The translations under genes and the position numbers were made by a program. Of a DNA stretch of 64,000 nt, positions 1 through 64,000 are shown piece by piece. The stretch's first letter is position 1; every line of letters begins with the position of its first letter. The notes beneath the pieces are model-generated. The model did not search any database, was not told the origin of the DNA, and saw nothing but the letters and a program-made list of their open reading frames with translations. Source of the DNA: a virus; the IMG/VR virus record IMGVR_UViG_3300044957_000346, positions 1 through 64,000 of that record. One strand, 5' to 3'.

Positions 1-563
1 CCATTTTTTACGCCATATTTTTTTAACATTGTCTGTTTATACGACTCACTTCTTTTTTTAAGATTTTCGTGATTCCAAGATTTTTTGATAGACTCCGCAT
101 TTCTATTTACCCGAACATCGTTAGTTTTTGTCAATCCCACATTCCACGATATAAATGATTTTCGTTTCTTATATTCTTCATTGTTTTTTATAAATAAAGA
201 TGAGTGAGTGTGAATGTAATCGTGAAATCCATCTTTTATATTTTTGAATGTAGATTTGGTATTACAACCACATTTACACAAAGGCGCAATATTATTGCAA
301 TAGTATTTTATGTAATAAGATTCTAAAGTTTCTTTATGTGTTTTTATATGTCGTGACAAAGATTGTGAACCCTTTATATTTTTATTACAATTTTTACAAG
401 TATATGTTATTATATTTGGATTTCTTTTCCCAATATTAGATGTTGGAAATTTATTAATATAATCTTCTAATGATATATTATGAATTCTTTTTAAATGAGA
501 ACCATTTAAACGGTCTTTCATATTTAGACCACACAATTCACATTTTATTAGACAATTACTCAT
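1..563 (-). CDS. Zinc-finger homing-endonuclease-like protein, C-terminus outside window
   Basis: The frame starts at an ATG (561-563) and runs off the left edge with about 187 residues visible. Two C-x2-C...H-x(3-4)-H units are seen (CELC...HLKRIH near residue 8, CKNC...HIKTH near residue 55), then a CKCGC cluster. The last visible residues, KKYGVKN, resemble the entry to Vsr-like (EDxHD) nuclease domains of phage homing genes. The start overlaps the stop of the upstream small regulator as ATGA, suggesting coupled translation. Catalytic residues would be outside the window, so nuclease function is inference; a zinc-finger DNA-binding protein is the alternative. Confidence 0.5.
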   Translation of the reverse strand, partial: MSNCLIKCELCGLNMKDRLNGSHLKRIHNISLEDYINKFPTSNIGKRNPNIITYTCKNCNKNIKGSQSLSRHIKTHKETLESYYIKYYCNNIAPLCKCGCNTKSTFKNIKDGFHDYIHTHSSLFIKNNEEYKKRKSFISWNVGLTKTNDVRVNRNAESIKKSWNHENLKKRSESYKQTMLKKYGVKN

Positions 564-703
564 TTTTTAATGCTTCCGCTAATCTTTGTTAAAATTGCAT
601 TTTCCACAAATCTATTCATTTTGTAACCATTATCATCGCAGAACGATTTTAATATTATTTTGAATTTTTTTGATATTTGTATAGACCATTTATCATCTTT
701 CAT
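560..703 (-). CDS. Small ribbon-helix-helix-like protein (47 aa)
   Basis: A 47-residue ORF beginning MKDDKWSIQISKKF and ending just inside the next leftward gene (ATGA overlap). A short beta-strand-like N-terminus (WSIQIS), a helix (KKFKIILKSFCDDNG) and a second helix (MNRFVENAILTKI) match the layout of Arc/MetJ-type ribbon-helix-helix repressors. The next gene upstream on the same strand has the same architecture, so the two may be paralogous regulators of the adjacent nuclease and exonuclease. No experimental family match is possible here. Confidence 0.5.
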   Translation of the reverse strand: MKDDKWSIQISKKFKIILKSFCDDNGYKMNRFVENAILTKISGSIKK

Positions 704-724
704 ATCTAATATATATTATATATC

Positions 725-748
725 TAAGATTAAATAAGAAAAATCTTA
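725..748. repeat. Short inverted repeat between two RHH genes
   Basis: TAAGATT (725-731) and AATCTTA (742-748) form a 7-bp inverted repeat with a 10-nt loop in the 85-bp gap between the two small regulator genes. It could be a weak hairpin or an operator half-site pair. There is no U-tract, so a terminator is not supported. Confidence 0.3.
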
Positions 749-788
749 CTTAAATCATCGTCACTTAATAAGAGTATTTTCTTTTTCT

Positions 789-1010
789 TCATTTATTAAA
801 TCCTCCAGATGATAATGAAAATGGAGCATTGTGACTTAGCTTAGTACAAACACTCTCACTTATTTCGGTTTGAAAATCTGTATCTGTCAAATATTTTTCT
901 AGACATTTATTTACAAAATCTTGAAAAGATATTTTACCTCGTATATTAATTTCTTTGAATTGATTGTACAATTCTTGATTAAGTTTTACTGTTGTAACAA
1001 ATTGATCCAT
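789..1010 (-). CDS. Ribbon-helix-helix transcriptional regulator-like protein (73 aa)
   Basis: The N-terminus reads FVTTVKLNQELYNQFKEI, with a beta-strand of alternating residues followed by a helix. FQDFVNKCLEKYL then forms the second helix, which is the Arc/CopG ribbon-helix-helix pattern. The C-terminal 30 residues are polar and unassigned. The gene starts directly beside two copies of an ACATATGTACATAT palindrome (1012-1051). This is the usual arrangement for autoregulation by a dimeric RHH repressor, though regulation is inferred from position only. Confidence 0.6.
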   Translation of the reverse strand: MDQFVTTVKLNQELYNQFKEINIRGKISFQDFVNKCLEKYLTDTDFQTEISESVCTKLSHNAPFSLSSGGFNK

Positions 1011-1011
1011 A

Positions 1012-1051
1012 ACATATGTACATATACATATATTTACATATGTACATATGT
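1012..1051. promoter_or_regulatory. Tandem palindromic operator candidate
   Basis: Box 2 (1036-1051) is a perfect 16-bp palindrome, ACATATGTACATATGT. Box 1 (1012-1027) matches it at 14 of 16 positions. The boxes start 24 bp apart and lie immediately 5' of the leftward RHH gene. Two helically phased palindromes beside an RHH gene suggest cooperative binding and autorepression (inference). Confidence 0.55.
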
Positions 1052-1060
1052 TAATTATAT

Positions 1061-1942
1061 TTATAATTTGTCGGCTTTTGCGTCACAATTTTTCTTATAG
1101 TGAATGCAATACTTGCAGTTCTTCTTTCTATCACCTGGAATTTTTGGATAAGAATTATTAATATTATATGATCCATCTGAATTGAATCCGTGATCCAAGA
1201 ATTGTATAAAGTTACCAATCGATTCTTTTATTACCGGTGAACTACTTGCTGGTTTAAATATTTGTATACGACTTTGAGGAAACGCTGCAGTTTCAAATAA
1301 TTTTCGTTTTACGATAAAAAATTCAACATCAATATTGGTTAGTGGAACATTAAATTTTTTACTATACACACTTTTATACAAATGCAGCTGTGCATATTTA
1401 CTTTCATCTTCTTTTTGATATTTGTTCCAACCATTTGATGAAGTTTTAAAATCGATGATACGATAATTTTCTTTATTTTTTTCCTTGAGTACGATATCGA
1501 TAAAACCAACAAACTCAACATTGTTTTTAATTGAGATTTCTAAAGGAATTTCAATGCCGATTAATTCGTATTGGTCGCTGGGAAAATGTTTAATTCTATT
1601 TGAAGACTTCAAAAATGTATCGATGATATCATGTCCATCAAATGTAAAATCTGTAAATTCTTGGCCGTCAAGATTTTTAATCTTTTTAGCTTCTTCTGTG
1701 AATTTATCCAAGAATAACTTTTTAACATCGAGTGAATCCGCAGCCGATACACTTTCTTTATATAACGCAGTTAAATATGTTTGAAATGCGTGATGTATCG
1801 CCGTACCAAATGTAGTGTGAATACTATCATCTCGTTCACGAAGATTCTTTACATAGTCTAAGTACCATTTATGTGGACATTTCAAAAATGTCGAGTATTG
1901 ACTAAAACTTACACGATTCTTTTTTATTTCTTGAGTCTCCAT
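1061..1942 (-). CDS. Cas4/RecB-like PD-(D/E)XK exonuclease with Fe-S cysteines
   Basis: Starting at METQ gives 293 aa. Landmarks are an N-terminal Cys in the KCPHKW segment (C22), the nuclease core GFIDIVL...RIIDFKTSS (D...D-x-K), and a C-terminal cluster C276-x2-C279-x6-C286. One N-terminal plus three C-terminal cysteines is the layout of the [4Fe-4S]-stapled Cas4/AddB nuclease family, which processes DNA ends in recombination. An ATG two codons earlier (1948) lies within 0-5 nt of the promoter -10 box and upstream of the expected transcription start, so 1942 was chosen. The phage IscU at 37.7-40.2 kb could supply its cluster (inference). Confidence 0.8.
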   Translation of the reverse strand: METQEIKKNRVSFSQYSTFLKCPHKWYLDYVKNLRERDDSIHTTFGTAIHHAFQTYLTALYKESVSAADSLDVKKLFLDKFTEEAKKIKNLDGQEFTDFTFDGHDIIDTFLKSSNRIKHFPSDQYELIGIEIPLEISIKNNVEFVGFIDIVLKEKNKENYRIIDFKTSSNGWNKYQKEDESKYAQLHLYKSVYSKKFNVPLTNIDVEFFIVKRKLFETAAFPQSRIQIFKPASSSPVIKESIGNFIQFLDHGFNSDGSYNINNSYPKIPGDRKKNCKYCIHYKKNCDAKADKL

Positions 1943-1948
1943 TTTCAT

Positions 1949-1976
1949 ATGATACTCTATAATTAGAATCAGTCAA
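1949..1976 (-). promoter_or_regulatory. Sigma70-like promoter for the exonuclease gene
   Basis: On the minus strand: -35 TTGACT (1971-1976), 16-nt spacer, -10 TATCAT (1949-1954), then 6 nt to the ATG at 1942. Transcription would begin at or next to the start codon, predicting a leaderless mRNA. Confidence 0.65.
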
Positions 1977-2000
1977 TTTATAACAACTACTTATTAGTAT

Positions 2001-2738
2001 ATGAAGAAACTACTATTAATTTTATTAAGTTCATCCGTGTTAATTGCAAACGATTTATTTTTATATGAATCTGATAAAACGGCTGAAATTTCAGATGTTA
2101 TCAATAACAAGCTTAATGTTCTAGAAAATATTACGGGCAAAACATATTCATTAAAAAATAATTTGAGTATAGTAAATAATACAAATGGAGTTAGTGTATA
2201 CGTATTACCACATAGAATTATAGTTCAACAACAAGAATCTACATCCGCATACTTTACTGGAGATGATATTAAATACATTAATGATTTTAAATTACCTTCG
2301 GTGACACATGTTAAGGAGTCTATGTTTAATATGTCTATTAACGGAGAAATATATGTTGTGAGTGAATGTACTAATCAAAATATTATAGGTACATCTATGA
2401 TAAACATATCTTTTGACAAAGCAAAATTGTTTATAAAATCTGGGGATAAATACACACAGGTATACGTAGAAGAAGGTAACGTGTTGGTAACAGATGTTAA
2501 ATCTTCCAAGAAGAAAAAAGAATTGAAATCCGGAGATTATTTAGTTGTAACTCCCCAGATTACATTAAGTCCAAAAGAAGGATCGTTAAAATCAAACGGA
2601 AATTCGTTTAGTATAAAAGAAGTAGATGAAGATGAATTAAAACTTCATAAAAATAATTTAACAAACGTCCAAGGTAAATTGGATAATACGCTGTTTGTAA
2701 ATTATAACACAAATGTATTTGGTGTTAAATTAAAGTAA
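2001..2738 (+). CDS. Secreted or periplasmic FecR-like protein
   Basis: The 245-aa protein opens with a typical signal peptide: two lysines, a hydrophobic run LLLILLSSSVLIA, then AND as a possible cleavage region. The C-terminal half contains VYVEEGNVLVTD and ELKSGDYLVVTP, the two beta-strand pairs characteristic of FecR-type domains. No transmembrane segment other than the signal is evident. Exported proteins are uncommon in T4-like replication regions. A role at the host envelope, such as superinfection exclusion or surface modification, is possible but unproven. It is divergent from the exonuclease gene. Confidence 0.55.
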   Translation: MKKLLLILLSSSVLIANDLFLYESDKTAEISDVINNKLNVLENITGKTYSLKNNLSIVNNTNGVSVYVLPHRIIVQQQESTSAYFTGDDIKYINDFKLPSVTHVKESMFNMSINGEIYVVSECTNQNIIGTSMINISFDKAKLFIKSGDKYTQVYVEEGNVLVTDVKSSKKKKELKSGDYLVVTPQITLSPKEGSLKSNGNSFSIKEVDEDELKLHKNNLTNVQGKLDNTLFVNYNTNVFGVKLK

Positions 2739-2976
2739 TTATGGCTGCCACAATCCTATTCCACCATAGTGTTCTTTATATATTCCCATTGTATGCGGTG
2801 ATGTAAAAAGTTCCACCTTTACATCCAATTTCTAATATATTGTTTGGTTTAAATGATGCTAAAAAATATGCCAATAAAGTAAATTCTTCTTTTACTTGTT
2901 GAATATAAGTACTTTTTATTATATATTCGTTCAACAACAAATAATCAATTGTATTTTTAACTTTGTCTGTTATCAT
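2739..2976 (-). pseudogene. Methyltransferase remnant with internal deletion
   Basis: The N-terminal 66 codons include NILEIGCKGGTFY, a class I SAM-methyltransferase motif I, then run out of frame into a stop. A second frame continues to 2739, reading ELFTSPHTMGIYKEHYGG and ending LWQP, which looks like the C-terminal end of the same kind of protein. The junction of the two frames just after motif I suggests an internal deletion with loss of most of the fold. Similar methyltransferases occur intact or broken elsewhere in the window. Confidence 0.5.
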
Positions 2977-3005
2977 AACATTTTAATGTAAATATATATT
3001 ATGAA

Positions 3006-3233
3006 ATGAAACTAGAACAACTTAAATCATTATCTGAAGATGAACTTGTTTTATTGTGGGGGTGCATTAATTTAGTTGAACCTAAAATTGTGCAATCTTA
3101 TGATTTAGAACCGTCTTTATTTCCATCAATAAACCATAGAAAGTTAATGGATAAGCTTACTAATTGTAAAACTAAAATAAAAGAAGAACACCATGCACTT
3201 TTTGATGGACTTCTTAACAAGTTGCGTATATAA
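3006..3233 (+). CDS. Hypothetical protein (75 aa) upstream of polymerase
   Basis: A small acidic/helical protein starting MKLEQLKSLSEDELVLLW, ending 7 nt before the polymerase start. No family is recognised. The tight spacing suggests co-transcription with the polymerase gene. Confidence 0.55.
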   Translation: MKLEQLKSLSEDELVLLWGCINLVEPKIVQSYDLEPSLFPSINHRKLMDKLTNCKTKIKEEHHALFDGLLNKLRI

Positions 3234-3240
3234 TTTTATA

Positions 3241-5280
3241 ATGTATCAAACTATCTTTATTTCTAAAAAAGACAATACTGTTCATCTATGGGACGATCAA
3301 AAAGGTTACATAAAGTTCCCATATCGACCATATGCTTATCGTAAGCGTACTGGTGGTATGTATCGCAGTATTTATGGAGATGAACTTGAAAAAGTTTATA
3401 AATTTAATCCCAAAGATCCTTCGCTATTTGAAAGTGACGTTCCAGACACCACACGCGTCTTGATCGACGCATATGAAGATAGTGACGAACCTTCTACGGG
3501 TCATAGGTTAGTTTATTACGATATCGAAGTAAGTACTGAAGGTGGGTTTCCAAAGGTTGATGAAGCTGATAAGGAAATTACAGCTATTGCTTTGTACGAT
3601 GCTACAACTGAACAATATACTGCATTTATTTTGGATAAGGATGATCGTCTACAAGAATACAAGAAGGATAATGTAGAAGTACGTAGTTTTACAAATGAAG
3701 AAAGTTTGTTGAGTCATTTTCTAACTAAATGGGAAGAGATACAACCAACTATTGCCACTGGATGGAATATTGATGAATTTGATACTCCTTATTTGTTTAA
3801 TAGAATTAAACGGGTATTTGATGATCGTGAAGCCAAAAGACTTTCTCCCATCAAAGTTTGTTATAGAAACGATTGGAGTAAAAAGATAGTTGTAGCTGGT
3901 ATATCATTTATTGACTACATGGTTTTGTACAAGAAGTGGAATATTAAACAAGAACCTAGTTATGCTTTGGGTGCGATTGGTAAGAAAGTTGTTGGGTTGG
4001 AGAAGATTACTTATAAAGGTAGTCTTGATGATTTGTATAAAGCTGATATCAATCGTTATATTGAATATAATCTCAATGACGTTAAAATTATTGTTGCGTT
4101 GGAAAAAAAGCTTCAGTTTATTGAACAAGTTAGGGCTATATGTCACAAAGGACACGTTCCGTATGATTGTTTTACGATGAGTTCACGTTTCATTGAAGGT
4201 GCAATTCTTATGTATCTTCGTCGTAAAGGACAAGTTGCTAAGAATAAGCCCGTAGATGGACGTGAAGAATATGAAAATCAGATGGAACAAGGCGAAGAAG
4301 GATTTGAAGGTGCTTATGTAAAAGATCCTGTGCCTGGCCGGTATGATTGGGTCTTTGACTTGGATCTTACTTCTATGTATCCAAATATTATTATTAGTTT
4401 GAATATTAGTCCCGAAACGAAAGTGGCAAAGGCTGAGAATTGGGATCCAGAAAAGTTTATAAAGAATGAAGTGGAAACTGTTCAAGTTGGTAGTGCTTCT
4501 TATACAAAAGACGAATTTAAACAGTTGCTTGAAAAATCACAGTATAGTATTGCTAGTAACGGTGTTATGTATAAACAAGATTATCAAGGCGTCATACCTG
4601 AAATTCTAGTCAAATGGTTCGATGAACGAAAAGAACTGCGAAAACAAGCCAAGAAACACGGTGATGCAAAAGAATGGGAAAAGTATGAGTTCTACGATCA
4701 AAGACAAAAAGTACAAAAAGTACTTCTCAATTCAATTTATGGTGTATTGGGTCTACCAATTTTCAGATTTTATGACAAGGATAATGCGAGCGCTGTTACT
4801 TTGACGGGTCAGGATATTATTAAAACTGCTAATAAAGCTATTAATCAGTATTATAAGAGAACTCTCAACGAGACTGAGAATAAAGATTATGTTATATATG
4901 TAGACACAGATTCAGTTGCGTCTGATAGCTTAGTTAAGACCGATTTATATGGTGATATTAAAATTTGTGATTTATTTAATAATCTTTCGATGAATAAAGA
5001 TGTTCAATATATTGAAGATATTCTTGGAAAAAAATTTATTTTTCCAAATAATTTGAAGATGCCTTATTACGATGAAACTGAAAAGATTGTAAAGTTTGGC
5101 AATGTAGATTATATAGAAAAACATAATGTTAAAAAAATTTCGTATAAAATTAAAACCAAAACTGGAAAAAGTATTATCGTTACTGAGGATCATTCGGTTA
5201 TGATTTTAGAAAATGACAAACTTGTTAAAAAACTTACAAAAGATTTAAAGAAAAACGATAAAATAATTTCGATTTGTTGA
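3241..5280 (+). CDS. gp43: DNA polymerase family B, N-terminal part fused to split-intein N-half
   Basis: Residues 1-557 are the 3'-5' exonuclease and most of the palm/fingers of a T4-gp43-like replicative polymerase. Exo I is YYDIEVST (D94, E96), Exo II NIDEFDTPYL (about 176), motif A DLTSMYPNII (about 375), motif B KVLLNSIYGVLG (about 495) and motif C YVDTD (553-557). At the serine of DTDS the extein stops and a 122-residue intein N-half begins (SVASDSLV...), with block B as IIVTEDHSVM, then TGA. MYQT at 3241 is chosen over an in-frame ATG 16 codons earlier because that lies inside the previous gene. The partner half starts at 5327. Confidence 0.92.
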   Translation: MYQTIFISKKDNTVHLWDDQKGYIKFPYRPYAYRKRTGGMYRSIYGDELEKVYKFNPKDPSLFESDVPDTTRVLIDAYEDSDEPSTGHRLVYYDIEVSTEGGFPKVDEADKEITAIALYDATTEQYTAFILDKDDRLQEYKKDNVEVRSFTNEESLLSHFLTKWEEIQPTIATGWNIDEFDTPYLFNRIKRVFDDREAKRLSPIKVCYRNDWSKKIVVAGISFIDYMVLYKKWNIKQEPSYALGAIGKKVVGLEKITYKGSLDDLYKADINRYIEYNLNDVKIIVALEKKLQFIEQVRAICHKGHVPYDCFTMSSRFIEGAILMYLRRKGQVAKNKPVDGREEYENQMEQGEEGFEGAYVKDPVPGRYDWVFDLDLTSMYPNIIISLNISPETKVAKAENWDPEKFIKNEVETVQVGSASYTKDEFKQLLEKSQYSIASNGVMYKQDYQGVIPEILVKWFDERKELRKQAKKHGDAKEWEKYEFYDQRQKVQKVLLNSIYGVLGLPIFRFYDKDNASAVTLTGQDIIKTANKAINQYYKRTLNETENKDYVIYVDTDSVASDSLVKTDLYGDIKICDLFNNLSMNKDVQYIEDILGKKFIFPNNLKMPYYDETEKIVKFGNVDYIEKHNVKKISYKIKTKTGKSIIVTEDHSVMILENDKLVKKLTKDLKKNDKIISIC

Positions 5281-5452
5281 AAGATATCAATAAATTAATA
5301 AATGAAACTTTTGACTATCTCATAAAATGAATTATATTATTGACGAAATTGAATCCGTAGAACCTTTAGGTGAAGTTCAAGAAGATTTTTACGACGTTGG
5401 TATGCGAGACACACCACATACATTTTTTGCTAATGATATTTTGGTTCATAAT
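4912..5452 (+). other. Split intein in DNA polymerase motif C
   Basis: The N-half is 4912-5277 (122 aa, first residue Ser) and the C-half 5327-5452 (42 aa, ending FFANDILVHN) with +1 Ser. A 49-nt break between coding parts contains stops in the joining frame and no endonuclease gene. Block A, block B (TEDHS) and the terminal His-Asn are all present, so the pair looks splicing-competent. Rejoined exteins would read YVDTD-SCFVSALP, a normal polymerase motif C. Confidence 0.88.
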
Positions 5453-6310
5453 AGTTGTTTTGTTAGCGCACTGCCTATTATCGAGAAAACGATGCCTGAT
5501 ATTGATGTAAACAATGAGAAACAAATGACCAAAGCTATTTTGGAAGTTTGTACAGAAGCTCAAAATCATGTAAATGATACATTCAATATTATGGCAAAGA
5601 GAATGTTTAATGTGGTCAAACATCGTTTTGATGCAAAACAAGAGGTTATTGCCAAGACCAGTTTTTGGCTGGCTAAGAAACGATATGCTCAGTTTATCAT
5701 TAATACGGGTGGTATTGAATGTGATGAACTTGAAGTCAAGGGTATTGACGTTGTTAGAACATCTTTCCCACTTAGATTCCGTAAGTTTATGGAACAATTC
5801 TTACAAGATATTCTTCGTAAAGTTGATAAAGAAAAGATTGATGCTAATATTTTGAAGTTGGTAGAAGATTTGCCTACGTTTAATGTGATTGAGATTGCAA
5901 AGAACACTAGTGTAAAGTTTAAGAGTCAAGATGGTAAGAAAGAATATGCTCCCAAGAGTCGTAGTCCGTTTAAGTATGTGTTAGGCACACCCGCACAAGC
6001 TAAAGCAGCTATATTCTATAATGATTTACTTGAACAGTTTGGTTTGACTAGGAATACACCTAAGATTCTTCATGGCCAAAAGATTAAGTGGGTATATCTT
6101 AAACAGAATGAGTATGGTGCTGAAGGTATTGCTTTGAAAGCGGATGGTACAGATCCGGATGAAATTCTTGAGTTCATTGAGAAGTATGTAGATAGAACTG
6201 CTATGTACGAACAAGAACTTAAAGGTAAATTAAAAGATTTCTATGATGTATTGAATTGGGAATATCCATCTGTAAATGATGCAAAAGCAAACGAGTTTTT
6301 TAGTTTTTAA
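5327..6310 (+). CDS. gp43: Split-intein C-half fused to DNA polymerase C-terminal part
   Basis: Residues 1-42 are the intein C-half (block G ANDILVHN). Residue 43 onward (SCFVSALPI) is the palm remainder and thumb, about 285 aa, giving an 842-aa mature polymerase (T4 gp43 is 898). The C-terminus DAKANEFFSF is a hydrophobic EFF tail like the sliding-clamp-binding peptide at the end of gp43 proteins. The ATG follows the N-part stop by 46 nt with no obvious Shine-Dalgarno. The 3' end lies within a 243-bp direct repeat found again at 7985. Confidence 0.9.
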   Translation: MNYIIDEIESVEPLGEVQEDFYDVGMRDTPHTFFANDILVHNSCFVSALPIIEKTMPDIDVNNEKQMTKAILEVCTEAQNHVNDTFNIMAKRMFNVVKHRFDAKQEVIAKTSFWLAKKRYAQFIINTGGIECDELEVKGIDVVRTSFPLRFRKFMEQFLQDILRKVDKEKIDANILKLVEDLPTFNVIEIAKNTSVKFKSQDGKKEYAPKSRSPFKYVLGTPAQAKAAIFYNDLLEQFGLTRNTPKILHGQKIKWVYLKQNEYGAEGIALKADGTDPDEILEFIEKYVDRTAMYEQELKGKLKDFYDVLNWEYPSVNDAKANEFFSF

Positions 6311-6498
6311 TTAAAATTAAAGCTGTGTTTTAATAATATATATATTAATGTTATGATTACAAAAAAAATAGAAGATTTAATTGTTATACAAAATAAAGAC
6401 ATTTCATTTGGAAATGTTGTTACATATTATATTCAATCCTCAAAAATTTAATAGCAAACTAAGCGATTTCTACTCTATATTGAAGTGGGATTATCCAA
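6256..6498 (+). repeat. 243-bp perfect direct repeat, copy A
   Basis: By eye identical to 7985-8227. It covers the last codons of the polymerase, a 32-codon ORF and the start of a second polymerase-tail relic. The copies are 1,729 bp apart and flank a DNA methyltransferase and a truncated clamp gene. Recombination between them would delete both genes. Confidence 0.9.
6353..6451 (+). CDS. Small ORF (32 aa) inside direct repeat, copy A
   Basis: Starts MITKKIEDLIVIQNKD and ends QSSKI. It has no recognised family and no clear ribosome-binding site. It occurs unchanged in the second repeat copy. It overlaps the upstream extension of the tail-relic frame, so it may be non-coding. Confidence 0.25.
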   Translation: MITKKIEDLIVIQNKDISFGNVVTYYIQSSKI

Positions 6499-6539
6499 CT
6501 CCAGAGAGTAGAAAGGCAGAAGAATTTTTTGGATTTTGA
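6447..6539 (+). pseudogene. Relic of a second polymerase 3' end
   Basis: An open stretch without its own start encodes KLSDFYSILKWDYP...AEEFFGF. It aligns residue by residue with the true polymerase end KLKDFYDVLNWEYP...ANEFFSF but differs in sequence. It looks like the tail of a polymerase from a related phage left behind by recombination at the 3' end of the gene. Confidence 0.6.
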
Positions 6540-6541
6540 GT

Positions 6542-7417
6542 ATGAAATATAAGAAACTTTTACCTTTTCACGATGATGTAAAGGTTATGACCCAGTTTGG
6601 AGTTCTTCCTTTGTCTGTAATGGCGTTTTTAAATGATGATAAATGGGAGTGTGCTTATTTTGAACAAGACGAATCTGAAAAACGCAGGTCGGACGACTGT
6701 GAATACTTAGCCGGCCTTGGAATGAGTGAATTTAGCAGTGCCATCTGTGAGTTCATTGTCAAGTATTGGAGTTTGGAGAACGCAAACATAGTTGACCCAT
6801 TTGCTGGCAGAGCTACACGAGCAATAATTTCTTCAAAGTTAAATCGGAAGTATGTCGGTTACGAAATTTCTCCAATGACATACACCCGAAGTCAGAAACA
6901 ATATTTTAAGGCCAAGGTTGACCCAATTTTATATCTATCCGATGGTTGTCTTATGAAAGAGACTCCTGACGAGTTTGCCCATTTGGTTATGACGTGTCCT
7001 CCGTATGGTTCAATCGAAAAGTATGAGAGTGTTCCTGGACAGTTGAGCGACATAAAAAGCTATGACGGGTTTTTGACAAACATAAGTGTATGTGCATCAA
7101 ATATATACAGAGTTCTTAAACCGGGTGGGTTCTGTTGTTGGGTAGTTGGTGATTGGAGAGACGGTTCTGGATATCATCAATTTAGCAACGATAGTATTAA
7201 TATATTTAAGAAGAATGGGTTAATTCCCCATGACACCATTATTATAAAGAACAACTCCCCCTTCGCTGCATTACAAGCCGGTAAGGCCGCCAGTAAAAGA
7301 ATTTCTTCAAAGGTTCACGAATACCTTTTAGTCTTTCGTAAAGAGGGCGAATTAGACCTAACTGGATTGAAATTGACCGAAATAAACAAATCCGCTGAAG
7401 AATTCTTTGAGATGTAA
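6542..7417 (+). CDS. DNA methyltransferase (N6-adenine or N4-cytosine type)
   Basis: About 291 aa. It has SAM motif I DPFAGRATRA (about 88), the catalytic motif IV TCPPYG (about 150), and a late-motif region GGFCCWVVGDWRDG, as in amino-methyltransferases of the TCPPY/SPPY group. It probably modifies phage DNA against host restriction. The TTG at 6536 overlaps the stop of the relic tail, so ATG 6542 was chosen. The C-terminus ends SAEEFFEM, resembling the polymerase clamp-binding tails. Together with the following partial clamp gene it appears less AT-rich than its neighbours and sits between direct repeats, suggesting recent acquisition. Confidence 0.85.
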   Translation: MKYKKLLPFHDDVKVMTQFGVLPLSVMAFLNDDKWECAYFEQDESEKRRSDDCEYLAGLGMSEFSSAICEFIVKYWSLENANIVDPFAGRATRAIISSKLNRKYVGYEISPMTYTRSQKQYFKAKVDPILYLSDGCLMKETPDEFAHLVMTCPPYGSIEKYESVPGQLSDIKSYDGFLTNISVCASNIYRVLKPGGFCCWVVGDWRDGSGYHQFSNDSINIFKKNGLIPHDTIIIKNNSPFAALQAGKAASKRISSKVHEYLLVFRKEGELDLTGLKLTEINKSAEEFFEM

Positions 7418-7472
7418 AATAAGTTTACATTCAATACCTTTGTGATAACCTAAAAACAGTCTTATACATAAT

Positions 7473-8039
7473 ATGAAAAAACAAATCTTAGACACATTCA
7501 TTAAAAAATATTCACTTAACGGAATCATCAACTCAGTAAAGTGGGCAGTTGACTCCGACAAGAAAACCTTAAAGACAAATGCGATAACCGAAGAAAAGAA
7601 CGTGTTGGTTTCAGTTGAGGTGGCAAACTTTGATTCGATTGGTGAAACCTGTGAATTGGGTGTCTATGAAACAAGTCGATTGTCAAAAATGTTAGCGGTG
7701 TTGGATGACACCGCAGAACTCGGACTTAATAAAAAGGACGACAAAATCACCTCGGTTAGTTTTTCTGACGATGCCACTGATGCACAATTCATTACCGCCG
7801 ATTTGTCGGTCATTCCTGCTGCTCCGAATTTAAAGAAACTCCCTGAGTTTGGCACAGAAATTGAACTTGATAAGGATTTTGTGGACCGGTTTATCAAGGC
7901 CAAGAGTGCGTTGCCAGAAGTTGACACTTTCACTCTTCTTATGAACAAGAAGAAGAAACTTTTGGATTTCTATAATGTGTTGAGTTGGGAATATCCATCT
8001 GTAAATGATGCAAAAGCAAACGAGTTTTTTAGTTTTTAA
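7473..8039 (+). CDS. Chimera: truncated sliding clamp joined to polymerase C-terminal tail
   Basis: Residues 1 to about 163 are homologous to the full clamp at 12354 (MKKQ..L..FI.KYSLNG, then TADLSVIP and KKLP). At NKKKKLLDFYNVL the frame passes into the polymerase tail and ends ANEFFSF inside direct-repeat copy B. The last third of the clamp fold is missing, so it cannot form a normal ring protomer. It might be an inactive by-product, a dominant partner in mixed rings, or an assembly chimera. The polymerase-like and clamp-like parts are both clear; a function for the fusion is speculation. Confidence 0.75.
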   Translation: MKKQILDTFIKKYSLNGIINSVKWAVDSDKKTLKTNAITEEKNVLVSVEVANFDSIGETCELGVYETSRLSKMLAVLDDTAELGLNKKDDKITSVSFSDDATDAQFITADLSVIPAAPNLKKLPEFGTEIELDKDFVDRFIKAKSALPEVDTFTLLMNKKKKLLDFYNVLSWEYPSVNDAKANEFFSF

Positions 8040-8227
8040 TTAAAATTAAAGCTGTGTTTTAATAATATATATATTAATGTTATGATTACAAAAAAAATAG
8101 AAGATTTAATTGTTATACAAAATAAAGACATTTCATTTGGAAATGTTGTTACATATTATATTCAATCCTCAAAAATTTAATAGCAAACTAAGCGATTTCT
8201 ACTCTATATTGAAGTGGGATTATCCAA
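7985..8227 (+). repeat. 243-bp perfect direct repeat, copy B
   Basis: Second copy of 6256-6498 at a constant offset of 1,729 bp. Divergence starts sharply at both ends: the upstream side joins truncated clamp sequence, and the downstream side continues into a different version of the EFF tail. Confidence 0.9.
8082..8180 (+). CDS. Small ORF (32 aa) inside direct repeat, copy B
   Basis: Identical copy of the ORF at 6353. Coding status is doubtful for the same reasons. Confidence 0.25.
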   Translation: MITKKIEDLIVIQNKDISFGNVVTYYIQSSKI

Positions 8228-8268
8228 GTGAGAGTGATGCGACTGTTAACGAATTCTTCGGGTTTTAA
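8176..8268 (+). pseudogene. Second copy of polymerase-tail relic with a different end
   Basis: Begins identically to the relic at 6447 (KLSDFYSILKWDYP), then diverges after the repeat boundary to SESDATVNEFFGF. With the true polymerase end and the chimera there are four EFF-ending tails in 2 kb. This fits repeated exchange at the polymerase 3' end. Confidence 0.55.
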
Positions 8269-8270
8269 TC

Positions 8271-9089
8271 ATGAATATAGCTGTTTTATTTACAGGTCAG
8301 ATACGAATAAATCATGATGTGGTTGAAAATATAAAATTTTTATTTTCGGAATTAAATGACGTTAATGTTGATTTTTTTTGTTCAACTTGGTATGAATCAA
8401 ATATTGACTATAAATCTATTGAGACATTATTTAATTTTAAAATATTTGATGTGGAAACGTATAATCAGTACACCACTCAATTTGTTGAAAATTACGATAA
8501 ATTTTCCGAATTTTGTATAATTTATAAAAATAATGATCCGGATTATATTTCAAGATCCGAACACGATTGGATGAATGGTGTTTGGAAAAATGTTCCGATA
8601 GTTTTCTACAAATTCAATCGTAGTATTAAATTGATTGAAAAATATCAAGAACTAAATAATATAAAGTATGATTTGATTGTAAGAGTTAGATGGGATATTA
8701 TATTTGATAATAAATTATCGTTGGAACATATTAATGAGGTAGTTTACAATAATAAACTCGCGGTATATACACATTCAATATCGGAATATACAAATGTTTA
8801 TGAAAAAATGAATATTGTATGGCCCGAGTTGTATAACACAGAAAATTTAGGATATCATAAGTATGTAGATGGATGGGTTGATGAGACTGTTTATTATGGA
8901 AATCCATTTGTAATGAAATTATTTTCAAATATTTATGAAGAGTATTTTGAAATTTGTAAAAATAGAAATTGTTGGATTGTGCATGTAATATTAAAAGAAT
9001 ACCTTAGAAAGATAAACATCCAAACAATTATACCAAAATTAATAATATTATTAAAAAACACCAGAATATATCATTATTATAATTTATGA
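8271..9089 (+). CDS. Putative glycosyltransferase-like protein
   Basis: A 272-aa protein starting MNIAVLFTGQIR with DFFCSTW at about 38. It later has KYDLIVRVRWDIIF, where the R-x-R-W-D segment resembles the metal/nucleotide-sugar region of small GT-A-like proteins in phage and capsule clusters. It overlaps the next gene by 4 nt and opens a five-gene sugar/lipid island inserted between polymerase and clamp. Family assignment is tentative. Confidence 0.5.
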   Translation: MNIAVLFTGQIRINHDVVENIKFLFSELNDVNVDFFCSTWYESNIDYKSIETLFNFKIFDVETYNQYTTQFVENYDKFSEFCIIYKNNDPDYISRSEHDWMNGVWKNVPIVFYKFNRSIKLIEKYQELNNIKYDLIVRVRWDIIFDNKLSLEHINEVVYNNKLAVYTHSISEYTNVYEKMNIVWPELYNTENLGYHKYVDGWVDETVYYGNPFVMKLFSNIYEEYFEICKNRNCWIVHVILKEYLRKINIQTIIPKLIILLKNTRIYHYYNL

Positions 9090-10462
9090 TTAAATTGATT
9101 GTTTTTGATTTGGATGGAGTTTTGGTTGAAACCAAAAAACTTCACTATGATGCTTTTAATAAAGCACTTCATGATGTTGATCCAAAATATGAGATTAGTT
9201 ACGATGAACATCTAGCTAAGTATGATGGATTGAGCACGCATAAAAAGTTAGATTTACTCAGCCGTGAAAAGGGTTTGAGTGGAATGGAATTTGAAAGTAT
9301 ATGGATGCGTAAACAACTGTATACTTCACAGATGTTGCGTGAATTGAAACCAGATACTAGACTTGTTGAAGTATTGAGAAAACTAAAAGAAAAAGCTACA
9401 TATAAAATAGCGGTTGCGAGCAACAGTATTCGTGAAAGTGTCAAGATAACACTTTTGAAATTGGGACTGTTGGAATATATTGACTTTTATTTGTCTAATG
9501 AAGATGTTAAATATCCAAAACCACATCCCGAAATTTATTTAAGATCAATGATTAATTCTGGAGCTACTCCAAAAGAAACTCTTATTGTTGAAGATAGCGT
9601 GATTGGAAGAACTGCTGCAAACGATAGCGGAGCTTATTTGTTTGGAGTAAATAATCCGACTGATGTAACTTACGAAAATATTATGGATCATATAAGTTGT
9701 ATAAACAAAAGTATTAAAAGACCTAAATGGCAAGGACGAAAAATGAATGTATTGATACCAATGGCTGGCGCTGGAAGCAGATTTGAAAAAGCCGGGTATA
9801 CATTTCCGAAACCACTGATTGAGGTTCGTGGAAAACCCATGATTCAGTGGGTTGTTGACAATTTAAATGTGGAAGCTAAGTATATCTTTATCGTTCAAAA
9901 GAGTCATTTTGAAAAATATAACCTAAAAGATACACTGAATAATTTTTGTCCTAACAACGAAATTGTACAGATAGATGGTATTACTGAAGGCGCCGCTTGT
10001 ACAACTTTATTGGCAAAACAATATATTGATACCGAAGATTCACTGATCATTGCTAATAGTGATCAGTTTGTAGAGTGGAATAGTGAGGAATTCATTTATA
10101 CATCAACAACGGGTGATCTGGATGGCAACATTCTTACTTTTAAATCTACACACCCCAAATGGAGTTACGCCAAAATAAATGAACTTGGATATGTGAGTGA
10201 AGTCGCCGAAAAACGTCCTATAAGCGACATTGCTACAGTTGGTATATACTATTGGAGACACGGTAGTGATTATGTTAAATATGCAGAACAAATGATTAAT
10301 AAAAACGTTCGCGTTAACAATGAGTTTTATGTATGTCCTGTGTTTAACGAAGCTATTGCGGATGGTAAAAAGATTAGAACATATAATATTGAAAAGATGT
10401 GGGGTCTTGGAACGCCTGAAGATCTTGAGTATTTTTTAAAAAATTATAACGATATAAGATGA
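9086..10462 (+). CDS. HAD phosphatase fused to sugar-phosphate nucleotidyltransferase
   Basis: The N-terminal domain (1 to about 210) has HAD motif I FDLDGVLVETK, a motif II serine in VASNS, and motif IV region VEDSVIG, like beta-phosphoglucomutase-type phosphatases. The C-terminal domain (about 220-458) starts NVLIPMAGAGSRF and has FPKPLIEVRGKPM, the G-x-G-x-R...K-P signature of nucleotidyltransferases that activate sugar-1-phosphates. The fusion could dephosphorylate and activate a sugar in one pathway. Start and stop overlap neighbours by ATGA, typical of a translationally coupled operon. Confidence 0.8.
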   Translation: MIKLIVFDLDGVLVETKKLHYDAFNKALHDVDPKYEISYDEHLAKYDGLSTHKKLDLLSREKGLSGMEFESIWMRKQLYTSQMLRELKPDTRLVEVLRKLKEKATYKIAVASNSIRESVKITLLKLGLLEYIDFYLSNEDVKYPKPHPEIYLRSMINSGATPKETLIVEDSVIGRTAANDSGAYLFGVNNPTDVTYENIMDHISCINKSIKRPKWQGRKMNVLIPMAGAGSRFEKAGYTFPKPLIEVRGKPMIQWVVDNLNVEAKYIFIVQKSHFEKYNLKDTLNNFCPNNEIVQIDGITEGAACTTLLAKQYIDTEDSLIIANSDQFVEWNSEEFIYTSTTGDLDGNILTFKSTHPKWSYAKINELGYVSEVAEKRPISDIATVGIYYWRHGSDYVKYAEQMINKNVRVNNEFYVCPVFNEAIADGKKIRTYNIEKMWGLGTPEDLEYFLKNYNDIR

Positions 10463-11478
10463 AAGTTATTGCTGACCTTAAATTTCCAAAAAGCATCTGT
10501 GTGCAGACAGGAAGTTTAGACCCAAATAGAGAAAGAATAATACCTGCACAAATTGTTGTTATTAAAAATAACATTGAGTTTTTACCATACATTGATCCAT
10601 TAGAAATATATTTAAATCAACATAATTCTTCAATCGGTAAAACTTGGGATTTACATAATGACAATTTTGCTAAAAAAATAGCAAATTATGAATATGAAAA
10701 TATAGTTGAGATAGGCGGTGGATCTGGAAACATATATAAAAAATATAAATTGATTAATAAAAATATTAATTGGACTTTAATTGATTTAAACCCAACAATT
10801 GTTGATGAAAATGTTAAAGTTATAAAAGATAAATATAATATAAATTACATTAACAAGAATGACACTGTTATTAGTTCACATTTTGTAGAACATATTAATG
10901 ATATTGAAAATTACTTTGTAGAGTTACGATCAAAGAATCCAAAATATCACATTTTTTCAATTCCTAATTTCAAAAAGTATGCTGAGTCAAAATTTTGTTC
11001 AACGTTAATGTTTGAACATCCTCATTTTTTGACCGAAGAAAGAATTGAATATATTCTACAAAAGACACAGTGGAGAATATTAGAAAAAAATTATTACCGA
11101 GATCATTCTATTTTTTTTGTTACCGAACCAAGCAATCATTCTGTTGACATTGAAGATTTCAATATAGACCAATCACAATTAATTATAGATTGGATTGATT
11201 ATATAAAACGCAGAAGTGAAGATGTTAAGCGTATAGAAAAATTTTATGTGTTTGGAGCACACTTTCCATATTATTATTTTTTAAATTTCGGAGTTAAAGA
11301 AGAACAAATTATTGCAGTTGTAGATAATGATAAATTAAAATGTGGTCGGAGAATGTATGGAACAAACACAAAAGTTATTCATTCATCTGACTTATCTGTA
11401 AATTCAGATATTGTAGTTGAAATGGGCCCTTACACACACGAAATAAAAGATAATTTATTAGGAATGAACTTTATATGA
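10459..11478 (+). CDS. SAM-dependent C-methyltransferase-like protein
   Basis: A 339-aa protein. Residues about 80-110 hold VEIGGGSGNIY (SAM motif I). SSHFVEHIND resembles the active-site region of NDP-sugar C-methyltransferases. The C-terminal 100 residues (FYVFGAHFPYYY...VVDNDKLKCGRRMYG) match the appended small Rossmann-like domain of that family. It likely methylates a nucleotide-linked sugar made by the neighbouring nucleotidyltransferase (inference). Confidence 0.6.
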   Translation: MKVIADLKFPKSICVQTGSLDPNRERIIPAQIVVIKNNIEFLPYIDPLEIYLNQHNSSIGKTWDLHNDNFAKKIANYEYENIVEIGGGSGNIYKKYKLINKNINWTLIDLNPTIVDENVKVIKDKYNINYINKNDTVISSHFVEHINDIENYFVELRSKNPKYHIFSIPNFKKYAESKFCSTLMFEHPHFLTEERIEYILQKTQWRILEKNYYRDHSIFFVTEPSNHSVDIEDFNIDQSQLIIDWIDYIKRRSEDVKRIEKFYVFGAHFPYYYFLNFGVKEEQIIAVVDNDKLKCGRRMYGTNTKVIHSSDLSVNSDIVVEMGPYTHEIKDNLLGMNFI

Positions 11479-11912
11479 AATTAATCGCTCACCGAGGTAA
11501 TGTACACGGTCCTAATATCAATAGAGAAAATCAGCCTGATTATATTAAAGATGCTTTAACAGATGGTTACGATGTTGAAATTGATGTCTGGTTCTTAGAA
11601 AATAAATGGTATTTAGGTCACGATGGACCACAATACAAAGTTAAATATGATTTTTTAACACTGGATGGATTGTGGTTACATGCAAAGAACGGAGATGCAT
11701 TTTATCATCTATTACAAGATTGTTATTGCAATGTATTTTGGCACACTGATGAAGATTGGGTTTTAACAAGTAAAAATGATATATGGACATATCCAAATAA
11801 ATTTTTATATCCAAATAGTATTTGTGTTTTACCAGAATTGGGATATAATGGTGATATAAAGAACTGCAAAGGTATTTGTAGTGATTTTATATCTAGATAT
11901 GAAAAAAATTAG
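11475..11912 (+). CDS. Glycerophosphodiester phosphodiesterase-like protein (GDPD fold)
   Basis: 145 aa, shorter than full GDPDs (about 240). It keeps the diagnostic start IAHRGN, then ENQPDYI (Glu), VEIDVWF (Glu-x-Asp) and LGHDGP (His), which are the metal and catalytic positions of the family. The C-terminal barrel strands are reduced. Similar short versions accompany sugar-modifying enzymes. It overlaps both neighbours, indicating one operon. Confidence 0.65.
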   Translation: MKLIAHRGNVHGPNINRENQPDYIKDALTDGYDVEIDVWFLENKWYLGHDGPQYKVKYDFLTLDGLWLHAKNGDAFYHLLQDCYCNVFWHTDEDWVLTSKNDIWTYPNKFLYPNSICVLPELGYNGDIKNCKGICSDFISRYEKN

Positions 11913-12315
11913 TGAATTGTTAACTATACCAATTGACGGTGCAAAAATTTCTCTGTATGCAAAACATCCATCTTATAATGTAATTGCGGATAAATATCAA
12001 AGGGTGGTAATCGGTCAACGAGGTCCATACATAGAATTTACAAAAAATCAAATTGTGGATACACAATTATATATTCCAAAGGGACAATTATATAGATTGA
12101 GTGATCCAAAAGTATACTACATTGAATTCAGAACAATTGAAAATGATGTAAAGGTTTATTATCAAATGAGAAGCGTAGCATATGCTGATTATTTAATTAA
12201 TCATTTTTATATAAGTCCATATGATTTATACAAAGATGATGGTGAATGTTGTATATTGTCGCCGGTTGATGCAACAAAACATTCAGAAGAATTCTTTGAC
12301 TTTGCGGTAAAATAA
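11899..12315 (+). CDS. Conserved-looking hypothetical protein with EEFF tail
   Basis: From MKKISELL the protein is 138 aa. A longer start at 11881 would overlap the previous gene by 32 nt, whereas 11899 gives a 14-nt overlap. The central part is beta-rich (YYIEFRTIENDVKVYY, ADYLINHFYISPYDLY). The C-terminus DATKHSEEFFDFAVK resembles the EFF tails of the polymerase and the methyltransferase. It lies directly upstream of the clamp promoter. Function is unknown; a clamp-interacting replication accessory protein is a guess based on the tail and position. Confidence 0.5.
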   Translation: MKKISELLTIPIDGAKISLYAKHPSYNVIADKYQRVVIGQRGPYIEFTKNQIVDTQLYIPKGQLYRLSDPKVYYIEFRTIENDVKVYYQMRSVAYADYLINHFYISPYDLYKDDGECCILSPVDATKHSEEFFDFAVK

Positions 12316-12316
12316 C

Positions 12317-12345
12317 TTGAATGCGGGAACAGAATAGAGTAAACT
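12317..12345 (+). promoter_or_regulatory. Sigma70-like promoter for the sliding clamp gene
   Basis: -35 TTGAAT (12317-12322), 17-nt spacer, -10 TAAACT (12340-12345), then 8 nt to the clamp ATG. Transcription would start at or next to the ATG. Confidence 0.5.
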
Positions 12346-12353
12346 AATAGAGT

Positions 12354-13091
12354 ATGAAAAAACAAACATTAAATTCATTTATTGACAAATATTCACTCAA
12401 CGGAACCATTGAAAGTGTAAAATGGGTAGTTGACAACAACGATAAACAAATCAAGACATCATCAATTAGTGATGACAAAAATGTTTTGAGCTTCGTAGTA
12501 ATCAAAGATACCGCCGGTCTTGAAAATGCTGAGTTGGGTGTTAATGATACTACCAAGCTTAAGAAGCTATTGAATGTTCTTGGCGATGAAGTAAACATCA
12601 CATTTAATAAACGAGATGACAAGGTTGTATCGTTGTCTCTGAGTACGGAAAGCACCGATGTACAGTATGTTACTGCGGATTTGAGTGTCATTCCAAATGT
12701 ACCAGCTTTAAAGAAACTTCCACCATTTAACTTAGAAATTCCTCTAACTAAAGAATTTGTAAGTACATTTGTAAAAGCCAAGGGTGCTTTGAGTGATGTT
12801 GACACTCTTACATTCCTTAAAGATAAGAAAGACAAGATCAAGTTGGTTATCGGATATAGTAGCGTCAATAGTAATCGTATCAATATTGATGTAAAACCAT
12901 CGGAAGGCAAAGATACCTTGGGTAAGACACTACATTTTAGTGCTAAATATCTAAAAGAGATTCTTACCAGTAACAGTGATTGTGAAAATGCTGTACTTAA
13001 GGTTAGTGATGCTGGATTGGCACATGTAGAGTTCAATAACGATACATTCAACAGCAATTATTATCTAGTTGAAATTAAGAACATTGATTAA
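12354..13091 (+). CDS. gp45: DNA polymerase sliding clamp (gp45-like)
   Basis: 245 aa, close to the 228 of T4 gp45. Assignment rests on position (polymerase, clamp, clamp loader), length, the repeated beta-alpha-beta pattern, and homology with the truncated paralogue at 7473 (shared KYSLNG, TADLSVIP, KKLP). It should form a trimeric ring around DNA that tethers the polymerase and late-transcription factors. It has its own promoter and is followed after 6 nt by the first clamp-loader piece. Confidence 0.8.
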   Translation: MKKQTLNSFIDKYSLNGTIESVKWVVDNNDKQIKTSSISDDKNVLSFVVIKDTAGLENAELGVNDTTKLKKLLNVLGDEVNITFNKRDDKVVSLSLSTESTDVQYVTADLSVIPNVPALKKLPPFNLEIPLTKEFVSTFVKAKGALSDVDTLTFLKDKKDKIKLVIGYSSVNSNRINIDVKPSEGKDTLGKTLHFSAKYLKEILTSNSDCENAVLKVSDAGLAHVEFNNDTFNSNYYLVEIKNID

Positions 13092-13097
13092 TCATAT

Positions 13098-13370
13098 ATG
13101 AGTTTCTTTAGCGAAGAAAGTTCCTCTTCCGTCAAAAATCATTCTTTGTGGTCGGAAAAATATCGTCCGGATGTATTGGATGGTTATATCTGTGATAGCA
13201 ATCTAAAAAGCATTATTACAGATTTTATCAATCGTAAAGACATTCCGCATATATTGTTACATGGTAATGCTGGTACTGGAAAATGTTTAGATTATGATGA
13301 ATTTATAGATGTAGAAATGGAAGTAACAAACGATGAATATGAAATTTTAAAAAAATATGAAATAAATTGA
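13098..13370 (+). CDS. gp44: Clamp loader ATPase piece 1 plus 28-aa split-intein N-half
   Basis: Residues 1-62 are the start of a gp44-like AAA+ clamp loader (LWSEKYRPDVLDGYI, HILLHGNAGTGK). Directly after the Walker A lysine comes an intein N-half, CLDYDEFIDVEMEVT to the stop: only 28 residues, containing block A only. Block B is found in the C-half at 14389. This division is typical of atypically split inteins with very short N-halves. Joining to the middle piece restores GTGK-TTLAK. Confidence 0.9.
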   Translation: MSFFSEESSSSVKNHSLWSEKYRPDVLDGYICDSNLKSIITDFINRKDIPHILLHGNAGTGKCLDYDEFIDVEMEVTNDEYEILKKYEIN

Positions 13371-13386
13371 AATCGTGATACTGTGT

Positions 13387-13430
13387 ATAGTTATGCAGGA
13401 TTTGGACTTTTCCGATACCGGCATAACTAT
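13387..13430. repeat. Perfect 10-bp inverted repeat in intein gap
   Basis: ATAGTTATGC (13387-13396) and GCATAACTAT (13421-13430) enclose 24 nt, immediately before the homing-endonuclease start at 13436. It would form a strong stem in RNA and could block a ribosome-binding region or be a recognition site. There is no U-tract. Confidence 0.5.
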
Positions 13431-13435
13431 AAATT

Positions 13436-14405
13436 ATGAAAATAATATATAAACAATATAAAATTTTATCGGATGTTAAAAATTATAAAGAATTAGAAAA
13501 TTTTATTATATCAAATCATTTGTTGAAAAATTTCAAATCGTTCGATGTAAAATTTATTAATATTATTAATGTGGAAATTAACAAGACCGATAAAGTCTCT
13601 TTTAAAATATTTAAAAACAATTTTATTAAAAAATGGGTTAATTGTGGTACTTTTTTAAAAACTGAATATTGGACTCAGAGAGGTTGGACAATGGATGAAG
13701 CCATTGAAAATATTAAAAAATCCAATCTAATTATTCAAAAAAATCAAATTTAAAAAATAAACCGTGAGCACTTAATACTAGAATTGAATTTTGGTTAAAA
13801 AAAGGATATTCACAATCGGAAGCGGTTGAAAAATTGAGAGAAAGACAGTCGTGTTTTTCCAGAAATAAATTAATAAAGAAGTATGGCGAAGAAATTGGAA
13901 ACAGAATAGTTGATGAACGAAATAAAAAATGGGTTGATTCTTTGAAAAAGAATAATGATTGGGATGCATTATCAATTAAAAAAGGAAATAATGGTTTGAA
14001 TAAATATAAAAGTCTAAATGATATGATCTCAGTATATGGAGAATTGGAAGGTAGAATAATATTTTCGTTAAGATATTGGGGGAAAAAAATTTCAACCGTC
14101 GAAGAATTTAATGAAATAGACTTATTTAAAAAAAGAGAACGAACATCATTATTTTACAATAAAAATTACAGATTTAAAATATTATCCAAACAAAATTTCA
14201 GTTGTGGGGAATGTGGGGAATGTGGGATTTCAAATAAAGAACGTTTATTTCATCTACATCATATAGATTTCGATAAAAAAATGATAAAATTGACAACTTG
14301 ATCTTTTTATGTCATAATTGTCATGCAAAAACTACAAATGCGAAGTTAGAAAAAAGAAAATGCTTAATAGAAAAGTTTAAAAAATTGAATGAAAAATACA
14401 CTTAA
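13436..14405 (+). pseudogene. HNH homing endonuclease, frame-broken, in clamp-loader intein gap
   Basis: The intact N-part (13436-13753) ends with a YWTQRGWTMDEAIENI unit. After a frame change and a TGA where Trp is expected, the reading continues with FWLKKGYSQSEAVEKL, a second copy of the unit. An HNH zinc-ribbon core follows: SCGECGECG, LHHIDFD, then, after another frame change at an A7 run near 14280, LCHNCHAKT. The last frame stops at 14405, overlapping the intein C-half ATG. This is the expected homing gene of a fractured intein locus. Breaks at homopolymers may be real decay or sequencing errors. Confidence 0.75.
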
Positions 14406-15258
14406 AAAGTTTCGTATTCCAATTGGGGAACTGTTCACATTTTTCAATTTAAATGGAAATGATTATGACATTCCAAAGAAAATTTCCAGATTATTAAAAA
14501 TAAAAACAGCTGACGGAAAATATACCGACATATTATATTTAATCAAAAAGTTTGGTAAAATTTATAATTATAAATTGGAAAATGGTATTGAAATAACTTG
14601 TGATGAAAACCATTTAGTTAAATCAAACGGAAAATTTACTTTTATAAAAGACTGTACTTTGGTCGATACTATAAATGGGTCGTATAAAATTATAAATTCA
14701 ACCTATCTAAAAGATGGTGATGTATATGATATGTCATTAAACGATCCTCATGAATATATTACTTCATCTGGAATTATTTGTCATAATACAACCTTAGCTA
14801 AGATTATTGTAAAAAATATTCCATGTGATTGTGTTTATATTAATGCTAGTGATACTAATGGTATTGAGATGGTAAGAACTAAGATTAAGGGATTTGCTGG
14901 ATCCGCAGGTTTCCAACCATTAAAAGTGATTATATTAGATGAATGTTTGGATGAAAATACTTTTGTTTATGTATTGAGAAAAGGTATTGAAACCAAAGTA
15001 AAAATAAAAGATGTCAATGAGAATGAAGATTTGATAAAATCTTTCAATATTAAACAATCTAAAATAGAATGGAGAACATTTTATTTGTGGGACAAAGGTG
15101 AACAAGAATGTGTGAGAATTGAATTGGAAAACGGAGAATCCGTAATTTGTACATTAGATCATAAATGGTATGTTTTAAACGATAAAAACGAACCAATAAA
15201 AGTAAAAACAAAAGAATTAGTAGAAGGTAAATATGATTGCATTTTGTCTCCAGAATAA
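14389..15258 (+). CDS. gp44: Clamp loader piece 2: intein-1 C-half, 52-aa extein, intein-2 N-half
   Basis: Residues 1-133 are the intein-1 C-half, 134-185 clamp-loader sequence (TTLAKIIVKN to KVIILDE, the Walker B motif), and 186-289 an intein-2 N-half (CLDENTFVYV, block B SVICTLDHKWY). The protein therefore carries splicing elements at both ends and only 52 residues of enzyme in the middle. It should be ligated on both sides by two separate trans-splicing events. Confidence 0.9.
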   Translation: MKNTLKKFRIPIGELFTFFNLNGNDYDIPKKISRLLKIKTADGKYTDILYLIKKFGKIYNYKLENGIEITCDENHLVKSNGKFTFIKDCTLVDTINGSYKIINSTYLKDGDVYDMSLNDPHEYITSSGIICHNTTLAKIIVKNIPCDCVYINASDTNGIEMVRTKIKGFAGSAGFQPLKVIILDECLDENTFVYVLRKGIETKVKIKDVNENEDLIKSFNIKQSKIEWRTFYLWDKGEQECVRIELENGESVICTLDHKWYVLNDKNEPIKVKTKELVEGKYDCILSPE

Positions 15259-15323
15259 AATTATTTGTCTCTTGACTCACAAATTTCATATATGTTATAT
15301 AATAAAAAAGTAATTTAATTTAT

Positions 15324-15908
15324 ATGAAATTGAACGATATAATGATTTTTGATATAAAAAGTGAAACGCCAATAATATTTGATTTAGGTGGACATAAGGG
15401 AGATTGGGTTCAGATAGCTTTAACTAAGTATCCGAAATCGATCATTTATGTATTTGAACCCATAAAACTATATTATGATTTAATTTGTGATCGATTTAAA
15501 TCTATAAATAATGTTAAAGTTTTTAACTTTGCTATTTCGGACAAAACATATGAAACTGAGATTTCTATAGAAGGAGATCGATCATCTATTCATTTTGATT
15601 CAAAAACAATAGAGAAAGAGTGTATTAAAGTAAAGAATATCAGAGAATTTTTATTTGAAGAACAAATATTTTTTGTGGATTTAATAAAAATTAACATAGA
15701 GGGTGAAGAGTATAATTTATTAGAATACTTGATGAACACCCCTGAATTATGCGTTTTTCAAAACTATGTAGTTCAGTTTCATAGAAACATTGAAAATCAT
15801 ATTTCTAGACGAAATTTTATATTAAACAACATTAAAAAATTCTACGATATAATATTTTCTGTAGATTTTGTTTGGGAAGGTTGGTCTATTAAAAAAATTA
15901 AAAAATAA
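15324..15908 (+). CDS. FkbM-family methyltransferase inside split-intein gap
   Basis: 194 aa. FDLGGHKGDWV is SAM motif I, VFEPIKLYY motif II, and VDLIKINIEGEEYNLLEYL the FkbM hallmark (D-x-x-K-x-D/N-x-E-G-x-E). These enzymes O-methylate sugars in surface polysaccharides. It stands between the two halves of an intein, a place normally used by homing endonucleases. Its 3' end abuts an endonuclease frame that lacks a start. It probably arrived by insertion from a glycan island, truncating the endonuclease. Confidence 0.85.
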   Translation: MKLNDIMIFDIKSETPIIFDLGGHKGDWVQIALTKYPKSIIYVFEPIKLYYDLICDRFKSINNVKVFNFAISDKTYETEISIEGDRSSIHFDSKTIEKECIKVKNIREFLFEEQIFFVDLIKINIEGEEYNLLEYLMNTPELCVFQNYVVQFHRNIENHISRRNFILNNIKKFYDIIFSVDFVWEGWSIKKIKK

Positions 15909-16937
15909 ATGCTAAGTCAACTAGAGAAAAATTAAAAAATGCAGCAATAAATCAAGGATTGGGAAAATATAAAATATATGAACGAGAAAATTATTGTGAT
16001 ACGGAAATTAAAAGTTTAGTAGAAAAGTATAAAAATTTGCCAAAATATACCGATATTTTTAATTCAACTATAACATATAAATCGGAACATATTTGGAGAA
16101 ACTCTATAATAAGAAAAATGGATATTTCTTCGTGTAATTTATTTTTCTATCTTTTAGAAGATAATATTCCCGATTGTAAGTATTGTAATATTAAATTATC
16201 AATTGATTCATATTCATATGGTGGGAAGGGTTTTTCATTTAAAGGATTTAAAAAATATTGTCTAATTTGTACAAATAATCAAAACTATAAAAGATATAAA
16301 CATTCTAAAGAATCAGTTTTAAAATTTAAAATTTCAAAATTAAAATGGACAAATTCAAAATCAGGAAAGTTATTTTATAAAAAACTCGGAAAACAAAATA
16401 GTATAGGTTTAAAAAAAATATTTTCAAACAGATCAGGGGCGTAATCAAATTGAAAAAACATCATTAAAACAATCAAAAATTTTAAAAGAAAAAATATTAA
16501 AGGGAGAATTTCATCCAAATATAACAAACAGTTGGACAAATTGGAATGCTATAATTACATTAGAAAATAAAATATATAAGTTTAGAAGTTCATGGGAAGC
16601 TTCATTTTTTGTTAGTAACACTCATTGTAAATATGAGTATATTAGGATACCATATATTGATAAACATGACAAAACTAAAACTTATATTGCGGATTTTTAT
16701 GATGAAAAAAACAAAATTTTATATGAACTAAAACCTAGATCCGTATTTAAAAAAGAAGTAGTAAAAATAAATCAAGTTATAGAATATTGCATAAAAAATG
16801 AAATAAAATTTATATGGTTGAATGAAAACAACATTCTAAATCATATTGACAAAAAAGATTTCTCGGATGATAATCTAAATCAATACAATAAAATGTTAGA
16901 GGGTATTTATGGTAAAAATAAAAATAAAATCAATTAA
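15902..16937 (+). pseudogene. Vsr-like homing endonuclease relic, 5' truncated and frameshifted
   Basis: The open frame begins without ATG at the end of the FkbM gene (NAKSTREKL...). It includes a zinc-like pair CKYC...CLIC, and shifts frame at an A8 run near 16415. The second part holds FRSSWEASFF, then YIADFYDEK and LYELKPRS, the D...E-x-K core of Vsr/EDxHD nucleases. It ends at 16937, overlapping the C-half gene by 29 nt. Nucleases of this type are known from fractured split-intein loci in environmental phage sequences. It is probably inactive as read. Confidence 0.75.
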
Positions 16938-17643
16938 AAAATTGGAAGAAAAAATGCATGTATATGATTTATCAGTGGATGGAAATCATAACTTTTTCAT
17001 AGGAAACAAACCAACTTTAACATCAAATTGTGATTTTTTAACGACTGAAGCTCAGGCATCTCTTCGTAATTTGATGGAAACATATAGTCAAACTACGAGG
17101 TTTATTTTGACTTGTAATTATGTTGAGAAGATCATCAAGCCTCTTATTAGTCGTTGTCAAGTGTTTGATATTGAACCGCCTACTCCAAAGAATGTAGCGA
17201 TTCATATCAAGAATATCTTGGATAAAGAGAATATTAAGTACGAATTGCCATCTCTTAAGAACGTATTGGATGATTTTTATCCAGATGTACGGAAGATTAT
17301 CAACTTCGTACAACAGAATAGCACTAGTGGTACATTGAAGATTGTCAAAAATCAAAATGCAAGTTTTGATCTTAAAAACAAAATTATTGAACTTCTGAAG
17401 GGTTCAAAAACAAACTCAAGTGCGTTTAATGATATTCGACAACTTGTAAATGACGCGGGTGCAAAAGTATATGACGAACTGTATAGTGAATTGTATGTCA
17501 GAACAAAAGAATATGCTCCTAATAAAGAAACTTCAGTAATTATTGATATAGCAGAACATACTTATCAAAGTAGCATGGTTGTGGATAAAGAAATTACGTT
17601 CATGGCTTGTATTGCTAAATTGATAAAAACAATCGGTAAATGA
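16909..17643 (+). CDS. gp44: Clamp loader piece 3: intein-2 C-half plus C-terminal extein
   Basis: Residues 1-40 are the intein C-half. From C41 (CDFLTTEAQASLRNLMETYS) to 244 is the rest of the AAA+ domain with sensor 1 FILTCNY, the Arg finger region SRCQVF, and the collar domain. Total spliced clamp loader is 62+52+204=318 aa, against 319 in T4 gp44. GAGGG lies 7 nt before the ATG as a possible ribosome-binding site. It overlaps the following glycosyltransferase by ATGA. Confidence 0.9.
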   Translation: MVKIKIKSIKKLEEKMHVYDLSVDGNHNFFIGNKPTLTSNCDFLTTEAQASLRNLMETYSQTTRFILTCNYVEKIIKPLISRCQVFDIEPPTPKNVAIHIKNILDKENIKYELPSLKNVLDDFYPDVRKIINFVQQNSTSGTLKIVKNQNASFDLKNKIIELLKGSKTNSSAFNDIRQLVNDAGAKVYDELYSELYVRTKEYAPNKETSVIIDIAEHTYQSSMVVDKEITFMACIAKLIKTIGK

Positions 17644-18740
17644 TAAAGAAACTGGCAAGAATAGTTAATAGTAAACCAGTCATTCTTTCATCTGTCGAAA
17701 TAAACGACATAGGTAATATTAAATATATTGGTCAAAGCGGCACTAGCGGTTATGCTAGTGCCGCTAAAGGATATTTAGCAGACTATGTATTACGTAATGT
17801 ATCTGTTAGTTGGGTACCTTTAATATTTGACAATAGTAACAATGACAAAAAGTATTATGTAGATGCTTTGGCTGAGAGCACGATAGGTATATCATACGAT
17901 AGTTACGATACTTTAATATTACACAGTACGCCGGATATTTGGAACGATTTACTGTTGACGCACAGAGATAGAACTAAAAATATAGTAGGATATTGTACTT
18001 GGGAAACAAACAAACTTCCTCCAAAGTGGATAAATTCTATTAATCTTGTATCGGAGGTGTGGGTACCATCTGTCTTTAATAAAGAATGTTTTATAAATTC
18101 AGGAGTAAAATCTGATATAAAAGTTGTACCTCATATATGGCATCCTCAAAAGTTAATAGACAAAGATAACATAACCATATATGATCATGTTAGAAATGTG
18201 GTATCAAAGAGTAAATATACATTTTATAGTATTGGAGAATTAAATTTCAGAAAAGGTATAGAGGATTTGGTAAAAACATTTGATAAATTTAACGATGATT
18301 ATCCAGATACTCAACTAATATTAAAAGTTCATTATAAAGAGTACTCTCAAGTTAATAAAAAATATTGTATAGATATTCTAAGTAAATTAACAAACAAACT
18401 AGGCAAATCAATTTATCTTATACTAGATAATATAAGTAATAAACAAATTTTAGCTTTACATAGTTTTGGTGATTGTTATGTTAGTCTAAACAAAGGTGAG
18501 GGATTTGGTTTAACTATATTTGACGCGTTTAATTATGGTAATAAAGTTATTACTACAGGTTATGGTGGTCAAGTAGATTATCTCGGTTTAGATTATGAGG
18601 GATTAGTAAAATATAAAATAGATAAAGTAAGTGGTATGGAGTCGTTTAGCACTAATTATTCTATAGATCAAGAATGGGCATATCCAAATCTAGATAGTGC
18701 TTATGAATTAATGAAAAAATGTTATGAAGCTAAATTTTAA
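17640..18740 (+). CDS. Glycosyltransferase family 4-like (GT-B)
   Basis: 366 aa. The N-terminal half contains SGYASAAKGY and WETNKLP. The C-terminal half has SIGELNFRKGIEDLVKTF and NKGEGFGLTIFDAFNYG, the E-x7-E-like donor-binding region of GT4 enzymes. Closely resembles the GT4-like protein at 35676 (shared TPDIW/VPDIW, WETNKL, GEGFGL). It probably transfers a hexose onto a phage or host glycan. Confidence 0.8.
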   Translation: MIKKLARIVNSKPVILSSVEINDIGNIKYIGQSGTSGYASAAKGYLADYVLRNVSVSWVPLIFDNSNNDKKYYVDALAESTIGISYDSYDTLILHSTPDIWNDLLLTHRDRTKNIVGYCTWETNKLPPKWINSINLVSEVWVPSVFNKECFINSGVKSDIKVVPHIWHPQKLIDKDNITIYDHVRNVVSKSKYTFYSIGELNFRKGIEDLVKTFDKFNDDYPDTQLILKVHYKEYSQVNKKYCIDILSKLTNKLGKSIYLILDNISNKQILALHSFGDCYVSLNKGEGFGLTIFDAFNYGNKVITTGYGGQVDYLGLDYEGLVKYKIDKVSGMESFSTNYSIDQEWAYPNLDSAYELMKKCYEAKF

Positions 18741-19086
18741 ACAGTTAGATAAAACCAAAAAACAAATACAATTTGTTGAAGGTATATACAACTTTGAGGA
18801 AAACAAAAATTCAAAGTGGATATGGACATCGGCAAAGTTTTCAGGCTATGCTAAAAATATAGAATACATCACATTAACAGTTGTTAGTGAAATGGAAAAT
18901 GTTTTGACATGCGATGAAGAATCTGTGGATTTAAAACCCGCGTGTCTAAATATAGTTAAAATTAAAGTTAATGATGGTGGATTGTTTAGTCTAAAATTGA
19001 ATAATTCATATTTTGCCGTTGGAGATAATCGTGAATTGGGTGTAAAGATAATTGGCATATCAGTTGACAATGATGTAATTTTTTAA
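18724..19086 (+). CDS. Hypothetical beta-rich protein (120 aa)
   Basis: It overlaps the end of the glycosyltransferase by 17 nt. Predicted strands such as EYITLTVVSEMENV and LGVKIIGISV resemble small beta-sandwich accessory domains found attached to glycosyltransferases. It may be a separate C-terminal domain of that enzyme. Not recognised further. Confidence 0.45.
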   Translation: MKLNFKQLDKTKKQIQFVEGIYNFEENKNSKWIWTSAKFSGYAKNIEYITLTVVSEMENVLTCDEESVDLKPACLNIVKIKVNDGGLFSLKLNNSYFAVGDNRELGVKIIGISVDNDVIF

Positions 19087-19090
19087 ATGT

Positions 19091-20014
19091 ATGAATAAAA
19101 CTGATAAAATTTATATTGCGGGCCATAATGGACTAGTTGGATCTTCTATTGTGAGATTATTGAAAAAATTGGGATACAATAATCTATTAACCGCAGACTT
19201 TAGTGATCTTGATTTAAGGAATCAATTGCAAGTTAACAATTGGTTTGTTAAAAACAAACCTGATTATGTATTTCTTGCTGCTGCTAAAGTTGGAGGTATA
19301 TCTTATAATAAAACATATCCAGCAGATTTTATATATGATAACTTAATGATTCAAACCAATGTTATACATGCGAGTTATCTAAATAATGTAAAGAAGTTAT
19401 TGTTTCTTGGTAGCAGTTGTATTTATCCAAAAGAAAATCCATTACCTATCAATGAAAATAGATTATTAACCGGACCATTAGAACCAACTAATGAATCGTA
19501 TGCATTGGCAAAAATAACAGGGTTGAAGATGACGCAATATTATAGGGACCAATATGGATGTAATTTTATATCTGTTATGCCTTGCAATTTATATGGTCCA
19601 AATGATTGTTTTGATGTGAATAAATGTCATGTCATACCCGCGTTAATTACAAAGTTTCATAATGCCAAGATCAATAAATTGAATGATATTGTAATGTGGG
19701 GTACTGGTGCTGCAAAACGAGAATTTTTGTATGTAGACGATTTGGCAGAAGCTTTGTATTTTTTAATGAAAAACTATAATGACCGTAATCATATTAATGT
19801 CGGATCTGGATACGAAGTAGGAATGAAAGAATTGTTTACTATGATATCTGAATTGGTTGGATACACCGGTGAGTTAGTATTTGATACATCTAAACCAGAC
19901 GGAACTATATCCAAGATGATTGATAATACCAAAATCAAAGATTTAGGGTGGTCGCCAAAAATTCAATTGAACGATGGATTGAGAGAAACTTACGATTGGT
20001 ATATAAATAATTAA
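19091..20014 (+). CDS. fcl: GDP-L-fucose synthase
   Basis: 307 aa, near the usual 310-320. It has the Rossmann motif AGHNGLVGS (G-x2-G-x2-G), the catalytic SSC region GSSCIYP, and Y-x3-K in ESYALAKITG. The fold is an extended SDR that epimerises and reduces GDP-4-keto-6-deoxymannose to GDP-L-fucose. The first enzyme (Gmd) is encoded 20 kb away at 40167, and a fucosyltransferase follows at 22765. The phage therefore appears to carry a whole fucosylation route. Confidence 0.92.
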   Translation: MNKTDKIYIAGHNGLVGSSIVRLLKKLGYNNLLTADFSDLDLRNQLQVNNWFVKNKPDYVFLAAAKVGGISYNKTYPADFIYDNLMIQTNVIHASYLNNVKKLLFLGSSCIYPKENPLPINENRLLTGPLEPTNESYALAKITGLKMTQYYRDQYGCNFISVMPCNLYGPNDCFDVNKCHVIPALITKFHNAKINKLNDIVMWGTGAAKREFLYVDDLAEALYFLMKNYNDRNHINVGSGYEVGMKELFTMISELVGYTGELVFDTSKPDGTISKMIDNTKIKDLGWSPKIQLNDGLRETYDWYINN

Positions 20015-20018
20015 ATTT

Positions 20019-20963
20019 ATGAAGTTTAAAACTGTCTTTATAGCAAGCAAAAGAATAAATTATTTTGAAATAACATTATTGTCTATTAAAGATCAAATAG
20101 ATGAGTGTGAACTTTATATAGACGGAGACGAACATGATGTGGGGATAATGCAAAACATTAATACTTTTAAAAAATATTTTCCAACTTCAATTATAAATAA
20201 AGTTTCTCATAAAAATCCAGATCTAACAATTAGTAAAATATTTATCGATAATTTTAATAAAAATATTGAAAATTTGTTTTTGGTCGAGGACGATTTGTAT
20301 TTTAGTCACAATTATGTAAAACAATCTAAGCAGTTATATGAATTTATAAAAGATGACGATAGAATAGTGACATTCAGCTGTTTTAGTAGAGAAACATTAG
20401 GATGGTCACACGAAGAAATTGTTAAATATAAAAACTGTCTAGTACCACAACACAATCACATAGGAACATTTATAAAATTTGATCTCTTTGAAAGATTGTA
20501 CAAAAATTACATCGAAGAATATCATAATTTATTAGTAAGAGATAGAACTACACAATTAATTAAAAATTATTGCAGACGAGAGTTGCAAATTTACAACAAT
20601 AGTTATCCTATTGACGCATTTTATTCGATGTTAATTCGACGAGATGGCAAATATAGAGTATCAACTGTTTATAATAAATTGATCAATCGTGGAGAAATTG
20701 GTACCAATTGTAATCCAAAAGTTTATTTAGACGAAGGGTGGTATAAATGTAATTATATAGAAGATTTTATTAATAATTTTTCCTTTGAACCAGATAATCC
20801 AAATTGGCCAACGTGGTATTACTTTAAAGTTATAAGAAATCTTTTTGTGGGTAGAGATTGGATAGAAAAATTCGTTGGTGATCACGAAAATGCAACTGAA
20901 GAAGGTAAACTGGAAAAAATTGAGAGACTTAAGGTTGAGTACAAAGATTCATTTGATATGTGA
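20019..20963 (+). CDS. GT-A type glycosyltransferase
   Basis: 314 aa. It opens KTVFIASKRINYFEITLLSI and has LFLVEDDLYFSHNYV, a D-x-D-like metal site with following acceptor-site features as in GT2/GT13-like enzymes. It overlaps the next gene (GTG start) by 4 nt. Acceptor unknown. Confidence 0.6.
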   Translation: MKFKTVFIASKRINYFEITLLSIKDQIDECELYIDGDEHDVGIMQNINTFKKYFPTSIINKVSHKNPDLTISKIFIDNFNKNIENLFLVEDDLYFSHNYVKQSKQLYEFIKDDDRIVTFSCFSRETLGWSHEEIVKYKNCLVPQHNHIGTFIKFDLFERLYKNYIEEYHNLLVRDRTTQLIKNYCRRELQIYNNSYPIDAFYSMLIRRDGKYRVSTVYNKLINRGEIGTNCNPKVYLDEGWYKCNYIEDFINNFSFEPDNPNWPTWYYFKVIRNLFVGRDWIEKFVGDHENATEEGKLEKIERLKVEYKDSFDM

Positions 20964-22015
20964 AAGTTTTAGTTACCACAACTGCATTTAATTTATATCA
21001 GAGGCTGTCGCCATTTTACGACACACTTCGTAAAATATATGGGTATGAAATTATATATCTTCCTATAGAAGAAGTTACATCGACTACACTCAACAATGTA
21101 GACATTTGTTTATATGATTATTTTGACATGTCACATAGTCGTGATGCTCATAACTCAATGGTTATAGGTGCAAACTCAAAAAAAGAAATATTTTTTAATT
21201 TTAAAGGCAAGTTATATTTTTTTATAACCGACGATGGAAATGCATCTTATATACAAGGGTTGGATGAAGAGATATTTGACAGATTAGATGGTTGGTTGTG
21301 TTTGATGAAAAGATCTGACACGGATGTATTTTATAATAAAAAATACAATCATAAATATTGTTTGATGCCTAGATATGTGATTCGGGTTAATGAACCAAGA
21401 CTGTCATATCTATCTAAACAAAATAATTTGTTTTTTTATGGAAGAACTAGTGGCGCAAATTCTTTTAATGGTAAAAATAAAAGAGTGGAGAGTTTAAAAA
21501 TAATTCAAAAAAATAAATGTTTATCCGAACATTTCTCAGGAGGCACAATTGATGATACAATACTAGAATTAGGAAACAACCAGAATGAAGAGTATAATAA
21601 AACGATTCCATATGTGCATAAAGATCAATGGCTTACATTTGATGAATTTTTAAAAAAAATAAATGAGAATAGATTGAGTCTTTGTATACCTGGAAATTCT
21701 AATCTTGGAATTCGAAATTATGCTACATTGGGTGTGGGATCTACAATGATATCCACAAATTTATTGAAAGATCCAGTTGATTGGTTCTTTAGTGAAAAAT
21801 TAAAAGATTGTTTTTATGAAATTAAAGACGACTTAAGTGATTTAGAATATATTTATGAATATGCTTTGACGCACGAAATTGAATCTGAAAAAATTGCTGA
21901 TCGTGGATATCATATTTTTATGAAATATTTTCAACTTGAAATTGACAATACATATAATTCCATAGTTTTAAATCACTTGAAAGAAGATCTTAAAAAAATT
22001 AATTTTCCTATATGA
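20960..22015 (+). CDS. Putative GT-B/exostosin-like glycosyltransferase
   Basis: 351 aa with GTG start in a TGTGA overlap. KLYFFITDDGN near 90, FFYGRTSG near 155, then a C-terminal LCIPGNSNLGIRNYATLG, reminiscent of the donor-binding end of exostosin/GT47-type enzymes. Assigned by these fragments and by operon context only. Confidence 0.45.
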   Translation: MKVLVTTTAFNLYQRLSPFYDTLRKIYGYEIIYLPIEEVTSTTLNNVDICLYDYFDMSHSRDAHNSMVIGANSKKEIFFNFKGKLYFFITDDGNASYIQGLDEEIFDRLDGWLCLMKRSDTDVFYNKKYNHKYCLMPRYVIRVNEPRLSYLSKQNNLFFYGRTSGANSFNGKNKRVESLKIIQKNKCLSEHFSGGTIDDTILELGNNQNEEYNKTIPYVHKDQWLTFDEFLKKINENRLSLCIPGNSNLGIRNYATLGVGSTMISTNLLKDPVDWFFSEKLKDCFYEIKDDLSDLEYIYEYALTHEIESEKIADRGYHIFMKYFQLEIDNTYNSIVLNHLKEDLKKINFPI

Positions 22016-22692
22016 TCGATCAATTTGTAGATAAAATTTTTATTATAAATTTAAATCATCGAATTGATAGATGGTCTCTTATTACTTCACAATTAGATCG
22101 GCTCAATATTAAAAATTATGAAAGATTTCCCGCATATATTTATAAGAATGATAACATTTCTAATTATATATGTGGAAATGTGGGGTGTATAATTTCACAT
22201 TACTTGATAAATGAAGTATCAAGATCACACGGATATAAAAAAATTTTAATATTGGAAGATGATTGCGAGTTCTTAGAAGAAAATTATTATAATTACAATT
22301 TTAAAAAATCATTCATGTTTCTAGAAAATTGTGGGTACGATATGTTTTATTTAGGCGCTACATTTCATAAATATGATATCGAACCTATTAATGATTATGT
22401 TGATCAAATAAACCAATGTTGTGCAACGCATGCCATAATTACAGATGTTAATATAATATATGACAGGTTTAAAACTAGATATGACAGTGTTGATGGAATA
22501 ATAAATTATTCTGCCAAAAGTGATGTTGATACATCCATATTTACTATCGATGGTACTTATGGATCATTTAATCTGAGGAGATTTGTAACAAACCCTATAT
22601 TGGCTATTCAACGGCCATCTCACAGTGATATAACTGGTCATTTTGCTGCCACAAATCAATATAATATGTGGAAAGAAGCAAAAGTAATTTAA
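22012..22692 (+). CDS. GT25-family LPS-type glycosyltransferase
   Basis: 226 aa. IFIINLNHRIDRWSL is the diagnostic N-terminus of GT25 (LPS galactosyltransferase) proteins. GCIISHYLI and ILILEDDCEF are the second and third conserved blocks, with EDD as metal site. Two other GT25-like genes lie in the island (24473, 29741). Confidence 0.8.
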   Translation: MIDQFVDKIFIINLNHRIDRWSLITSQLDRLNIKNYERFPAYIYKNDNISNYICGNVGCIISHYLINEVSRSHGYKKILILEDDCEFLEENYYNYNFKKSFMFLENCGYDMFYLGATFHKYDIEPINDYVDQINQCCATHAIITDVNIIYDRFKTRYDSVDGIINYSAKSDVDTSIFTIDGTYGSFNLRRFVTNPILAIQRPSHSDITGHFAATNQYNMWKEAKVI

Positions 22693-22697
22693 TTTAT

Positions 22698-22775
22698 ATG
22701 ACTTGGGACGATGTAAAATTAAAAGACATATCAGAATTAAATATCCGGAATTTGGAGATGTTACTTAAATTTTAG
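22698..22775 (+). CDS. Short ORF (25 aa), probably a gene remnant
   Basis: MTWDDVKLKDISELNIRN and a few further residues, then TAG. It overlaps the convergent fucosyltransferase end by 11 nt. It may be the first codons of a truncated gene; no function suggested. Confidence 0.25.
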   Translation: MTWDDVKLKDISELNIRNLEMLLKF

Positions 22776-23526
22776 CCCATCTATCTGGAAGTATGTCTTT
22801 ACTATTAATTTGTTCAAACCACTTTGATGGACATATCACTTTATTATTATTTTTATTCATCCAAGCTCCCCACCAACTGAATGTGCTATTTGATATGATA
22901 TTATGATCACAAAATGACATCAGATACATGTCAATTAAATCGGACTCATTTTCTACGAAGTAGAATTTATCACCGATAAACGATTGCTTACAGTAATCTA
23001 TATCGTCGCTAAAAATTAAAAATTTACAATTTTTGAAATTAGTTATAGCACTATAATAGTACTCTAAATTACATGGGGGATGTATATGTGATAAATTCAT
23101 ATAATTTCCCCGTCTAACATGAATAGATACCGTGTTGTTATGAATAAACTCAGAATATTTGGTGTTAATATAAGATTTTATGTCGTCCGTTGGAGAAAAT
23201 AAATCTAAAATTTCCTCTCTATACCGCATAAAATATTTTTCACATTGAAAATATCCATTTAATTTTATATTAACGTCCAATGGAATTGATATTGGGGTGT
23301 ATGTAAATGAAGGTTCATTATATAGATGAAAGTTTGATATATCGTTTATTAATTTAAATTTTCTAAATATGCTGCTTGTATAATTACTAGGGTGTGTATG
23401 TAAGTACCCTTTATGATCTAGATGTATACAAGGTGTTAGTTTTTTTTCAAGACCAACTGCATATGTTGTTGCTAGTCCAAACATCATATTTCCTAATCCG
23501 CCTAATAATTGACAAGTAATATCCAT
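22765..23526 (-). CDS. Alpha-1,2-fucosyltransferase-like (GT11)
   Basis: 253 aa. GGLGNMMFG at the N-terminus, the donor-site motif VSIHVRRGNY, and SNSTFSWWGAWM near the C-terminus are the three GT11 signatures. It uses GDP-L-fucose, the product of the Gmd and Fcl enzymes encoded here. It is the only leftward gene in this stretch, so it may have its own promoter or have been inverted. Confidence 0.88.
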   Translation of the reverse strand: MDITCQLLGGLGNMMFGLATTYAVGLEKKLTPCIHLDHKGYLHTHPSNYTSSIFRKFKLINDISNFHLYNEPSFTYTPISIPLDVNIKLNGYFQCEKYFMRYREEILDLFSPTDDIKSYINTKYSEFIHNNTVSIHVRRGNYMNLSHIHPPCNLEYYYSAITNFKNCKFLIFSDDIDYCKQSFIGDKFYFVENESDLIDMYLMSFCDHNIISNSTFSWWGAWMNKNNNKVICPSKWFEQINSKDILPDRWAKI

Positions 23527-23549
23527 AATATAATTTAATAAACCTTAAA

Positions 23550-24476
23550 ATGCGTCAATATATATGTATGACAGTTGCAAATAAACCGATGATTTTCGAT
23601 TTAAGACATTTAGATGTTGAAGTGTTTAAAAAGTTTGACGGTATATGTAATTATTTTAATCCGTCACATTTTAACGGTAAAACTATATTTCGTCGTGAAA
23701 GTAAATTTGAAAATAAACTATTATTTAGTGACATAGTAGATGATCAAGATAATATCATATTACAACATCGTATAGACGAAAACTATTTATGGAGTTATGA
23801 AGATGCTAGATTTATTAATGAAAATGAAATAAGCGTATGTTGTTGTAAAAGAGATAAAAATCGCTTGGGTAAAATAATTAATGTAGAGTTTAAAAAATAT
23901 AATTTAACTACAAAAGAATTCACACATTTTAAAACACAAAACTCATATTTCGAAAAACACTGGCAGTTTTATAGTGATAAAATTATCTATCATGTTAATC
24001 CATACACAATATTAGATCTTAATGAAAATATTATTTATAAAAATCTGATTAATTGGCAACCGTGGATAGAGAAGTATGGTAATCCGGGGTTAAGTACAAA
24101 TATATTTGAATTAAATAGTAAAAAATATCTATTGTTTCATAGTTATATAGCATTAGAAAAATTATATTTTAAATATTATGTTGGTATAATGTCATTAGAT
24201 AATGATTTGAAGCCTATTGGATATTCACAAGACGCATTGTTTGAATCAAATAAATCATATAGCGATCCTACACTTCTTGAATCTTTGTGGCAATGGCGTA
24301 ATACTGAACTAGCACCAGTTGTTAAATATGAAGTTATATTTCCAATGAATGTAGTGGTGGATAATGAAAATATTAATATATATAGTGGATTAAATGATTG
24401 TAGTGCTGTAAATATAAAAATAGATAAACAAGTTTTTATAGATGAAATAAAAAATCAACCGTTTGTATTAGTATGA
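23550..24476 (+). CDS. Five-bladed beta-propeller, GH130-like
   Basis: 308 aa. WSYEDARFI, NPGLSTNIFELNSKKYLLFHSY and YEVIFPMNVVV...IYSGLND reproduce repeated blade patterns and the acidic centre of GH130/GH43-type mannoside phosphorylases. It could cleave, phosphorolyse or transfer mannose-type units, or be a catalytically dead binding protein. Overlaps the next gene by 4 nt. Confidence 0.55.
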   Translation: MRQYICMTVANKPMIFDLRHLDVEVFKKFDGICNYFNPSHFNGKTIFRRESKFENKLLFSDIVDDQDNIILQHRIDENYLWSYEDARFINENEISVCCCKRDKNRLGKIINVEFKKYNLTTKEFTHFKTQNSYFEKHWQFYSDKIIYHVNPYTILDLNENIIYKNLINWQPWIEKYGNPGLSTNIFELNSKKYLLFHSYIALEKLYFKYYVGIMSLDNDLKPIGYSQDALFESNKSYSDPTLLESLWQWRNTELAPVVKYEVIFPMNVVVDNENINIYSGLNDCSAVNIKIDKQVFIDEIKNQPFVLV

Positions 24477-25108
24477 ATAATTTTTTTAATAAGATATATA
24501 TAATATCATCGTATGACACTAAAAATAGATTATCTGAATTAATTCCATTTTTAAAAAATGAAGGCATTGACGTAGAGATTGTTATAGCTCCTAAAAAAGA
24601 ATATTTTATTCCGGATTTTTCTAAAACATGTAAGTCGAAAGGAGCATTTAGTCATATTAGCGCAGCTGAGTCGATTTTCTTGAAAGAATCATTTTTAAAG
24701 TCTGATACTTTTTGTATCATGGAAGATGATATATTTTTTGCAGATGATTATATTAACAAATTAAATTTATTTTTCTCGAAATTATCAGACGATTGGGAAA
24801 TTTTAAATTTAGGATTTCATGAATATAATAATTTTAAATCTAAAACATCAAATTTGTTTTATAAATTAAAAACCGAAGATCGAATATGTGGTGCGCATAT
24901 CGTTGCATATAAAAATAAAACCGTTCCATTTTTAATAGATAAGTTGAACATATGTGAACATCCAATGGATTGGTTTTTGTGTGATCACATTTATCCAAAT
25001 TTTAATACTTATTTGTGTTTAGATAATATATTTTATGGTTCTTCATATAGAGAAAACGAAAACAATAAACATTTATATTATAAAAAATATGAATCGTCCT
25101 TGTTATGA
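24473..25108 (+). CDS. GT25-like glycosyltransferase
   Basis: 211 aa. IYIISSYDTKNRL matches the family N-terminus loosely, GAFSHISAAESI the second block, and FCIMEDDIFFADDYI the metal site. WEILNLGFHE is similar to WDVLNLGYHP in the protein at 29741, so these two are paralogues. Confidence 0.7.
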   Translation: MNNFFNKIYIISSYDTKNRLSELIPFLKNEGIDVEIVIAPKKEYFIPDFSKTCKSKGAFSHISAAESIFLKESFLKSDTFCIMEDDIFFADDYINKLNLFFSKLSDDWEILNLGFHEYNNFKSKTSNLFYKLKTEDRICGAHIVAYKNKTVPFLIDKLNICEHPMDWFLCDHIYPNFNTYLCLDNIFYGSSYRENENNKHLYYKKYESSLL

Positions 25109-25668
25109 AAAAATTAATAGTCGCGAGATATAATGAAAATTTAGATTGGTTAAATAAAATTAATTTTGAATCCGTTATATATAATAAAGGTGATATTGAT
25201 TCAAATTATATAAATTTACCAAATATAGGTCGTGAAGCTGATACTTATTTAAATTATATACTTTCTAATTATAATAATCTATCTGACATTACTGTTTTTA
25301 CACAAGCTAATCCATTTGATCATTGTTATGATTTTGTTGAAAAAGTTAATACTACCACTGATTTTAATAATGTGGTTTGGTTAGGTACAAACTGGGGTCC
25401 TGTAACTAAAAATTTTGAAGGTGGGCCTGGTGAACGGCCGTTACCATTATTAGATATATGTGAAGAATTATTTCAAATCAAATTTAGTAAAGATAAAACA
25501 TTTATTTTTTCAGCAGGTGCTCAATATATGGTTCCTAAAAATTTTATTTTAAAAAAATCGTTAAACTGGTGGAAAAACTGTTATATTGTTTTTAATAAGT
25601 ATATTGAAACTTCGCCGTGGGCGTATGAAAGAATTTGGCCTTTAATATGGAATTATGAAAATTTATAA
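25105..25668 (+). CDS. DUF3431-like protein
   Basis: 187 aa. VARYNENLDWL, NIGREADTYL, DITVFTQANPFDHCYDF and FSAGAQYMVPKNFI follow the conserved order of the DUF3431 family, often found in glycan clusters and thought to be glycosyltransferase-related. Activity unknown. Confidence 0.65.
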   Translation: MKKLIVARYNENLDWLNKINFESVIYNKGDIDSNYINLPNIGREADTYLNYILSNYNNLSDITVFTQANPFDHCYDFVEKVNTTTDFNNVVWLGTNWGPVTKNFEGGPGERPLPLLDICEELFQIKFSKDKTFIFSAGAQYMVPKNFILKKSLNWWKNCYIVFNKYIETSPWAYERIWPLIWNYENL

Positions 25669-26220
25669 AACAAGAATAGATCTTATAAAAGATTTGGTTA
25701 ATGAATCGTCAATTTGTGTTGAATTGGGTGTTTTATACGGAGGATTTGCACAGCATATTCACAATCAAAATCCTAAAAAATTGTATTTAGTTGATTTGTG
25801 AAATTGTTCAATGTTTTGTGGCGATGAGGATGGAAAAATTTACAACTATATAATCATTTAAGTTGTTTAAATACAGTAAAAAATAAATTTGGCGATTCAT
25901 ATAATACGGAAATTATATAAAATGATTCTATTTCTTTTATGAAATCGTGTGAAAATAATTATTTTGATTTCATTTATATTGATACTACGCATACCTACGA
26001 ACAAACATTAAACGAATTGGAAATTTCTTTTTTAAAATGTAAAGTCGGTGGATATGTGCGTGGTCATGATTTAGATATAAATGTTGATAGATGCGTTAAT
26101 CCGCCATATTCATTTCAAGTTGATAAAGCTGTATATGAATTTTGTACAAAATATAGTCAAAAAATATATGCTATTTCTCTAGATGGATGCATTAGTTTTG
26201 CAATTAAAAAATGTGTATAA
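25655..26220 (+). pseudogene. Class I methyltransferase, inactivated by stops and a frameshift
   Basis: Reads MKIYKTRIDLIKDL, VELGVLYGGFAQ (motif I) and LYLVDL, then TGA where Trp is expected. A one-base deletion follows in an A run near 25835, and a TAA before NDSISFM. The intact final 93 codons hold FDFIYIDTTHTYEQTLNELE and VGGYVRGHDLD, the H-containing end of Methyltransf_24-type enzymes. Three separate lesions argue for true decay. Confidence 0.75.
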
Positions 26221-26244
26221 CTTCTTGATATTATATATAACTTA

Positions 26245-26964
26245 ATGATTACTATTGTTTCCCCCATATATTTAGGTCAACAACATAGAGTTGAATATTA
26301 TCAAAAGTTTATTAATTCGTGTAAAAATCAAAACAATTTTAATAAAATACAATTTATTTTTTTCTATGAAAATACTATAGTAGATTATAATTTAATTTAC
26401 GAATTAAAATCATACAATAACATTGATTTACATATAAATTCATACGACTTTAAAACTTTCCTAAATCAGTATAATTGTTTGAATTATTGTTTTGAACATC
26501 TAAAATTAGATCATGTTATATATCTTGAAGACGATGTAGAAACATCCAATGATTTATACGATATAACAAATTTTTATATAAATTCCGAACATTATCATGA
26601 TAATAATATATTTTGTTATCTAAATAAAGATAATTTGATAGATGATGTTTTGACTAAATCCGATCTAATCCAAGTCAAACCATTCATGCGTGGAAATATG
26701 GGTTACTTTACACCGTGGGGATTTTTAGCGACAAAATATATGTGGAATAATGCTTTAAAATATTGGAATAAGAAAAGATCATTTGATTTCGAAATTGTAG
26801 AAATATTTAAAAATACTCATCAAATTATATCACCTCAAGAGTCTAGAGTAAATCATATTGGAGAAATAGGTGCGAGTTATAACAAGGCGTTATTTGAATC
26901 ACACAACTTTAATACTTATAAGGTAAAACAATATCAAAATCCAATAATTTATACTTATGTATGA
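26245..26964 (+). CDS. GT-A type glycosyltransferase
   Basis: 239 aa. It starts ITIVSPIYLGQQHRVEYY and has HVIYLEDDVETSND (EDD metal site), then GYFTPWGFLATKY and a late His in VNHIGEIGAS, the block order of small GT2/GT13-like phage transferases. It overlaps glf by 8 nt. Confidence 0.6.
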   Translation: MITIVSPIYLGQQHRVEYYQKFINSCKNQNNFNKIQFIFFYENTIVDYNLIYELKSYNNIDLHINSYDFKTFLNQYNCLNYCFEHLKLDHVIYLEDDVETSNDLYDITNFYINSEHYHDNNIFCYLNKDNLIDDVLTKSDLIQVKPFMRGNMGYFTPWGFLATKYMWNNALKYWNKKRSFDFEIVEIFKNTHQIISPQESRVNHIGEIGASYNKALFESHNFNTYKVKQYQNPIIYTYV

Positions 26965-28057
26965 CTATATAATAGTAGGATCTGGGTTATTTGGATCTAC
27001 ATTTGCAAACTTAGTACATTCATGTGGAAAATCGTGTCTTGTTTTGGAAAAAAGAAATCACATAGGCGGTAACATTTATACTGAAAAAAAAGATGGTATT
27101 AATATACACATGTATGGTCCACATATATTTCATACATCAAATGAAAAAATTTGGAAATACATCAATAAATTTTCTAAATTTAATAATTTTTTAAATAGAC
27201 CCAAAGTAAAATATAAGAATAATATATATTCATTTCCTATTAATTTATTAACTTTATATCAGTTATGGGGAGTTATCACTCCAGAACAAGCAAAGAATAA
27301 ATTAAATAGTGTTAAACTTAAAATAAAAAATCCTAGTAATCTAGAAGAGTGGATTTTAAATCAAGTTGGAGAAGAAATATATGAGACATTCATATACGGT
27401 TATACTAAAAAACAATGGGGCAAAGAACCTTGTGAATTACCGAGTTCAATTGTTAAAAGATTGCCCATACGATTAGATTTTAATGATGGATATTATAATA
27501 ATGAAGACATTTATCAAGGAATTCCAATAGATGGATATACCGTTATTATAAATAATATGTTAAAAGATATTCAGGTGGAATTAAATGAAGATTTTAATAA
27601 AAACAAAGCTTATTGGCTTCCAAAAGCAAAACATATTGTCTATACAGGAGCCATTGATCAATTATTTGATTATAAATTGGGAGTACTTGAATATAGAAGT
27701 CTTAAATTTGTACACGAAAAATTAAAAATTGGAGATTTTCAAGGAAATGCAATAGTTAATTATACGGAATATCAAGTTCCGTATACTAGAATTATAGAAC
27801 ATAAACATTTTGAAAATGTAAATGTAGAACATACAATAATAACAAAAGAATTTCCTGAAAAATGGACTATTGGTAAAGAAAGTTACTATCCTTTGAACAA
27901 TAGTCAAAATGATGAATTGTATAAAAAATATATAGAATTGGCAAAAAAAGAATATCCTAATTTTATATTTGGTGGCAGATTAGCATCGTATAAATATTTT
28001 GACATGCATCAAGTTATAGGGCAAGCTATGCACAAAGCTCAAGAACAATTTTGTTAA
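26957..28057 (+). CDS. glf: UDP-galactopyranose mutase
   Basis: 366 aa, the normal bacterial length. FAD-binding GSGLFGSTFA, then LVLEKRNHIGGN, the lid arginine region YGYTKKQWG, and the C-terminal FAD contact FGGRLASYKYFDMHQVI. It interconverts UDP-galactopyranose and UDP-galactofuranose, so the phage glycan probably contains galactofuranose. The 3' end overlaps a convergent glycosyltransferase relic. Confidence 0.95.
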   Translation: MYDYIIVGSGLFGSTFANLVHSCGKSCLVLEKRNHIGGNIYTEKKDGINIHMYGPHIFHTSNEKIWKYINKFSKFNNFLNRPKVKYKNNIYSFPINLLTLYQLWGVITPEQAKNKLNSVKLKIKNPSNLEEWILNQVGEEIYETFIYGYTKKQWGKEPCELPSSIVKRLPIRLDFNDGYYNNEDIYQGIPIDGYTVIINNMLKDIQVELNEDFNKNKAYWLPKAKHIVYTGAIDQLFDYKLGVLEYRSLKFVHEKLKIGDFQGNAIVNYTEYQVPYTRIIEHKHFENVNVEHTIITKEFPEKWTIGKESYYPLNNSQNDELYKKYIELAKKEYPNFIFGGRLASYKYFDMHQVIGQAMHKAQEQFC

Positions 28058-28685
28058 CTTGATTCATCAGTTCAAATTTTGAATTTGTAGTTAAAGCACA
28101 ATTTGCATGATAAAGTAAAATATCTTTATTTATATGTTTGAAACCGACTGAAGTTTATAAAAATGTCGCTGGTAGTAAATCCCATTTTAAATTATAATTT
28201 TTGTTTTTATATAAAAATTCATTGATCACTTTTTGTTCCCAAGTACCACTTTTACAAACTTCAAATATAACATCTTGGAAAAAATTAAGAGTTTTTTGAT
28301 TAGATCGTATGATATTAAATCCAAAATTAATATTACCTCCTTGTAATTCAAATATACCATCATAAAATTCTCGTAAAAATAAAACATCATTATTTTCTAT
28401 TAAATTTAAAATTGTAGGAATGATTGGTTTATAAAATACAATATCAATATCCGAGAATACAAATACTTCATTTTCCGGTAACATTTTTATTATCTATACA
28501 ATGTTATTCACACGTGATTTCCATATTTCGATTCCACCTCCGTATTTGAGATGTTCCGGCAGATTTACATCAAAAACTGGAGAATTTATTTTTATTTCAA
28601 TTTTATTAAAATTGTCTTTGACACTTTCAATAAAAGAGTTTTTAAGATCTAAAAATTTGTCATCATACATGTAATAAAGATTCAT
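28026..28685 (-). pseudogene. Nucleotide-sugar glycosyltransferase relic (GT77-like), nonsense plus frameshift
   Basis: The N-part MNLYYMYDD...GGGIEIWKSRV stops at a TAG (28494-28496). The same frame resumes with MLPENEVFVFSDIDIVFYKPI (D-x-D motif) and LREFYDGIFELQGGNINFGFN. After LPATF near 28160 the frame changes and continues HINKDILLYHANC to 28026. Order and motifs fit a nucleotide-diphospho-sugar transferase. Two lesions suggest it is dead. Confidence 0.7.
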
Positions 28686-29587
28686 AAGTTTTTAAAGAAA
28701 TATATCATTTTTCTACGATTATTATCGTTTATACTTTTAAATAAGTTACATCTCTGTTTATTTTTACCAATTAATTTAAAATTTTCTAAAACATCCTTAA
28801 ATTTAGATTTATTTACGAAAAATGATTTTCTAAACGGATATAAATTATTTGTATTGTCTGTACAATATATATAGTTTTGATCGATAAATTCTTCGACTGG
28901 TATAAAATGTACCAAGTCTGGGTCTAGTTGTTCTCTGAATACCGGTATATCACTGCAAATAATTTCAGCTCCTGTAGATAATCCTTCAAACAGATAATGT
29001 CCCCAACTTTCATATAAGCTACAACATATGTGAATATTGTGTGAATTTAATAGATACGATATACTTTCTTCAGATTGATATGTGTTTATATGATTGAAAT
29101 TTGAGGGTGGAATATATCTATTGTATGAATCGACCAAAGTAATCGGAATAGTCTGCGTCAGAATTAATTCTGTATTTTTTTGTATTGATCTGCCTACAAA
29201 ATGTAAAAAAGAACTGGTACGTTCAACATTTATATTATATAAATTTTTTGAAATAAAAGGTAAACAAATTGCATTACAATAATTTTTAATTATATTGTAT
29301 GCATAATTTGATTTGCATATTACATAATCAAATCTTTTAAGATCCTCGATGTTGTAATCAAACCATTCTTCATTTATATAAAAAATATTTATTTTAAAAT
29401 TTTCCAGCAAATGACCATAATAATTTTGTATCCAAATTCCTATATCAGATTTATACTTTTGATCAAATTTATCCAAAAAAATAATATGTGTATCTTGTAA
29501 AGAAATTTCTTCTAAAATATTTTTTAAAATTAGTGCGTCTGTCACTAATCCAACATAATTATTAAAGGTCAATATATTATACCTCAT
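28682..29587 (-). CDS. Glycosyltransferase family 4-like (GT-B)
   Basis: About 301 aa from MRYNILTF; a start 12 codons earlier is possible. HFVGRSIQKNTELIL and CCSLYESWGHYLFEGLSTG (E-x7-E) are the GT-B donor-site features. It overlaps the relic downstream by 4 nt (ATGA), so they were once an operon. Confidence 0.7.
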   Translation of the reverse strand: MRYNILTFNNYVGLVTDALILKNILEEISLQDTHIIFLDKFDQKYKSDIGIWIQNYYGHLLENFKINIFYINEEWFDYNIEDLKRFDYVICKSNYAYNIIKNYCNAICLPFISKNLYNINVERTSSFLHFVGRSIQKNTELILTQTIPITLVDSYNRYIPPSNFNHINTYQSEESISYLLNSHNIHICCSLYESWGHYLFEGLSTGAEIICSDIPVFREQLDPDLVHFIPVEEFIDQNYIYCTDNTNNLYPFRKSFFVNKSKFKDVLENFKLIGKNKQRCNLFKSINDNNRRKMIYFFKNL

Positions 29588-29589
29588 AT

Positions 29590-29739
29590 ATGTTAAATAG
29601 TTGTGCATACAAGGTTTATTCACAAAATGGTGAAGATGGAATAATAGATATATCTCAGTGTTTTACTAATGATAAAGTAAAATTTAAAATGGAGCATAGA
29701 TGGCCAAGAACAAAAAATATGGAATGGATATCGGTATAA
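29590..29739 (+). pseudogene. Methyltransferase fragment
   Basis: A 49-codon ORF containing YSQNGEDGIIDI, the N-terminal signature often seen in FkbM-like and related methyltransferases, followed by an unrelated short end (HRWPRTKNMEW). It appears to be the first and last pieces of a deleted gene, overlapping the divergent glycosyltransferase start region. Confidence 0.45.
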
Positions 29740-29740
29740 T

Positions 29741-30415
29741 ATGATAAATTCAATTGCAGATAAAGTATTTGTTATAACAACAGTTGATTCAAATCGGACA
29801 AATTATATAAAAAATCATTTAAATGAAAATAATATTAAATTTGATTTTTTTGTAGCACCAGAGAAACTAATTGTAACTGACAATATTATTGTAAAAGACG
29901 GTGGGGATGTTAGTAGTAAAAATCACAAAGCGTCTATCAGTTTAACATCTGCTTATACGTCTATAGTAGAAGTATCGAGGATAAACAATTTTACAAACAT
30001 TTGTGTTATAGAGGACGACTGTTTTTTTACTAAAAACTGGATACAAAAAATTGATATATTTTTAAAAAATATACCCAATGATTGGGATGTATTAAATCTT
30101 GGTTATCATCCGTTACATGATACTGACACTATAAAACAAATGTATAATGATTATGTAAATATTCCATTAAATTGGCATCACACGGCACACTGCATGATGT
30201 TAAAAAATACATGTTTTAATGAATTTTTGAATTTAATAAACATTTGGAAATATACAATACCTGTCGATTATATTTTCAATGAAATATATAAAAACAAACG
30301 ATTTAAATGTTTTTTTCCAAGTGGAAAAATTATACACCAATTATCAGTTAGAGATCATAGATATGATATTGAAAATATAAATTTGAGATTTAAAAGTTTT
30401 GTTTATGATACCTAA
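29741..30415 (+). CDS. GT25-like glycosyltransferase
   Basis: 224 aa. VFVITTVDSNRTNYI, then SLTSAYTSIVEVS, ICVIEDDCFFTKNWI (metal site) and WDVLNLGYHP. Paralogue of the gene at 24473. The C-terminal H-rich segment (WHHTAHCMM) fits acceptor-site residues of the family. Confidence 0.7.
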   Translation: MINSIADKVFVITTVDSNRTNYIKNHLNENNIKFDFFVAPEKLIVTDNIIVKDGGDVSSKNHKASISLTSAYTSIVEVSRINNFTNICVIEDDCFFTKNWIQKIDIFLKNIPNDWDVLNLGYHPLHDTDTIKQMYNDYVNIPLNWHHTAHCMMLKNTCFNEFLNLINIWKYTIPVDYIFNEIYKNKRFKCFFPSGKIIHQLSVRDHRYDIENINLRFKSFVYDT

Positions 30416-30595
30416 AAAAATACATCATATATGGGTAGGTAATACTTCAATTCCTGATAGGTTTATGTCTTACATAGAAATGTGTTATCAATTATATACG
30501 GATTATCAATTTTTTTATGGGATGATAAATTAGTAGATGATGAAAATATAATACCAAATGATTTAAAGCCATATTATAATAATAAATTATTATAG
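30405..30595 (+). pseudogene. GT32-like glycosyltransferase N-terminal fragment
   Basis: MIPKKIHHIWVGNTSIPD is the hallmark start of GT32 (capsular sugar) transferases. A T7 run near 30515 shifts the frame; the other frame continues FLWDDKLVDDENIIP and ends YYNNKLL. The rest of the gene, including the DXD region, is absent at the boundary to the virion genes. Confidence 0.65.
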
Positions 30596-30612
30596 AATAT
30601 TATTGAATAATT

Positions 30613-30620
30613 ATATTTAT
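30613..30620 (+). promoter_or_regulatory. ATATTTAT box upstream of virion gene
   Basis: ATATTTAT lies 11 nt before the ATG at 30632. Same box as the tightly spaced ones at 31165 and 31593; wider spacing makes it a weaker case. Confidence 0.3.
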
Positions 30621-30631
30621 ATATTATATAT

Positions 30632-31165
30632 ATGTCTAAATTACAAGAATTGGGTGATACCGGTGATAGAATGATGCAAGGTTTACCTTATGGACAAGGA
30701 GGTGCTGTTACCGGAGCATCTAGTTTTGATACTTTCAGTAGTCCAGATGTATCACAAGATCCTAACAAATTCGGTACACTCACCGATAAAAGTAAGATTA
30801 CAGCTACAGATAAGCAATCTATGCAAAAGATTGCTCCATTTGGACCGTATACAGGCCAAGATCCAAAGTCCTTTGATACCGATGTCGCACAAATCAAATA
30901 CAAAGTAACTCCGGATGAGGTTTTGACTGGTATTGATTACGAAATGAAAAAGATGGTTCTTAAAGATAAACAAGTCGCTAAACAAAATGTAGTATCCAAT
31001 CTCAAGAAAGATCCACAATACTATAGCAAATTAAGAATGTTAGTCATTGAAGACGAAGACGGGGGTAAAAATCAGACTGACTATAGAACTCCACAAGAAA
31101 AAGCTATAGCAGAAGTTATGCAACAGTTACACAAAGATAAGTTAAATCGTCGTAACTGGAGTTAA
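30632..31165 (+). CDS. Virion-type hypothetical protein (177 aa), DUF5661-like end
   Basis: A Gly/Ser/Asp-rich N-terminus (GLPYGQGGAVTGASSFDTF) is followed by VTPDEVLTGIDYEMKKM and LKKDPQYYSKLRML. The last part parallels SLGIQIEMEH...LYEDPAYYTKL in the protein at 31605. This E-x-E-rich helix with a PYY-x-KL end is seen in phage head-associated proteins annotated DUF5661. No precise role is known. Confidence 0.5.
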   Translation: MSKLQELGDTGDRMMQGLPYGQGGAVTGASSFDTFSSPDVSQDPNKFGTLTDKSKITATDKQSMQKIAPFGPYTGQDPKSFDTDVAQIKYKVTPDEVLTGIDYEMKKMVLKDKQVAKQNVVSNLKKDPQYYSKLRMLVIEDEDGGKNQTDYRTPQEKAIAEVMQQLHKDKLNRRNWS

Positions 31166-31172
31166 TATTTAT
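31165..31172 (+). promoter_or_regulatory. ATATTTAT box, 5 nt before start
   Basis: Exact ATATTTAT followed by 5 nt and the ATG at 31178. One of several identically spaced boxes; candidate late -10 element for a leaderless transcript. Confidence 0.45.
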
Positions 31173-31177
31173 TATAT

Positions 31178-31378
31178 ATGCGTAATTTTGCTAAAGATGG
31201 TCCTCAATATCGTAAGCCAGATCCGCTTAAAAAGAATTGGCATTATATAGGAGACGGTAAACCTCATGATATTACCAAAGGACATCCTGAAATGCGTGGT
31301 AGAACCTGGATAATTGATCCCAGTTATCATAGTGGTAAAAGTTTTGAAAAATTTCAACAAGGTTTAAAAAATGATTGA
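31178..31378 (+). CDS. Hypothetical protein (66 aa)
   Basis: Basic and aromatic (MRNFAKDGPQYRKPDPLKKNW...), located among virion genes. No motif recognised. Confidence 0.45.
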   Translation: MRNFAKDGPQYRKPDPLKKNWHYIGDGKPHDITKGHPEMRGRTWIIDPSYHSGKSFEKFQQGLKND

Positions 31379-31589
31379 TAATTTAATTAATAAAAGAATT
31401 GGGATATTTTGTTGATGGTAATGATAAAGAAAAAAATGTAGTATTTGAATTTGACGAAAAATGTCATTATGATATTAATAATAACTTAAAAGAAAAAGGC
31501 ATCCTTAGATGCATTCTATCAAACAGCATTTAAATAATTGTAAATTCATACGATATAATGAGAGATTAAATGAAATAAAAGAATATTAA
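31379..31589 (+). pseudogene. C-terminal remnant of a homing endonuclease
   Basis: No usable start. The frame KELGYFVDGNDKEKNVVFEFDEKCHY is the D...E-x-D-E core that ends many Vsr/PD-(D/E)XK phage endonucleases. A shift near 31500 leads to IKQHLNNCKFIRYNERL and the stop. It lies directly upstream of the gene that still holds an intein, possibly a scar of homing nearby. Confidence 0.6.
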
Positions 31590-31592
31590 GTA

Positions 31593-31600
31593 ATATTTAT
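31593..31600 (+). promoter_or_regulatory. ATATTTAT box, 4 nt before start
   Basis: Exact ATATTTAT followed by 4 nt and the ATG at 31605. Confidence 0.45.
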
Positions 31601-31604
31601 ATTT

Positions 31605-33425
31605 ATGTCGGATTTAAAAAATTTAGATAAATTACCGGGTGGTGTAGGCGATGGTGTAGATGCCTCAAAATTCAATCCTATACAACTTTCTTTAGGAATA
31701 CAAATTGAAATGGAGCATACAAATGATCCTGAAATAGCACAAGAAATCGCGTGCGATCATTTATATGAAGATCCCGCTTATTATACAAAATTGGTAAAAG
31801 CTGGTTTAGCCAAAGAATTTCAACCGTCACACAACAGCGGTCTCGGTGATCCTGATTATTCAGCTAACGATGCTTCTAGAGTAGGCATCGACGGTTTAAA
31901 GAAAGGAAATATGGGTGGTAAAATTGGTAATACATCTAATGGTCAAGTTGACGGAAGAAATAGTGAACCTATTGTAAATAAAACCGTTGATATTGAATTA
32001 GACGAAAAGAAAGGTAAAAAGAAACCAAAACCAACCAATCCAACTTTATGGGCAAGAGCTAAAGCTGCTGCAAGAGCCAAATTTGATGTATATCCGTGCG
32101 TACCACTTGATAGTAAAGCTCTTACAAAAAATGGATGGAAAACATATGAAGAATTAACTATAGGCGAATTGATATTGACTTATAATATTAATAAAGATGA
32201 ATTGGAATGGAAACCAATATTAAATCTTAATTTTTTTGAAAATGCAGAGTTAGTAAGAATGTATAAACCTACAGGTTTTTCAATAAAGTGTACACCTAAT
32301 CATAAGTGGGTTGTACAAAGAGGAAATGATTATTCTATTGTAGAATTGATAGAAACAAAAGATTTACCTAAAAGAGCTAGAATAATAGTATGTGCAGAGT
32401 TAAAAAATAATGACAAAATATTATTAGAAAATTTTTCTAAAACCGATAATTGGACTGAAAATATCATTAATATGAGTTCTGAACAAAGAAAGTCGTTTTT
32501 AGCAGCATCTATAATATATGATGGGTGGGATAAGGGATCTTCTTCAAAAATAGAAGGTCGTCATACTTTTGGATTTGTACAAAAAAATTCAGATCATTTG
32601 GATGCTGGTTTATTGGCAGCGTATTTAAGTGGATATTATGTATCTGTATGTGATAGAGAATCTATAACGTCTGCAAATTTTATAAGAAACAAAAAATTTC
32701 ATTGTGTTCAAAATATAAAGTTTGAGAAAACAGAAAATGAGGATGTTTGGTGTCCGACTACCGAAAATAATACCTGGATAATGTACCAAAACGGATTAAT
32801 TACAATTACAGGCAATTCGGCTTATGCTAATGGATGGGCCGCTAAGTGGTATAAAAAACACGGTGGTGGCTGGAGAATGAGTGAAGATGCCGAATCTAGT
32901 CCAGCCGCAGCTTATGATGGACCATTTCCATCACAAGTATCTCCAGATGGACAAGGCACTTATGGAAGTGGATATGATTTTGTAGGTTTTGCGGAAAATA
33001 AAGGTACAATTATGAAAAAAGAACAACTTAAAGAAGCTATCAAAAAATTAGTAAAACAAACATTGATTGAACAAGAACAAGACGATGTTGATGTAGCAGC
33101 CGAAGATGAAACTGTTACTATTACATTGGACAAACAACTTGCACAAAAATTGCATGATTTATTAATGACTCAACTTCAACCAGAAACTCCAGCAGGTCCA
33201 GAAGATGCAAACGATGTTGTGACTGCAGAAGATGACAAAGAAACAGTTGCTGCAAATATGAGTAGCGACCGACTACCACCAGGAGCTCTTCATAAACAAC
33301 TTGGAGTTCCATCTGGAGAAAAAATACCAGCTGGTAAATTAGCAGATGCTGCTAATAAAGGCGGTAAACTTGGTAAGAGAGACAGATTAGCTCAAACATT
33401 GAGTAAGATTGCCAAGAAAAAGTAA
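31605..33425 (+). CDS. Virion-type protein interrupted by an intein
   Basis: 606 aa before splicing. Residues 1-164 have a DUF5661-like helix (GIQIEMEHTNDPE) and a basic KKGKKKPKP stretch. 165-404 are an intein. 405-606 begin SAYANGWAAKWYKKHGGGWR and end in an acidic, then basic tail. Spliced length is 366 aa. The joined KFDVYP-SAYANG segment is a conserved-looking motif, which explains the intein site. The acidic helical C-part (ALHKQLG, KGGKLGKRDRLAQTL) suggests a head scaffold or core-like role (inference). Confidence 0.7.
   Translation: MSDLKNLDKLPGGVGDGVDASKFNPIQLSLGIQIEMEHTNDPEIAQEIACDHLYEDPAYYTKLVKAGLAKEFQPSHNSGLGDPDYSANDASRVGIDGLKKGNMGGKIGNTSNGQVDGRNSEPIVNKTVDIELDEKKGKKKPKPTNPTLWARAKAAARAKFDVYPCVPLDSKALTKNGWKTYEELTIGELILTYNINKDELEWKPILNLNFFENAELVRMYKPTGFSIKCTPNHKWVVQRGNDYSIVELIETKDLPKRARIIVCAELKNNDKILLENFSKTDNWTENIINMSSEQRKSFLAASIIYDGWDKGSSSKIEGRHTFGFVQKNSDHLDAGLLAAYLSGYYVSVCDRESITSANFIRNKKFHCVQNIKFEKTENEDVWCPTTENNTWIMYQNGLITITGNSAYANGWAAKWYKKHGGGWRMSEDAESSPAAAYDGPFPSQVSPDGQGTYGSGYDFVGFAENKGTIMKKEQLKEAIKKLVKQTLIEQEQDDVDVAAEDETVTITLDKQLAQKLHDLLMTQLQPETPAGPEDANDVVTAEDDKETVAANMSSDRLPPGALHKQLGVPSGEKIPAGKLADAANKGGKLGKRDRLAQTLSKIAKKK
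32097..32816 (+). other. Contiguous intein (240 aa) with decayed LAGLIDADG-like domain
   Basis: Cys1 starts CVPLDSKALTKNGW; block B is SIKCTPNHKWVV; the end is TWIMYQNGLITITGN with +1 Ser. The middle holds FLAASIIYDGWDKGSS, which looks like one degenerate LAGLIDADG helix with a D-x-x-D end, and a second weak helix (LDAGLLAAYLSGY). Splicing may still work, but the terminal Gly-Asn replaces His-Asn. Confidence 0.8.
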
Positions 33426-33446
33426 ATAATAAATTAAAGGATATAT

Positions 33447-35306
33447 ATGTCTTTATTTAAAATTAAAAAAACTGGGGAAATAGGATTCTTTTCAGATAAG
33501 TTACGACCATCGTATGACATCTATCATAGTAAAGTTTATTATTTTTTAGACATTGTTGATCCTACAACTGATTGGGAAGCAGCTACGGAACCTGGATACT
33601 ATAAGTTCACAGGAGACCACAAAAGAGTGTCGTCTGTTGAATTGGTACCATTATCTAAGAAAGATTTAAAAAAAGCTCAAAAAAATAATACAATGGATGT
33701 TTTATTAAAACCGGAATTATTGGAAGAAAATGCGGAAATGTCGCAAAGCGATGTAAATAAGATAATCAAATACAGTGAAGAATTGCAGAACATGTTCTCT
33801 ATAAATGATAATCTTGAGGATTGGGTTAAGGCTAAATTGAATCATGCTTGTGATTACGTAGCTACTGTAAGAGATTATTTAAAGTTTTATAGAGATGAAA
33901 AAGAATCTTTACAAAAACTTTTTAAAGAAGCGAGAGAATTAGAGTCTAAATATAAAAATTTTAATGATGTAATTGATGGTATTCAATACGCATTGGATAT
34001 TGCTGGTTTAGAACCTACTTTCGGTACAGCAGCTGATGCAACGAATGTTGTAATTAGTCTTTTAAGAGCAGCTTTAGCTAAAGAAAAAAATGAATCCAAA
34101 AAACATTTATTAAATTCCGCTATAAGTGCTGTTTCTATAATACCATTTGGGGATTTAGCAAAATTAATAAAAATAAGACTAATTAGAAAACCCGCAGTAA
34201 AACTTTTAAAATTTGCTAAAAAATATTTAAACTCCAAAACCCCATCATATTCCGAAAAATTATTTGAAAAGTGGACCAAAAAATATAAGAAAAGTATAAA
34301 TTGTGACGCTCCAAAAGGTTTCAGTCAGAAAGCACATTGTAGAGCCAGAAAGTTGAGACAATCTGGTCAGCCTACAAGTAGTAAACCTGTGAGAGAAGTT
34401 TATAAAGAGGTTACGAATCAACTCCTTAAAGAGTTTAATAGTAGTATGGCTATGGGCGCATTGAAACAAATACACAATGACGCAAAAGAATTAGAAAGTA
34501 TGCTACAGCCTAATACACAATTGGAAGATTGGGTAAAAGCTAAGTTAAACTTGGCCGGTGAATACTTGGACGATGTGTATCATCACCTAGATCACTTCGG
34601 TCCAGAGGGTAGAACCCTTGATGAAGTACGTGTGTCAAGAGAACTTGAAGAAGGTTGGAAAGATTGGGTCGTCGCCGGAGCTTTGGGTTTGGGGACATTA
34701 ACTGGAAAAGTTGATGCTGCAAATGTAAAACAACCATCACGTTCGGTTGTACAAACAGCTACAAAGAATAGTGAATCGTCGTTATTAGATAAAAAGACTA
34801 GTGATTATATTGGACAGTGGGAAGGAAAACGAAATGGTGTATATTTGGATACCGAAAAGAACCCTACAATTGGCATTGGTCATTATCTAAACAATACTAA
34901 ACAAGATCGTGATTTGTTCAACGCTCTATTTGGTAATTCTGTAAATTATGATGCGATTTTAAACGGTAAACAAAAATTGACAGACGATCAAATTGAGAAG
35001 TTGTTCAATGTAGATGTAAAAGTAAAGGAAAGACTGGCAAGTAACAAGATTAGCGATTTTGAATCACTTCCGCAATATGTAAAGAACGGAGTCGTTAATG
35101 GTTTTTATCGTGGTGATATTGGACCAAAAACTATTAAGTTGATGAATAGTGGTAACTGGGGAGCTGTTGCTAAAGAATATTTGAATCATCAAAATGCTCG
35201 TAGTGGTCCGGAGCAAATTCAAAGAAGAATGAAAACAAATGCTTTAGCTTTTGCTAAATATGCCAAGGCTAAGAACGAATATTTTGGTTTTAATTATTAT
35301 TTTTAA
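33447..35306 (+). CDS. Virion-associated T4-type lysozyme with helical and hydrophobic modules
   Basis: 619 aa. Residues 105-150 and 355-400 are two copies of a helical unit (LEDWVKAKLN.A..Y...V). Residues 175-245 contain ALDIAGLEPTFGTAADATN and AISAVSIIPFGDLAK, hydrophobic helices separated by glycines like pre-toxin/membrane hairpins. About 290-320 is SINCDAPKGFSQKAHCRARK. The C-terminal domain from 445 is GH24 lysozyme with E459, D468 and T474, the same spacing as E11/D20/T26 of T4 lysozyme. It probably cuts peptidoglycan during entry or from the virion. AAAGGATATAT precedes the ATG. Confidence 0.8.
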   Translation: MSLFKIKKTGEIGFFSDKLRPSYDIYHSKVYYFLDIVDPTTDWEAATEPGYYKFTGDHKRVSSVELVPLSKKDLKKAQKNNTMDVLLKPELLEENAEMSQSDVNKIIKYSEELQNMFSINDNLEDWVKAKLNHACDYVATVRDYLKFYRDEKESLQKLFKEARELESKYKNFNDVIDGIQYALDIAGLEPTFGTAADATNVVISLLRAALAKEKNESKKHLLNSAISAVSIIPFGDLAKLIKIRLIRKPAVKLLKFAKKYLNSKTPSYSEKLFEKWTKKYKKSINCDAPKGFSQKAHCRARKLRQSGQPTSSKPVREVYKEVTNQLLKEFNSSMAMGALKQIHNDAKELESMLQPNTQLEDWVKAKLNLAGEYLDDVYHHLDHFGPEGRTLDEVRVSRELEEGWKDWVVAGALGLGTLTGKVDAANVKQPSRSVVQTATKNSESSLLDKKTSDYIGQWEGKRNGVYLDTEKNPTIGIGHYLNNTKQDRDLFNALFGNSVNYDAILNGKQKLTDDQIEKLFNVDVKVKERLASNKISDFESLPQYVKNGVVNGFYRGDIGPKTIKLMNSGNWGAVAKEYLNHQNARSGPEQIQRRMKTNALAFAKYAKAKNEYFGFNYYF

Positions 35307-35309
35307 ATT

Positions 35310-35645
35310 ATGGACGATTGGCCTACAATGGGCATGGATCATCTTTCCTCTAGAATGATTCAGTCTAAATTGACGCAAACCAACTCTGTAAATGGTTTCG
35401 ATCCATATCAAGTAATGTTGAAACGAAATCGTTCTACTGTTGAAAATGATTGTGGGTATATTAATACACCAGTACAACAATATGATCCCAAAGATATACA
35501 AGAGTTGGAAGAGTTTTGTCAACAGTATGGTATAGTAGGATTTAACTTTGGCAAAATGCATCCTAAGTCGGCGTTGCAAATGCTCAGGAACAAAATGGGG
35601 ATTGTTAAAGAAAATACCATCAATAAAAAAATGTTGTGTGGGTAA
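35310..35645 (+). CDS. Hypothetical protein (111 aa) downstream of lysozyme
   Basis: MDDWPTMGMDHLSSRM at the start and IQELEEFCQQYGIVGFNFGKM...ALQMLRNKMG at the end; the second part looks like a conserved helical pair. It directly follows the lysozyme and is likely part of the virion set. No function known. Confidence 0.5.
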   Translation: MDDWPTMGMDHLSSRMIQSKLTQTNSVNGFDPYQVMLKRNRSTVENDCGYINTPVQQYDPKDIQELEEFCQQYGIVGFNFGKMHPKSALQMLRNKMGIVKENTINKKMLCG

Positions 35646-35675
35646 AATTTGTTATTTATAACAAATAACATTGTT

Positions 35676-37055
35676 ATGATAAAATTTGTAGAAAAAAATG
35701 ACGACCCACTTTTAGTACGATTTGAAGTTAACTATAATTGCGTCAATGAAAAGGTTCTTATATTATGGGAGGACGAAAAAACTTTAATTCCACAATATTC
35801 TGACTTTTTATCCATATCACAGAATGGTATATACTATTGTACATTAAATAAGTCTCTCAATTTTTTTAAGAATGATTTAAATTTTAAAATAATAAGCTTA
35901 AAAACATATGAAGTTTTATTTTGTTATAAATTTATAAATCTGTCATTCTTAAGAGAAAAAAATATATTATACATTTCTCAAAATAACCATACTGGATATA
36001 GTTACGCTGCCAAAAATTATATATATCAATTATTACAACAGGGGTATAATATAACGTGGGATGTTTCAAAATTTGGAAATTCTTCATATAAGGCTTGTAA
36101 TGATTATGAAAAACTAGTTGCCGATTGTATAAATAAAAATATTAATTATGATGCGGTTATAATACATCATGTACCAGACATATGGGCAGATATTGCAAAA
36201 ACTATACCCAGAGGTAAAAAAATATATGGATTAACCGTTTGGGAAACTAATAAATTACATGAAGATTGGGTTAATTTTATAAATAATAGCGGAGTAGATG
36301 AGTTGATCGTTCCTTCATTTTTCAATCAAAAAATTTTTAAAAACAGCAAGGTAAACAAAAAAATAAATGTTTGGCGTCACGATATATTTCCGTTCACAAC
36401 AAATAACAATTTAGATTCGGAAAAAATATTTTCTAGATTTTATTATTATGATAATAACAAGTTTACAAACAAAGATGTGGATGTTAAATCTATTATAAAA
36501 AATAGAACGGTGTACTATAATATAAGTCAGTATAATGAACGAAAAAATATAGATCAAGTATTAAAAACTTTTTGCAAAAAATTTAAAAAATCTGATAATG
36601 TTTGTTTGTTTATTAAAACATTTTTCAAAGAATTTTCAGAATGTCAAACAGAAATGTTAAAATATAAATTTATGAACATACTTCGTGAATATAAAGATAT
36701 TCCTCCCATAATTTTTTGTTTTGACAATTTAAACAACGATGAGATTAATTTCATACATGAATTTGGAGATGTATATTTTACATTAAATCGTGGAGAAGGA
36801 TTTGGTCTTTGTACATATACCGCAAAAAAAATTGGAAATAAGGTTATATGTGGTAAATTCGGTGCGGAAAAAGAATTTTTAGGAGAGAATGATATAGTGT
36901 TGGACTATACATTAGTAGACACATTTAATATGGAGGTATACCACAATTGGTACGAAAACCAACAGTGGGCATCATATGATTTTGATTTGGTATTGTCTAA
37001 GTTGAGATATTTTCCAAAAACAAATAAAAAATTATATAATTATACACATGATTAA
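35676..37055 (+). CDS. Glycosyltransferase family 4-like with N-terminal extension
   Basis: 459 aa from MIKFVEKNDD; a TTG nine codons earlier is less likely. About 110 extra residues form a beta-rich N-domain. The GT-B part has HHVPDIW, GLTVWETNKLHEDW and TLNRGEGFGLCTYTAKKIG. Homologous to the protein at 17640. Placed between virion genes and a NUDIX gene, apart from the main glycan island. Confidence 0.75.
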   Translation: MIKFVEKNDDPLLVRFEVNYNCVNEKVLILWEDEKTLIPQYSDFLSISQNGIYYCTLNKSLNFFKNDLNFKIISLKTYEVLFCYKFINLSFLREKNILYISQNNHTGYSYAAKNYIYQLLQQGYNITWDVSKFGNSSYKACNDYEKLVADCINKNINYDAVIIHHVPDIWADIAKTIPRGKKIYGLTVWETNKLHEDWVNFINNSGVDELIVPSFFNQKIFKNSKVNKKINVWRHDIFPFTTNNNLDSEKIFSRFYYYDNNKFTNKDVDVKSIIKNRTVYYNISQYNERKNIDQVLKTFCKKFKKSDNVCLFIKTFFKEFSECQTEMLKYKFMNILREYKDIPPIIFCFDNLNNDEINFIHEFGDVYFTLNRGEGFGLCTYTAKKIGNKVICGKFGAEKEFLGENDIVLDYTLVDTFNMEVYHNWYENQQWASYDFDLVLSKLRYFPKTNKKLYNYTHD

Positions 37056-37079
37056 AAAATAAGCACAGCCGATATTATT

Positions 37080-37454
37080 GTGTGTAGAATTATAGATGGA
37101 AATACAGAAATACTATTAACATTGATATCTCCACATAGTTTTTGTGGTAACAAATGGTGTATTCCTGGTGGGCATTTAAATGAAAATGAAAATCCGATTG
37201 ATGGAGGTATTAGAGAGTTATGTGAAGAAACTGGTATAGATTTACGAAGTATTAGAAATAAAGTAAAAAAATTATTTGTACACAAATTAAACGAACACAG
37301 AGCTAAATTTGGAGCGACTTATGTGTGCATACTGCCTAAGAATTTCAAATATACTGTGAGTGTTCAACCATCGGAAGTTTCGGAGGCTCGCTGGTTTGAT
37401 ATACAAAAATTCCCCATGATAATATTGCATTTGATTATGGGGATATTCTATTAA
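37080..37454 (+). pseudogene. NUDIX hydrolase, frameshifted near the C-terminus
   Basis: Contains a full NUDIX box (GGHLNENENPIDGG, then RELCEETGI). An upstream in-frame ISTADIIV is the usual family start but has no ATG; GTG 37080 is the best start. After QKFP the frame ends ILHLIMGIFY. The alternative frame from the C4 run reads HDNIAFDYGDILLKF, the expected ending, so one base is missing. Substrate may be GDP-mannose or another nucleotide sugar, given the neighbours. Confidence 0.7.
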
Positions 37455-37470
37455 AATTTAAGAAAAAAAA

Positions 37471-37722
37471 TTACAAAGTAAATTTTGGCTTCTTCAGATC
37501 TTCTGGTAATAAATCTTGTAGAGGTGCTTGACATTTTGTGCAAACTGGTACTGCAATAGGTACTAATGCATCTTTAGTTGTGCCTGTTAGTAGTCTACTG
37601 ACTTTACGAAACATATTACCTTGTACAAATACTTCATTTCCACACTCACACGCAACTGGTGTAGTATCTTTAATACCAAAAGGAAGTGTTTGTGGAGGTT
37701 CTGGTTGTTCAAATCTATTCAT
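37471..37722 (-). CDS. Small zinc-ribbon-like protein (83 aa)
   Basis: ACECGNEVF and VCTKCQAPL form two C-x-C / C-x2-C knuckles separated by about 40 residues, suggesting one zinc site. It begins just downstream of the IscU stop (4 nt) on the same strand. Function unknown; a metal-binding partner is possible. Confidence 0.6.
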   Translation of the reverse strand: MNRFEQPEPPQTLPFGIKDTTPVACECGNEVFVQGNMFRKVSRLLTGTTKDALVPIAVPVCTKCQAPLQDLLPEDLKKPKFTL

Positions 37723-37725
37723 ATT

Positions 37726-40164
37726 TTATCTTATTCCTTTTCTTTTTTTGTAATCGTCTAACGCGGCATTAAGTGCTTCCTGTGCTAACACACTACAGTG
37801 AATTTTAACTGGTGGAAGTCCACCCAATGCTTCTACTATGTTATCATTGCTAAAATTTTTTTCAAGATCTTCTATTGTTCTACCCTTAATAAGTTCGGTT
37901 GCCACACTAGAAGCAGCTATAGCACTGCCACAGTTATGTGACATTGCTCTTAATACAAAGAAACAGTTTGAACCTTCATTTAATTCTAAATCATAAACAA
38001 TATAATTGTCATTAGATTTTTCCAATCCTCTTAATTCATTAACATGTGTAATTTCTTTTTTTGATTTTAATGCAATTCCATTATGAATAAATCTTTGAAT
38101 ATCATTAATGCAAGTATCCAATTCATTTTTTTCAACAAACATCACATCAAAACCAGCAGATGAATAATCTTTTCTTTTTTGTATCATCCATCCTTGATTT
38201 TCACGATTTTGCATAAAATGAGGTAAATTTTTAGTATAAACTTCAATTACTTTTTTTTGACCATTTACTTTAAAATCAGGATTAAATCTTTTTCCATCTG
38301 GTGTGTTTATCCAAAACTTATAATCTCCTACGTATCTTAAATCTAGATTTTCATTTACAAATTTATTAATAAACTTTTTTTCTAATAAAGTTGGTCTTTT
38401 CCACTGATCTTTTTTAATTCCCTCTTGCCAGTTTTTAACATATTCTGGATTTTTCCACATTTTTTTACAAGAAATGCTTGTTTTAAAACTAGAAATTTCA
38501 AGATTTTTTCTTTTGTATTTTTTTTGATTCTGAGGCAATTCTTTTTGTTTCATCAATCCAAGATTATTTCTTTTTGAAATTTTTTTTGAATTGATATCTT
38601 TTAACCATTGTTGTTTTCTAACATTATTAATTGAACGGAGTTCTCGTTCTGTCATTTCCAATACTTCCATTCCAATTTCAAAATTTTCTGTTACTAATGG
38701 TCTATTATCTGCGCCCCACCAAACATGGTCTTTAGTGCAAATTATTTTTTTCCTTAATCCAAAATCTAATACACATAAATCATCGGAAGATACTTCTTTT
38801 TTAACAATATTTTTAACAGTATTTTTAACTACAGAGCTTCCATTCCATGTCCAAATTTGATCACCTATTTTTAAGTTTTTAATGGATGTATATCCGTTTG
38901 GAGTAGCAATTGGACTATTACCACCTAAGCATCCAAATGTCTTGAATCGAGCATCAATAACTTTATTGGTTTGTTCATCGATTCTGAGACTAATCTTCAT
39001 TATATCACCACAATTTTTAACGACTATTCCTTCTTCAACATTCAGGGTGATACGTGATAAAACAATATAATTATTATTTTCCTCAACTTGTAATGTATAT
39101 GTTTGAATTTCTCCAATATATTCTCGTTTGATTATATTGTGATTATAATGTTTGCATTCATCAAAAAACTCAGTCCATGATGGAAATCTTGTTGATAAAG
39201 ACTGTGGAATTTTATTTTGTTTGGCATAAGATCGCCAAAGATTAGCGGTCAACTTACCGTGTTGTTTATATAAATTATTTCCTATTTTGAATAAATCTTC
39301 ATCCGAATATCCTAACCACTTCGGATTTTTATTTCTCGGCTTAGAAGCGAATTTATATTTCCATTCATCGGACGTTTTATGATAACAATTATTATTTCCT
39401 TTTTGTCTTAGAGATATTAACTTCCTCTGTTCTTCGGTGGCCAATTTTGAAAAATGATTTGCCAATTCACTTTTGTCATCAAACTTGTTAATGTTTTCCA
39501 ATAAAATGTCTTTATTAATACATACATCAAATGTTTTTGGTCTATCCCAATTTGGGTTTGTCAACTTAGTATGATCTGATTTTGGTAATCCTTGCAAATT
39601 ACTAATACAGTTATTTTGTTTGTTTTCATCTATGTGATGTATATCATATCCTATAGTATTATGGTCAGGATTGTGAAATTTATAAATTTCAATGTGTTCT
39701 TTCCTATGTTTGGTTTTTCTAATTTCCCAATATCCATTTTTGATTATTTTTCGTTTGAATGGATAAATAGAATCATCACTTGTTAATAATTTATTTTCAA
39801 CATATTGTTTTTTAGGACGAGTGAGAAATTTATGATCTTCCGTACATGTTATTGTACCGCCATCATTTAATGTCAATTTATATACTTTTTTGACACCAGA
39901 TACAACTCCTATAGCATTTTTTATTTCAAATAAATTTGTTTTAGTATTAAAGCTCCAAACAGGGGTTATTTTGTTTACTAAATTTTTAATAGGAGTATGT
40001 AAATTACCATCCGCTGTTGCTATTAAAGTATCACCATCAAAACATGCTGCAGCCCCTACTTCACCTATAGCGTTTGCTTCTTTTATGTCACCCATATTTC
40101 TGGGATTCATAAAATGATCCATTACAGTTTGATTATATAGAGTATAAGATTCATTCATACCCAT
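37726..40164 (-). CDS. iscU: IscU/NifU-type Fe-S scaffold interrupted by two inteins
   Basis: 812 aa before splicing. Exteins are residues 1-40 (YNQTVMDHFMNPRNMGDI...VGAAA), 385-411 (CGDIMKISLRIDE...FKTFG) and 745-812 (CGSAIAASSVATELIKG...PPVKIHCSVLAQEAL). Joined, they make a 135-aa IscU with all three cluster cysteines (AACGD, GCGSA, HCS). Both inteins are inserted immediately before catalytic cysteines, which serve as their +1 residues. IscU builds [2Fe-2S]/[4Fe-4S] clusters. No IscS or IscA gene is seen here, so host sulfur donors would be needed. Confidence 0.92.
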   Translation of the reverse strand: MGMNESYTLYNQTVMDHFMNPRNMGDIKEANAIGEVGAAACFDGDTLIATADGNLHTPIKNLVNKITPVWSFNTKTNLFEIKNAIGVVSGVKKVYKLTLNDGGTITCTEDHKFLTRPKKQYVENKLLTSDDSIYPFKRKIIKNGYWEIRKTKHRKEHIEIYKFHNPDHNTIGYDIHHIDENKQNNCISNLQGLPKSDHTKLTNPNWDRPKTFDVCINKDILLENINKFDDKSELANHFSKLATEEQRKLISLRQKGNNNCYHKTSDEWKYKFASKPRNKNPKWLGYSDEDLFKIGNNLYKQHGKLTANLWRSYAKQNKIPQSLSTRFPSWTEFFDECKHYNHNIIKREYIGEIQTYTLQVEENNNYIVLSRITLNVEEGIVVKNCGDIMKISLRIDEQTNKVIDARFKTFGCLGGNSPIATPNGYTSIKNLKIGDQIWTWNGSSVVKNTVKNIVKKEVSSDDLCVLDFGLRKKIICTKDHVWWGADNRPLVTENFEIGMEVLEMTERELRSINNVRKQQWLKDINSKKISKRNNLGLMKQKELPQNQKKYKRKNLEISSFKTSISCKKMWKNPEYVKNWQEGIKKDQWKRPTLLEKKFINKFVNENLDLRYVGDYKFWINTPDGKRFNPDFKVNGQKKVIEVYTKNLPHFMQNRENQGWMIQKRKDYSSAGFDVMFVEKNELDTCINDIQRFIHNGIALKSKKEITHVNELRGLEKSNDNYIVYDLELNEGSNCFFVLRAMSHNCGSAIAASSVATELIKGRTIEDLEKNFSNDNIVEALGGLPPVKIHCSVLAQEALNAALDDYKKRKGIR
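37933..38931 (-). other. IscU intein 2 (333 aa) with Vsr-like nuclease domain
   Basis: Starts CLGGNSPIATPNGY; block B is IICTKDHVWW; ends FFVLRAMSHN with +1 Cys. The central domain has LEKKFINKFVNE, FNPDFKVNGQKKVIEVY (D...E-x-Y) and FDVMFVEKNEL, resembling PD-(D/E)XK/Vsr-type nucleases rather than the usual LAGLIDADG. All splicing blocks look intact. Confidence 0.88.
39013..40044 (-). other. IscU intein 1 (344 aa) with HNH nuclease domain
   Basis: Starts CFDGDTLIATADG; block B is TITCTEDHKFL; ends VEEGIVVKN with +1 Cys. IHHIDENKQNNCISNLQGL is an HNH motif of the HHID...N...NL type. A later segment, KWLGYSDEDLFK, looks like a DNA-binding module. The penultimate residue is Lys instead of His, a tolerated variant in some inteins. 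Confidence 0.88.
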
Positions 40165-40166
40165 AA

Positions 40167-41273
40167 TTATATTCCTATTTGCTGTAAATCGTGAATTACC
40201 ATTTTTTCTACAAGTTGTTTAAAATATGTCTTTGGAATCCAGTTTAATTCATTTCGTGCTTTTGTACTATCTCCGAGTAATAAATCTACTTCTGCGGGCC
40301 TGTAGAACTTGTGATTTATTTTAACTAATACACTATTTGATGGATCGTATCTATTTGCATCTTTTACGCTAATACTAAATTCTGCATTTTCGGCTTCTCC
40401 GTGCCATATTCCATCAATGTCGGCAGCTTTAAAAGCTTCAAATACAAATTCTTCAATAGTATGAGTTTCATTGCTGGATAGTACATATTCTTTTGGTTCA
40501 TTTTGATTTAACATTTTCCAAATACCGTCAACAAAATCTTCGGCATCACTCCAATCTCTGCTAGCTTTAACATTTCCCAGTTCAATACTGTCAAACGGTT
40601 TACCTTCTAAAAGCGCTTTTTTAATTCTAGCTACGCCCTTAGTGATTTTACGAGTTACAAACTCTTCACCTCTTCTAGTTCCTTCGTGATTGAATAATAA
40701 ACCTTGTATTGCAAACAGATTGTAAGATTCACGATATACTTTGACCAACTGTCGTGCTGCCGATTTGCTTGCGCCATATGGACTACGAGGTTTATATGGA
40801 TGTTTTTCATCTTGCGGAACATATTCTACGTCGCCGTACTCTTCACTACTTCCAGCATTATAAAATCTACAAGATGGCTTGTATTGTTTAATAGCCTGCA
40901 ATATATGAATTATACCGCACGTATTACATTCCCAGGTTTGTGATGGAAAATCCCAGGAAGATCCAACAAATGATTGCGCTGCTAAGTTTATAAAATAATC
41001 TGGCTTTAAATTTTCAACAATATTGTATATACTATGTGCATCGCTTAAATCAAAATTTACAAGATGAAATCTTGGATTGTTTTCTAAATGTACGATGTTG
41101 TCGTGGTTTTTGATGCTCAATCTTCTTGTTCCGCCAAAAATTATGTAATCGGTATTTTTTAGCAAATAATCAACCATGAAGCTACCATCTTGACCAGTCA
41201 CTCCTGTAACGAATACTGTTTTTTTATCTTTGTTTAAAAACGAAACTGCATCTTTCACATTATATGTTTGCAT
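40167..41273 (-). CDS. gmd: GDP-mannose 4,6-dehydratase
   Basis: 368 aa. VTGVTGQDGSFMVDYLL (NADP-binding G-x2-G-x2-G), NLAAQSFVGSSW, SSEEYG, and SPYGASKSAA (Y-x3-K) are the Gmd signatures. LLFNHEGTRRGEEFVTRKI identifies the GDP-mannose subgroup. It makes GDP-4-keto-6-deoxymannose for the Fcl enzyme at 19091. The gene ends 2 nt before the IscU start codon on the same strand. Confidence 0.95.
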   Translation of the reverse strand: MQTYNVKDAVSFLNKDKKTVFVTGVTGQDGSFMVDYLLKNTDYIIFGGTRRLSIKNHDNIVHLENNPRFHLVNFDLSDAHSIYNIVENLKPDYFINLAAQSFVGSSWDFPSQTWECNTCGIIHILQAIKQYKPSCRFYNAGSSEEYGDVEYVPQDEKHPYKPRSPYGASKSAARQLVKVYRESYNLFAIQGLLFNHEGTRRGEEFVTRKITKGVARIKKALLEGKPFDSIELGNVKASRDWSDAEDFVDGIWKMLNQNEPKEYVLSSNETHTIEEFVFEAFKAADIDGIWHGEAENAEFSISVKDANRYDPSNSVLVKINHKFYRPAEVDLLLGDSTKARNELNWIPKTYFKQLVEKMVIHDLQQIGI

Positions 41274-41287
41274 AAATTATTTGTTTA

Positions 41288-41743
41288 TTATTCATTATCT
41301 AAATAGTCTTCACCGTCGTCGTTATCAATATTATATTTTTGTTTAAAACGAATCATATCTTCATTTGTTATTTTCATATAATGTAAAATTATTTGTATCA
41401 AAAATATAATGCTATCTTTGGAGAAATTATATTTTTTACAATATTCTGAGATTTTGTTCGCTATAAATAATATTTTTTTTCGGGTATTATCGGCTATGCC
41501 TAACTCTAATTTATGTGGTTGACGGGTGGGATATAATCCCGGTATGTCATTTTTATTAATAAATTTTTGTGTATTTATAATAATTTTTTTGTTGATTTCT
41601 TCTTCAATTTCGATGTCATTTTTTCCCGCATCTTTTAACTTTTTCTCCAACGATCTTATATAAGAAGGCTTTATTTTTTTAGCAATATTAAAATTGCTTA
41701 ATACTCCGTGTTTTGTTAACAAATGTTGAAATTTACTGTTCAT
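41288..41743 (-). CDS. Hypothetical helical protein (151 aa)
   Basis: Rich in Lys/Ile/Asn with predicted long helices (KPSYIRSLEKKLKDAG, EEEINKKIIINTQKF) and an acidic end. No motif recognised. Upstream of gmd in the same direction. Confidence 0.5.
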   Translation of the reverse strand: MNSKFQHLLTKHGVLSNFNIAKKIKPSYIRSLEKKLKDAGKNDIEIEEEINKKIIINTQKFINKNDIPGLYPTRQPHKLELGIADNTRKKILFIANKISEYCKKYNFSKDSIIFLIQIILHYMKITNEDMIRFKQKYNIDNDDGEDYLDNE

Positions 41744-41770
41744 CTAGATATATTAAATATATATATAATT

Positions 41771-41926
41771 ATGAACAAAGTAGCTTTATTTATTGATGCG
41801 TTTATAACATCCGATGAAAAATTTCATGTATTTACAAATAATATTCATAAATTTGCAAAGTGTGATTGGGATATATTCGTTATAAACAATAAAAAATATA
41901 ACAATGCAACATTAAGAAAAATTTAG
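41771..41926 (+). pseudogene. Glycosyltransferase N-terminal fragment (51 aa)
   Basis: MNKVALFIDAFITSDEK...KCDWDIFVINNKKY resembles the opening beta-alpha-beta of phage GT-A-like proteins and stops after 51 residues. It lies alone between two leftward genes, so it is likely a remnant. Confidence 0.4.
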
Positions 41927-41927
41927 A

Positions 41928-42662
41928 TTAAAATCTTTGTTTTAATATCTTCTTTCCATCTTGTAGAATATCTGGATCAAATACCTTTGGACCTTTACTT
42001 ATATAACCTTTACCACATGTAAATGTGCAGTTATAACAAAGTAACCTAATGTTTTCCAATTTATGGTTTTTGTTATTGCCATCTTCAAAATTTAATAATA
42101 ATGGTATTTTACCATCCGTGAGTCTTCGTTCGTGATAACCACATTGTTCACACTCTGATTTTTTAATACCACTTCTTATGAGTTTATCCTTTAATCTGTG
42201 TATTGGGAAATCTGGATGTTTACCATCTAATATATCTTGTATTGGAAATTTACCTTTATTAGGATCTATAGGCCCCCTACAACATACACCTTTCGTAACA
42301 GGCCATCCTTTGGTTTTGTGTATGCCGTATAGTTTTGCATATTTCTTGAATGTGATATAACTTATACCAAGTAGTTTTGCAGCTTTTTTTGCGGTAGGTG
42401 CTCTATCAATTGCTTCTTGAACTTCCGATTGTAATATTGGTTTTTGGTTTCTACTGTGAGTTTTTCTTTTTGGATATAATTGTTCGGAAAATTGTTTTTC
42501 CAAATGAGGTATGGTGACTCCTTTTGATTGAAGTATTTTAAATTCTTCTATCTCATTTCTTACATCTTGACCCAACTGACTTAAACTAAGTAATTCTTCA
42601 ACTTTGCTTTTAAGCTGGTCAAGTTCTTGTAACTTTTTTTCTATCTGTGATTGATCCATCAT
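41928..42662 (-). CDS. HNH-like endonuclease with HTH and coiled coil
   Basis: 244 aa. An N-terminal coiled coil (KKLQELDQLKSKVEELL), a middle helix-turn-helix (APTAKKAAKLLGISYITFKKY), and a C-terminal treble-clef CEQCGY...LNFEDGNNKNHKLENIRLLCYNC, the HNH pattern with D/N and zinc cysteines. Free-standing nucleases of this type are common in T4-like phages. Starts inside the previous gene's last codons. Confidence 0.7.
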   Translation of the reverse strand: MMDQSQIEKKLQELDQLKSKVEELLSLSQLGQDVRNEIEEFKILQSKGVTIPHLEKQFSEQLYPKRKTHSRNQKPILQSEVQEAIDRAPTAKKAAKLLGISYITFKKYAKLYGIHKTKGWPVTKGVCCRGPIDPNKGKFPIQDILDGKHPDFPIHRLKDKLIRSGIKKSECEQCGYHERRLTDGKIPLLLNFEDGNNKNHKLENIRLLCYNCTFTCGKGYISKGPKVFDPDILQDGKKILKQRF

Positions 42663-42994
42663 GTTTTTGAAGCCGATAACGGTTCTTTAGCTAAATCTAT
42701 CGAGGTATTCATATAAAACACTTTCCTCAACACTTCGGCTCTAGATGGTGATCCGGCATTTAATAAAACTTTATATGTATTTATAATTTTTTTCTTTGCG
42801 TTTTTTCTTTTGAGTGATTTGACAAACATCACAGGATTTACTAAAAAATCGGAATCCCCCTCAATTGTTTTTTTAATTTTAAATTCAACACCTCTTGTAC
42901 ATGCCTCGACATGTGGATCTGCAAATATAGATTCGTCAACATATACTTCTAACGACCAATCTGCTGTACTAACTGAATAATTATTTTTATACAT
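42659..42994 (-). CDS. Hypothetical protein (111 aa)
   Basis: Compact alpha/beta protein (SLEVYVDESIFADPHVEA, EFKIKKTIEGD). It overlaps the helicase gene by 8 nt and the HNH gene by 4 nt, so it belongs to this leftward operon. Not recognised. Confidence 0.5.
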   Translation of the reverse strand: MYKNNYSVSTADWSLEVYVDESIFADPHVEACTRGVEFKIKKTIEGDSDFLVNPVMFVKSLKRKNAKKKIINTYKVLLNAGSPSRAEVLRKVFYMNTSIDLAKEPLSASKT

Positions 42995-44591
42995 AGTTCA
43001 TATCCCCGTCGTTAAGTAAATCCAAGTTGGTTAGTTTTTGATTAACACTATCACAAACTTTTTCTTCAACGGTATTAGCAACAAATACAATTTTCTGTAT
43101 ACTCTTGCTTTTTGCACCATCACGCCAGACTCTACCAGTGGCTTGACGCATGTTTACAGCTGAATATGATGGGCTAATTAATGCCAATCTTGGATGTTTA
43201 CCGGTTATATCGTGTAAGCTTAACCCAGCACCACCCGCTGCTAGATTTAGTAGTATCACGCGTTGTTTATCACTTTGAAAATCATCAATGCTTTGTTGAC
43301 GAGTTTTTGCGTACTTAGCTTCACCATTCACAATACATTTGGTATTTAGTCTTTGTGATAAAGCTTCTATAGTTTCTGAAAAGTTCAAAAATACAGCAAT
43401 ACTCATATTATTTTCTAAAGCATCTTCAACCATTTCAACAAATAGGGGAACTTTTGTCATTTCTACCTTTTGCCTGGATCTCAGAATAGCTGTAAGTTCG
43501 CTGCTCTTTTTATCTTTCTTTAGTAACTTTTCAATCTTAAGCAATTCAAGTCGCATTTCATCATACGCGGCATTAATTTTATCCTGATCTTCTTTATCCA
43601 TTTCATAACAGTTTGCGATGATTTGACTTTCTGGAAAGTTTGGAATTGTATCTCTACTCAATCTTACGCCTCTGTTTGTAAATATATCGGTGCTTAATTT
43701 AGTTAATGATTTGCGATCACCTGTGAATTCCATTCCGAATCTACCTCTTACCACACCATGTGCATAAGCCCAATCATAATATTGTTTGTTGTTATTAAAC
43801 AACTTTATACACTGTCCTACAGTACGAAGTTCAAGTGGATTTGTTGCCATAGTAGCGCTACAAAATAACATCTTATATCCAGATTTAAGCGCGGCCATAC
43901 AAGTTTCACTGTTCTTGGTTTTTGCGTTCTTTAATTTTTGAGCTTCATCCCAAACAATCAAAGTATTCTTAGGAAGCTTCCAAACAAATTCTTTACGACG
44001 AGTGTCTCTTCGTTTAACTATAGATACATAGATGCTATCTGATTTACCTATACGAAGAGTTTCATAATTAACAATGCCAATACAATTGCCCCAATACTTA
44101 AAGTGATTTTTTATAACTCTTTTCCAACTTTCCATGACTGCTTTTGGACATACAACCATAATATCCACATTTAATTCTCTAGCAACGGCGGTGGCTGTAT
44201 ATGTTTTGCCAACGCCGACATCGCTTCCGTCTACCGCAGCCCCCCACTTTTTAATTGAGGCTACTATTTTGCTTACCGCATCAACTTGCCACGGTCTTAG
44301 ACCCGTTGTATTTTTAACCTCATATAAAGGCAAAGATTCATCTTGTTTTTCATTGGCTTTTTTGGGTTCTTTAAACAGTGTTGGATTATCTTTAATCTCG
44401 GTTAGAATCCAATTATCTCCCAATTTTGTTACGCCATATCCACGATCCTTTAATATGAGTCTATTTACCTTCCAGTAGGTAAAAAATTGGTTTAAATATG
44501 CTTGAGGTATAACCCAACTTCTTTGAAACAGAACATCGCCGTTTTTCTCAATTTGAACTGGATCAGACCATTGTATGTTCAAATTAATCAT
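42987..44591 (-). CDS. SNF2-type DNA helicase/ATPase
   Basis: 534 aa. Motif I GSDVGVGKTYTATA, motif II WDEAQKLKN, motif III LFCSATMATN, motif V NLAAGGAGLSL and motif VI RQATGRVWRDG are all present. This is an SF2 SWI2/SNF2-like ATPase as found in many T4-like phages, acting on DNA during recombination, fork repair or transcription remodelling. An N-terminal 90-residue domain precedes the motor. Confidence 0.88.
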   Translation of the reverse strand: MINLNIQWSDPVQIEKNGDVLFQRSWVIPQAYLNQFFTYWKVNRLILKDRGYGVTKLGDNWILTEIKDNPTLFKEPKKANEKQDESLPLYEVKNTTGLRPWQVDAVSKIVASIKKWGAAVDGSDVGVGKTYTATAVARELNVDIMVVCPKAVMESWKRVIKNHFKYWGNCIGIVNYETLRIGKSDSIYVSIVKRRDTRRKEFVWKLPKNTLIVWDEAQKLKNAKTKNSETCMAALKSGYKMLFCSATMATNPLELRTVGQCIKLFNNNKQYYDWAYAHGVVRGRFGMEFTGDRKSLTKLSTDIFTNRGVRLSRDTIPNFPESQIIANCYEMDKEDQDKINAAYDEMRLELLKIEKLLKKDKKSSELTAILRSRQKVEMTKVPLFVEMVEDALENNMSIAVFLNFSETIEALSQRLNTKCIVNGEAKYAKTRQQSIDDFQSDKQRVILLNLAAGGAGLSLHDITGKHPRLALISPSYSAVNMRQATGRVWRDGAKSKSIQKIVFVANTVEEKVCDSVNQKLTNLDLLNDGDMNYV

Positions 44592-44594
44592 AGA

Positions 44595-44894
44595 TTAGTC
44601 ACCCATTTCGTTTCTATACTTTAGATTTCTTTGTAATTCATGAATATTTGTTTTTACATGACGACCATCATCTCTAAGTACTCCAATATCAAAATGGCCA
44701 CTCATTAATTCTGTGAAATAAATTCCCTGCACATCGTCAAATCCATGACCCAGAGTTTGCATCTCAAACATCCAGTTTTTACGGTTTTGATTAAATTTCT
44801 TTTTACAAAGTTGTTCCAAATAACCTACAATGTCGTTAACATCTTCAAAATAAACAACCTTGTTGATAGTGGTATCTCTTATATAGTATTTCAT
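44595..44894 (-). CDS. Hypothetical protein (99 aa)
   Basis: Starts MKYYIRDTTINKVVYFEDV, with NWMFEMQTLGHGFDDVQG in the middle. First gene of the helicase operon, with its own promoter 7 nt upstream of the ATG. No known family. Confidence 0.6.
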   Translation of the reverse strand: MKYYIRDTTINKVVYFEDVNDIVGYLEQLCKKKFNQNRKNWMFEMQTLGHGFDDVQGIYFTELMSGHFDIGVLRDDGRHVKTNIHELQRNLKYRNEMGD

Positions 44895-44901
44895 AAAAAT
44901 T

Positions 44902-44930
44902 ATTCTACTATATGACTATTACTTAGTCAA
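44902..44930 (-). promoter_or_regulatory. Sigma70-like promoter for the helicase operon
   Basis: Minus strand: -35 TTGACT (44925-44930), 17-nt spacer, -10 TAGAAT (44902-44907), 7 nt to the ATG at 44894. Predicts a leaderless or nearly leaderless transcript. Confidence 0.65.
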
Positions 44931-44947
44931 CTACTTTTAGTGTTATA

Positions 44948-45520
44948 TTATTCGTTATTTCTTTCGGTTTGACTTCTTATAGTTTCAAAATACTGAATTA
45001 TATGATTTATAACCACGTCCGTTATATCTTCTAACCAATCGTCCGGTTTAAATTCGGTCGCACTTAAACCAGCATGTATTGGCTTTAAATGTCCATCTTG
45101 AAATTCTTGTCTTAAAAAGTCAATTAAATCTCTTTTTAGACCTTCTTTGTGGGCTATCACAAATATCTCACTTAGCGATTCTTTATAACCTACTCTCACC
45201 GGATTCTTACCCTTACCACCACTACCTTTTTCTCCTCTACCCGCGGCTCTTTGAGCAGCTTTCTTTCTTTTTACCCAATTAGCTATAGCCTTCTTGCCAC
45301 CTTTTGCTCTTAATCTAGCAGCGTATTTTTTACCTAAACATGCGCTATAACTACTACCTTTCTTTGCATCTCCACACTTGCCAGCCTTTTTGCCCGTACT
45401 ATCGTATCTATCCCAACCACCTCCACTGGAGCTACCAACTGGTCCCTTACCAAACCAAGCTCTTAACCCACCACGGTATGCTTCGTCTAACTTTGTAAAA
45501 TATAAATCGTTTGTATCCAT
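44948..45520 (-). CDS. Basic Gly/Lys-rich phage protein (190 aa)
   Basis: The N-terminal GGLRAWFGKGPVG and GKKAGKCGDAKKGSSYSAC...KKAAQRAAGRGEKGSGGKGK are strongly positive, like DNA-packaging or virion basic proteins and the DUF5872-type domain of large viruses. The C-terminal third is acidic/helical (FLRQEFQDGHLKP, DDWLEDITDVVINHI). It is preceded by an ATATTTAT box. Confidence 0.5.
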   Translation of the reverse strand: MDTNDLYFTKLDEAYRGGLRAWFGKGPVGSSSGGGWDRYDSTGKKAGKCGDAKKGSSYSACLGKKYAARLRAKGGKKAIANWVKRKKAAQRAAGRGEKGSGGKGKNPVRVGYKESLSEIFVIAHKEGLKRDLIDFLRQEFQDGHLKPIHAGLSATEFKPDDWLEDITDVVINHIIQYFETIRSQTERNNE

Positions 45521-45525
45521 TTACA

Positions 45526-45533
45526 ATAAATAT
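45526..45533 (-). promoter_or_regulatory. ATATTTAT box, 5 nt before start
   Basis: Minus-strand ATATTTAT followed by 5 nt and the ATG of the basic protein (45520). Confidence 0.45.
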
Positions 45534-45700
45534 CACAAAACATTATTAAACCTGTCTACTAAATTATTAAAGAATTTCTCAACCCTATTCTTTTCAACTT
45601 TTTTCTTTTGGGTTTCGTTTAAGTAAAAATTAATTTCAGATTCTCCCAACTCAATGTCTGAGTCTTTTAACTTGATGGTGATTTTTTTTTGTTTTTTCAT
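45533..45700 (-). CDS. Small hypothetical protein (55 aa)
   Basis: MKKQKKITIKLKDSDIELG and a helical KKVEKNRVEKFFNNLVDRF end. Short, basic start, uncharged core. It ends where the basic-protein box begins. The reading frame is well formed but unrecognised. Confidence 0.45.
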   Translation of the reverse strand: MKKQKKITIKLKDSDIELGESEINFYLNETQKKKVEKNRVEKFFNNLVDRFNNVL

Positions 45701-45710
45701 AGTGGAATCA

Positions 45711-45750
45711 ATAAAAAAAAAAGATATGTAATCTAAGATTACATATCTTT
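45711..45750 (-). terminator. Rho-independent terminator after HNH gene
   Basis: A 14-bp perfect stem AAAGATATGTAATC / GATTACATATCTTT (45720-45750, TAA loop on the plus strand) is followed on the minus strand by a run of about ten U. It terminates the leftward HNH transcript 25 nt past its stop. Confidence 0.8.
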
Positions 45751-45775
45751 GCGATTAGAAAAAATTCTAAATAAT

Positions 45776-46423
45776 TTATTTGTTCACCAAAAAATGTTTC
45801 CAATCTTGGTGTTTCGCTTCTTTGATTAGAGCATATACTGGAATAGGCTGAGGCGCCGCTGGATTTTTCAATAGTTTCAAACCAGCTTCACTGTTTAGTC
45901 TATTACCCTTTTTGGAGTTAATATCTTTTGAACACAATACCAGATTGGTCCAAGAATCTTCTCCACCCTTACTACGAGGAATAACATGGTCAACTGTGGC
46001 CCGATGTTTTTCAATTTTTTCACCGGTGTATTGACAAACACCATTGTCACGGTTAAAAATTGCGTCCTTACTAGGTTTACCCCTAAAATGCTTTACAGGC
46101 ATCTTGTTGAAGTTAACAGAAATTAATACTGTTGGAACACGAATAATTCTGTTTGGAGAATTTATGGTCAAATCCCAACTACGAATCGGTAGAGTCATCC
46201 ATTCAGTCCAAGATACCGGAGTCATGCTTTTAGGATCATCCAATATTGGATCCCCATTTTCGTCGGTCTCGTAATCAATATCCAATGCTGAACTAGTTGG
46301 CTTGCCATCAGATTCAGCGCCGCATAAATCAATAATTGCATCTTTTACGGTTTTAAATCCAACTGGTTGCCAGTTGGCATTCAAATTTAGACATATTAAC
46401 TTATTTGCTATTGTAGTATTCAT
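45776..46423 (-). CDS. HNH endonuclease
   Basis: 215 aa. CQYTGEKIEKHRATVDHVIPRSKGGEDSWTN is a classic HNH core (D-H-V-I-P-R...N). NLVLCSKDINSKKGNR supplies the last His-equivalent region. The N-terminus LICLNLNANWQPV is the common lead of this phage/bacterial HNH group. It has its own promoter and terminator, so it is a separate transcription unit. Confidence 0.85.
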   Translation of the reverse strand: MNTTIANKLICLNLNANWQPVGFKTVKDAIIDLCGAESDGKPTSSALDIDYETDENGDPILDDPKSMTPVSWTEWMTLPIRSWDLTINSPNRIIRVPTVLISVNFNKMPVKHFRGKPSKDAIFNRDNGVCQYTGEKIEKHRATVDHVIPRSKGGEDSWTNLVLCSKDINSKKGNRLNSEAGLKLLKNPAAPQPIPVYALIKEAKHQDWKHFLVNK

Positions 46424-46436
46424 AACTCACAATATA

Positions 46437-46464
46437 ACTATACCACACTTTTTATAAATGTCAA
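46437..46464 (-). promoter_or_regulatory. Sigma70-like promoter for the HNH gene
   Basis: Minus strand: -35 TTGACA (46459-46464), 16-nt spacer, -10 TATAGT (46437-46442), 13 nt to the ATG at 46423. It lies inside the 3' end of the GIY-YIG gene. Confidence 0.65.
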
Positions 46465-46782
46465 GGGATTTTCTTCTCGTTCAAGACTTTCGTCAAGTCT
46501 ATTCTTAATCATATGTAATGGGCACCGAAACCATTCCTTTTTTCTGTCGGTTGCAAAATATTTCATATTTTCTTGAATTTTCTTTTCTGCTGAATAACAA
46601 TCCGGGTGTTTTACATAGTGCTCTATCTTATAATCCCGAAATGGAGACGAAGTTTGATAGGTTCTTAATCTGGAGTTTATATCGTGTGTAACTCCAATTT
46701 TGTAATATTCTGGAAAATGAATATTACTGATTATATATATGTATCCTTCTTTTTTTCTAGATAATTTCGTCTGCGAGTCCAT
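46438..46782 (-). CDS. GIY-YIG-like (T5orf172-type) nuclease domain protein
   Basis: 114 aa. GYIYIISN...YYKIGVTHDINSRLRTYQTSSP is the G-Y-I-Y...Y-K-I-G...R pattern of T5orf172/Mug113 GIY-YIG domains, and KEWFRC is the conserved end. Probably a single-domain nuclease. It overlaps the ClpP gene by 26 nt. Confidence 0.75.
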   Translation of the reverse strand: MDSQTKLSRKKEGYIYIISNIHFPEYYKIGVTHDINSRLRTYQTSSPFRDYKIEHYVKHPDCYSAEKKIQENMKYFATDRKKEWFRCPLHMIKNRLDESLEREENPLTFIKSVV

Positions 46783-47359
46783 ATTTTACAGCATCTTCTG
46801 CGTTCAAATATATATCACGTTTTAATACCTCATTTAACTCAGACTCACCAAATTTAGTATGTTTTAAGTAAATAGACTTAATTATATCTGATAACATATC
46901 CAAATTGTGAGTTTCGTCTTTAAAGTTTTCATGAGTTCCTTGAAACCAACTACGAACTTGATGAATCAACATTACTGAATTTTTATTGATATATCTTTTA
47001 TGACAGCTTACGCTGATGAGTGTTGCAGCGCTGGCAACCAAACCTTCTACATAACTGTGTACAGGCACTTTACTGGTTCGTATTCTGTCTACAGTGGACA
47101 AGGCTCCAAATACCTGACCCCCATCGCTATTTATGTATAATTTTATTGGAGCCGGATTTGGTAAATCAAAGGTTATTTGGTGTATTAACAGTTGTTTGGA
47201 AAGATCGGTTATCGATTTGTTTATTGTGAATATAGACTCATTATTTACATCCGAATAAAAATATATATCATTACTTGTTATAACCGATGAATATTTTGTT
47301 TTATCGTGTTGAATATCTTGGTCATCTAAATCAGCAGTTAGCATTAATTTTTTAGACAT
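46757..47359 (-). CDS. clpP: ClpP-like serine protease
   Basis: 200 aa, normal ClpP length. LYINSDGGQVFGAL is the substrate-side loop, GLVASAATLIS holds the catalytic Ser, and SVMLIHQVRSWFQGT the catalytic His. Phage ClpP homologues may process head proteins or redirect host proteolysis. No Clp ATPase is visible, so the host's may be used. Confidence 0.88.
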   Translation of the reverse strand: MSKKLMLTADLDDQDIQHDKTKYSSVITSNDIYFYSDVNNESIFTINKSITDLSKQLLIHQITFDLPNPAPIKLYINSDGGQVFGALSTVDRIRTSKVPVHSYVEGLVASAATLISVSCHKRYINKNSVMLIHQVRSWFQGTHENFKDETHNLDMLSDIIKSIYLKHTKFGESELNEVLKRDIYLNAEDAVKYGLADEII

Positions 47360-47430
47360 GTTACTTTATAAATAGAAATCGTGTAAATTATAAAATTATT
47401 TTTATTGATCTAATCAATACATATGGAAGT

Positions 47431-48561
47431 ATGAATACTTGGAAACTTAACGAAAACCACTTCACTTGGTTAGATAGGTTAAAAATTTGCAAGTTTTTTT
47501 TAAATACTAAAAATTTTTGGACATATGGTAAATATGTTAAAAAGTTTGAAGAAGAGATGACAAAATATGTAGGCGTCAAACATGCGTTATTTGTTTCAAG
47601 TGGGTCAACGGCCAATACAGTATTAGCATATTATTTAGGAACCGTGACGACCAAAAAGAAGATTATATTTCCATCTGTGACTTGGGCAACATCAATTACA
47701 CCATTTGTTAAGTGCGGATTTGAACCAATATTTGTAGATGTGTCATTAAATGATTTATCGGCAAATTTAGATGAAATTGAAACTATACTTCAAAATGACA
47801 AAGATATCGCTTTGATATTTGTCACATCCCTATTGGGTGTATCTCCCGATATTGGTAGATTAAAACAAATAGAAGCTAAGTATGGTGTTAGGGTTATGTT
47901 GGATAATTGCGAAAGTACACTTAGTAGTTATAATGGAAAAAATTTAAGCAGTTATTTCACATCTACTACTAGTACATATTTTGGACATTTGTTACAAAGT
48001 GTAGAAGGCGGATTTGTGTTCACCAACGATGATTCAGAATACGAAATGTTCAATATGATTCGAAATCATGGTATGTACAGACATTTGGAGCCAAACAGAA
48101 CCGAAAAGTATAGAAATAAAGATGTAGATTCTAGGTTTGATTTTTATACCATTGGAAATAATTTTAGAAATAGTGACATTCACGCATTCATAGGATTATT
48201 AGACTTTTCTAGAACCAATAAATATATAAGTCATAGAAAAGATTGTTATCAACACTTTGTTAAGTGTCTTAATAAAGATAGATACTACACCATTGATTTT
48301 AATGATGAAAATATTATGTTTTCGTTGCCTATAATCTGCAAATCATCGTCTGACCTACAATCAATTAAAGATTATTGTGACAAAAACAATATAGAGTATA
48401 GACCGATTGTAGGTGGTAATATTTTGAAACAAACCGCATTTAAAAAATATTCGTATAAATCATATGAAAACGTTGACACCATACATCAATGTGGAATTTA
48501 TATTGGGTTACATTATGGTGTCAACAAATCTCAAATAGAAGAGTTTTGTTCTTCTATTTAA
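47431..48561 (+). CDS. DegT/DnrJ/EryC1-family PLP enzyme with His at the Lys position
   Basis: 376 aa. VSSGSTANTVLAYYL (PLP phosphate site), PSVTWATSITPFVKCGFEPIFVDV and MLDNCEST (Asp contacting the PLP ring). At the normal Schiff-base lysine the sequence is YFGHLLQSVEGG, with His in place of Lys, as in ColD and RfbH/E1 3-dehydratases. It may therefore remove a sugar hydroxyl rather than transfer an amino group. First gene of the second glycan island. Confidence 0.8.
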   Translation: MNTWKLNENHFTWLDRLKICKFFLNTKNFWTYGKYVKKFEEEMTKYVGVKHALFVSSGSTANTVLAYYLGTVTTKKKIIFPSVTWATSITPFVKCGFEPIFVDVSLNDLSANLDEIETILQNDKDIALIFVTSLLGVSPDIGRLKQIEAKYGVRVMLDNCESTLSSYNGKNLSSYFTSTTSTYFGHLLQSVEGGFVFTNDDSEYEMFNMIRNHGMYRHLEPNRTEKYRNKDVDSRFDFYTIGNNFRNSDIHAFIGLLDFSRTNKYISHRKDCYQHFVKCLNKDRYYTIDFNDENIMFSLPIICKSSSDLQSIKDYCDKNNIEYRPIVGGNILKQTAFKKYSYKSYENVDTIHQCGIYIGLHYGVNKSQIEEFCSSI

Positions 48562-48566
48562 TTACT

Positions 48567-48959
48567 TTATATACGAGTTATACATAATATTTTATCGTCG
48601 GTATCATACACTATTGTGTTGACAACCGAAGTATTGTTTTTATCAGTCAGTTGTATTGAAACTTTAGTGTTCGAATCTATATTTCGGGTCTGATACCAGC
48701 TTCTTGACCCCCTATATTCATCGTACACTAAATTTTCGTTTATATACACTTTTACCTTATACACTTCGGTTGATGTGGTGTTATAATACATTGCATGCAC
48801 CGACCCGGTTACACTTTTTGTCAAAAAAAATGACTGCGTAGCTTGAAAATTTATGTTATTGTGTCTAATATTAAATTCTTCATTTCCATTTAAATACGGA
48901 AAGTCTTCAAGTTTTATTTCATAAATATCATCGTTTTTATGTCTGAAACAATTGTAGAA
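48567..48959 (-). pseudogene. C-terminal fragment of a glycan enzyme, no start codon
   Basis: An open frame of about 130 codons follows a TAA at its 5' end and has no ATG before residue 60 (FYNCFRHKNDD...EEFNIRHNN...KVKVYINENLVYDEY). The KVKVYIN/LVYDEY segment resembles the C-terminal SLNLKIRINDSIITD of the glycosyltransferase at 51166. It may be the detached end of the gene upstream (48969). Confidence 0.4.
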
Positions 48960-48968
48960 CGCGACCTC

Positions 48969-49565
48969 TTATATTTTGTGAGTGCCAATATTGTGGGAGT
49001 TTTGTGGTAAATTACAATCGTGGTAGTTATCAGGATATTGTAAATTTTCAATTACAAACTTTATGTTTGCAAAAAAGTTTGTGGTGTGTAACATTTTTTC
49101 ATATGAAAATTCTCCTACTACAGCACACATTTTTTTAACATTTAGAATATCAAAGAAATATTGCAATTGATTTACATTGACTAAAATATCATCTTCTGTG
49201 TAATACGCATTATCGAATCCAAGAAAGTTTGCGGTATTAAATAAAAATTTGATGTTTCTATTGATTATCAAATCTGTTGAATCTTGAAACAAAATGTAGT
49301 CAATATTTGATATATTAAATGTAAAACATGCGACACCTCCGAGACCGGAACAATATGCATTTCTATAAAATGATGCTGGTTTTATTTCTTTTTCTTTATT
49401 TATAATGATATAATCGACCATCGAATAAATTGATTGTGGAACTTCACATCCAGAACACAAAATTATTGGAATGTTTAATGTTTTAAAACTTAAAATTTGT
49501 TTTTCCAATACTTTTATTTTTTTCTCATTTATTGGATACGAATTTATAAGTATGCATTTTTTCAT
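48969..49565 (-). CDS. Putative GT-A-like protein, probably truncated
   Basis: 198 aa. MKKCILINSYPINEKKIKVLEKQI, VDYIIINKEKEIKP, and DYILFQDSTDLII (D-x-x-D-like) suggest a nucleotide-sugar-binding fold. Compared with the similar protein at 51166 the C-terminal domain is missing and may be the fragment at 48567. The start overlaps the FkbM gene by 4 nt. Confidence 0.45.
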   Translation of the reverse strand: MKKCILINSYPINEKKIKVLEKQILSFKTLNIPIILCSGCEVPQSIYSMVDYIIINKEKEIKPASFYRNAYCSGLGGVACFTFNISNIDYILFQDSTDLIINRNIKFLFNTANFLGFDNAYYTEDDILVNVNQLQYFFDILNVKKMCAVVGEFSYEKMLHTTNFFANIKFVIENLQYPDNYHDCNLPQNSHNIGTHKI

Positions 49566-50374
49566 ATATGTGAGTATATATATCCTTCATTAGAGTGTCT
49601 CATATGGAATAAGTCTATGGTTTTTCTCTTATAGTATATTTCTCCATCAAAGTACGGTGCATTTTGCAATCTTTCTATTAAATTTTGTTGGAATAAAAAT
49701 CCTAATTTTGGATTGTCTAATGTGAGACGACCGTGAATTTCGACGCTGATATTTTTTATTTTGGATAAATTTTCGTCACTTATTCCCTCAAATACATTAT
49801 ATTCGTGTCCTTCAACATCCACCTTTAGAAAATCAACAGTATCTAAAAGTTTTTGGTCAAATAAATAATTTAGAGTTACACAGTATGTGAGAGAATCGTC
49901 TTTTTTACGATATTTATCATCTTGCAAATTATTTTCTTTGCTCCAAACGGTGTTTAAATTTTTGAACCCAACTTCATCGCTTATTGCAAATTGATATAAC
50001 GATGAATTTGGAATATTGTTCATTAAGAATGCTTTGCTTTCTTTTGAAGACGGCTCAAATGCTATAATCTTTTTTGCTCCTCTCTGATAAGCAAAATAAG
50101 AAGTTAATCCACAGCTTGCACCTATATCTACAAACACATTGCACGAATTATCTATAATACAACCCCCAGCTTCTATTAATGAGTTTCCAGATGTTAAGAA
50201 TTGTGAATCGTGATATTTCGAAAAGTCAAATGCTTCCAAATAAGTGTAACATGCTTTTGGATATTGTCCACATCTAATATTATCATAATTATATACATTT
50301 GGCTCAAAATGATACAATGTGGGATCATTGTGATAGCCGTCTACATAACAATAAAATGGAAATTTTTGTGTCAA
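49562..50374 (-). CDS. FkbM-family methyltransferase
   Basis: 270 aa. VFVDIGASCGLTSYFAYQRG (motif I), IIAFEPSSKE (motif II) and VDFLKVDVEGHEYNVFEGI (D-x-x-K-x-D-x-E-G-x-E). Likely O-methylates a sugar of the second glycan island. Overlaps both neighbours by 4 nt. Confidence 0.88.
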   Translation of the reverse strand: MTQKFPFYCYVDGYHNDPTLYHFEPNVYNYDNIRCGQYPKACYTYLEAFDFSKYHDSQFLTSGNSLIEAGGCIIDNSCNVFVDIGASCGLTSYFAYQRGAKKIIAFEPSSKESKAFLMNNIPNSSLYQFAISDEVGFKNLNTVWSKENNLQDDKYRKKDDSLTYCVTLNYLFDQKLLDTVDFLKVDVEGHEYNVFEGISDENLSKIKNISVEIHGRLTLDNPKLGFLFQQNLIERLQNAPYFDGEIYYKRKTIDLFHMRHSNEGYIYSHI

Positions 50375-50877
50375 AAGTCTAAATATAGTTGGTTTGTATT
50401 TTCCGTTTTGGTATTTGATAATAATTTTCTAAGTTCGTCGTCATCAACAAAATTATAATTTTTTGAATTTTTTGCACCATCAATATGCTGTGTCTTTAAC
50501 CATCCTTTTTTATTGACAACTATATTATCAGTTTTGCCTGTGGATTCACAAATAAACCCAGATATATATTCGGCAAAACTAATTATGGCGTTAGTTCGTT
50601 CGTTACCACCTTCAATATAGAATCTGAGTATAGCAAACTTTTCTTTAACTTGTTTTACTTTGATTTGCTTAACAGGCAAATATTTATCCGGATATTTTTC
50701 CGACCATTTATTTTGTTGGTCAATGTAGTCTTGTAGATAACGACTCAACCAAAGTATAAGTCTGAACCATCCGTCATTACATTCAAATCCAAAAAGTGTA
50801 AATGGTTCGTTTTGACCACAGCCTTTATACATCTTTGGAAATTTTTTTATCAGATAATTTTGTAAATTTTCGTTCAT
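50371..50877 (-). CDS. Hypothetical phage protein (168 aa)
   Basis: FGFECNDGWFRLILWLSRYLQDYI and KFAILRFYIEGG look like conserved helical/strand blocks; two cysteines (C20, C31 region) and a later ICESTGK could form a metal site. Placed upstream of the FkbM gene. Recognised only as phage-type. Confidence 0.5.
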   Translation of the reverse strand: MNENLQNYLIKKFPKMYKGCGQNEPFTLFGFECNDGWFRLILWLSRYLQDYIDQQNKWSEKYPDKYLPVKQIKVKQVKEKFAILRFYIEGGNERTNAIISFAEYISGFICESTGKTDNIVVNKKGWLKTQHIDGAKNSKNYNFVDDDELRKLLSNTKTENTNQLYLDF

Positions 50878-50952
50878 AACACTCTGTATACTACACTATG
50901 CAATTTTTGTTTATAAATCAAGTTAAATTAAATAGATGCCAAAAAATATTTT

Positions 50953-50960
50953 CTATTTAT
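50953..50960 (+). promoter_or_regulatory. CTATTTAT box, 4 nt before start
   Basis: CTATTTAT, one mismatch to ATATTTAT, then AAAT and the ATG at 50965. Confidence 0.35.
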
Positions 50961-50964
50961 AAAT

Positions 50965-51162
50965 ATGAGTCACATTATACCAAAACATGGAATGGTATAC
51001 GGAATAAAATTTCAAATTAAGGATACAAATACAATCCGAATTTGGAAGCCAACAGATATTACATTTTCAGCTTTCAAATATAAATGTGATTTTATAATAA
51101 AATATTTAATAGATGAGGGTTTTTTTAATAAAACTAAATGTAAGGTTGAAGTGGTTACATAA
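50965..51162 (+). CDS. Small hypothetical protein (65 aa)
   Basis: MSHIIPKHGMVYGIKFQIK then FKYKCDFIIKYLIDEGFF. No motif known. Precedes the frame-broken glycosyltransferase. Confidence 0.45.
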   Translation: MSHIIPKHGMVYGIKFQIKDTNTIRIWKPTDITFSAFKYKCDFIIKYLIDEGFFNKTKCKVEVVT

Positions 51163-51165
51163 TTT

Positions 51166-52201
51166 ATGAGTAATAATGTTATTTTGTTTTTAACCTCGCC
51201 AACATCGTGGGATAGGAGTGAGATGTGTTTATCCAATTTTAAACAGTTGGAAAAACTTGGATATGATATAATTACACTTACAACATCCGATGGACTTCCA
51301 AAGTATATTTATGAAAAATCTAGATTGGTTATTCATGATTATGCAGAACATAAATGTGAAAAAAAACATTATTACAAACATTTTAAAAACGCCGGGGTTT
51401 GGTTATTTTTCCTGGCAATCATTGTCTAACGATTCTTATGCCGAAGCAAGGTTCTTTCATGAAACTCACTTTCCATCACTATTAAGAAATACACGAACTT
51501 TAATAGAAGTTAGTAAATCGTTTGGATATGAAAAGTATTTCTATACAGAAGACGATCATTATATAAACGATGATGATTTTCATCTGGTTGAGTCAAATTT
51601 TAAACTATTAGATTCAAATGATTTGGTCATATACAAATTTGACCCACGCTCACAGAATTCATCTGGAGAATATGTATACTGTTCATATTTACATTTTGGA
51701 AAATGTAATTCTATGCAAAACATTGTGAAAAACTTTCCGTATACATCATATCAATTTATAAAATCTGATCCTTCTATTTTTATGCATTTTTATGAACGTT
51801 TAATAACTACTCTGATCAACGTGCATAAATACGAAGGGTTTAAAGTTTTTGAACACTCGGAGTTAATCACGAATATGTTCAAAAACTCCAAACTAAACAT
51901 GGTGTACTCTTACTGTAACTTACTGGACGATTCTAGATGTAATATTATTTACGATAAAAATAACAATAAAAATGTTTTTTACTACAATTCGACTGGCATA
52001 CCTCAGAGTCTTAATTTAAAAATTCGCATTAATGATTCTATTATTACAGACAAAATCATGCATCCTGGATGCTGGTTTTGTCTGGAGATTGGTGATCAAG
52101 ACTTAAATAATACGGACATTATAATTAATGATAAACTAATTAAGTCGTTCAAAAGTTTAAACATTAATGATGTTGTTTATAACGGAGAAATTAGTTATTA
52201 A
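51166..52201 (+). pseudogene. GT-A-like glycosyltransferase split by one frameshift
   Basis: The first frame reads MSNNVILFLTSPTSWDR to HFKNAG (51166 to about 51395). The second continues GFGYFSWQSLSNDSYAEARFF to 52201. The switch lies at a GGGG run near 51394. The second part has KYFYTEDDHYINDDDF (metal site) and a C-terminal beta domain (LNLKIRINDSIITD). One indel would restore the gene, so sequencing error is as likely as decay. Confidence 0.65.
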
Positions 52202-52498
52202 CTCATCAACATTTTTAATATCTGTCAAATTAAATTCGTCATTGCAATTATTGATAATAATTTCGGTATAACCAAATTGTTTCAAAAATTTTAATATTGA
52301 TGTCAAACTGGCAGTCAAACTAGTTTCTTCCTTTATATGAAAAATTTGTTCAAAATCTTTATATATTGTTTTTTTTAAGTCACATTCGTTTGTTACCAAA
52401 AAATGTTTGTATATATACTCACATAAATTTTTATGTTTGAACAAATTGTTTTTATTTGCATCTTTATCTTTGTAGAGTATATGTACAACTGCTTTCAT
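52157..52498 (-). CDS. Hypothetical protein (113 aa)
   Basis: MKAVVHILYKDKDANKNNL and FGYTEIIINNCNDEFNL suggest an alpha/beta fold. It overlaps the end of the convergent glycosyltransferase by 45 nt and abuts the transferase gene upstream. Unrecognised. Confidence 0.4.
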   Translation of the reverse strand: MKAVVHILYKDKDANKNNLFKHKNLCEYIYKHFLVTNECDLKKTIYKDFEQIFHIKEETSLTASLTSILKFLKQFGYTEIIINNCNDEFNLTDIKNVDELITNFSVINNIINV

Positions 52499-53248
52499 TT
52501 ATTTTATTTTATATATAAATTCATTTGACTCTGGTTCAACACCTTTTTGCAAAAAGTTATAACTGTATTCATATCTTCCAATATGCGCTAGTCTAATTGT
52601 GGTGTCACAATATATATCTGTTCCACTGTCTCTAGCACGCTTACAGAACGAAAAGTCTTCGCCAACATAATTATCTTCTATAATCATTGGTAAAAACCAA
52701 GGATGAGCTTTATATTGACCACCCCAAATATTTACTGGTTTAAGATCGAAAGTTTTTGCAATTTTTTCGTATACATTTACACGCGTATACATAAATCCGG
52801 TTGCAGCATACTCAGCTTCATATAAACCGCCTTTGTTGCCGAATATAATTTCTTTAAAATCACTTTTAAATTTTGTGGTGAGAGTAGGCCACCCTTTAAC
52901 ACTATATGCTCCTGTAACGAATGGGAGATTGTAATTTAAAATTTTGTAAACATCTGGAACATAAAAACTAATGTCGCTGTCTATCCAAAACAAATGTTCA
53001 TATCCATTGTCAATTGCTTGTTGTGCCATTACACATCTTCCCTGATCGATAGCGCTAAATCCAAATTTTCTATACACTTTTACACCATCTTTTTCCAGTT
53101 GACGAAGCGACTCATCACATGCTGGCTCTATGTGTGATGCCACAGGAACTAGAATTATTAATTTAGAAAGTTGATCTTTAGTGGGGATGAAATTAATTTC
53201 TTTACGAAAAACGGACGTCGAGTCTGATTTTTTTATAAAATTAAACAT
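52499..53248 (-). CDS. Glycosyltransferase with WIDSD motif
   Basis: 249 aa. LIILVPVASHIEPACDESLRQL, then EHLFWIDSDISFYVPDVYKIL (D-x-D metal site), FVTGAYSVKG and EDNYVGEDFSFCKRARDSG (E-D, base-like). Pattern fits GT2/ANP1-like mannosyl-type transferases. Confidence 0.7.
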   Translation of the reverse strand: MFNFIKKSDSTSVFRKEINFIPTKDQLSKLIILVPVASHIEPACDESLRQLEKDGVKVYRKFGFSAIDQGRCVMAQQAIDNGYEHLFWIDSDISFYVPDVYKILNYNLPFVTGAYSVKGWPTLTTKFKSDFKEIIFGNKGGLYEAEYAATGFMYTRVNVYEKIAKTFDLKPVNIWGGQYKAHPWFLPMIIEDNYVGEDFSFCKRARDSGTDIYCDTTIRLAHIGRYEYSYNFLQKGVEPESNEFIYKIK

Positions 53249-53304
53249 AACATATCTTATATATATTTATTGTCGTATCTATATATTATTATATTTAAAG
53301 TTTT

Positions 53305-53838
53305 ATGCAGCAAAATTTAGTTAATATTCCACAACCAGCATTGTTTCCACTCAACGTACATACTATCGTAGAAATACCAAAGGATACAAATGCAAAGTAT
53401 GAATATGATGCTAAATTAAATGTTTTGAGGTTGGATAGATGTCTGATTAGTTCTCTTCAATATCCCGCGAGTTATGGTTTTCTGCCACAAACATTGTCCG
53501 AAGATGGTGACCCAACTGACATTTTAATTTATAATACTGTTCCACTTGTGCCACTTTCACTCGTAACAGTCAAAATTGTTGGAGGGTTAGTTACATATGA
53601 TCGTGGTAAAAGGGATTATAAAATGTTAGGTGTGCCTACCTATAACCCAAATAATTATGAGGATATAGATGATTTAGATCCTATGTTTCTGACTGTGTGT
53701 GAGGACTTTTTCAGACTATACAAAAAAGTTAATAAAAAGCCGAATCCTATCAAAGTAAAAGGGTGGATTCACCATAAGGAAGCTCAAAAGTATATTATTG
53801 ACTGTCATAACAATTTTAAAGTCAATTTTAACAAGTAA
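53305..53838 (+). CDS. ppa: Inorganic pyrophosphatase (family I)
   Basis: 177 aa, the bacterial length. VEIPKDTNAKYEYD (E/K/Y active-site start), YPASYGFLPQT, and DGDPTDILI, the PROSITE-type metal motif, with later KDYKM-like basic contacts (KRDYKML). It pulls DNA synthesis and nucleotide-sugar formation forward by removing pyrophosphate. Rare in phages, and useful next to so many NDP-sugar enzymes. Confidence 0.93.
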   Translation: MQQNLVNIPQPALFPLNVHTIVEIPKDTNAKYEYDAKLNVLRLDRCLISSLQYPASYGFLPQTLSEDGDPTDILIYNTVPLVPLSLVTVKIVGGLVTYDRGKRDYKMLGVPTYNPNNYEDIDDLDPMFLTVCEDFFRLYKKVNKKPNPIKVKGWIHHKEAQKYIIDCHNNFKVNFNK

Positions 53839-53842
53839 TTAT

Positions 53843-53850
53843 ATATTTAT
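53843..53850 (+). promoter_or_regulatory. ATATTTAT box, 5 nt before start
   Basis: Exact ATATTTAT, 5 nt, then the ATG at 53856. Confidence 0.45.
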
Positions 53851-53855
53851 ATCAT

Positions 53856-54218
53856 ATGTTAGTCACCAATTTACTTACATTACACAACCAGCTTAAAATA
53901 CATCACTGGCAAACAAAAAGTTATGCCGAACATCAAGCACTTGGATCCGCATATGACGAATTCACCGACTTGATAGATGAATTTATTGAAGTCTTGATGG
54001 GTAAGTATGGCAGAGTAAAAAGTGAAAGTGGGTTCAAAATTGAACTGTCTAATTATGAAGATTTATCAACCGTGGACTTTGTAGATAAATATATTGATTA
54101 TTTAATTACCGAAGTACCAAAGGGATTGGAAGTTGAAAAAGATACTGATCTATTAAACATTCGTGACGAAATGTTAGGCACGCTTAATAAACTCAAGTAC
54201 CTATTAACCCTACAATAA
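53856..54218 (+). CDS. DUF5856-like helical protein (ferritin-like fold possible)
   Basis: 120 aa. LHNQLKIHHWQTKSYAEHQALGSAYDEFTDLIDEFIE is the conserved block of this phage family. Spaced His/Glu/Asp along helices recall Dps/ferritin-like four-helix bundles. Iron handling would fit with IscU in the same phage, but this is only a possibility. Confidence 0.6.
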   Translation: MLVTNLLTLHNQLKIHHWQTKSYAEHQALGSAYDEFTDLIDEFIEVLMGKYGRVKSESGFKIELSNYEDLSTVDFVDKYIDYLITEVPKGLEVEKDTDLLNIRDEMLGTLNKLKYLLTLQ

Positions 54219-54219
54219 C

Positions 54220-54588
54220 ATGGATAAGCTTGACAAGTATGCAATAGTTAAATTCATCAAGTTCATACACGATGAATTAAATTTGAATTCCCCATTTAAA
54301 GTAAAATTAGTGACTAATCATGATGTGGATTTAAAAACATATGCATATTATGATCCGAACAGTGGTTTTGTAAAAGTTTATTGTAAAAACCGAGGTTTAG
54401 CCGATGTTTTAAGAAGTATAGCTCACGAATTGATTCATCATTTGCAAAATCAACGTGGTGAGTTGAATCAACCTGTACCTGATATTGGTGGTAAAATTGA
54501 AGACGAAGCTAATAGTGTGGCTGGACAACTTGTGAAAATGTTTGGATATCAAAATCCAAATCTTACAATTTATAATAAAAATTTATAA
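54220..54588 (+). CDS. Small zinc metallopeptidase-like protein
   Basis: 122 aa. SIAHELIHHLQNQ contains H-E-x-x-H, and EDEANSVAGQLVK downstream supplies a third acidic ligand, as in SprT-like or gluzincin small peptidases. It starts 1 nt after the previous stop, so likely co-transcribed with the DUF5856 gene. A head-maturation or housekeeping protease role is a guess. Confidence 0.65.
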   Translation: MDKLDKYAIVKFIKFIHDELNLNSPFKVKLVTNHDVDLKTYAYYDPNSGFVKVYCKNRGLADVLRSIAHELIHHLQNQRGELNQPVPDIGGKIEDEANSVAGQLVKMFGYQNPNLTIYNKNL

Positions 54589-54954
54589 ATTGCGGACACT
54601 TTTAAAAAATTTTAAGTTGATATTGTCTGTGTCGTATACTTTTATATCGGAGTCTTTTAATCCAAAAAACCTTTTTGATTTTGTATATAATCTAGTTCCA
54701 ATCTTTTTTCTACGGTATAATTTCTTGACATATACCATAAATTGATAGTTTTTATTGGTTTTTTGAATTATACTCCACCCAACACATTTTGATCCACATT
54801 TTGCAATAAAAACTCTATTCTTTATTGATTTTTCTGGATTGCAACATTCAACATACACGTTGTATATTGCTCCCGTACTGACCATTTTAGCGCACGCTTT
54901 TTCTTCAAATGGCGTTAAGTCTTTAGCTTGTTTGGAATATATTCTAATCCTCAC
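54583..54954 (-). CDS. GNAT-like acetyltransferase
   Basis: 123 aa with a GTG start. GSKCVGWSIIQKTNKNYQFMVYVKKLYRRKKIGTRLY shows the GNAT beta4-beta5 region and the R-x-x-K-I-G acetyl-CoA loop. Start supported by an ATATTTAT box exactly 5 nt upstream. Convergent with the metallopeptidase gene (6-nt overlap). Confidence 0.6.
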   Translation of the reverse strand: MRIRIYSKQAKDLTPFEEKACAKMVSTGAIYNVYVECCNPEKSIKNRVFIAKCGSKCVGWSIIQKTNKNYQFMVYVKKLYRRKKIGTRLYTKSKRFFGLKDSDIKVYDTDNINLKFFKSVRNL

Positions 54955-54957
54955 ATA

Positions 54958-55119
54958 TTATAAATATGATTTAACTGTTTGATACAATTCATCGTTGAAT
55001 TGAGTTAATTTAAAAGTGGGAAATTCCATTTCAAAATCTTTAACATCAATTGCATATCTGTACTCGGGCCCTTTACGACCAGTTACATATTCATACGGTC
55101 CAATTTTTGATACAATAAT
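54958..55119 (-). pseudogene. C-terminal relic of an NDP-sugar 4,6-dehydratase/epimerase
   Basis: No start codon. SKIGPYEYVTGRKGPEYRYAIDV...LYQTVKSYL matches the family ending (G-x-x-x-R-x-A-I-D ... T-V-x-W/S-Y-L) of RmlB-type dehydratases. The rest of the gene is gone, so dTDP-glucose must be converted by a host enzyme or another phage gene. Confidence 0.6.
54960..54967 (-). promoter_or_regulatory. ATATTTAT box, 5 nt before GTG start
   Basis: Minus-strand ATATTTAT, 5 nt, then GTG (54954) of the GNAT gene. Confidence 0.45.
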
Positions 55120-55957
55120 CTACAGCTTCATACGACGTTTTCATTTTTATCCCAGTTGATAGTAACTTCTCATTACTCATAACGCAATTTGAACGAGAAG
55201 TTTTGACTACATTTTTATAGAACTCATCTTCGTCTACAAATTGGAAATTTTTATCTTTAGCAATGGTATTTTTTAACTTCTCTACAATACCTTTTGTAGT
55301 GATATACCCCCCATTGGTCACATTATATGTACCATATGGTACTTTTTTGGTTAGTGTTTGAATACAAGCACTTACAAACTCTTGTTTATTGCTCACACTG
55401 TTTTCGGCATCTAACAATCGTTCATACTTTAATATTTTGCTTATATAATTTCTAGAATTATCATTTTCTTCAAATGGAATTCTTAATCTCCAAATATAAT
55501 TCTTTTCCCACTTGGATATGATTTGTTCAGCAATTGCTTTTGTACCGCTATAAAAACTGCTGTTGTTATACTTAAAATTTAAATTTGGTTCGTCCTCTTC
55601 AGTGAATGGTTTGCCGTCTAATCTTCTTCCATCATATATACAACCACTTGATACATGACCTAATGGAATATCGTTCAACATACACCAATCGGTTAGTATT
55701 TGTGGCCAAATAATATTACCGTGTATTGTATCTTCTTTATTAAGTTCACACGCATCAACATTTGGTTTTCCAGTATAACCCGCCGCGTTTATTACACCAC
55801 CGATTAGTGGATAACCGGCTTCTTCGTACCATTTTTCTAAATCAACGAATGTGGTGGTTTTAGCGTTTGGCCATAAAAAAACAGGAAGTTTAAGTTCGTC
55901 GAGTTGTTTTTTAAATTCTCCGCCAATATAACCTGTTGAGCCAAATAATATTATCAT
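55091..55957 (-). CDS. NRS/ER-type nucleotide-rhamnose epimerase/reductase
   Basis: 288 aa. ILFGSTGYIGGEF (Rossmann motif), INAAGYTGKPNVDACE, HVSSGCIYDG and SSFYSGTKAIAEQI (Y-x3-K). These blocks follow plant and giant-virus bifunctional 3,5-epimerase/4-reductase enzymes more closely than bacterial RmlD. It would turn the 4-keto-6-deoxy sugar into L-rhamnose nucleotide. Overlaps rmlA by 4 nt. Confidence 0.8.
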   Translation of the reverse strand: MIILFGSTGYIGGEFKKQLDELKLPVFLWPNAKTTTFVDLEKWYEEAGYPLIGGVINAAGYTGKPNVDACELNKEDTIHGNIIWPQILTDWCMLNDIPLGHVSSGCIYDGRRLDGKPFTEEDEPNLNFKYNNSSFYSGTKAIAEQIISKWEKNYIWRLRIPFEENDNSRNYISKILKYERLLDAENSVSNKQEFVSACIQTLTKKVPYGTYNVTNGGYITTKGIVEKLKNTIAKDKNFQFVDEDEFYKNVVKTSRSNCVMSNEKLLSTGIKMKTSYEAVDYCIKNWTV

Positions 55958-56796
55958 AGTAGTTTAGTTAAATATTGTTTATATTCGCAATTTGGCAATT
56001 TGTCAATTAAATTTTCGAATTGCGCTTTATTTATTAATTTTCTTTTCAAGCACTCTTCTTCTATACATCCTATTTTTATACCCTGTCTGGATTGTAGTGT
56101 GTAAACATAAGCACTGCTTTGAAACAATGTTTCCGCGCTACCGGCGTCTAACCACGCTGTGCCTCTTGCAAATTTTATAGCAGTTAGATCACCTTTATCA
56201 AGATATATTAAGTTTAAATCAGTTATTTCAAGTTCTCCTCTCGCAGAGGGTTTGAGCGTTTTTGCGTAATTAATAACATTATTATCATAAAAGTATAAAC
56301 CAGGCACCGCATAATTGCTTTTGGGTTGTTTTGGTTTTTCTTCTATACTTAGTACTTTGTTATCTTCACCAAACTCGATAACGCCATATGATGTGGGATT
56401 ATTTACTTCATATCCAAAAATAACTGCGCCTTTAAGGGTCGGTTTGACTCTAGGCGTTCCGTGGAAAATATTATCACCCAATATTAATGCCACATTATCT
56501 TCACCAATAAAATCTTCGGCGATAATAAAACTTTCAGCAATTCCTCTTGGCTTGTACTGAACTTTATAAGTGATTTTCAATCCTAATTGACTGCCGTCTC
56601 CGAATAATTTTTCATATAAAGGTAAATAATTCGGCGAAGAAATTATGCAAAATTCCGTTATTCCACATTTTAGTAAAGTGTAAAGTGGATAATAAATCAT
56701 TGGCTTATCGTAGACAGGCAATAATTGTTTATTTATAGTTGAAGTTAATGGGTAAAGTCGGCTACCAACCCCCCCAGACAAAATTATACCTTTCAT
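55954..56796 (-). CDS. rmlA: Glucose-1-phosphate thymidylyltransferase
   Basis: 280 aa. GIILSGGVGSRLYPLT (G-G-x-G-x-R-L), KPMIYYPLYTLL, ALILGDNIFHG and TAWLDAGSAETLFQ are the RmlA blocks, including the catalytic region. It makes dTDP-glucose from dTTP and glucose-1-phosphate; the pyrophosphate is the substrate of the enzyme at 53305. Confidence 0.95.
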   Translation of the reverse strand: MKGIILSGGVGSRLYPLTSTINKQLLPVYDKPMIYYPLYTLLKCGITEFCIISSPNYLPLYEKLFGDGSQLGLKITYKVQYKPRGIAESFIIAEDFIGEDNVALILGDNIFHGTPRVKPTLKGAVIFGYEVNNPTSYGVIEFGEDNKVLSIEEKPKQPKSNYAVPGLYFYDNNVINYAKTLKPSARGELEITDLNLIYLDKGDLTAIKFARGTAWLDAGSAETLFQSSAYVYTLQSRQGIKIGCIEEECLKRKLINKAQFENLIDKLPNCEYKQYLTKLL

Positions 56797-56840
56797 GTAT
56801 TTATATGTATTTTACGAACATATTTAAAATTTTTTATATA

Positions 56841-56868
56841 TTGACTGAGTGTAAAAATGCGTTACGAT
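56841..56868 (+). promoter_or_regulatory. Sigma70-like promoter, leaderless arrangement
   Basis: -35 TTGACT (56841-56846), 16-nt spacer, -10 TACGAT (56863-56868), exactly 6 nt to ATG 56875. An upstream in-frame ATG at 56857 lies inside this promoter and is thereby excluded. Confidence 0.65.
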
Positions 56869-56874
56869 GTGATA

Positions 56875-57108
56875 ATGGAAACAGAGCTAACTATTAAAAA
56901 TAAAGTAAAAAACCCAATCTTAATTCAACATGATGATTTAAAGTTTGACGGTAAAAATATTACCATTCCAAGTTATTATGTTGACACTGTGTTGGAGTAT
57001 TTAAAAGATTGGAAACTGGATGGAGTTCCACAGGTTGATATTGAGGACTATCAATCATTTCGTAATTTTTTATATGATATCCAGGAATATAAAAATCGAG
57101 GAAACTAA
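56875..57108 (+). CDS. Hypothetical protein (77 aa)
   Basis: METELTIKNKVKNPILIQHDD then a helical C-part (YQSFRNFLYDIQEY). The start is set by the promoter spacing. First gene of a rightward unit running to 59.7 kb. Unrecognised. Confidence 0.55.
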   Translation: METELTIKNKVKNPILIQHDDLKFDGKNITIPSYYVDTVLEYLKDWKLDGVPQVDIEDYQSFRNFLYDIQEYKNRGN

Positions 57109-57812
57109 TGACAATGAAAGAAATACTGATATTCAGCCACAATTATCTAATAAATAACTGGTACGATGTTGTAAGTGAGCAGCTAATATTGTTAGTAAAA
57201 AGTGAGTTGTATGAAAATTCCACGACAATATATTATTGTGGATATGGGGATGATGAACTTCAGATTCATAAATTTGTGAGTCTCTTAAAAAAGACTGACA
57301 TTAAGAAAAAAATTTACATTTTAATTTTTCCCTATAACGACCGGGAAAAAAGTACAATTTCATTTCTGCAACGGATTTGCAAATCTCATAACAATGCTTA
57401 TGTCTTATATTATCATACAAAAGGAGTTTACTCCGCATGTGTAGAAAATTCAAAAAATGCTAAAACTGTAAATTCTTGGCGGGATGTTTTAAATTATTTT
57501 AATATTGAAAACTGGAAAAAATCTATAAGCGCTTTAGATAGTCACGATATTTGTGGAGTATTATATGCAAATTGGCACATAAGTGGTGTAAATGGAGATC
57601 CTGATAGGTTCTCACATTTTTACGCTGGAAATTTTTGGTGGACAACTTCAAATTACATCAATAAATTGCCAGATGCCAATTTGATGAATAATTATAATGA
57701 CATGGAAACGTTTATAACATCAATACCTCATCGTTGGGCCAATGGGGAAGTGCAATGCGCTGGCAATATATATAATATTTATTTCGACCCAAAAGAATAT
57801 AGAAAGAATTAA
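57108..57812 (+). CDS. Glycosyltransferase-associated conserved protein
   Basis: 234 aa. YVLYYHTKGVYS, SHDICGVLYANWHISGVNG and SHFYAGNFWWTTSNYINKLP are blocks of a family present in capsule/O-antigen clusters and phages, thought to be glycosyltransferases by fold (HTKG and GNFWW). Enzymatic role not proven. Confidence 0.55.
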   Translation: MTMKEILIFSHNYLINNWYDVVSEQLILLVKSELYENSTTIYYCGYGDDELQIHKFVSLLKKTDIKKKIYILIFPYNDREKSTISFLQRICKSHNNAYVLYYHTKGVYSACVENSKNAKTVNSWRDVLNYFNIENWKKSISALDSHDICGVLYANWHISGVNGDPDRFSHFYAGNFWWTTSNYINKLPDANLMNNYNDMETFITSIPHRWANGEVQCAGNIYNIYFDPKEYRKN

Positions 57813-57815
57813 TTT

Positions 57816-58397
57816 ATGGGAATGTTTGATGACATAACGTGTAAATATCCCCTTCCTTTACCCGCAGATACCAAAGGATATTTTCCAGAAAACTTTCAAA
57901 CCAAAGATTTTGACTGTGCCTTGGATTTTTATGAAATCCGTGAAGACGGTACACTCTGGCTTCGTGAATGTGAACGAGAATACATTGGGGGCGACCCCAA
58001 AGGTAAAACTTGGTCAGAAAAGCGTGGTGTTGTAAAAGAAACCAAAGTTTGGTGGACTCAAGTAAATGCGACAAAAACGATTAGTATGTATAATTCCCAA
58101 CGAGGTGACGGTGAATATGATTATTGGATTGAATTTTTAATTGTGTTTGTTAACGGCGTTGTTGATAAGATTGATCTTGTAGAGTTTGACGCAACTGATA
58201 ATGGTGAAAGAAAAGAATCATACAAGAAATTTGCAGAGGAAATGAAACTTAGGATGGAGTTTGAAAAAACACTACGATATAAAATGTTTTACGGACCATA
58301 CAATAAAATCTTAAGGTTTGTTTTTAAATTAGCGTCTAAAGTCAACGGATACATTTGTAATAACTTATGGAAGTGGGAAAGAAAATTGAGCATATGA
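57816..58397 (+). CDS. Conserved hypothetical protein (193 aa)
   Basis: MGMFDDITCKYPLPLP...FQTKDFDCALDFYEI is a recognisable start of a protein family scattered in bacteria and phages, of unknown function. The C-terminal part is helical and basic. Confidence 0.6.
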   Translation: MGMFDDITCKYPLPLPADTKGYFPENFQTKDFDCALDFYEIREDGTLWLRECEREYIGGDPKGKTWSEKRGVVKETKVWWTQVNATKTISMYNSQRGDGEYDYWIEFLIVFVNGVVDKIDLVEFDATDNGERKESYKKFAEEMKLRMEFEKTLRYKMFYGPYNKILRFVFKLASKVNGYICNNLWKWERKLSI

Positions 58398-58651
58398 AGG
58401 ATCAAGATTCAAAATTTTTGATATGCGACTGTTTCAGTCACGGACTCCTTGTTGAAAAATTTAAAGATGAAGAGGAAATCAGCATCAGCGTGTTTGAACG
58501 AGGCTTAGAAGGGCGAATCTTGTCTTGGAAAGAAAGACTAAGATGGTGCTGGCAAATCATTAGACATGGAAGACCGTGGTCAGATTTTGTGATATTAAAC
58601 ATTGAGAATCAAAAAAAATTAAAAGAGTTTTTACGTGCATCTACTAAATAA
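58394..58651 (+). CDS. Hypothetical phage protein (85 aa)
   Basis: The start MKDQDSKF overlaps the previous stop as ATGA, preferred over an upstream ATG (58367). ICDCFSHGLLVEKF and RLRWCWQIIRHGRPWSDFVIL are distinctive, Trp-rich blocks. Function unknown. Confidence 0.55.
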   Translation: MKDQDSKFLICDCFSHGLLVEKFKDEEEISISVFERGLEGRILSWKERLRWCWQIIRHGRPWSDFVILNIENQKKLKEFLRASTK

Positions 58652-59171
58652 AACAAAAACCTACCTTGTAGGACATATGCAATATGCGGATGGATCTAGT
58701 TGGAGACGATATGTTAGACAACAATTGTCCCCAATGGGTATTACGGTATTCGATCCATATGACAAACCTTTTATTAAAGATGTGGCTGAAGGATATGAAA
58801 TCAGAAAGTCGTTGTCAGAACTGATATCTAACAACAAATATGATGATGTGCAAGAAAGAATGAAAGAAATTCGCATTTACGATTTAAATTTGGTAGATAG
58901 AAGTGATTTTATTATTGCACATATTCTTCCAGAAGTTGCTAGTTGGGGAAGTGCGGAAGAATTAGTAACCGCTAATAGATCAAAGAAACCCATATTCTTA
59001 AGCGTAGAAGGTGGAAAAAATAAATGTCCATTATGGATATTGGGAATGTTGCCTCACAGATATGTATATAATAGCTTATCGGAGATAATATCAACAATAA
59101 TCGGAATAAACAGTGGATTTGTTGAGATCGATAGTGCTAGATGGAGACTACTAAGGGAGGAATATAGATAA
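58635..59171 (+). CDS. Nucleoside 2-deoxyribosyltransferase-like protein
   Basis: 178 aa. TYLVGHMQYADGSSWRRYVRQQL and VFDPYDKP at the N-terminus, then VDRSDFIIAHILPEVASWGSAEEL, with the E in the S-x-G-x-A/S-E-E pattern, match the nucleoside deoxyribosyltransferase-like fold. It may salvage or modify nucleotides. Overlaps the previous gene by 17 nt. Confidence 0.6.
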   Translation: MHLLNKTKTYLVGHMQYADGSSWRRYVRQQLSPMGITVFDPYDKPFIKDVAEGYEIRKSLSELISNNKYDDVQERMKEIRIYDLNLVDRSDFIIAHILPEVASWGSAEELVTANRSKKPIFLSVEGGKNKCPLWILGMLPHRYVYNSLSEIISTIIGINSGFVEIDSARWRLLREEYR

Positions 59172-59172
59172 C

Positions 59173-59322
59173 ATGAATCCAAACGAATTTGAAAGAACAA
59201 AACCTACAATAACTATGAAAAAAATCAATGACCCAATAAAACTCATTGATGAAGAACGAGTCAAAACCGAAATTTTATATATAGAGATAGAATTAGAAGT
59301 CTTGAGGACATCAGCTTACTAA
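59173..59322 (+). CDS. Small protein (49 aa), possibly frameshifted
   Basis: MNPNEFERTKPTITMKK...LIDEERVKTEILYIEI, then stop after SAY. A second frame from about 59289 gives RIRSLEDISLLIKDMKTSFKKGE, ending at 59360 next to the following gene's ribosome-binding site, which looks like a more natural end. One indel could explain this. Confidence 0.4.
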   Translation: MNPNEFERTKPTITMKKINDPIKLIDEERVKTEILYIEIELEVLRTSAY

Positions 59323-59363
59323 TTAAAGATATGAAAACTAGTTTTAAAAAAGGAGAATAATTT

Positions 59364-59729
59364 ATGAATAAAAATGGACAAAAAATTTTAATGTATGCCG
59401 AGGTTGGTAGAAAACTATCGGAAGTTCAAGATACATATGTTACTAATATTGTTGATGAACTATTAAAAATTCATCCGGACATCAACGAAATTAATCCAGA
59501 GGATTCGGCGGAAAATTGGGCATATGATATTATAAATGCTAGTGATAATCACGAAGTTATTGAAACTTTAAATAGATTAAACGATATCTTACAAGAAAAA
59601 AGAAGCACAAATAAAGAATTGTCAAAAGAAGAAAGATTAAATATTAAAAATAAGGAGTTAATGGAGTATATTGGTAAACTTGAAAGAGAGTTGTCAATAG
59701 TAAAATCCGTTCATGAAAGTAATTATTAA
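59364..59729 (+). CDS. Hypothetical helical protein (121 aa)
   Basis: A good Shine-Dalgarno (AAGGAG, 59349-59354) precedes the ATG. The protein is acidic and coiled-coil prone at its C-terminus (KELMEYIGKLERELSIVKS). Followed by a strong terminator. Unrecognised. Confidence 0.6.
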   Translation: MNKNGQKILMYAEVGRKLSEVQDTYVTNIVDELLKIHPDINEINPEDSAENWAYDIINASDNHEVIETLNRLNDILQEKRSTNKELSKEERLNIKNKELMEYIGKLERELSIVKSVHESNY

Positions 59730-59734
59730 TTTCA

Positions 59735-59757
59735 ATCCGCTTCGGCGGGTTTTTTTA
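59735..59757 (+). terminator. Rho-independent terminator with UUCG tetraloop
   Basis: ATCCGC / GCGGGT stem around TTCG (59735-59750) with seven T. Ends the 56.9-59.7 kb rightward unit. Confidence 0.88.
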
Positions 59758-59762
59758 TTTCT

Positions 59763-59790
59763 TTGACTTCCATGAAATTTGTGGTATGAT
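59763..59790 (+). promoter_or_regulatory. Sigma70-like promoter, leaderless arrangement
   Basis: -35 TTGACT (59763-59768), 16-nt spacer, -10 TATGAT (59785-59790), 6 nt to ATG 59797. It comes right after the terminator. Confidence 0.68.
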
Positions 59791-59796
59791 GACTAT

Positions 59797-60048
59797 ATGA
59801 TTAACTGTGGATGTGGAAAAGAAATTCATTCTGAGCGTCATGCTTTGGGATACAAGGTGTGTCTTGACTGTGGAGACAAACATGCTATTAAAAATAAAAA
59901 ATATGGTTATGTCAGTTATGGACACAAAACTGCTGGTGCTATTGTAGTGACCAGTAAAAAAGCGTTTGATAACTATACTAAAGTGAGTTATCGAATGGGT
60001 AAATCGAGTAATATGGGATATGCAAGTCGTTTGACCACATCATTTTAA
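59797..60048 (+). CDS. Small zinc-finger-like protein (83 aa)
   Basis: From MINCGCGKEIH. CGCGKEIHSERHALGYKVCLDCG has a C-x-C...C-x2-C treble that could bind one zinc. Start assigned by promoter distance; an ATG is not present further upstream except within the promoter. Function unknown. Confidence 0.55.
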   Translation: MINCGCGKEIHSERHALGYKVCLDCGDKHAIKNKKYGYVSYGHKTAGAIVVTSKKAFDNYTKVSYRMGKSSNMGYASRLTTSF

Positions 60049-60055
60049 TATTTAT
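60048..60055 (+). promoter_or_regulatory. ATATTTAT box, 5 nt before start
   Basis: Exact ATATTTAT, 5 nt, then the ATG at 60061. Confidence 0.45.
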
Positions 60056-60060
60056 TATAC

Positions 60061-60315
60061 ATGACATCTAAACAATATAAAATTGCATACGATAAGTTGT
60101 TTAATCAATTGCCTAAGCGGAAACAATTGGCGGTCAAAGAGGATAGTAAAAAAAACAACTGGAGTGGTATTTTAACAGATTTTGTGAGGGGTGTTATTTA
60201 TAACGCTGAAAAAGAATTTGATCAGAATCAACTGACAATGGTTGATGAAGTTTCACCTTCTAATGCAGAAAAAGGAACAAAACCTTCAAAAAAATTGAAA
60301 AATAAAAAGATTTGA
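60061..60315 (+). CDS. Hypothetical basic protein (84 aa)
   Basis: MTSKQYKIAYDKLFNQLPKR...KKNNWSGILTDFVRGVIYNAEK and a lysine-rich tail. Preceded by an ATATTTAT box. Unrecognised. Confidence 0.5.
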   Translation: MTSKQYKIAYDKLFNQLPKRKQLAVKEDSKKNNWSGILTDFVRGVIYNAEKEFDQNQLTMVDEVSPSNAEKGTKPSKKLKNKKI

Positions 60316-60340
60316 CATTCTATAAAATCTTTACTACAGT
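60312..60340 (+). promoter_or_regulatory. Sigma70-like promoter for the SPOUT gene
   Basis: -35 TTGACA (60312-60317), 17-nt spacer, -10 TACAGT (60335-60340), 9 nt to ATG 60350. Confidence 0.62.
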
Positions 60341-60349
60341 AAAGGTACT

Positions 60350-60889
60350 ATGAATGTTTTGGATCATCTTAAGTCTAGTTCTGTAGACGAAATCAAGAGT
60401 TACTGTAAGAATACATGTATTGATGCAGGGGCTGCAATGATGCACGTTGGTGGAGATTTTAATCTATCCACCTTGGTTCGTAATGCCAATTTTTTTGGAT
60501 TCAAGGAAGCATTTTATGTAGGGGGATCCAAGAAGTGGGACCGTCGTGGTACGGTTGGAACGCATCATTACACCGATCTTAAGCATATTAAGACCGAAGA
60601 AGACTTCATTACTTATTGTAAGTTGAATTCTTACACCATTATTTCTGTCGAGAATAACATCCCAGAGCACAGTGATAAGACCGTATCTATTTTCAATCAA
60701 TGGGTGTTTTCTGGAGTTGACAAGCCAATGTTCGTATTTGGAGAAGAAAAGATGGGATTGAGCAATTATATTCTTGAAAACAGTGAATTTATTATTACCG
60801 TCCCAGCTTTTGGTAGTGTACGTTCGTTGAATGTTGGAACAACTAGCGGAATCGTGATGTCTTTTTATAGAAACTGTAACAATATTTAA
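60350..60889 (+). CDS. SPOUT (SpoU-type) RNA 2'-O-methyltransferase
   Basis: 179 aa, near minimal SpoU size. GGDFNLSTLVRNANFFGF is motif 1 (N..R), FVFGEEKMGLSN motif 2 (G-E-E-x-x-G-L), and VPAFGSVRSLNVGTTSGI motif 3. Probably methylates tRNA or rRNA ribose. Phage copies are unusual; protection of tRNAs or altered translation are possible roles. Confidence 0.88.
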   Translation: MNVLDHLKSSSVDEIKSYCKNTCIDAGAAMMHVGGDFNLSTLVRNANFFGFKEAFYVGGSKKWDRRGTVGTHHYTDLKHIKTEEDFITYCKLNSYTIISVENNIPEHSDKTVSIFNQWVFSGVDKPMFVFGEEKMGLSNYILENSEFIITVPAFGSVRSLNVGTTSGIVMSFYRNCNNI

Positions 60890-60903
60890 CAATAAATAAA
60901 AAT

Positions 60904-61116
60904 ATGAGTACACAAACTGTATATGATGGTAATGGTCGTAGGGCCGGATATTACAACGAAATGAGCAATGTCATTTATGCACACGACTCTAATGGTCGTA
61001 ATGTAGGATATTATAATAAAAGTACAAATACTACATTTGATAAAAATGGCAGACGATATGGTTTTGGAAATCTAGTTACTTCACTAATTATGGAGTCACA
61101 TCAAAATGGTCGTTGA
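60904..61116 (+). CDS. Small NGR-repeat protein (70 aa)
   Basis: Three imperfect tandem units of about 20 residues: YDGNGRRAGYYN, HDSNGRNVGYYN, FDKNGRRYGFGN. This resembles short beta-repeat (G-x-YY-N) modules of surface or DNA-associated phage proteins. Role unknown. Confidence 0.55.
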   Translation: MSTQTVYDGNGRRAGYYNEMSNVIYAHDSNGRNVGYYNKSTNTTFDKNGRRYGFGNLVTSLIMESHQNGR

Positions 61117-61141
61117 CAAAAAGATAATTGTGTGGTAATAT
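61113..61141 (+). promoter_or_regulatory. Sigma70-like promoter
   Basis: -35 TTGACA (61113-61118), 17-nt spacer, -10 TAATAT (61136-61141). Followed by a leader of about 35 nt before the ATG at 61183, so this one is not leaderless. Confidence 0.6.
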
Positions 61142-61182
61142 GAAGTTGTAGTCGGTAAACAAAATAAAAAAATATAAATAAA

Positions 61183-61443
61183 ATGAGCAATACAAATAAG
61201 ACTGGGCGTAAGCCTACTCAACTAAACGAAATCACTGACCGTGCTTTTACGGTTGTTGATTTGATCAACCTAAACACCAATGTTAAGGCTCTTACTGTTA
61301 GGATGTATGTTAAACGAAATGTTGAACAGGGGCGATATGTAATCACTGGTACATTTAAGAGTGGTAAGCGTGGTAAGCCTAGTACTACTTATACCTTCGT
61401 GCAGTCACAGACTGCAAATGTAACTGAAAAGATTGCTTCTTAA
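61183..61443 (+). CDS. Small DNA-binding-like protein (86 aa)
   Basis: MSNTNKTGRKPTQLNEITDRAFTVVDLINLN, then basic strands (GTFKSGKRGKPSTTYTFV). Basic with a turn-like helical start, possibly a winged-helix or single-strand-binding type protein. More G+C-rich codons than its neighbours. Confidence 0.5.
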   Translation: MSNTNKTGRKPTQLNEITDRAFTVVDLINLNTNVKALTVRMYVKRNVEQGRYVITGTFKSGKRGKPSTTYTFVQSQTANVTEKIAS

Positions 61444-61527
61444 AAAATTATTTGGGGGTTATATACAAATAAAAATATATGACCTTTTAAATTTAAAATA
61501 TATTTATTATTAAAGATAAATACTAAC

Positions 61528-61683
61528 ATGGGAAAGAGTTGGAAAGATAAGAATCGTAGGGATAAGTGGGACAACTACGGTAAGGGTGGAGCCAAAAAGT
61601 CTAAGAAGTTTGGCCACAATCAAAGGTCAGTTAAACAAAATAATAAGTGGGACAATTATGAAGACTACTCAGAAGGTTATTGA
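61528..61683 (+). CDS. Tiny basic protein (51 aa) with WDNY repeats
   Basis: MGKSWKDKNRRDKWDNYGK and a second copy NKWDNYEDY. Highly charged, so probably disordered. An ATATTTAT box at 61500-61507 is 20 nt from the start. Overlaps the next ORF. Confidence 0.45.
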   Translation: MGKSWKDKNRRDKWDNYGKGGAKKSKKFGHNQRSVKQNNKWDNYEDYSEGY

Positions 61684-61840
61684 TAATCTAAAAAGTAAGA
61701 TTGTGGATCGTAAATTGCAAATGAATGACTCGTACAGTGAGTACATTTATAAGTCGGCAATTAAGTCAACTGTAAATGAAATGATTGGTCTCGAACCAGA
61801 GTATCTGGACACCAAAAATCTACCGCATGTAGGTCAATAA
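61655..61840 (+). CDS. Hypothetical protein (61 aa)
   Basis: MKTTQKVIDNLKSKIVDRKL to NLPHVGQ; start chosen at the ATG inside the previous gene instead of one 23 codons earlier. Helical. Unrecognised. Followed by a terminator. Confidence 0.45.
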   Translation: MMKTTQKVIDNLKSKIVDRKLQMNDSYSEYIYKSAIKSTVNEMIGLEPEYLDTKNLPHVGQ

Positions 61841-61851
61841 TAAATAAATTT

Positions 61852-61878
61852 AAAGGTGGGTAAAACCACTTTTTTTGT
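61852..61878 (+). terminator. Rho-independent terminator
   Basis: AAAGGTGG (61852-61859) pairs with CCACTTTT (61866-61873), one G-T wobble, followed by a T run. Confidence 0.7.
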
Positions 61879-61880
61879 TA

Positions 61881-61909
61881 TTGACTTTTTATATTGATTG
61901 TGTTATGAT
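61881..61909 (+). promoter_or_regulatory. Sigma70-like promoter, leaderless arrangement
   Basis: -35 TTGACT (61881-61886), 17-nt spacer, -10 TATGAT (61904-61909), 6 nt to ATG 61916. Directly downstream of the terminator. Confidence 0.68.
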
Positions 61910-61915
61910 TTAATA

Positions 61916-62128
61916 ATGATTAACAATCAAGAATTATATTCTAAGAGCCTAAAGGATTGTCCGCCACAATATCGTATCGGTGATAAGGTAAAGACCAGTC
62001 AAGGTATCAGTTATATTAACGGACACGTTTTCAAGGAAAGAGAAAAAGTTTGGAAATATACAATGTATCCACATGGATTGAAAAATTTTTTAATTGATGT
62101 TGACACTGTATATGTAAAGGTAGAATAA
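61916..62128 (+). CDS. Hypothetical protein (70 aa)
   Basis: MINNQELYSKSLKDCPPQYRIGDKVKTSQG...TVYVKVE; the IGDKVKT and VYVKV strands look like a small SH3-like barrel. Start fixed by promoter spacing. Unrecognised. Confidence 0.55.
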   Translation: MINNQELYSKSLKDCPPQYRIGDKVKTSQGISYINGHVFKEREKVWKYTMYPHGLKNFLIDVDTVYVKVE

Positions 62129-62131
62129 GTT

Positions 62132-62293
62132 ATGGAACCAGATTCAAATGAGCAAATTTTAGCGAATCTAATGGATAATATCAGAAATTTACATGAAGAA
62201 AACGCTAAGCTATCTCAAGAGGTTGAACGATTGCGAGAAGAAAATAAAGAATTAAATCGTAAATTAAAAAGTATACAAGCATTGTTCTTATGA
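62132..62293 (+). CDS. Small coiled-coil protein (53 aa)
   Basis: Heptads of Leu/Ile run through NIRNLHEENAKLSQEV and ERLREENKELNRKL, a leucine-zipper type coil. After the TGA the same frame stays open and encodes a hydrophobic segment (SIIGMMLILIYVGVASLF). A membrane-anchored spanin-like pair or readthrough product is conceivable but unproven. Confidence 0.5.
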   Translation: MEPDSNEQILANLMDNIRNLHEENAKLSQEVERLREENKELNRKLKSIQALFL

Positions 62294-62335
62294 AGAATAT
62301 TTTTTGGGAAAAATGTTCCTCCATCAATTATTGGT

Positions 62336-62395
62336 ATGATGTTGATTTTGATTTATGTTGGAGTTGCATCACTGTTTGATAAAGGCGAAGAATGA
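62336..62395 (+). CDS. Candidate micro-membrane peptide (19 aa)
   Basis: MMLILIYVGVASLFDKGEE, in frame with the preceding coiled-coil ORF and overlapping the next start as ATGA. One hydrophobic helix. Could be a readthrough tail or noise. Confidence 0.25.
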   Translation: MMLILIYVGVASLFDKGEE

Positions 62396-62556
62396 TTATA
62401 CATGTTCCAGACAACATAAAACAAAAATATCCAAACTTTGAGTTTAGAGGTAGACAAAAAGAAGTTAAGGGTAGAATTGTTATTGATGCGTTTAATCGTG
62501 CAACCGATCAAAGTTTTCAATATAGCTTTGACGAGGACTTTTTTTTGGTTTGCTGA
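62392..62556 (+). CDS. Small hypothetical protein (54 aa), likely frameshifted
   Basis: MIIHVPDNIKQKYPNFEFRG...DEDFF, then stop. At a T8 run (62540-62547) the other frame continues FWFAEQCEGMINNRTHY to 62596, at the terminator, a more natural end. Confidence 0.4.
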   Translation: MIIHVPDNIKQKYPNFEFRGRQKEVKGRIVIDAFNRATDQSFQYSFDEDFFLVC

Positions 62557-62583
62557 ACAATGTGAGGGTATGATAAACAATAG

Positions 62584-62618
62584 AACCCATTATTAATTTG
62601 ATGGGTTTTATTTTTTGT
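62584..62618 (+). terminator. Rho-independent terminator
   Basis: AACCCAT (62584-62590) / ATGGGTT (62601-62607) stem with 10-nt loop and a T-rich tail. Confidence 0.72.
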
Positions 62619-62652
62619 ATATATTTATACTTTATAGGAATATTTTAAACTT

Positions 62653-63324
62653 ATGAGCGATAAACTAAACGAAACATTTGCAAAACATTCAGGTTTGTTA
62701 AAGAACAAACTAAATGAAGGATGGAATGACAATGAAGATAAGATGTTGGACTATCTTCAACGATTAGCAGACAATGATAGTGATAATTTTTATGATGCAA
62801 TGCGTGATTTCAAAGGATCATTTGGATACACACCAAGTATTCGTAAACGTACTTCTTCACACAGTTCTCGTCAATCATTGACTGGTAAAACATTGTATTT
62901 TTATAATGTACCATCTGACAAACAAAATGATGCGTATCGTTTGCTTAAGAAGACCAAGAGTGGAAAGTGGTATAGTCTTGTTCCAAATCCAGAAGCCGAT
63001 AAACTATTTGGAAAAGGTAGACCTTGGACCGCAAAACGATTGACACAGATTATCGAAGATTTAGCTAAACCACAAGTTAAAGAAGCTGTGGATCCATCTT
63101 TATTAAAATTAATAGATGAAGTTATACGCGACACAAATGTTTTGGTTGTAAATAACTTAAAAATAATAAAAAATATAATATCTAAAGAACCAATTGATAA
63201 AGCTAAATTGGATGTAGCTTTAAGTAATTATAAACGTTATTTTAATAGAGACAATGGTGGTACACCTGAAGTAATTCGTGGCACAACCATGCAAAGCAAA
63301 CTAGACAAATTATCAAACGGTTAA
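62653..63324 (+). CDS. Hypothetical protein (223 aa), virion or DNA-associated
   Basis: Starts MSDKLNETFAKHSGLLKNKLNEGW and has a basic middle (RKRTSSHSSRQSLTGKTLYF...GRPWTAKRLTQII) and a helical end. An ATATTTAT box at 62621 is 24 nt upstream. Not recognised. Confidence 0.5.
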   Translation: MSDKLNETFAKHSGLLKNKLNEGWNDNEDKMLDYLQRLADNDSDNFYDAMRDFKGSFGYTPSIRKRTSSHSSRQSLTGKTLYFYNVPSDKQNDAYRLLKKTKSGKWYSLVPNPEADKLFGKGRPWTAKRLTQIIEDLAKPQVKEAVDPSLLKLIDEVIRDTNVLVVNNLKIIKNIISKEPIDKAKLDVALSNYKRYFNRDNGGTPEVIRGTTMQSKLDKLSNG

Positions 63325-63350
63325 CTTGGATTGAAAACAGACATTCTACT

Positions 63351-63488
63351 ATGGGTGAATCCAACATCGTTAAAGATATTGATGCAGGGTTTATTGCTGT
63401 AGGACAAAATTGGAACGGTAAACATGTGGTACAAACACAAAAGAGTGTACTGGACTTTTTTGGAAACCTATTACCCCGAAATATTTGA
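63351..63488 (+). CDS. Microprotein (45 aa) with PIP-box-like sequence
   Basis: MGESNIVKDIDAGFIAVGQ...TQKSVLDFFGNLLP. Q-x-x-V-x-x-F-F fits the PCNA-type clamp-binding pattern and recalls the EFF tails of the polymerase. No ribosome-binding site seen; the coding call is tentative. Confidence 0.35.
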   Translation: MGESNIVKDIDAGFIAVGQNWNGKHVVQTQKSVLDFFGNLLPRNI

Positions 63489-63580
63489 AAATAAAATAAA
63501 TCGGTAGGGTTTTTATTACTATGTATATGCTGATAGTCAATAACGGCTATCATAACACACACAAACACAAAAGGAAATAT

Positions 63581-63796
63581 ATGTCAGATAATAATAAAAC
63601 TCCCTACGAACTACGTTGGGATATATTGAGAGAAATGATCACCATCACTCAAAATGAGTGGTTCACAAAGAAAGATATTGCTGAACGTAATGCAGAAAAG
63701 AGTGGAAAACAAATAGAATATTTGGGCGACTTTCCTCTACAAACTGCGGTTGAAAGAGCGGAGAATGTATATAATCAATTCATCTGTAAGAAATAA
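63581..63796 (+). CDS. Hypothetical phage protein (71 aa)
   Basis: From MSDNNKTPYELRWDILREMI, with AAGGAAAT just upstream as ribosome-binding site; a start 20 codons earlier is less likely. Helical, contains KKDIAERNAEK. Conserved-looking small phage protein. Confidence 0.55.
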   Translation: MSDNNKTPYELRWDILREMITITQNEWFTKKDIAERNAEKSGKQIEYLGDFPLQTAVERAENVYNQFICKK

Positions 63797-63835
63797 TAAA
63801 TAAATAAAAAGTTAATGTTCCGTGTATTAAAACAC

Positions 63836-63864
63836 TTGACCACTGTGACCACCCGTGTTATAGT
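63836..63864 (+). promoter_or_regulatory. Sigma70-like promoter
   Basis: -35 TTGACC (63836-63841), 17-nt spacer, -10 TATAGT (63859-63864), then about 38 nt to the ATG at 63903, an ordinary leader. Confidence 0.62.
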
Positions 63865-63902
63865 GGTCTTGTTATTGGTACACACAAGTAAATCAAAAAA
63901 CT

Positions 63903-64000
63903 ATGATTGAAAAATTGACTCAACTGCAACAAGATAATTTGCCCGGATACGTTAAAAAATGGGTTGATATTGGAATCAATACCGATGAGATTGACTTTTT
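63903..64000 (+). CDS. N-terminus of a DUF6745-like protein, runs off window
   Basis: MIEKLTQLQQDNLPGYVKKWVDIGINTDEIDF. The pattern 'I-x-x-L-T...Y-x-x-K-W-x-x-I-G' resembles the start of DUF6745-type proteins. Only 32 codons are visible, so the family call is tentative. Confidence 0.5.
   Translation, partial: MIEKLTQLQQDNLPGYVKKWVDIGINTDEIDF

What the first reader, a model, noticed from the sequence alone, without database searches (positions are those of the whole stretch)
13098..17643. Clamp loader (gp44) encoded as three ORFs joined by two split inteins
Seen: three consecutive ORFs carry extein pieces of 62, 52 and 204 aa. The breaks fall inside Walker A (GTGK | TTLAK) and Walker B (LDE | CDFLT), each flanked by intein blocks A/B and terminal His-Asn or Ser-Asn. 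The total of 318 aa equals the T4 gp44 length (319). Established: fractured split-intein genes with intervening homing endonucleases are known in environmental phage sequences for other proteins. Inference: an essential AAA+ enzyme built from three polypeptides by two sequential trans-splicing events, with a middle piece carrying intein halves at both ends. I know of no described clamp loader arranged this way.
Basis: partly seen in the sequence, partly recalled or inferred. Interest (0 to 1): 0.95.

Follow-up and report, generated by a model that had tools for sequence, protein, structure and literature searches.

The report
Clamp loader built from three polypeptides
In this uncultured virus the motor that loads the DNA replication clamp is encoded as three separate gene pieces, apparently stitched into one protein by two different split inteins (one of them cut at an unusual place), and the same design recurs in two other viruses, so it looks like a real, selected arrangement rather than a broken gene.

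Summary
Three ORFs carry 62, 52 and 204 aa of a T4 gp44-type clamp loader. Joined, they give 318 aa that align gap-free, end to end, with an intact 318-aa gp44 in the nearest relative (87%). Breaks are at Walker A (GTGK|TT) and Walker B (LDE|CD). Intein 2 is canonically split (104/40 aa). Related contigs show every state: no intein, site 1 only, site 2 only, contiguous inteins at either site, and two further three-piece genes (L014, L090). Catalytic residues are conserved: Cys1 and Cys+1 in 23/23 distinct site-2 loci, whereas intein-free gp44 has Cys at +1 in 1/76. Intein halves show third-codon-position excess. An HNH-like and a PD-(D/E)xK-like endonuclease lie between the pieces, both broken by frameshifts here. 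The same phage also splits its DNA polymerase by a third intein. No other gp44 exists in the 74-kb record, but the record is partial. This is a new variant of the known 'fractured gene' kind; two sequential natural trans-splicings on one protein were not found in the literature held. Splicing itself is inferred, not shown.

The parts
13098..13283 (+). gp44 extein piece 1 (62 aa, ends in Walker A ...GTGK)
   Evidence: PHROG 168 E 9.9e-13; end-to-end alignment of joined exteins with intact gp44
13284..13370 (+). IntN of intein 1, 28 aa (CLDYDEFIDVEMEVTNDEYEILKKYEIN) plus stop; atypically short
   Evidence: 74% identical to IntN in L014 and L087, with the break at the same place; contiguous form in L132 and L135
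13386..13431 (+). stable RNA hairpin directly upstream of the first gap ORF
   Evidence: -21.3 kcal/mol, z -4.4 against shuffles; function unknown
13436..14388 (+). HNH-type homing endonuclease gene in gap 1, broken into three frames
   Evidence: three-frame translation shows the His/Cys motif HLHHIDFDKK...CHNCHAKT across a frameshift; weak PHROG HNH hits E 0.01
14389..14787 (+). IntC of intein 1, 133 aa, ends ICHN
   Evidence: TIGR01443 17.4 bits over cut-off 15.6; PDB intein hit E 2.4e-4; 47-51% identical to IntC1 of L014, L087 and L090
14788..14943 (+). gp44 extein piece 2 (52 aa, TTLAK...VIILDE)
   Evidence: PHROG 168 E 1.6e-10 for the ORF
14944..15258 (+). IntN of intein 2, 104 aa plus stop; begins CLDENT
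   Evidence: TIGR01445 E 5.8e-11; Pfam PF14890 E 2.8e-12; alignment A4
15324..15908 (+). FkbM-family methyltransferase ORF, a passenger in gap 2
   Evidence: TIGR01444 E 9.6e-15; not seen in gap 2 of relatives
15920..16938 (+). homing endonuclease gene of gap 2 (PD-(D/E)xK type), broken by one frameshift in an A-run near 16410; its end overlaps the start of IntC2
   Evidence: tblastn of intact L013 endonuclease E 6e-53, two frames; the L013 protein hits Pfam TnsA-like N, E 6.4e-6
16909..17028 (+). IntC of intein 2, 40 aa, ends LTSN
   Evidence: TIGR01443 E 1.2e-5 over cut-off; 70-75% identical to IntC2 of L014 and L090
17029..17643 (+). gp44 extein piece 3 (204 aa, CDFLT...) plus stop
   Evidence: PHROG 168 E 4.4e-36
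12354..13091 (+). sliding-clamp-like gene (gp45-type) immediately upstream, same order as in L004
   Evidence: synteny with L004; PHROG 12062, no named function
3193..5280 (+). DNA polymerase B N-piece with 122-aa IntN (begins SVASDS) - related split-intein gene of the same replisome
   Evidence: PHROG 262 E 5e-134; the joined polymerase aligns gap-free over 842 aa to intact PolB of L004, 89%
5327..6310 (+). DNA polymerase B C-piece with 42-aa IntC (ends LVHN, +1 Ser)
   Evidence: PHROG 1918 and 262

Best explanation
The gp44 clamp-loader ATPase gene of this T4-like phage has been invaded at two sites by inteins, and both inteins have become naturally split. Three polypeptides are translated: E1(62)-IntN1(28), IntC1(133)-E2(52)-IntN2(104) and IntC2(40)-E3(204). 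IntN1 binds IntC1 and IntN2 binds IntC2; each pair folds into one HINT domain and performs class-1 splicing (Cys1 N-S acyl shift; transfer to Thr+1 at site 1 and Cys+1 at site 2; Asn cyclisation), giving a traceless 318-aa gp44. No single piece holds both Walker A and Walker B complete, so ATPase activity should depend on both ligations. The middle piece has the IntC-extein-IntN order that can cyclise if its own halves match; here the halves are from different inteins split at different places, which should prevent that. Homing endonucleases between the pieces (intact at site 2 in relatives, frame-broken here) probably spread the elements. Shown: gene layout, exact junctions, recurrence, conserved catalytic residues, codon-level constraint. 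Inferred: expression, pairing, splicing, anti-cyclisation role, homing.
For: Collinear PHROG 168 hits; the joined exteins align gap-free to intact gp44 at 87-62%. The same three-ORF layout is in L014 and L090. Site 1 only, split: L087, L133; site 1 contiguous: L132, L135. Site 2 only, split with open endonuclease: L013, L016 and others; contiguous: L109, L110. Cys1 in 23/23, Cys+1 in 23/23, terminal His-Asn in 22/23 distinct site-2 loci, whereas intein-free gp44 has F/S/A at that residue in 75 of 76. Third-position excess in IN1, IC1, IN2 and IC2. Model of a contiguous site-2 intein: pLDDT 81, top PDB matches all inteins or their HINT kin, best E 2e-9. The site-1 model, though weak, best matches the VidaL intein. 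No other gp44 in the record; a 188-kb relative has only a split full-length gp44.
Against: No splicing was observed and no expression data exist. The record is a linear 74-kb fragment, so a second intact gp44 elsewhere is not excluded. Both endonucleases are frame-broken here, so mobility is probably lost in this genome. Intein 2 has Ser-Asn instead of the relatives' His-Asn (also in L088). Intein 1 is recognised only by its C-terminal motif and by a two-sequence profile, and its model is low-confidence (pLDDT 59).
Confidence: 0.88

Rival explanations
1. Genes in pieces without ligation: the three polypeptides assemble non-covalently into an active clamp loader, as for split NrdA of phage Aeh1 or split gene 43 of phage 25, and the intein halves are inert remnants.
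For: Such non-covalent split phage enzymes are described (PMC2988022).
Against: Intein catalytic residues are invariant and the halves are under purifying selection across three phages; the break falls inside the P-loop between Lys and Thr; contiguous inteins at both sites in relatives require splicing.
Confidence: 0.05
2. Decaying gene: two contiguous inteins have been broken by frameshifts or stops, or by assembly errors, and this gp44 is a pseudogene rescued by another copy outside the fragment.
For: The endonuclease parts are frame-broken and the record is partial.
Against: The break points are conserved: IntN1 ends ..KYEI and IntC1 starts M.. in several phages; stop and start flank the canonical split point of intein 2; all exteins are open and 87% identical to an intact relative; the same three-piece layout occurs in L014 and L090; a 188-kb contig has only split full-length gp44.
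Confidence: 0.05
3. RNA-level joining (group I or II intron, or translational bypass) removes the intervening segments.
For: T4-like phages carry group I introns with endonucleases (general knowledge).
Against: No Rfam intron match in the window; the segments flanking each gap code for intein motifs with complete N- and C-terminal catalytic residues, which no RNA mechanism needs.
Confidence: 0.01

Closest known systems
Fractured genes (Dassa et al. 2009, doi 10.1093/nar/gkp095; not readable here, described from memory and citations)
   Same: A phage DNA-synthesis gene broken by a split intein with a free-standing homing endonuclease between the halves
   Different: Two split inteins in one gene, so three polypeptides; one atypical and one canonical split; a clamp loader, as far as the held literature shows
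Atypically split inteins: AceL-TerL (25-aa IntN), GOS-TerL, VidaL, PolB16 OarG (15/168 aa)
   Same: Short IntN, long IntC; the weak model of intein 1 best matches VidaL
   Different: Host gene gp44, site Walker A K|T; 28/133 aa; used together with a canonical split intein on the same protein
Canonical split inteins: Npu/Ssp DnaE, gp41-1, NrdJ-1
   Same: About 100/40 split; HINT fold; sequence hits to NpuDnaE and gp41-1; Npu DnaE also ends Ser-Asn (own knowledge)
   Different: Insertion site LDE|CD in the Walker B motif of gp44
Archaeal RFC small-subunit inteins (sites a-c, PMC2814812)
   Same: RFC site a is Lys51|Thr52 in Walker A, equivalent to site 1; homologous host protein
   Different: Not reported there as split; site 2 does not match b (Ala76|Ser77) or c (Ser138|Cys139)
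Split PolB intein of Pseudomonas jumbo phage MIJ3 (PMC6892783)
   Same: Split intein with HNH gene in DNA polymerase B; resembles the split PolB of this window
   Different: One split intein, polymerase only
Engineered tandem protein trans-splicing (PMC12707363)
   Same: Three segments joined by two orthogonal split inteins
   Different: Artificial; here a natural counterpart

Membership tests
T4 gp44-type clamp loader large subunit | Full-length homology over about 315 aa with Walker A, Walker B and SRC motifs | tested here: met
   Joined 318 aa hits T4-type gp44 structures (3u5z E 1e-28, 8unf) and RFC small subunits (E 2e-41); intact gp44 relatives gap-free
Intein 2: class-1 intein, canonical split | Cys/Ser1, block B His, C-terminal Asn, +1 Cys/Ser/Thr, HINT fold | tested here: met
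   Cys1, DHK block B, SN|C; TIGR01445/TIGR01443 hits; HINT model from the contiguous relative L109
Intein 1: class-1 intein, atypical split | Cys1, block B His, HN|T, HINT fold | tested here: met
   Cys1 on ORF 1; CDENH and ICHN|T on ORF 2; TIGR01443 over cut-off; profile hit E 2.4e-4; contiguous homologues L132 and L135. The fold model alone is low-confidence
Naturally split intein | Separate ORFs with trans-splicing activity | tested here: inconclusive
   Separate ORFs with conserved break points met; splicing activity cannot be tested here
Fractured gene | Free-standing homing endonuclease between split-intein halves | tested here: met
   Endonuclease remnants in both gaps of the window; open endonuclease ORFs at site 2 in L013, L016 and others
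Vsr-like homing endonuclease family (gap 2 ORF) | Vsr-type catalytic motif and fold | tested here: inconclusive
   Pfam gives TnsA-like N, E 6.4e-6 for L013; consistent with PD-(D/E)xK, no Vsr hit
Archaeal RFC-a intein allele | Intein at Lys|Thr of Walker A and sequence relationship to RFC inteins | tested here: inconclusive
   Same site (PMC2814812); relationship of the intein sequences not tested

The most novel reading that the evidence does not exclude
A natural two-step, three-polypeptide protein assembly line: an atypical and a canonical split intein are combined because their different cut points make the middle piece (IntC1-E2-IntN2) unable to cyclise, and together with the split DNA polymerase (a third intein pair) they make assembly of the phage replisome core depend on three orthogonal trans-splicing reactions, possibly a timing control on replication.
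Probability: 0.2. Interest if true: 0.85.

Novelty: new variant of a known kind. Interest (0 to 1): 0.7.

Why it matters
If the splicing works, this is a natural example of one essential enzyme made from three polypeptides by two protein trans-splicing reactions, a scheme met here otherwise only as engineering (PMC12707363). The set of related loci (no intein, contiguous, split with endonuclease, split with endonuclease lost) lets the origin of split inteins be read at two sites of one gene. It also gives new atypical and canonical split intein pairs that occur side by side, so are presumably orthogonal, useful for multi-segment protein ligation.

Tried and rejected
A scan of viral contigs with IntC1 alone found nothing; a two-sequence alignment was needed. 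The bacterial/archaeal genome scan with E2+IntN2 gave one hit, L134, a chance match in a V-ATPase gene. Rfam found no introns or other RNA families. The structure model of intein 1 stayed at pLDDT 59 and is used only as weak support. The second AAA+ hits (E about 1e-15) in relatives are partial matches to other ATPases, not second gp44 genes. Literature searches for a split clamp loader, gp44 plus intein, or natural three-piece splicing found no precedent in the held library, but Dassa 2009 is not held, so gp44 among its enzyme types cannot be ruled out. L120, whose Walker B reads CEE, and the weak hits L125-L127 were not pursued.
Full report
WHAT IS THERE. The window is part of a 74,428-base linear IMG/VR virus record. 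Three + strand ORFs at 13098-13370, 14389-15258 and 16909-17643 hit PHROG 168, clamp loader of DNA polymerase, collinearly. Cutting at Cys/His-Asn and Cys/Ser-Asn gives extein pieces of 62, 52 and 204 aa. Joined, they make 318 aa that align without a gap from residue 1 to 318 with single-ORF gp44 genes of related viral contigs: L004 87%, L005 75%, L006 74%, L007 73%, L009 62%. Such agreement fixes both junctions to the residue: GTGK|TTLAK in Walker A and ILDE|CDFLT in Walker B. By sequence the joined protein also matches solved RFC small subunits and T4-type gp44. In L004 the order PolB, gp45-like clamp, gp44 is the same and all three genes are intact and intein-free.

THE TWO INTEINS. Intein 2 is a canonical split intein: IntN 104 aa on ORF 2 (TIGR01445 E 6e-11; Pfam PF14890 E 3e-12) and IntC 40 aa on ORF 3 (TIGR01443 E 1e-5). 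The joined intein matches NpuDnaE and gp41-1 structures by sequence, and an AlphaFold model of a contiguous relative (L109) has pLDDT 81 with inteins as top PDB matches. Intein 1 is atypically split: IntN has only 28 aa on ORF 1 and IntC 133 aa on ORF 2. Its IntC carries a TIGR01443 motif over cut-off, and a two-sequence profile finds PDB inteins at E 2e-4. Its model is poor (pLDDT 59); for what it is worth, the best match is the VidaL intein. Single-ORF homologues with the same intein unsplit, in L132 and in the 484-kb uncultured phage LR756508 (L135), show that the two halves belong to one intein.

RECURRENCE. Scans of viral contigs give a full series in gp44. Neither site occupied: L004-L012 and most others. 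Site 1 only, split: L085-L087 (three near-identical contigs) and L133; site 1 only, contiguous: L132, L135. Site 2 only, split with an open endonuclease ORF: L013, L016 and many others; split without one: L089, L114; contiguous: L109, L110. Both sites split, three ORFs: the window, L014 and L090. The three-piece genes share only 44-58% of their largest extein, and the break points are conserved (IntN1 ending ..YEI in several loci, IntC1 starting just before the RIPVGEL stretch). This makes a one-off frameshift or assembly error very unlikely as the cause of the split.

FUNCTIONAL SIGNATURES. In 23 distinct site-2 loci Cys1 and Cys+1 are invariant, and the last two intein residues are His-Asn in 22 and Ser-Asn in one; the window itself has Ser-Asn. 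In 76 intein-free gp44 sequences the residue at +1 is Phe 55, Ser 13, Ala 7, Cys 1, while the site-1 +1 residue is Thr in all 76. So a Cys beside the Walker B glutamate marks intein-bearing alleles, as expected if it is needed as nucleophile. Between window, L014 and L090 every half (IN1, IC1, IN2, IC2) differs most at third codon positions in all comparisons but one tie, which argues for selection on the protein. Site-2 inteins are more alike than their exteins in 276 of 300 pairs (mean 0.65 against 0.52; for example 0.84 against 0.50 for L016 and L014), consistent with horizontal spread, though slower evolution of inteins would give the same sign.

BETWEEN THE PIECES. Gap 1 (1018 nt) holds an HNH-like endonuclease gene broken into three frames. 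Gap 2 (1650 nt) holds a FkbM-type methyltransferase ORF and an endonuclease gene broken once in an A-run; the intact form in L013 and L016 overlaps the start of IntC2 and has a PD-(D/E)xK-like hit. In L014 and L090 these genes are mostly or wholly gone. A strong hairpin (13386-13431, z -4.4) lies directly before the gap-1 ORF.

SECOND COPY AND NEIGHBOURS. No other gp44 is in the record. Relatives have one full gp44 each; a 188-kb relative contig has only a split full-length gp44. The same window splits DNA polymerase B by a third intein (122/42 aa, Ser1 and Ser+1): the joined polymerase aligns gap-free over 842 aa with intact PolB of L004 at 89%. A split PolB intein is known from jumbo phage MIJ3 (PMC6892783).

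HOW IT MOST LIKELY WORKS. Three polypeptides associate through two cognate intein pairs and are ligated into one gp44. The middle piece has the IntC-extein-IntN order used to make cyclic proteins; because IntC1 and IntN2 come from inteins cut at different places, self-cyclisation is unlikely (inference). Walker A and Walker B are spread over different pieces, so activity should require both joints (inference). Splicing itself has not been shown.

KNOWN OR NEW. Fractured genes with split inteins and endonucleases are known (Dassa 2009, cited in PMC7090010 and PMC6892783; not readable here). Atypical splits are known (PMC10189870, PMC11766414). Walker A intein insertion is known as archaeal RFC site a (PMC2814812); site 2 is not among RFC sites a-c. 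What I could not find described is a naturally twice-split gene joined from three polypeptides, or a split clamp loader. I therefore rate it a new variant of a known kind.

Noticed in passing
3193-5280 and 5327-6310: DNA polymerase B is also split by an intein (122-aa IntN beginning Ser, 42-aa IntC ending HN, +1 Ser), with only 46 nt between the halves; the joined 842 aa match intact PolB of L004 gap-free at 89%.
   Followed up: yes
6236-6498 and 7965-8227: A 263-nt direct repeat (3 mismatches) duplicates the polymerase tail and encloses a DNA-methyltransferase-like ORF and a truncated sliding-clamp paralogue fused to the polymerase tail copy (ORF 7473-8039).
   Followed up: partly
37726-40164 (-): A NifU/IscU-type Fe-S scaffold gene carries two contiguous inteins, the first with an HNH domain.
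   Followed up: partly
31605-33425: A further contiguous intein-like insertion (CVPLDSKALT...ITGNS) in a protein without a PHROG match.
   Followed up: no
15324-15908: A FkbM methyltransferase ORF sits between the halves of split intein 2; it was not seen in the same gap of relatives.
   Followed up: partly
13386-13431: Strong RNA hairpin (z -4.4) between the IntN1 stop and the endonuclease ORF, possibly a control element of the endonuclease gene.
   Followed up: partly
L014 3440-4033: An intein C-half followed by what reads like an IMP dehydrogenase C-terminal part just upstream of the three-piece gp44, suggesting another split gene in that phage.
   Followed up: no
L120 4845-5507: A gp44-like protein with a site-2 split intein whose Walker B reads CEE instead of LDE; the IntN and IntC ORFs overlap.
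   Followed up: no
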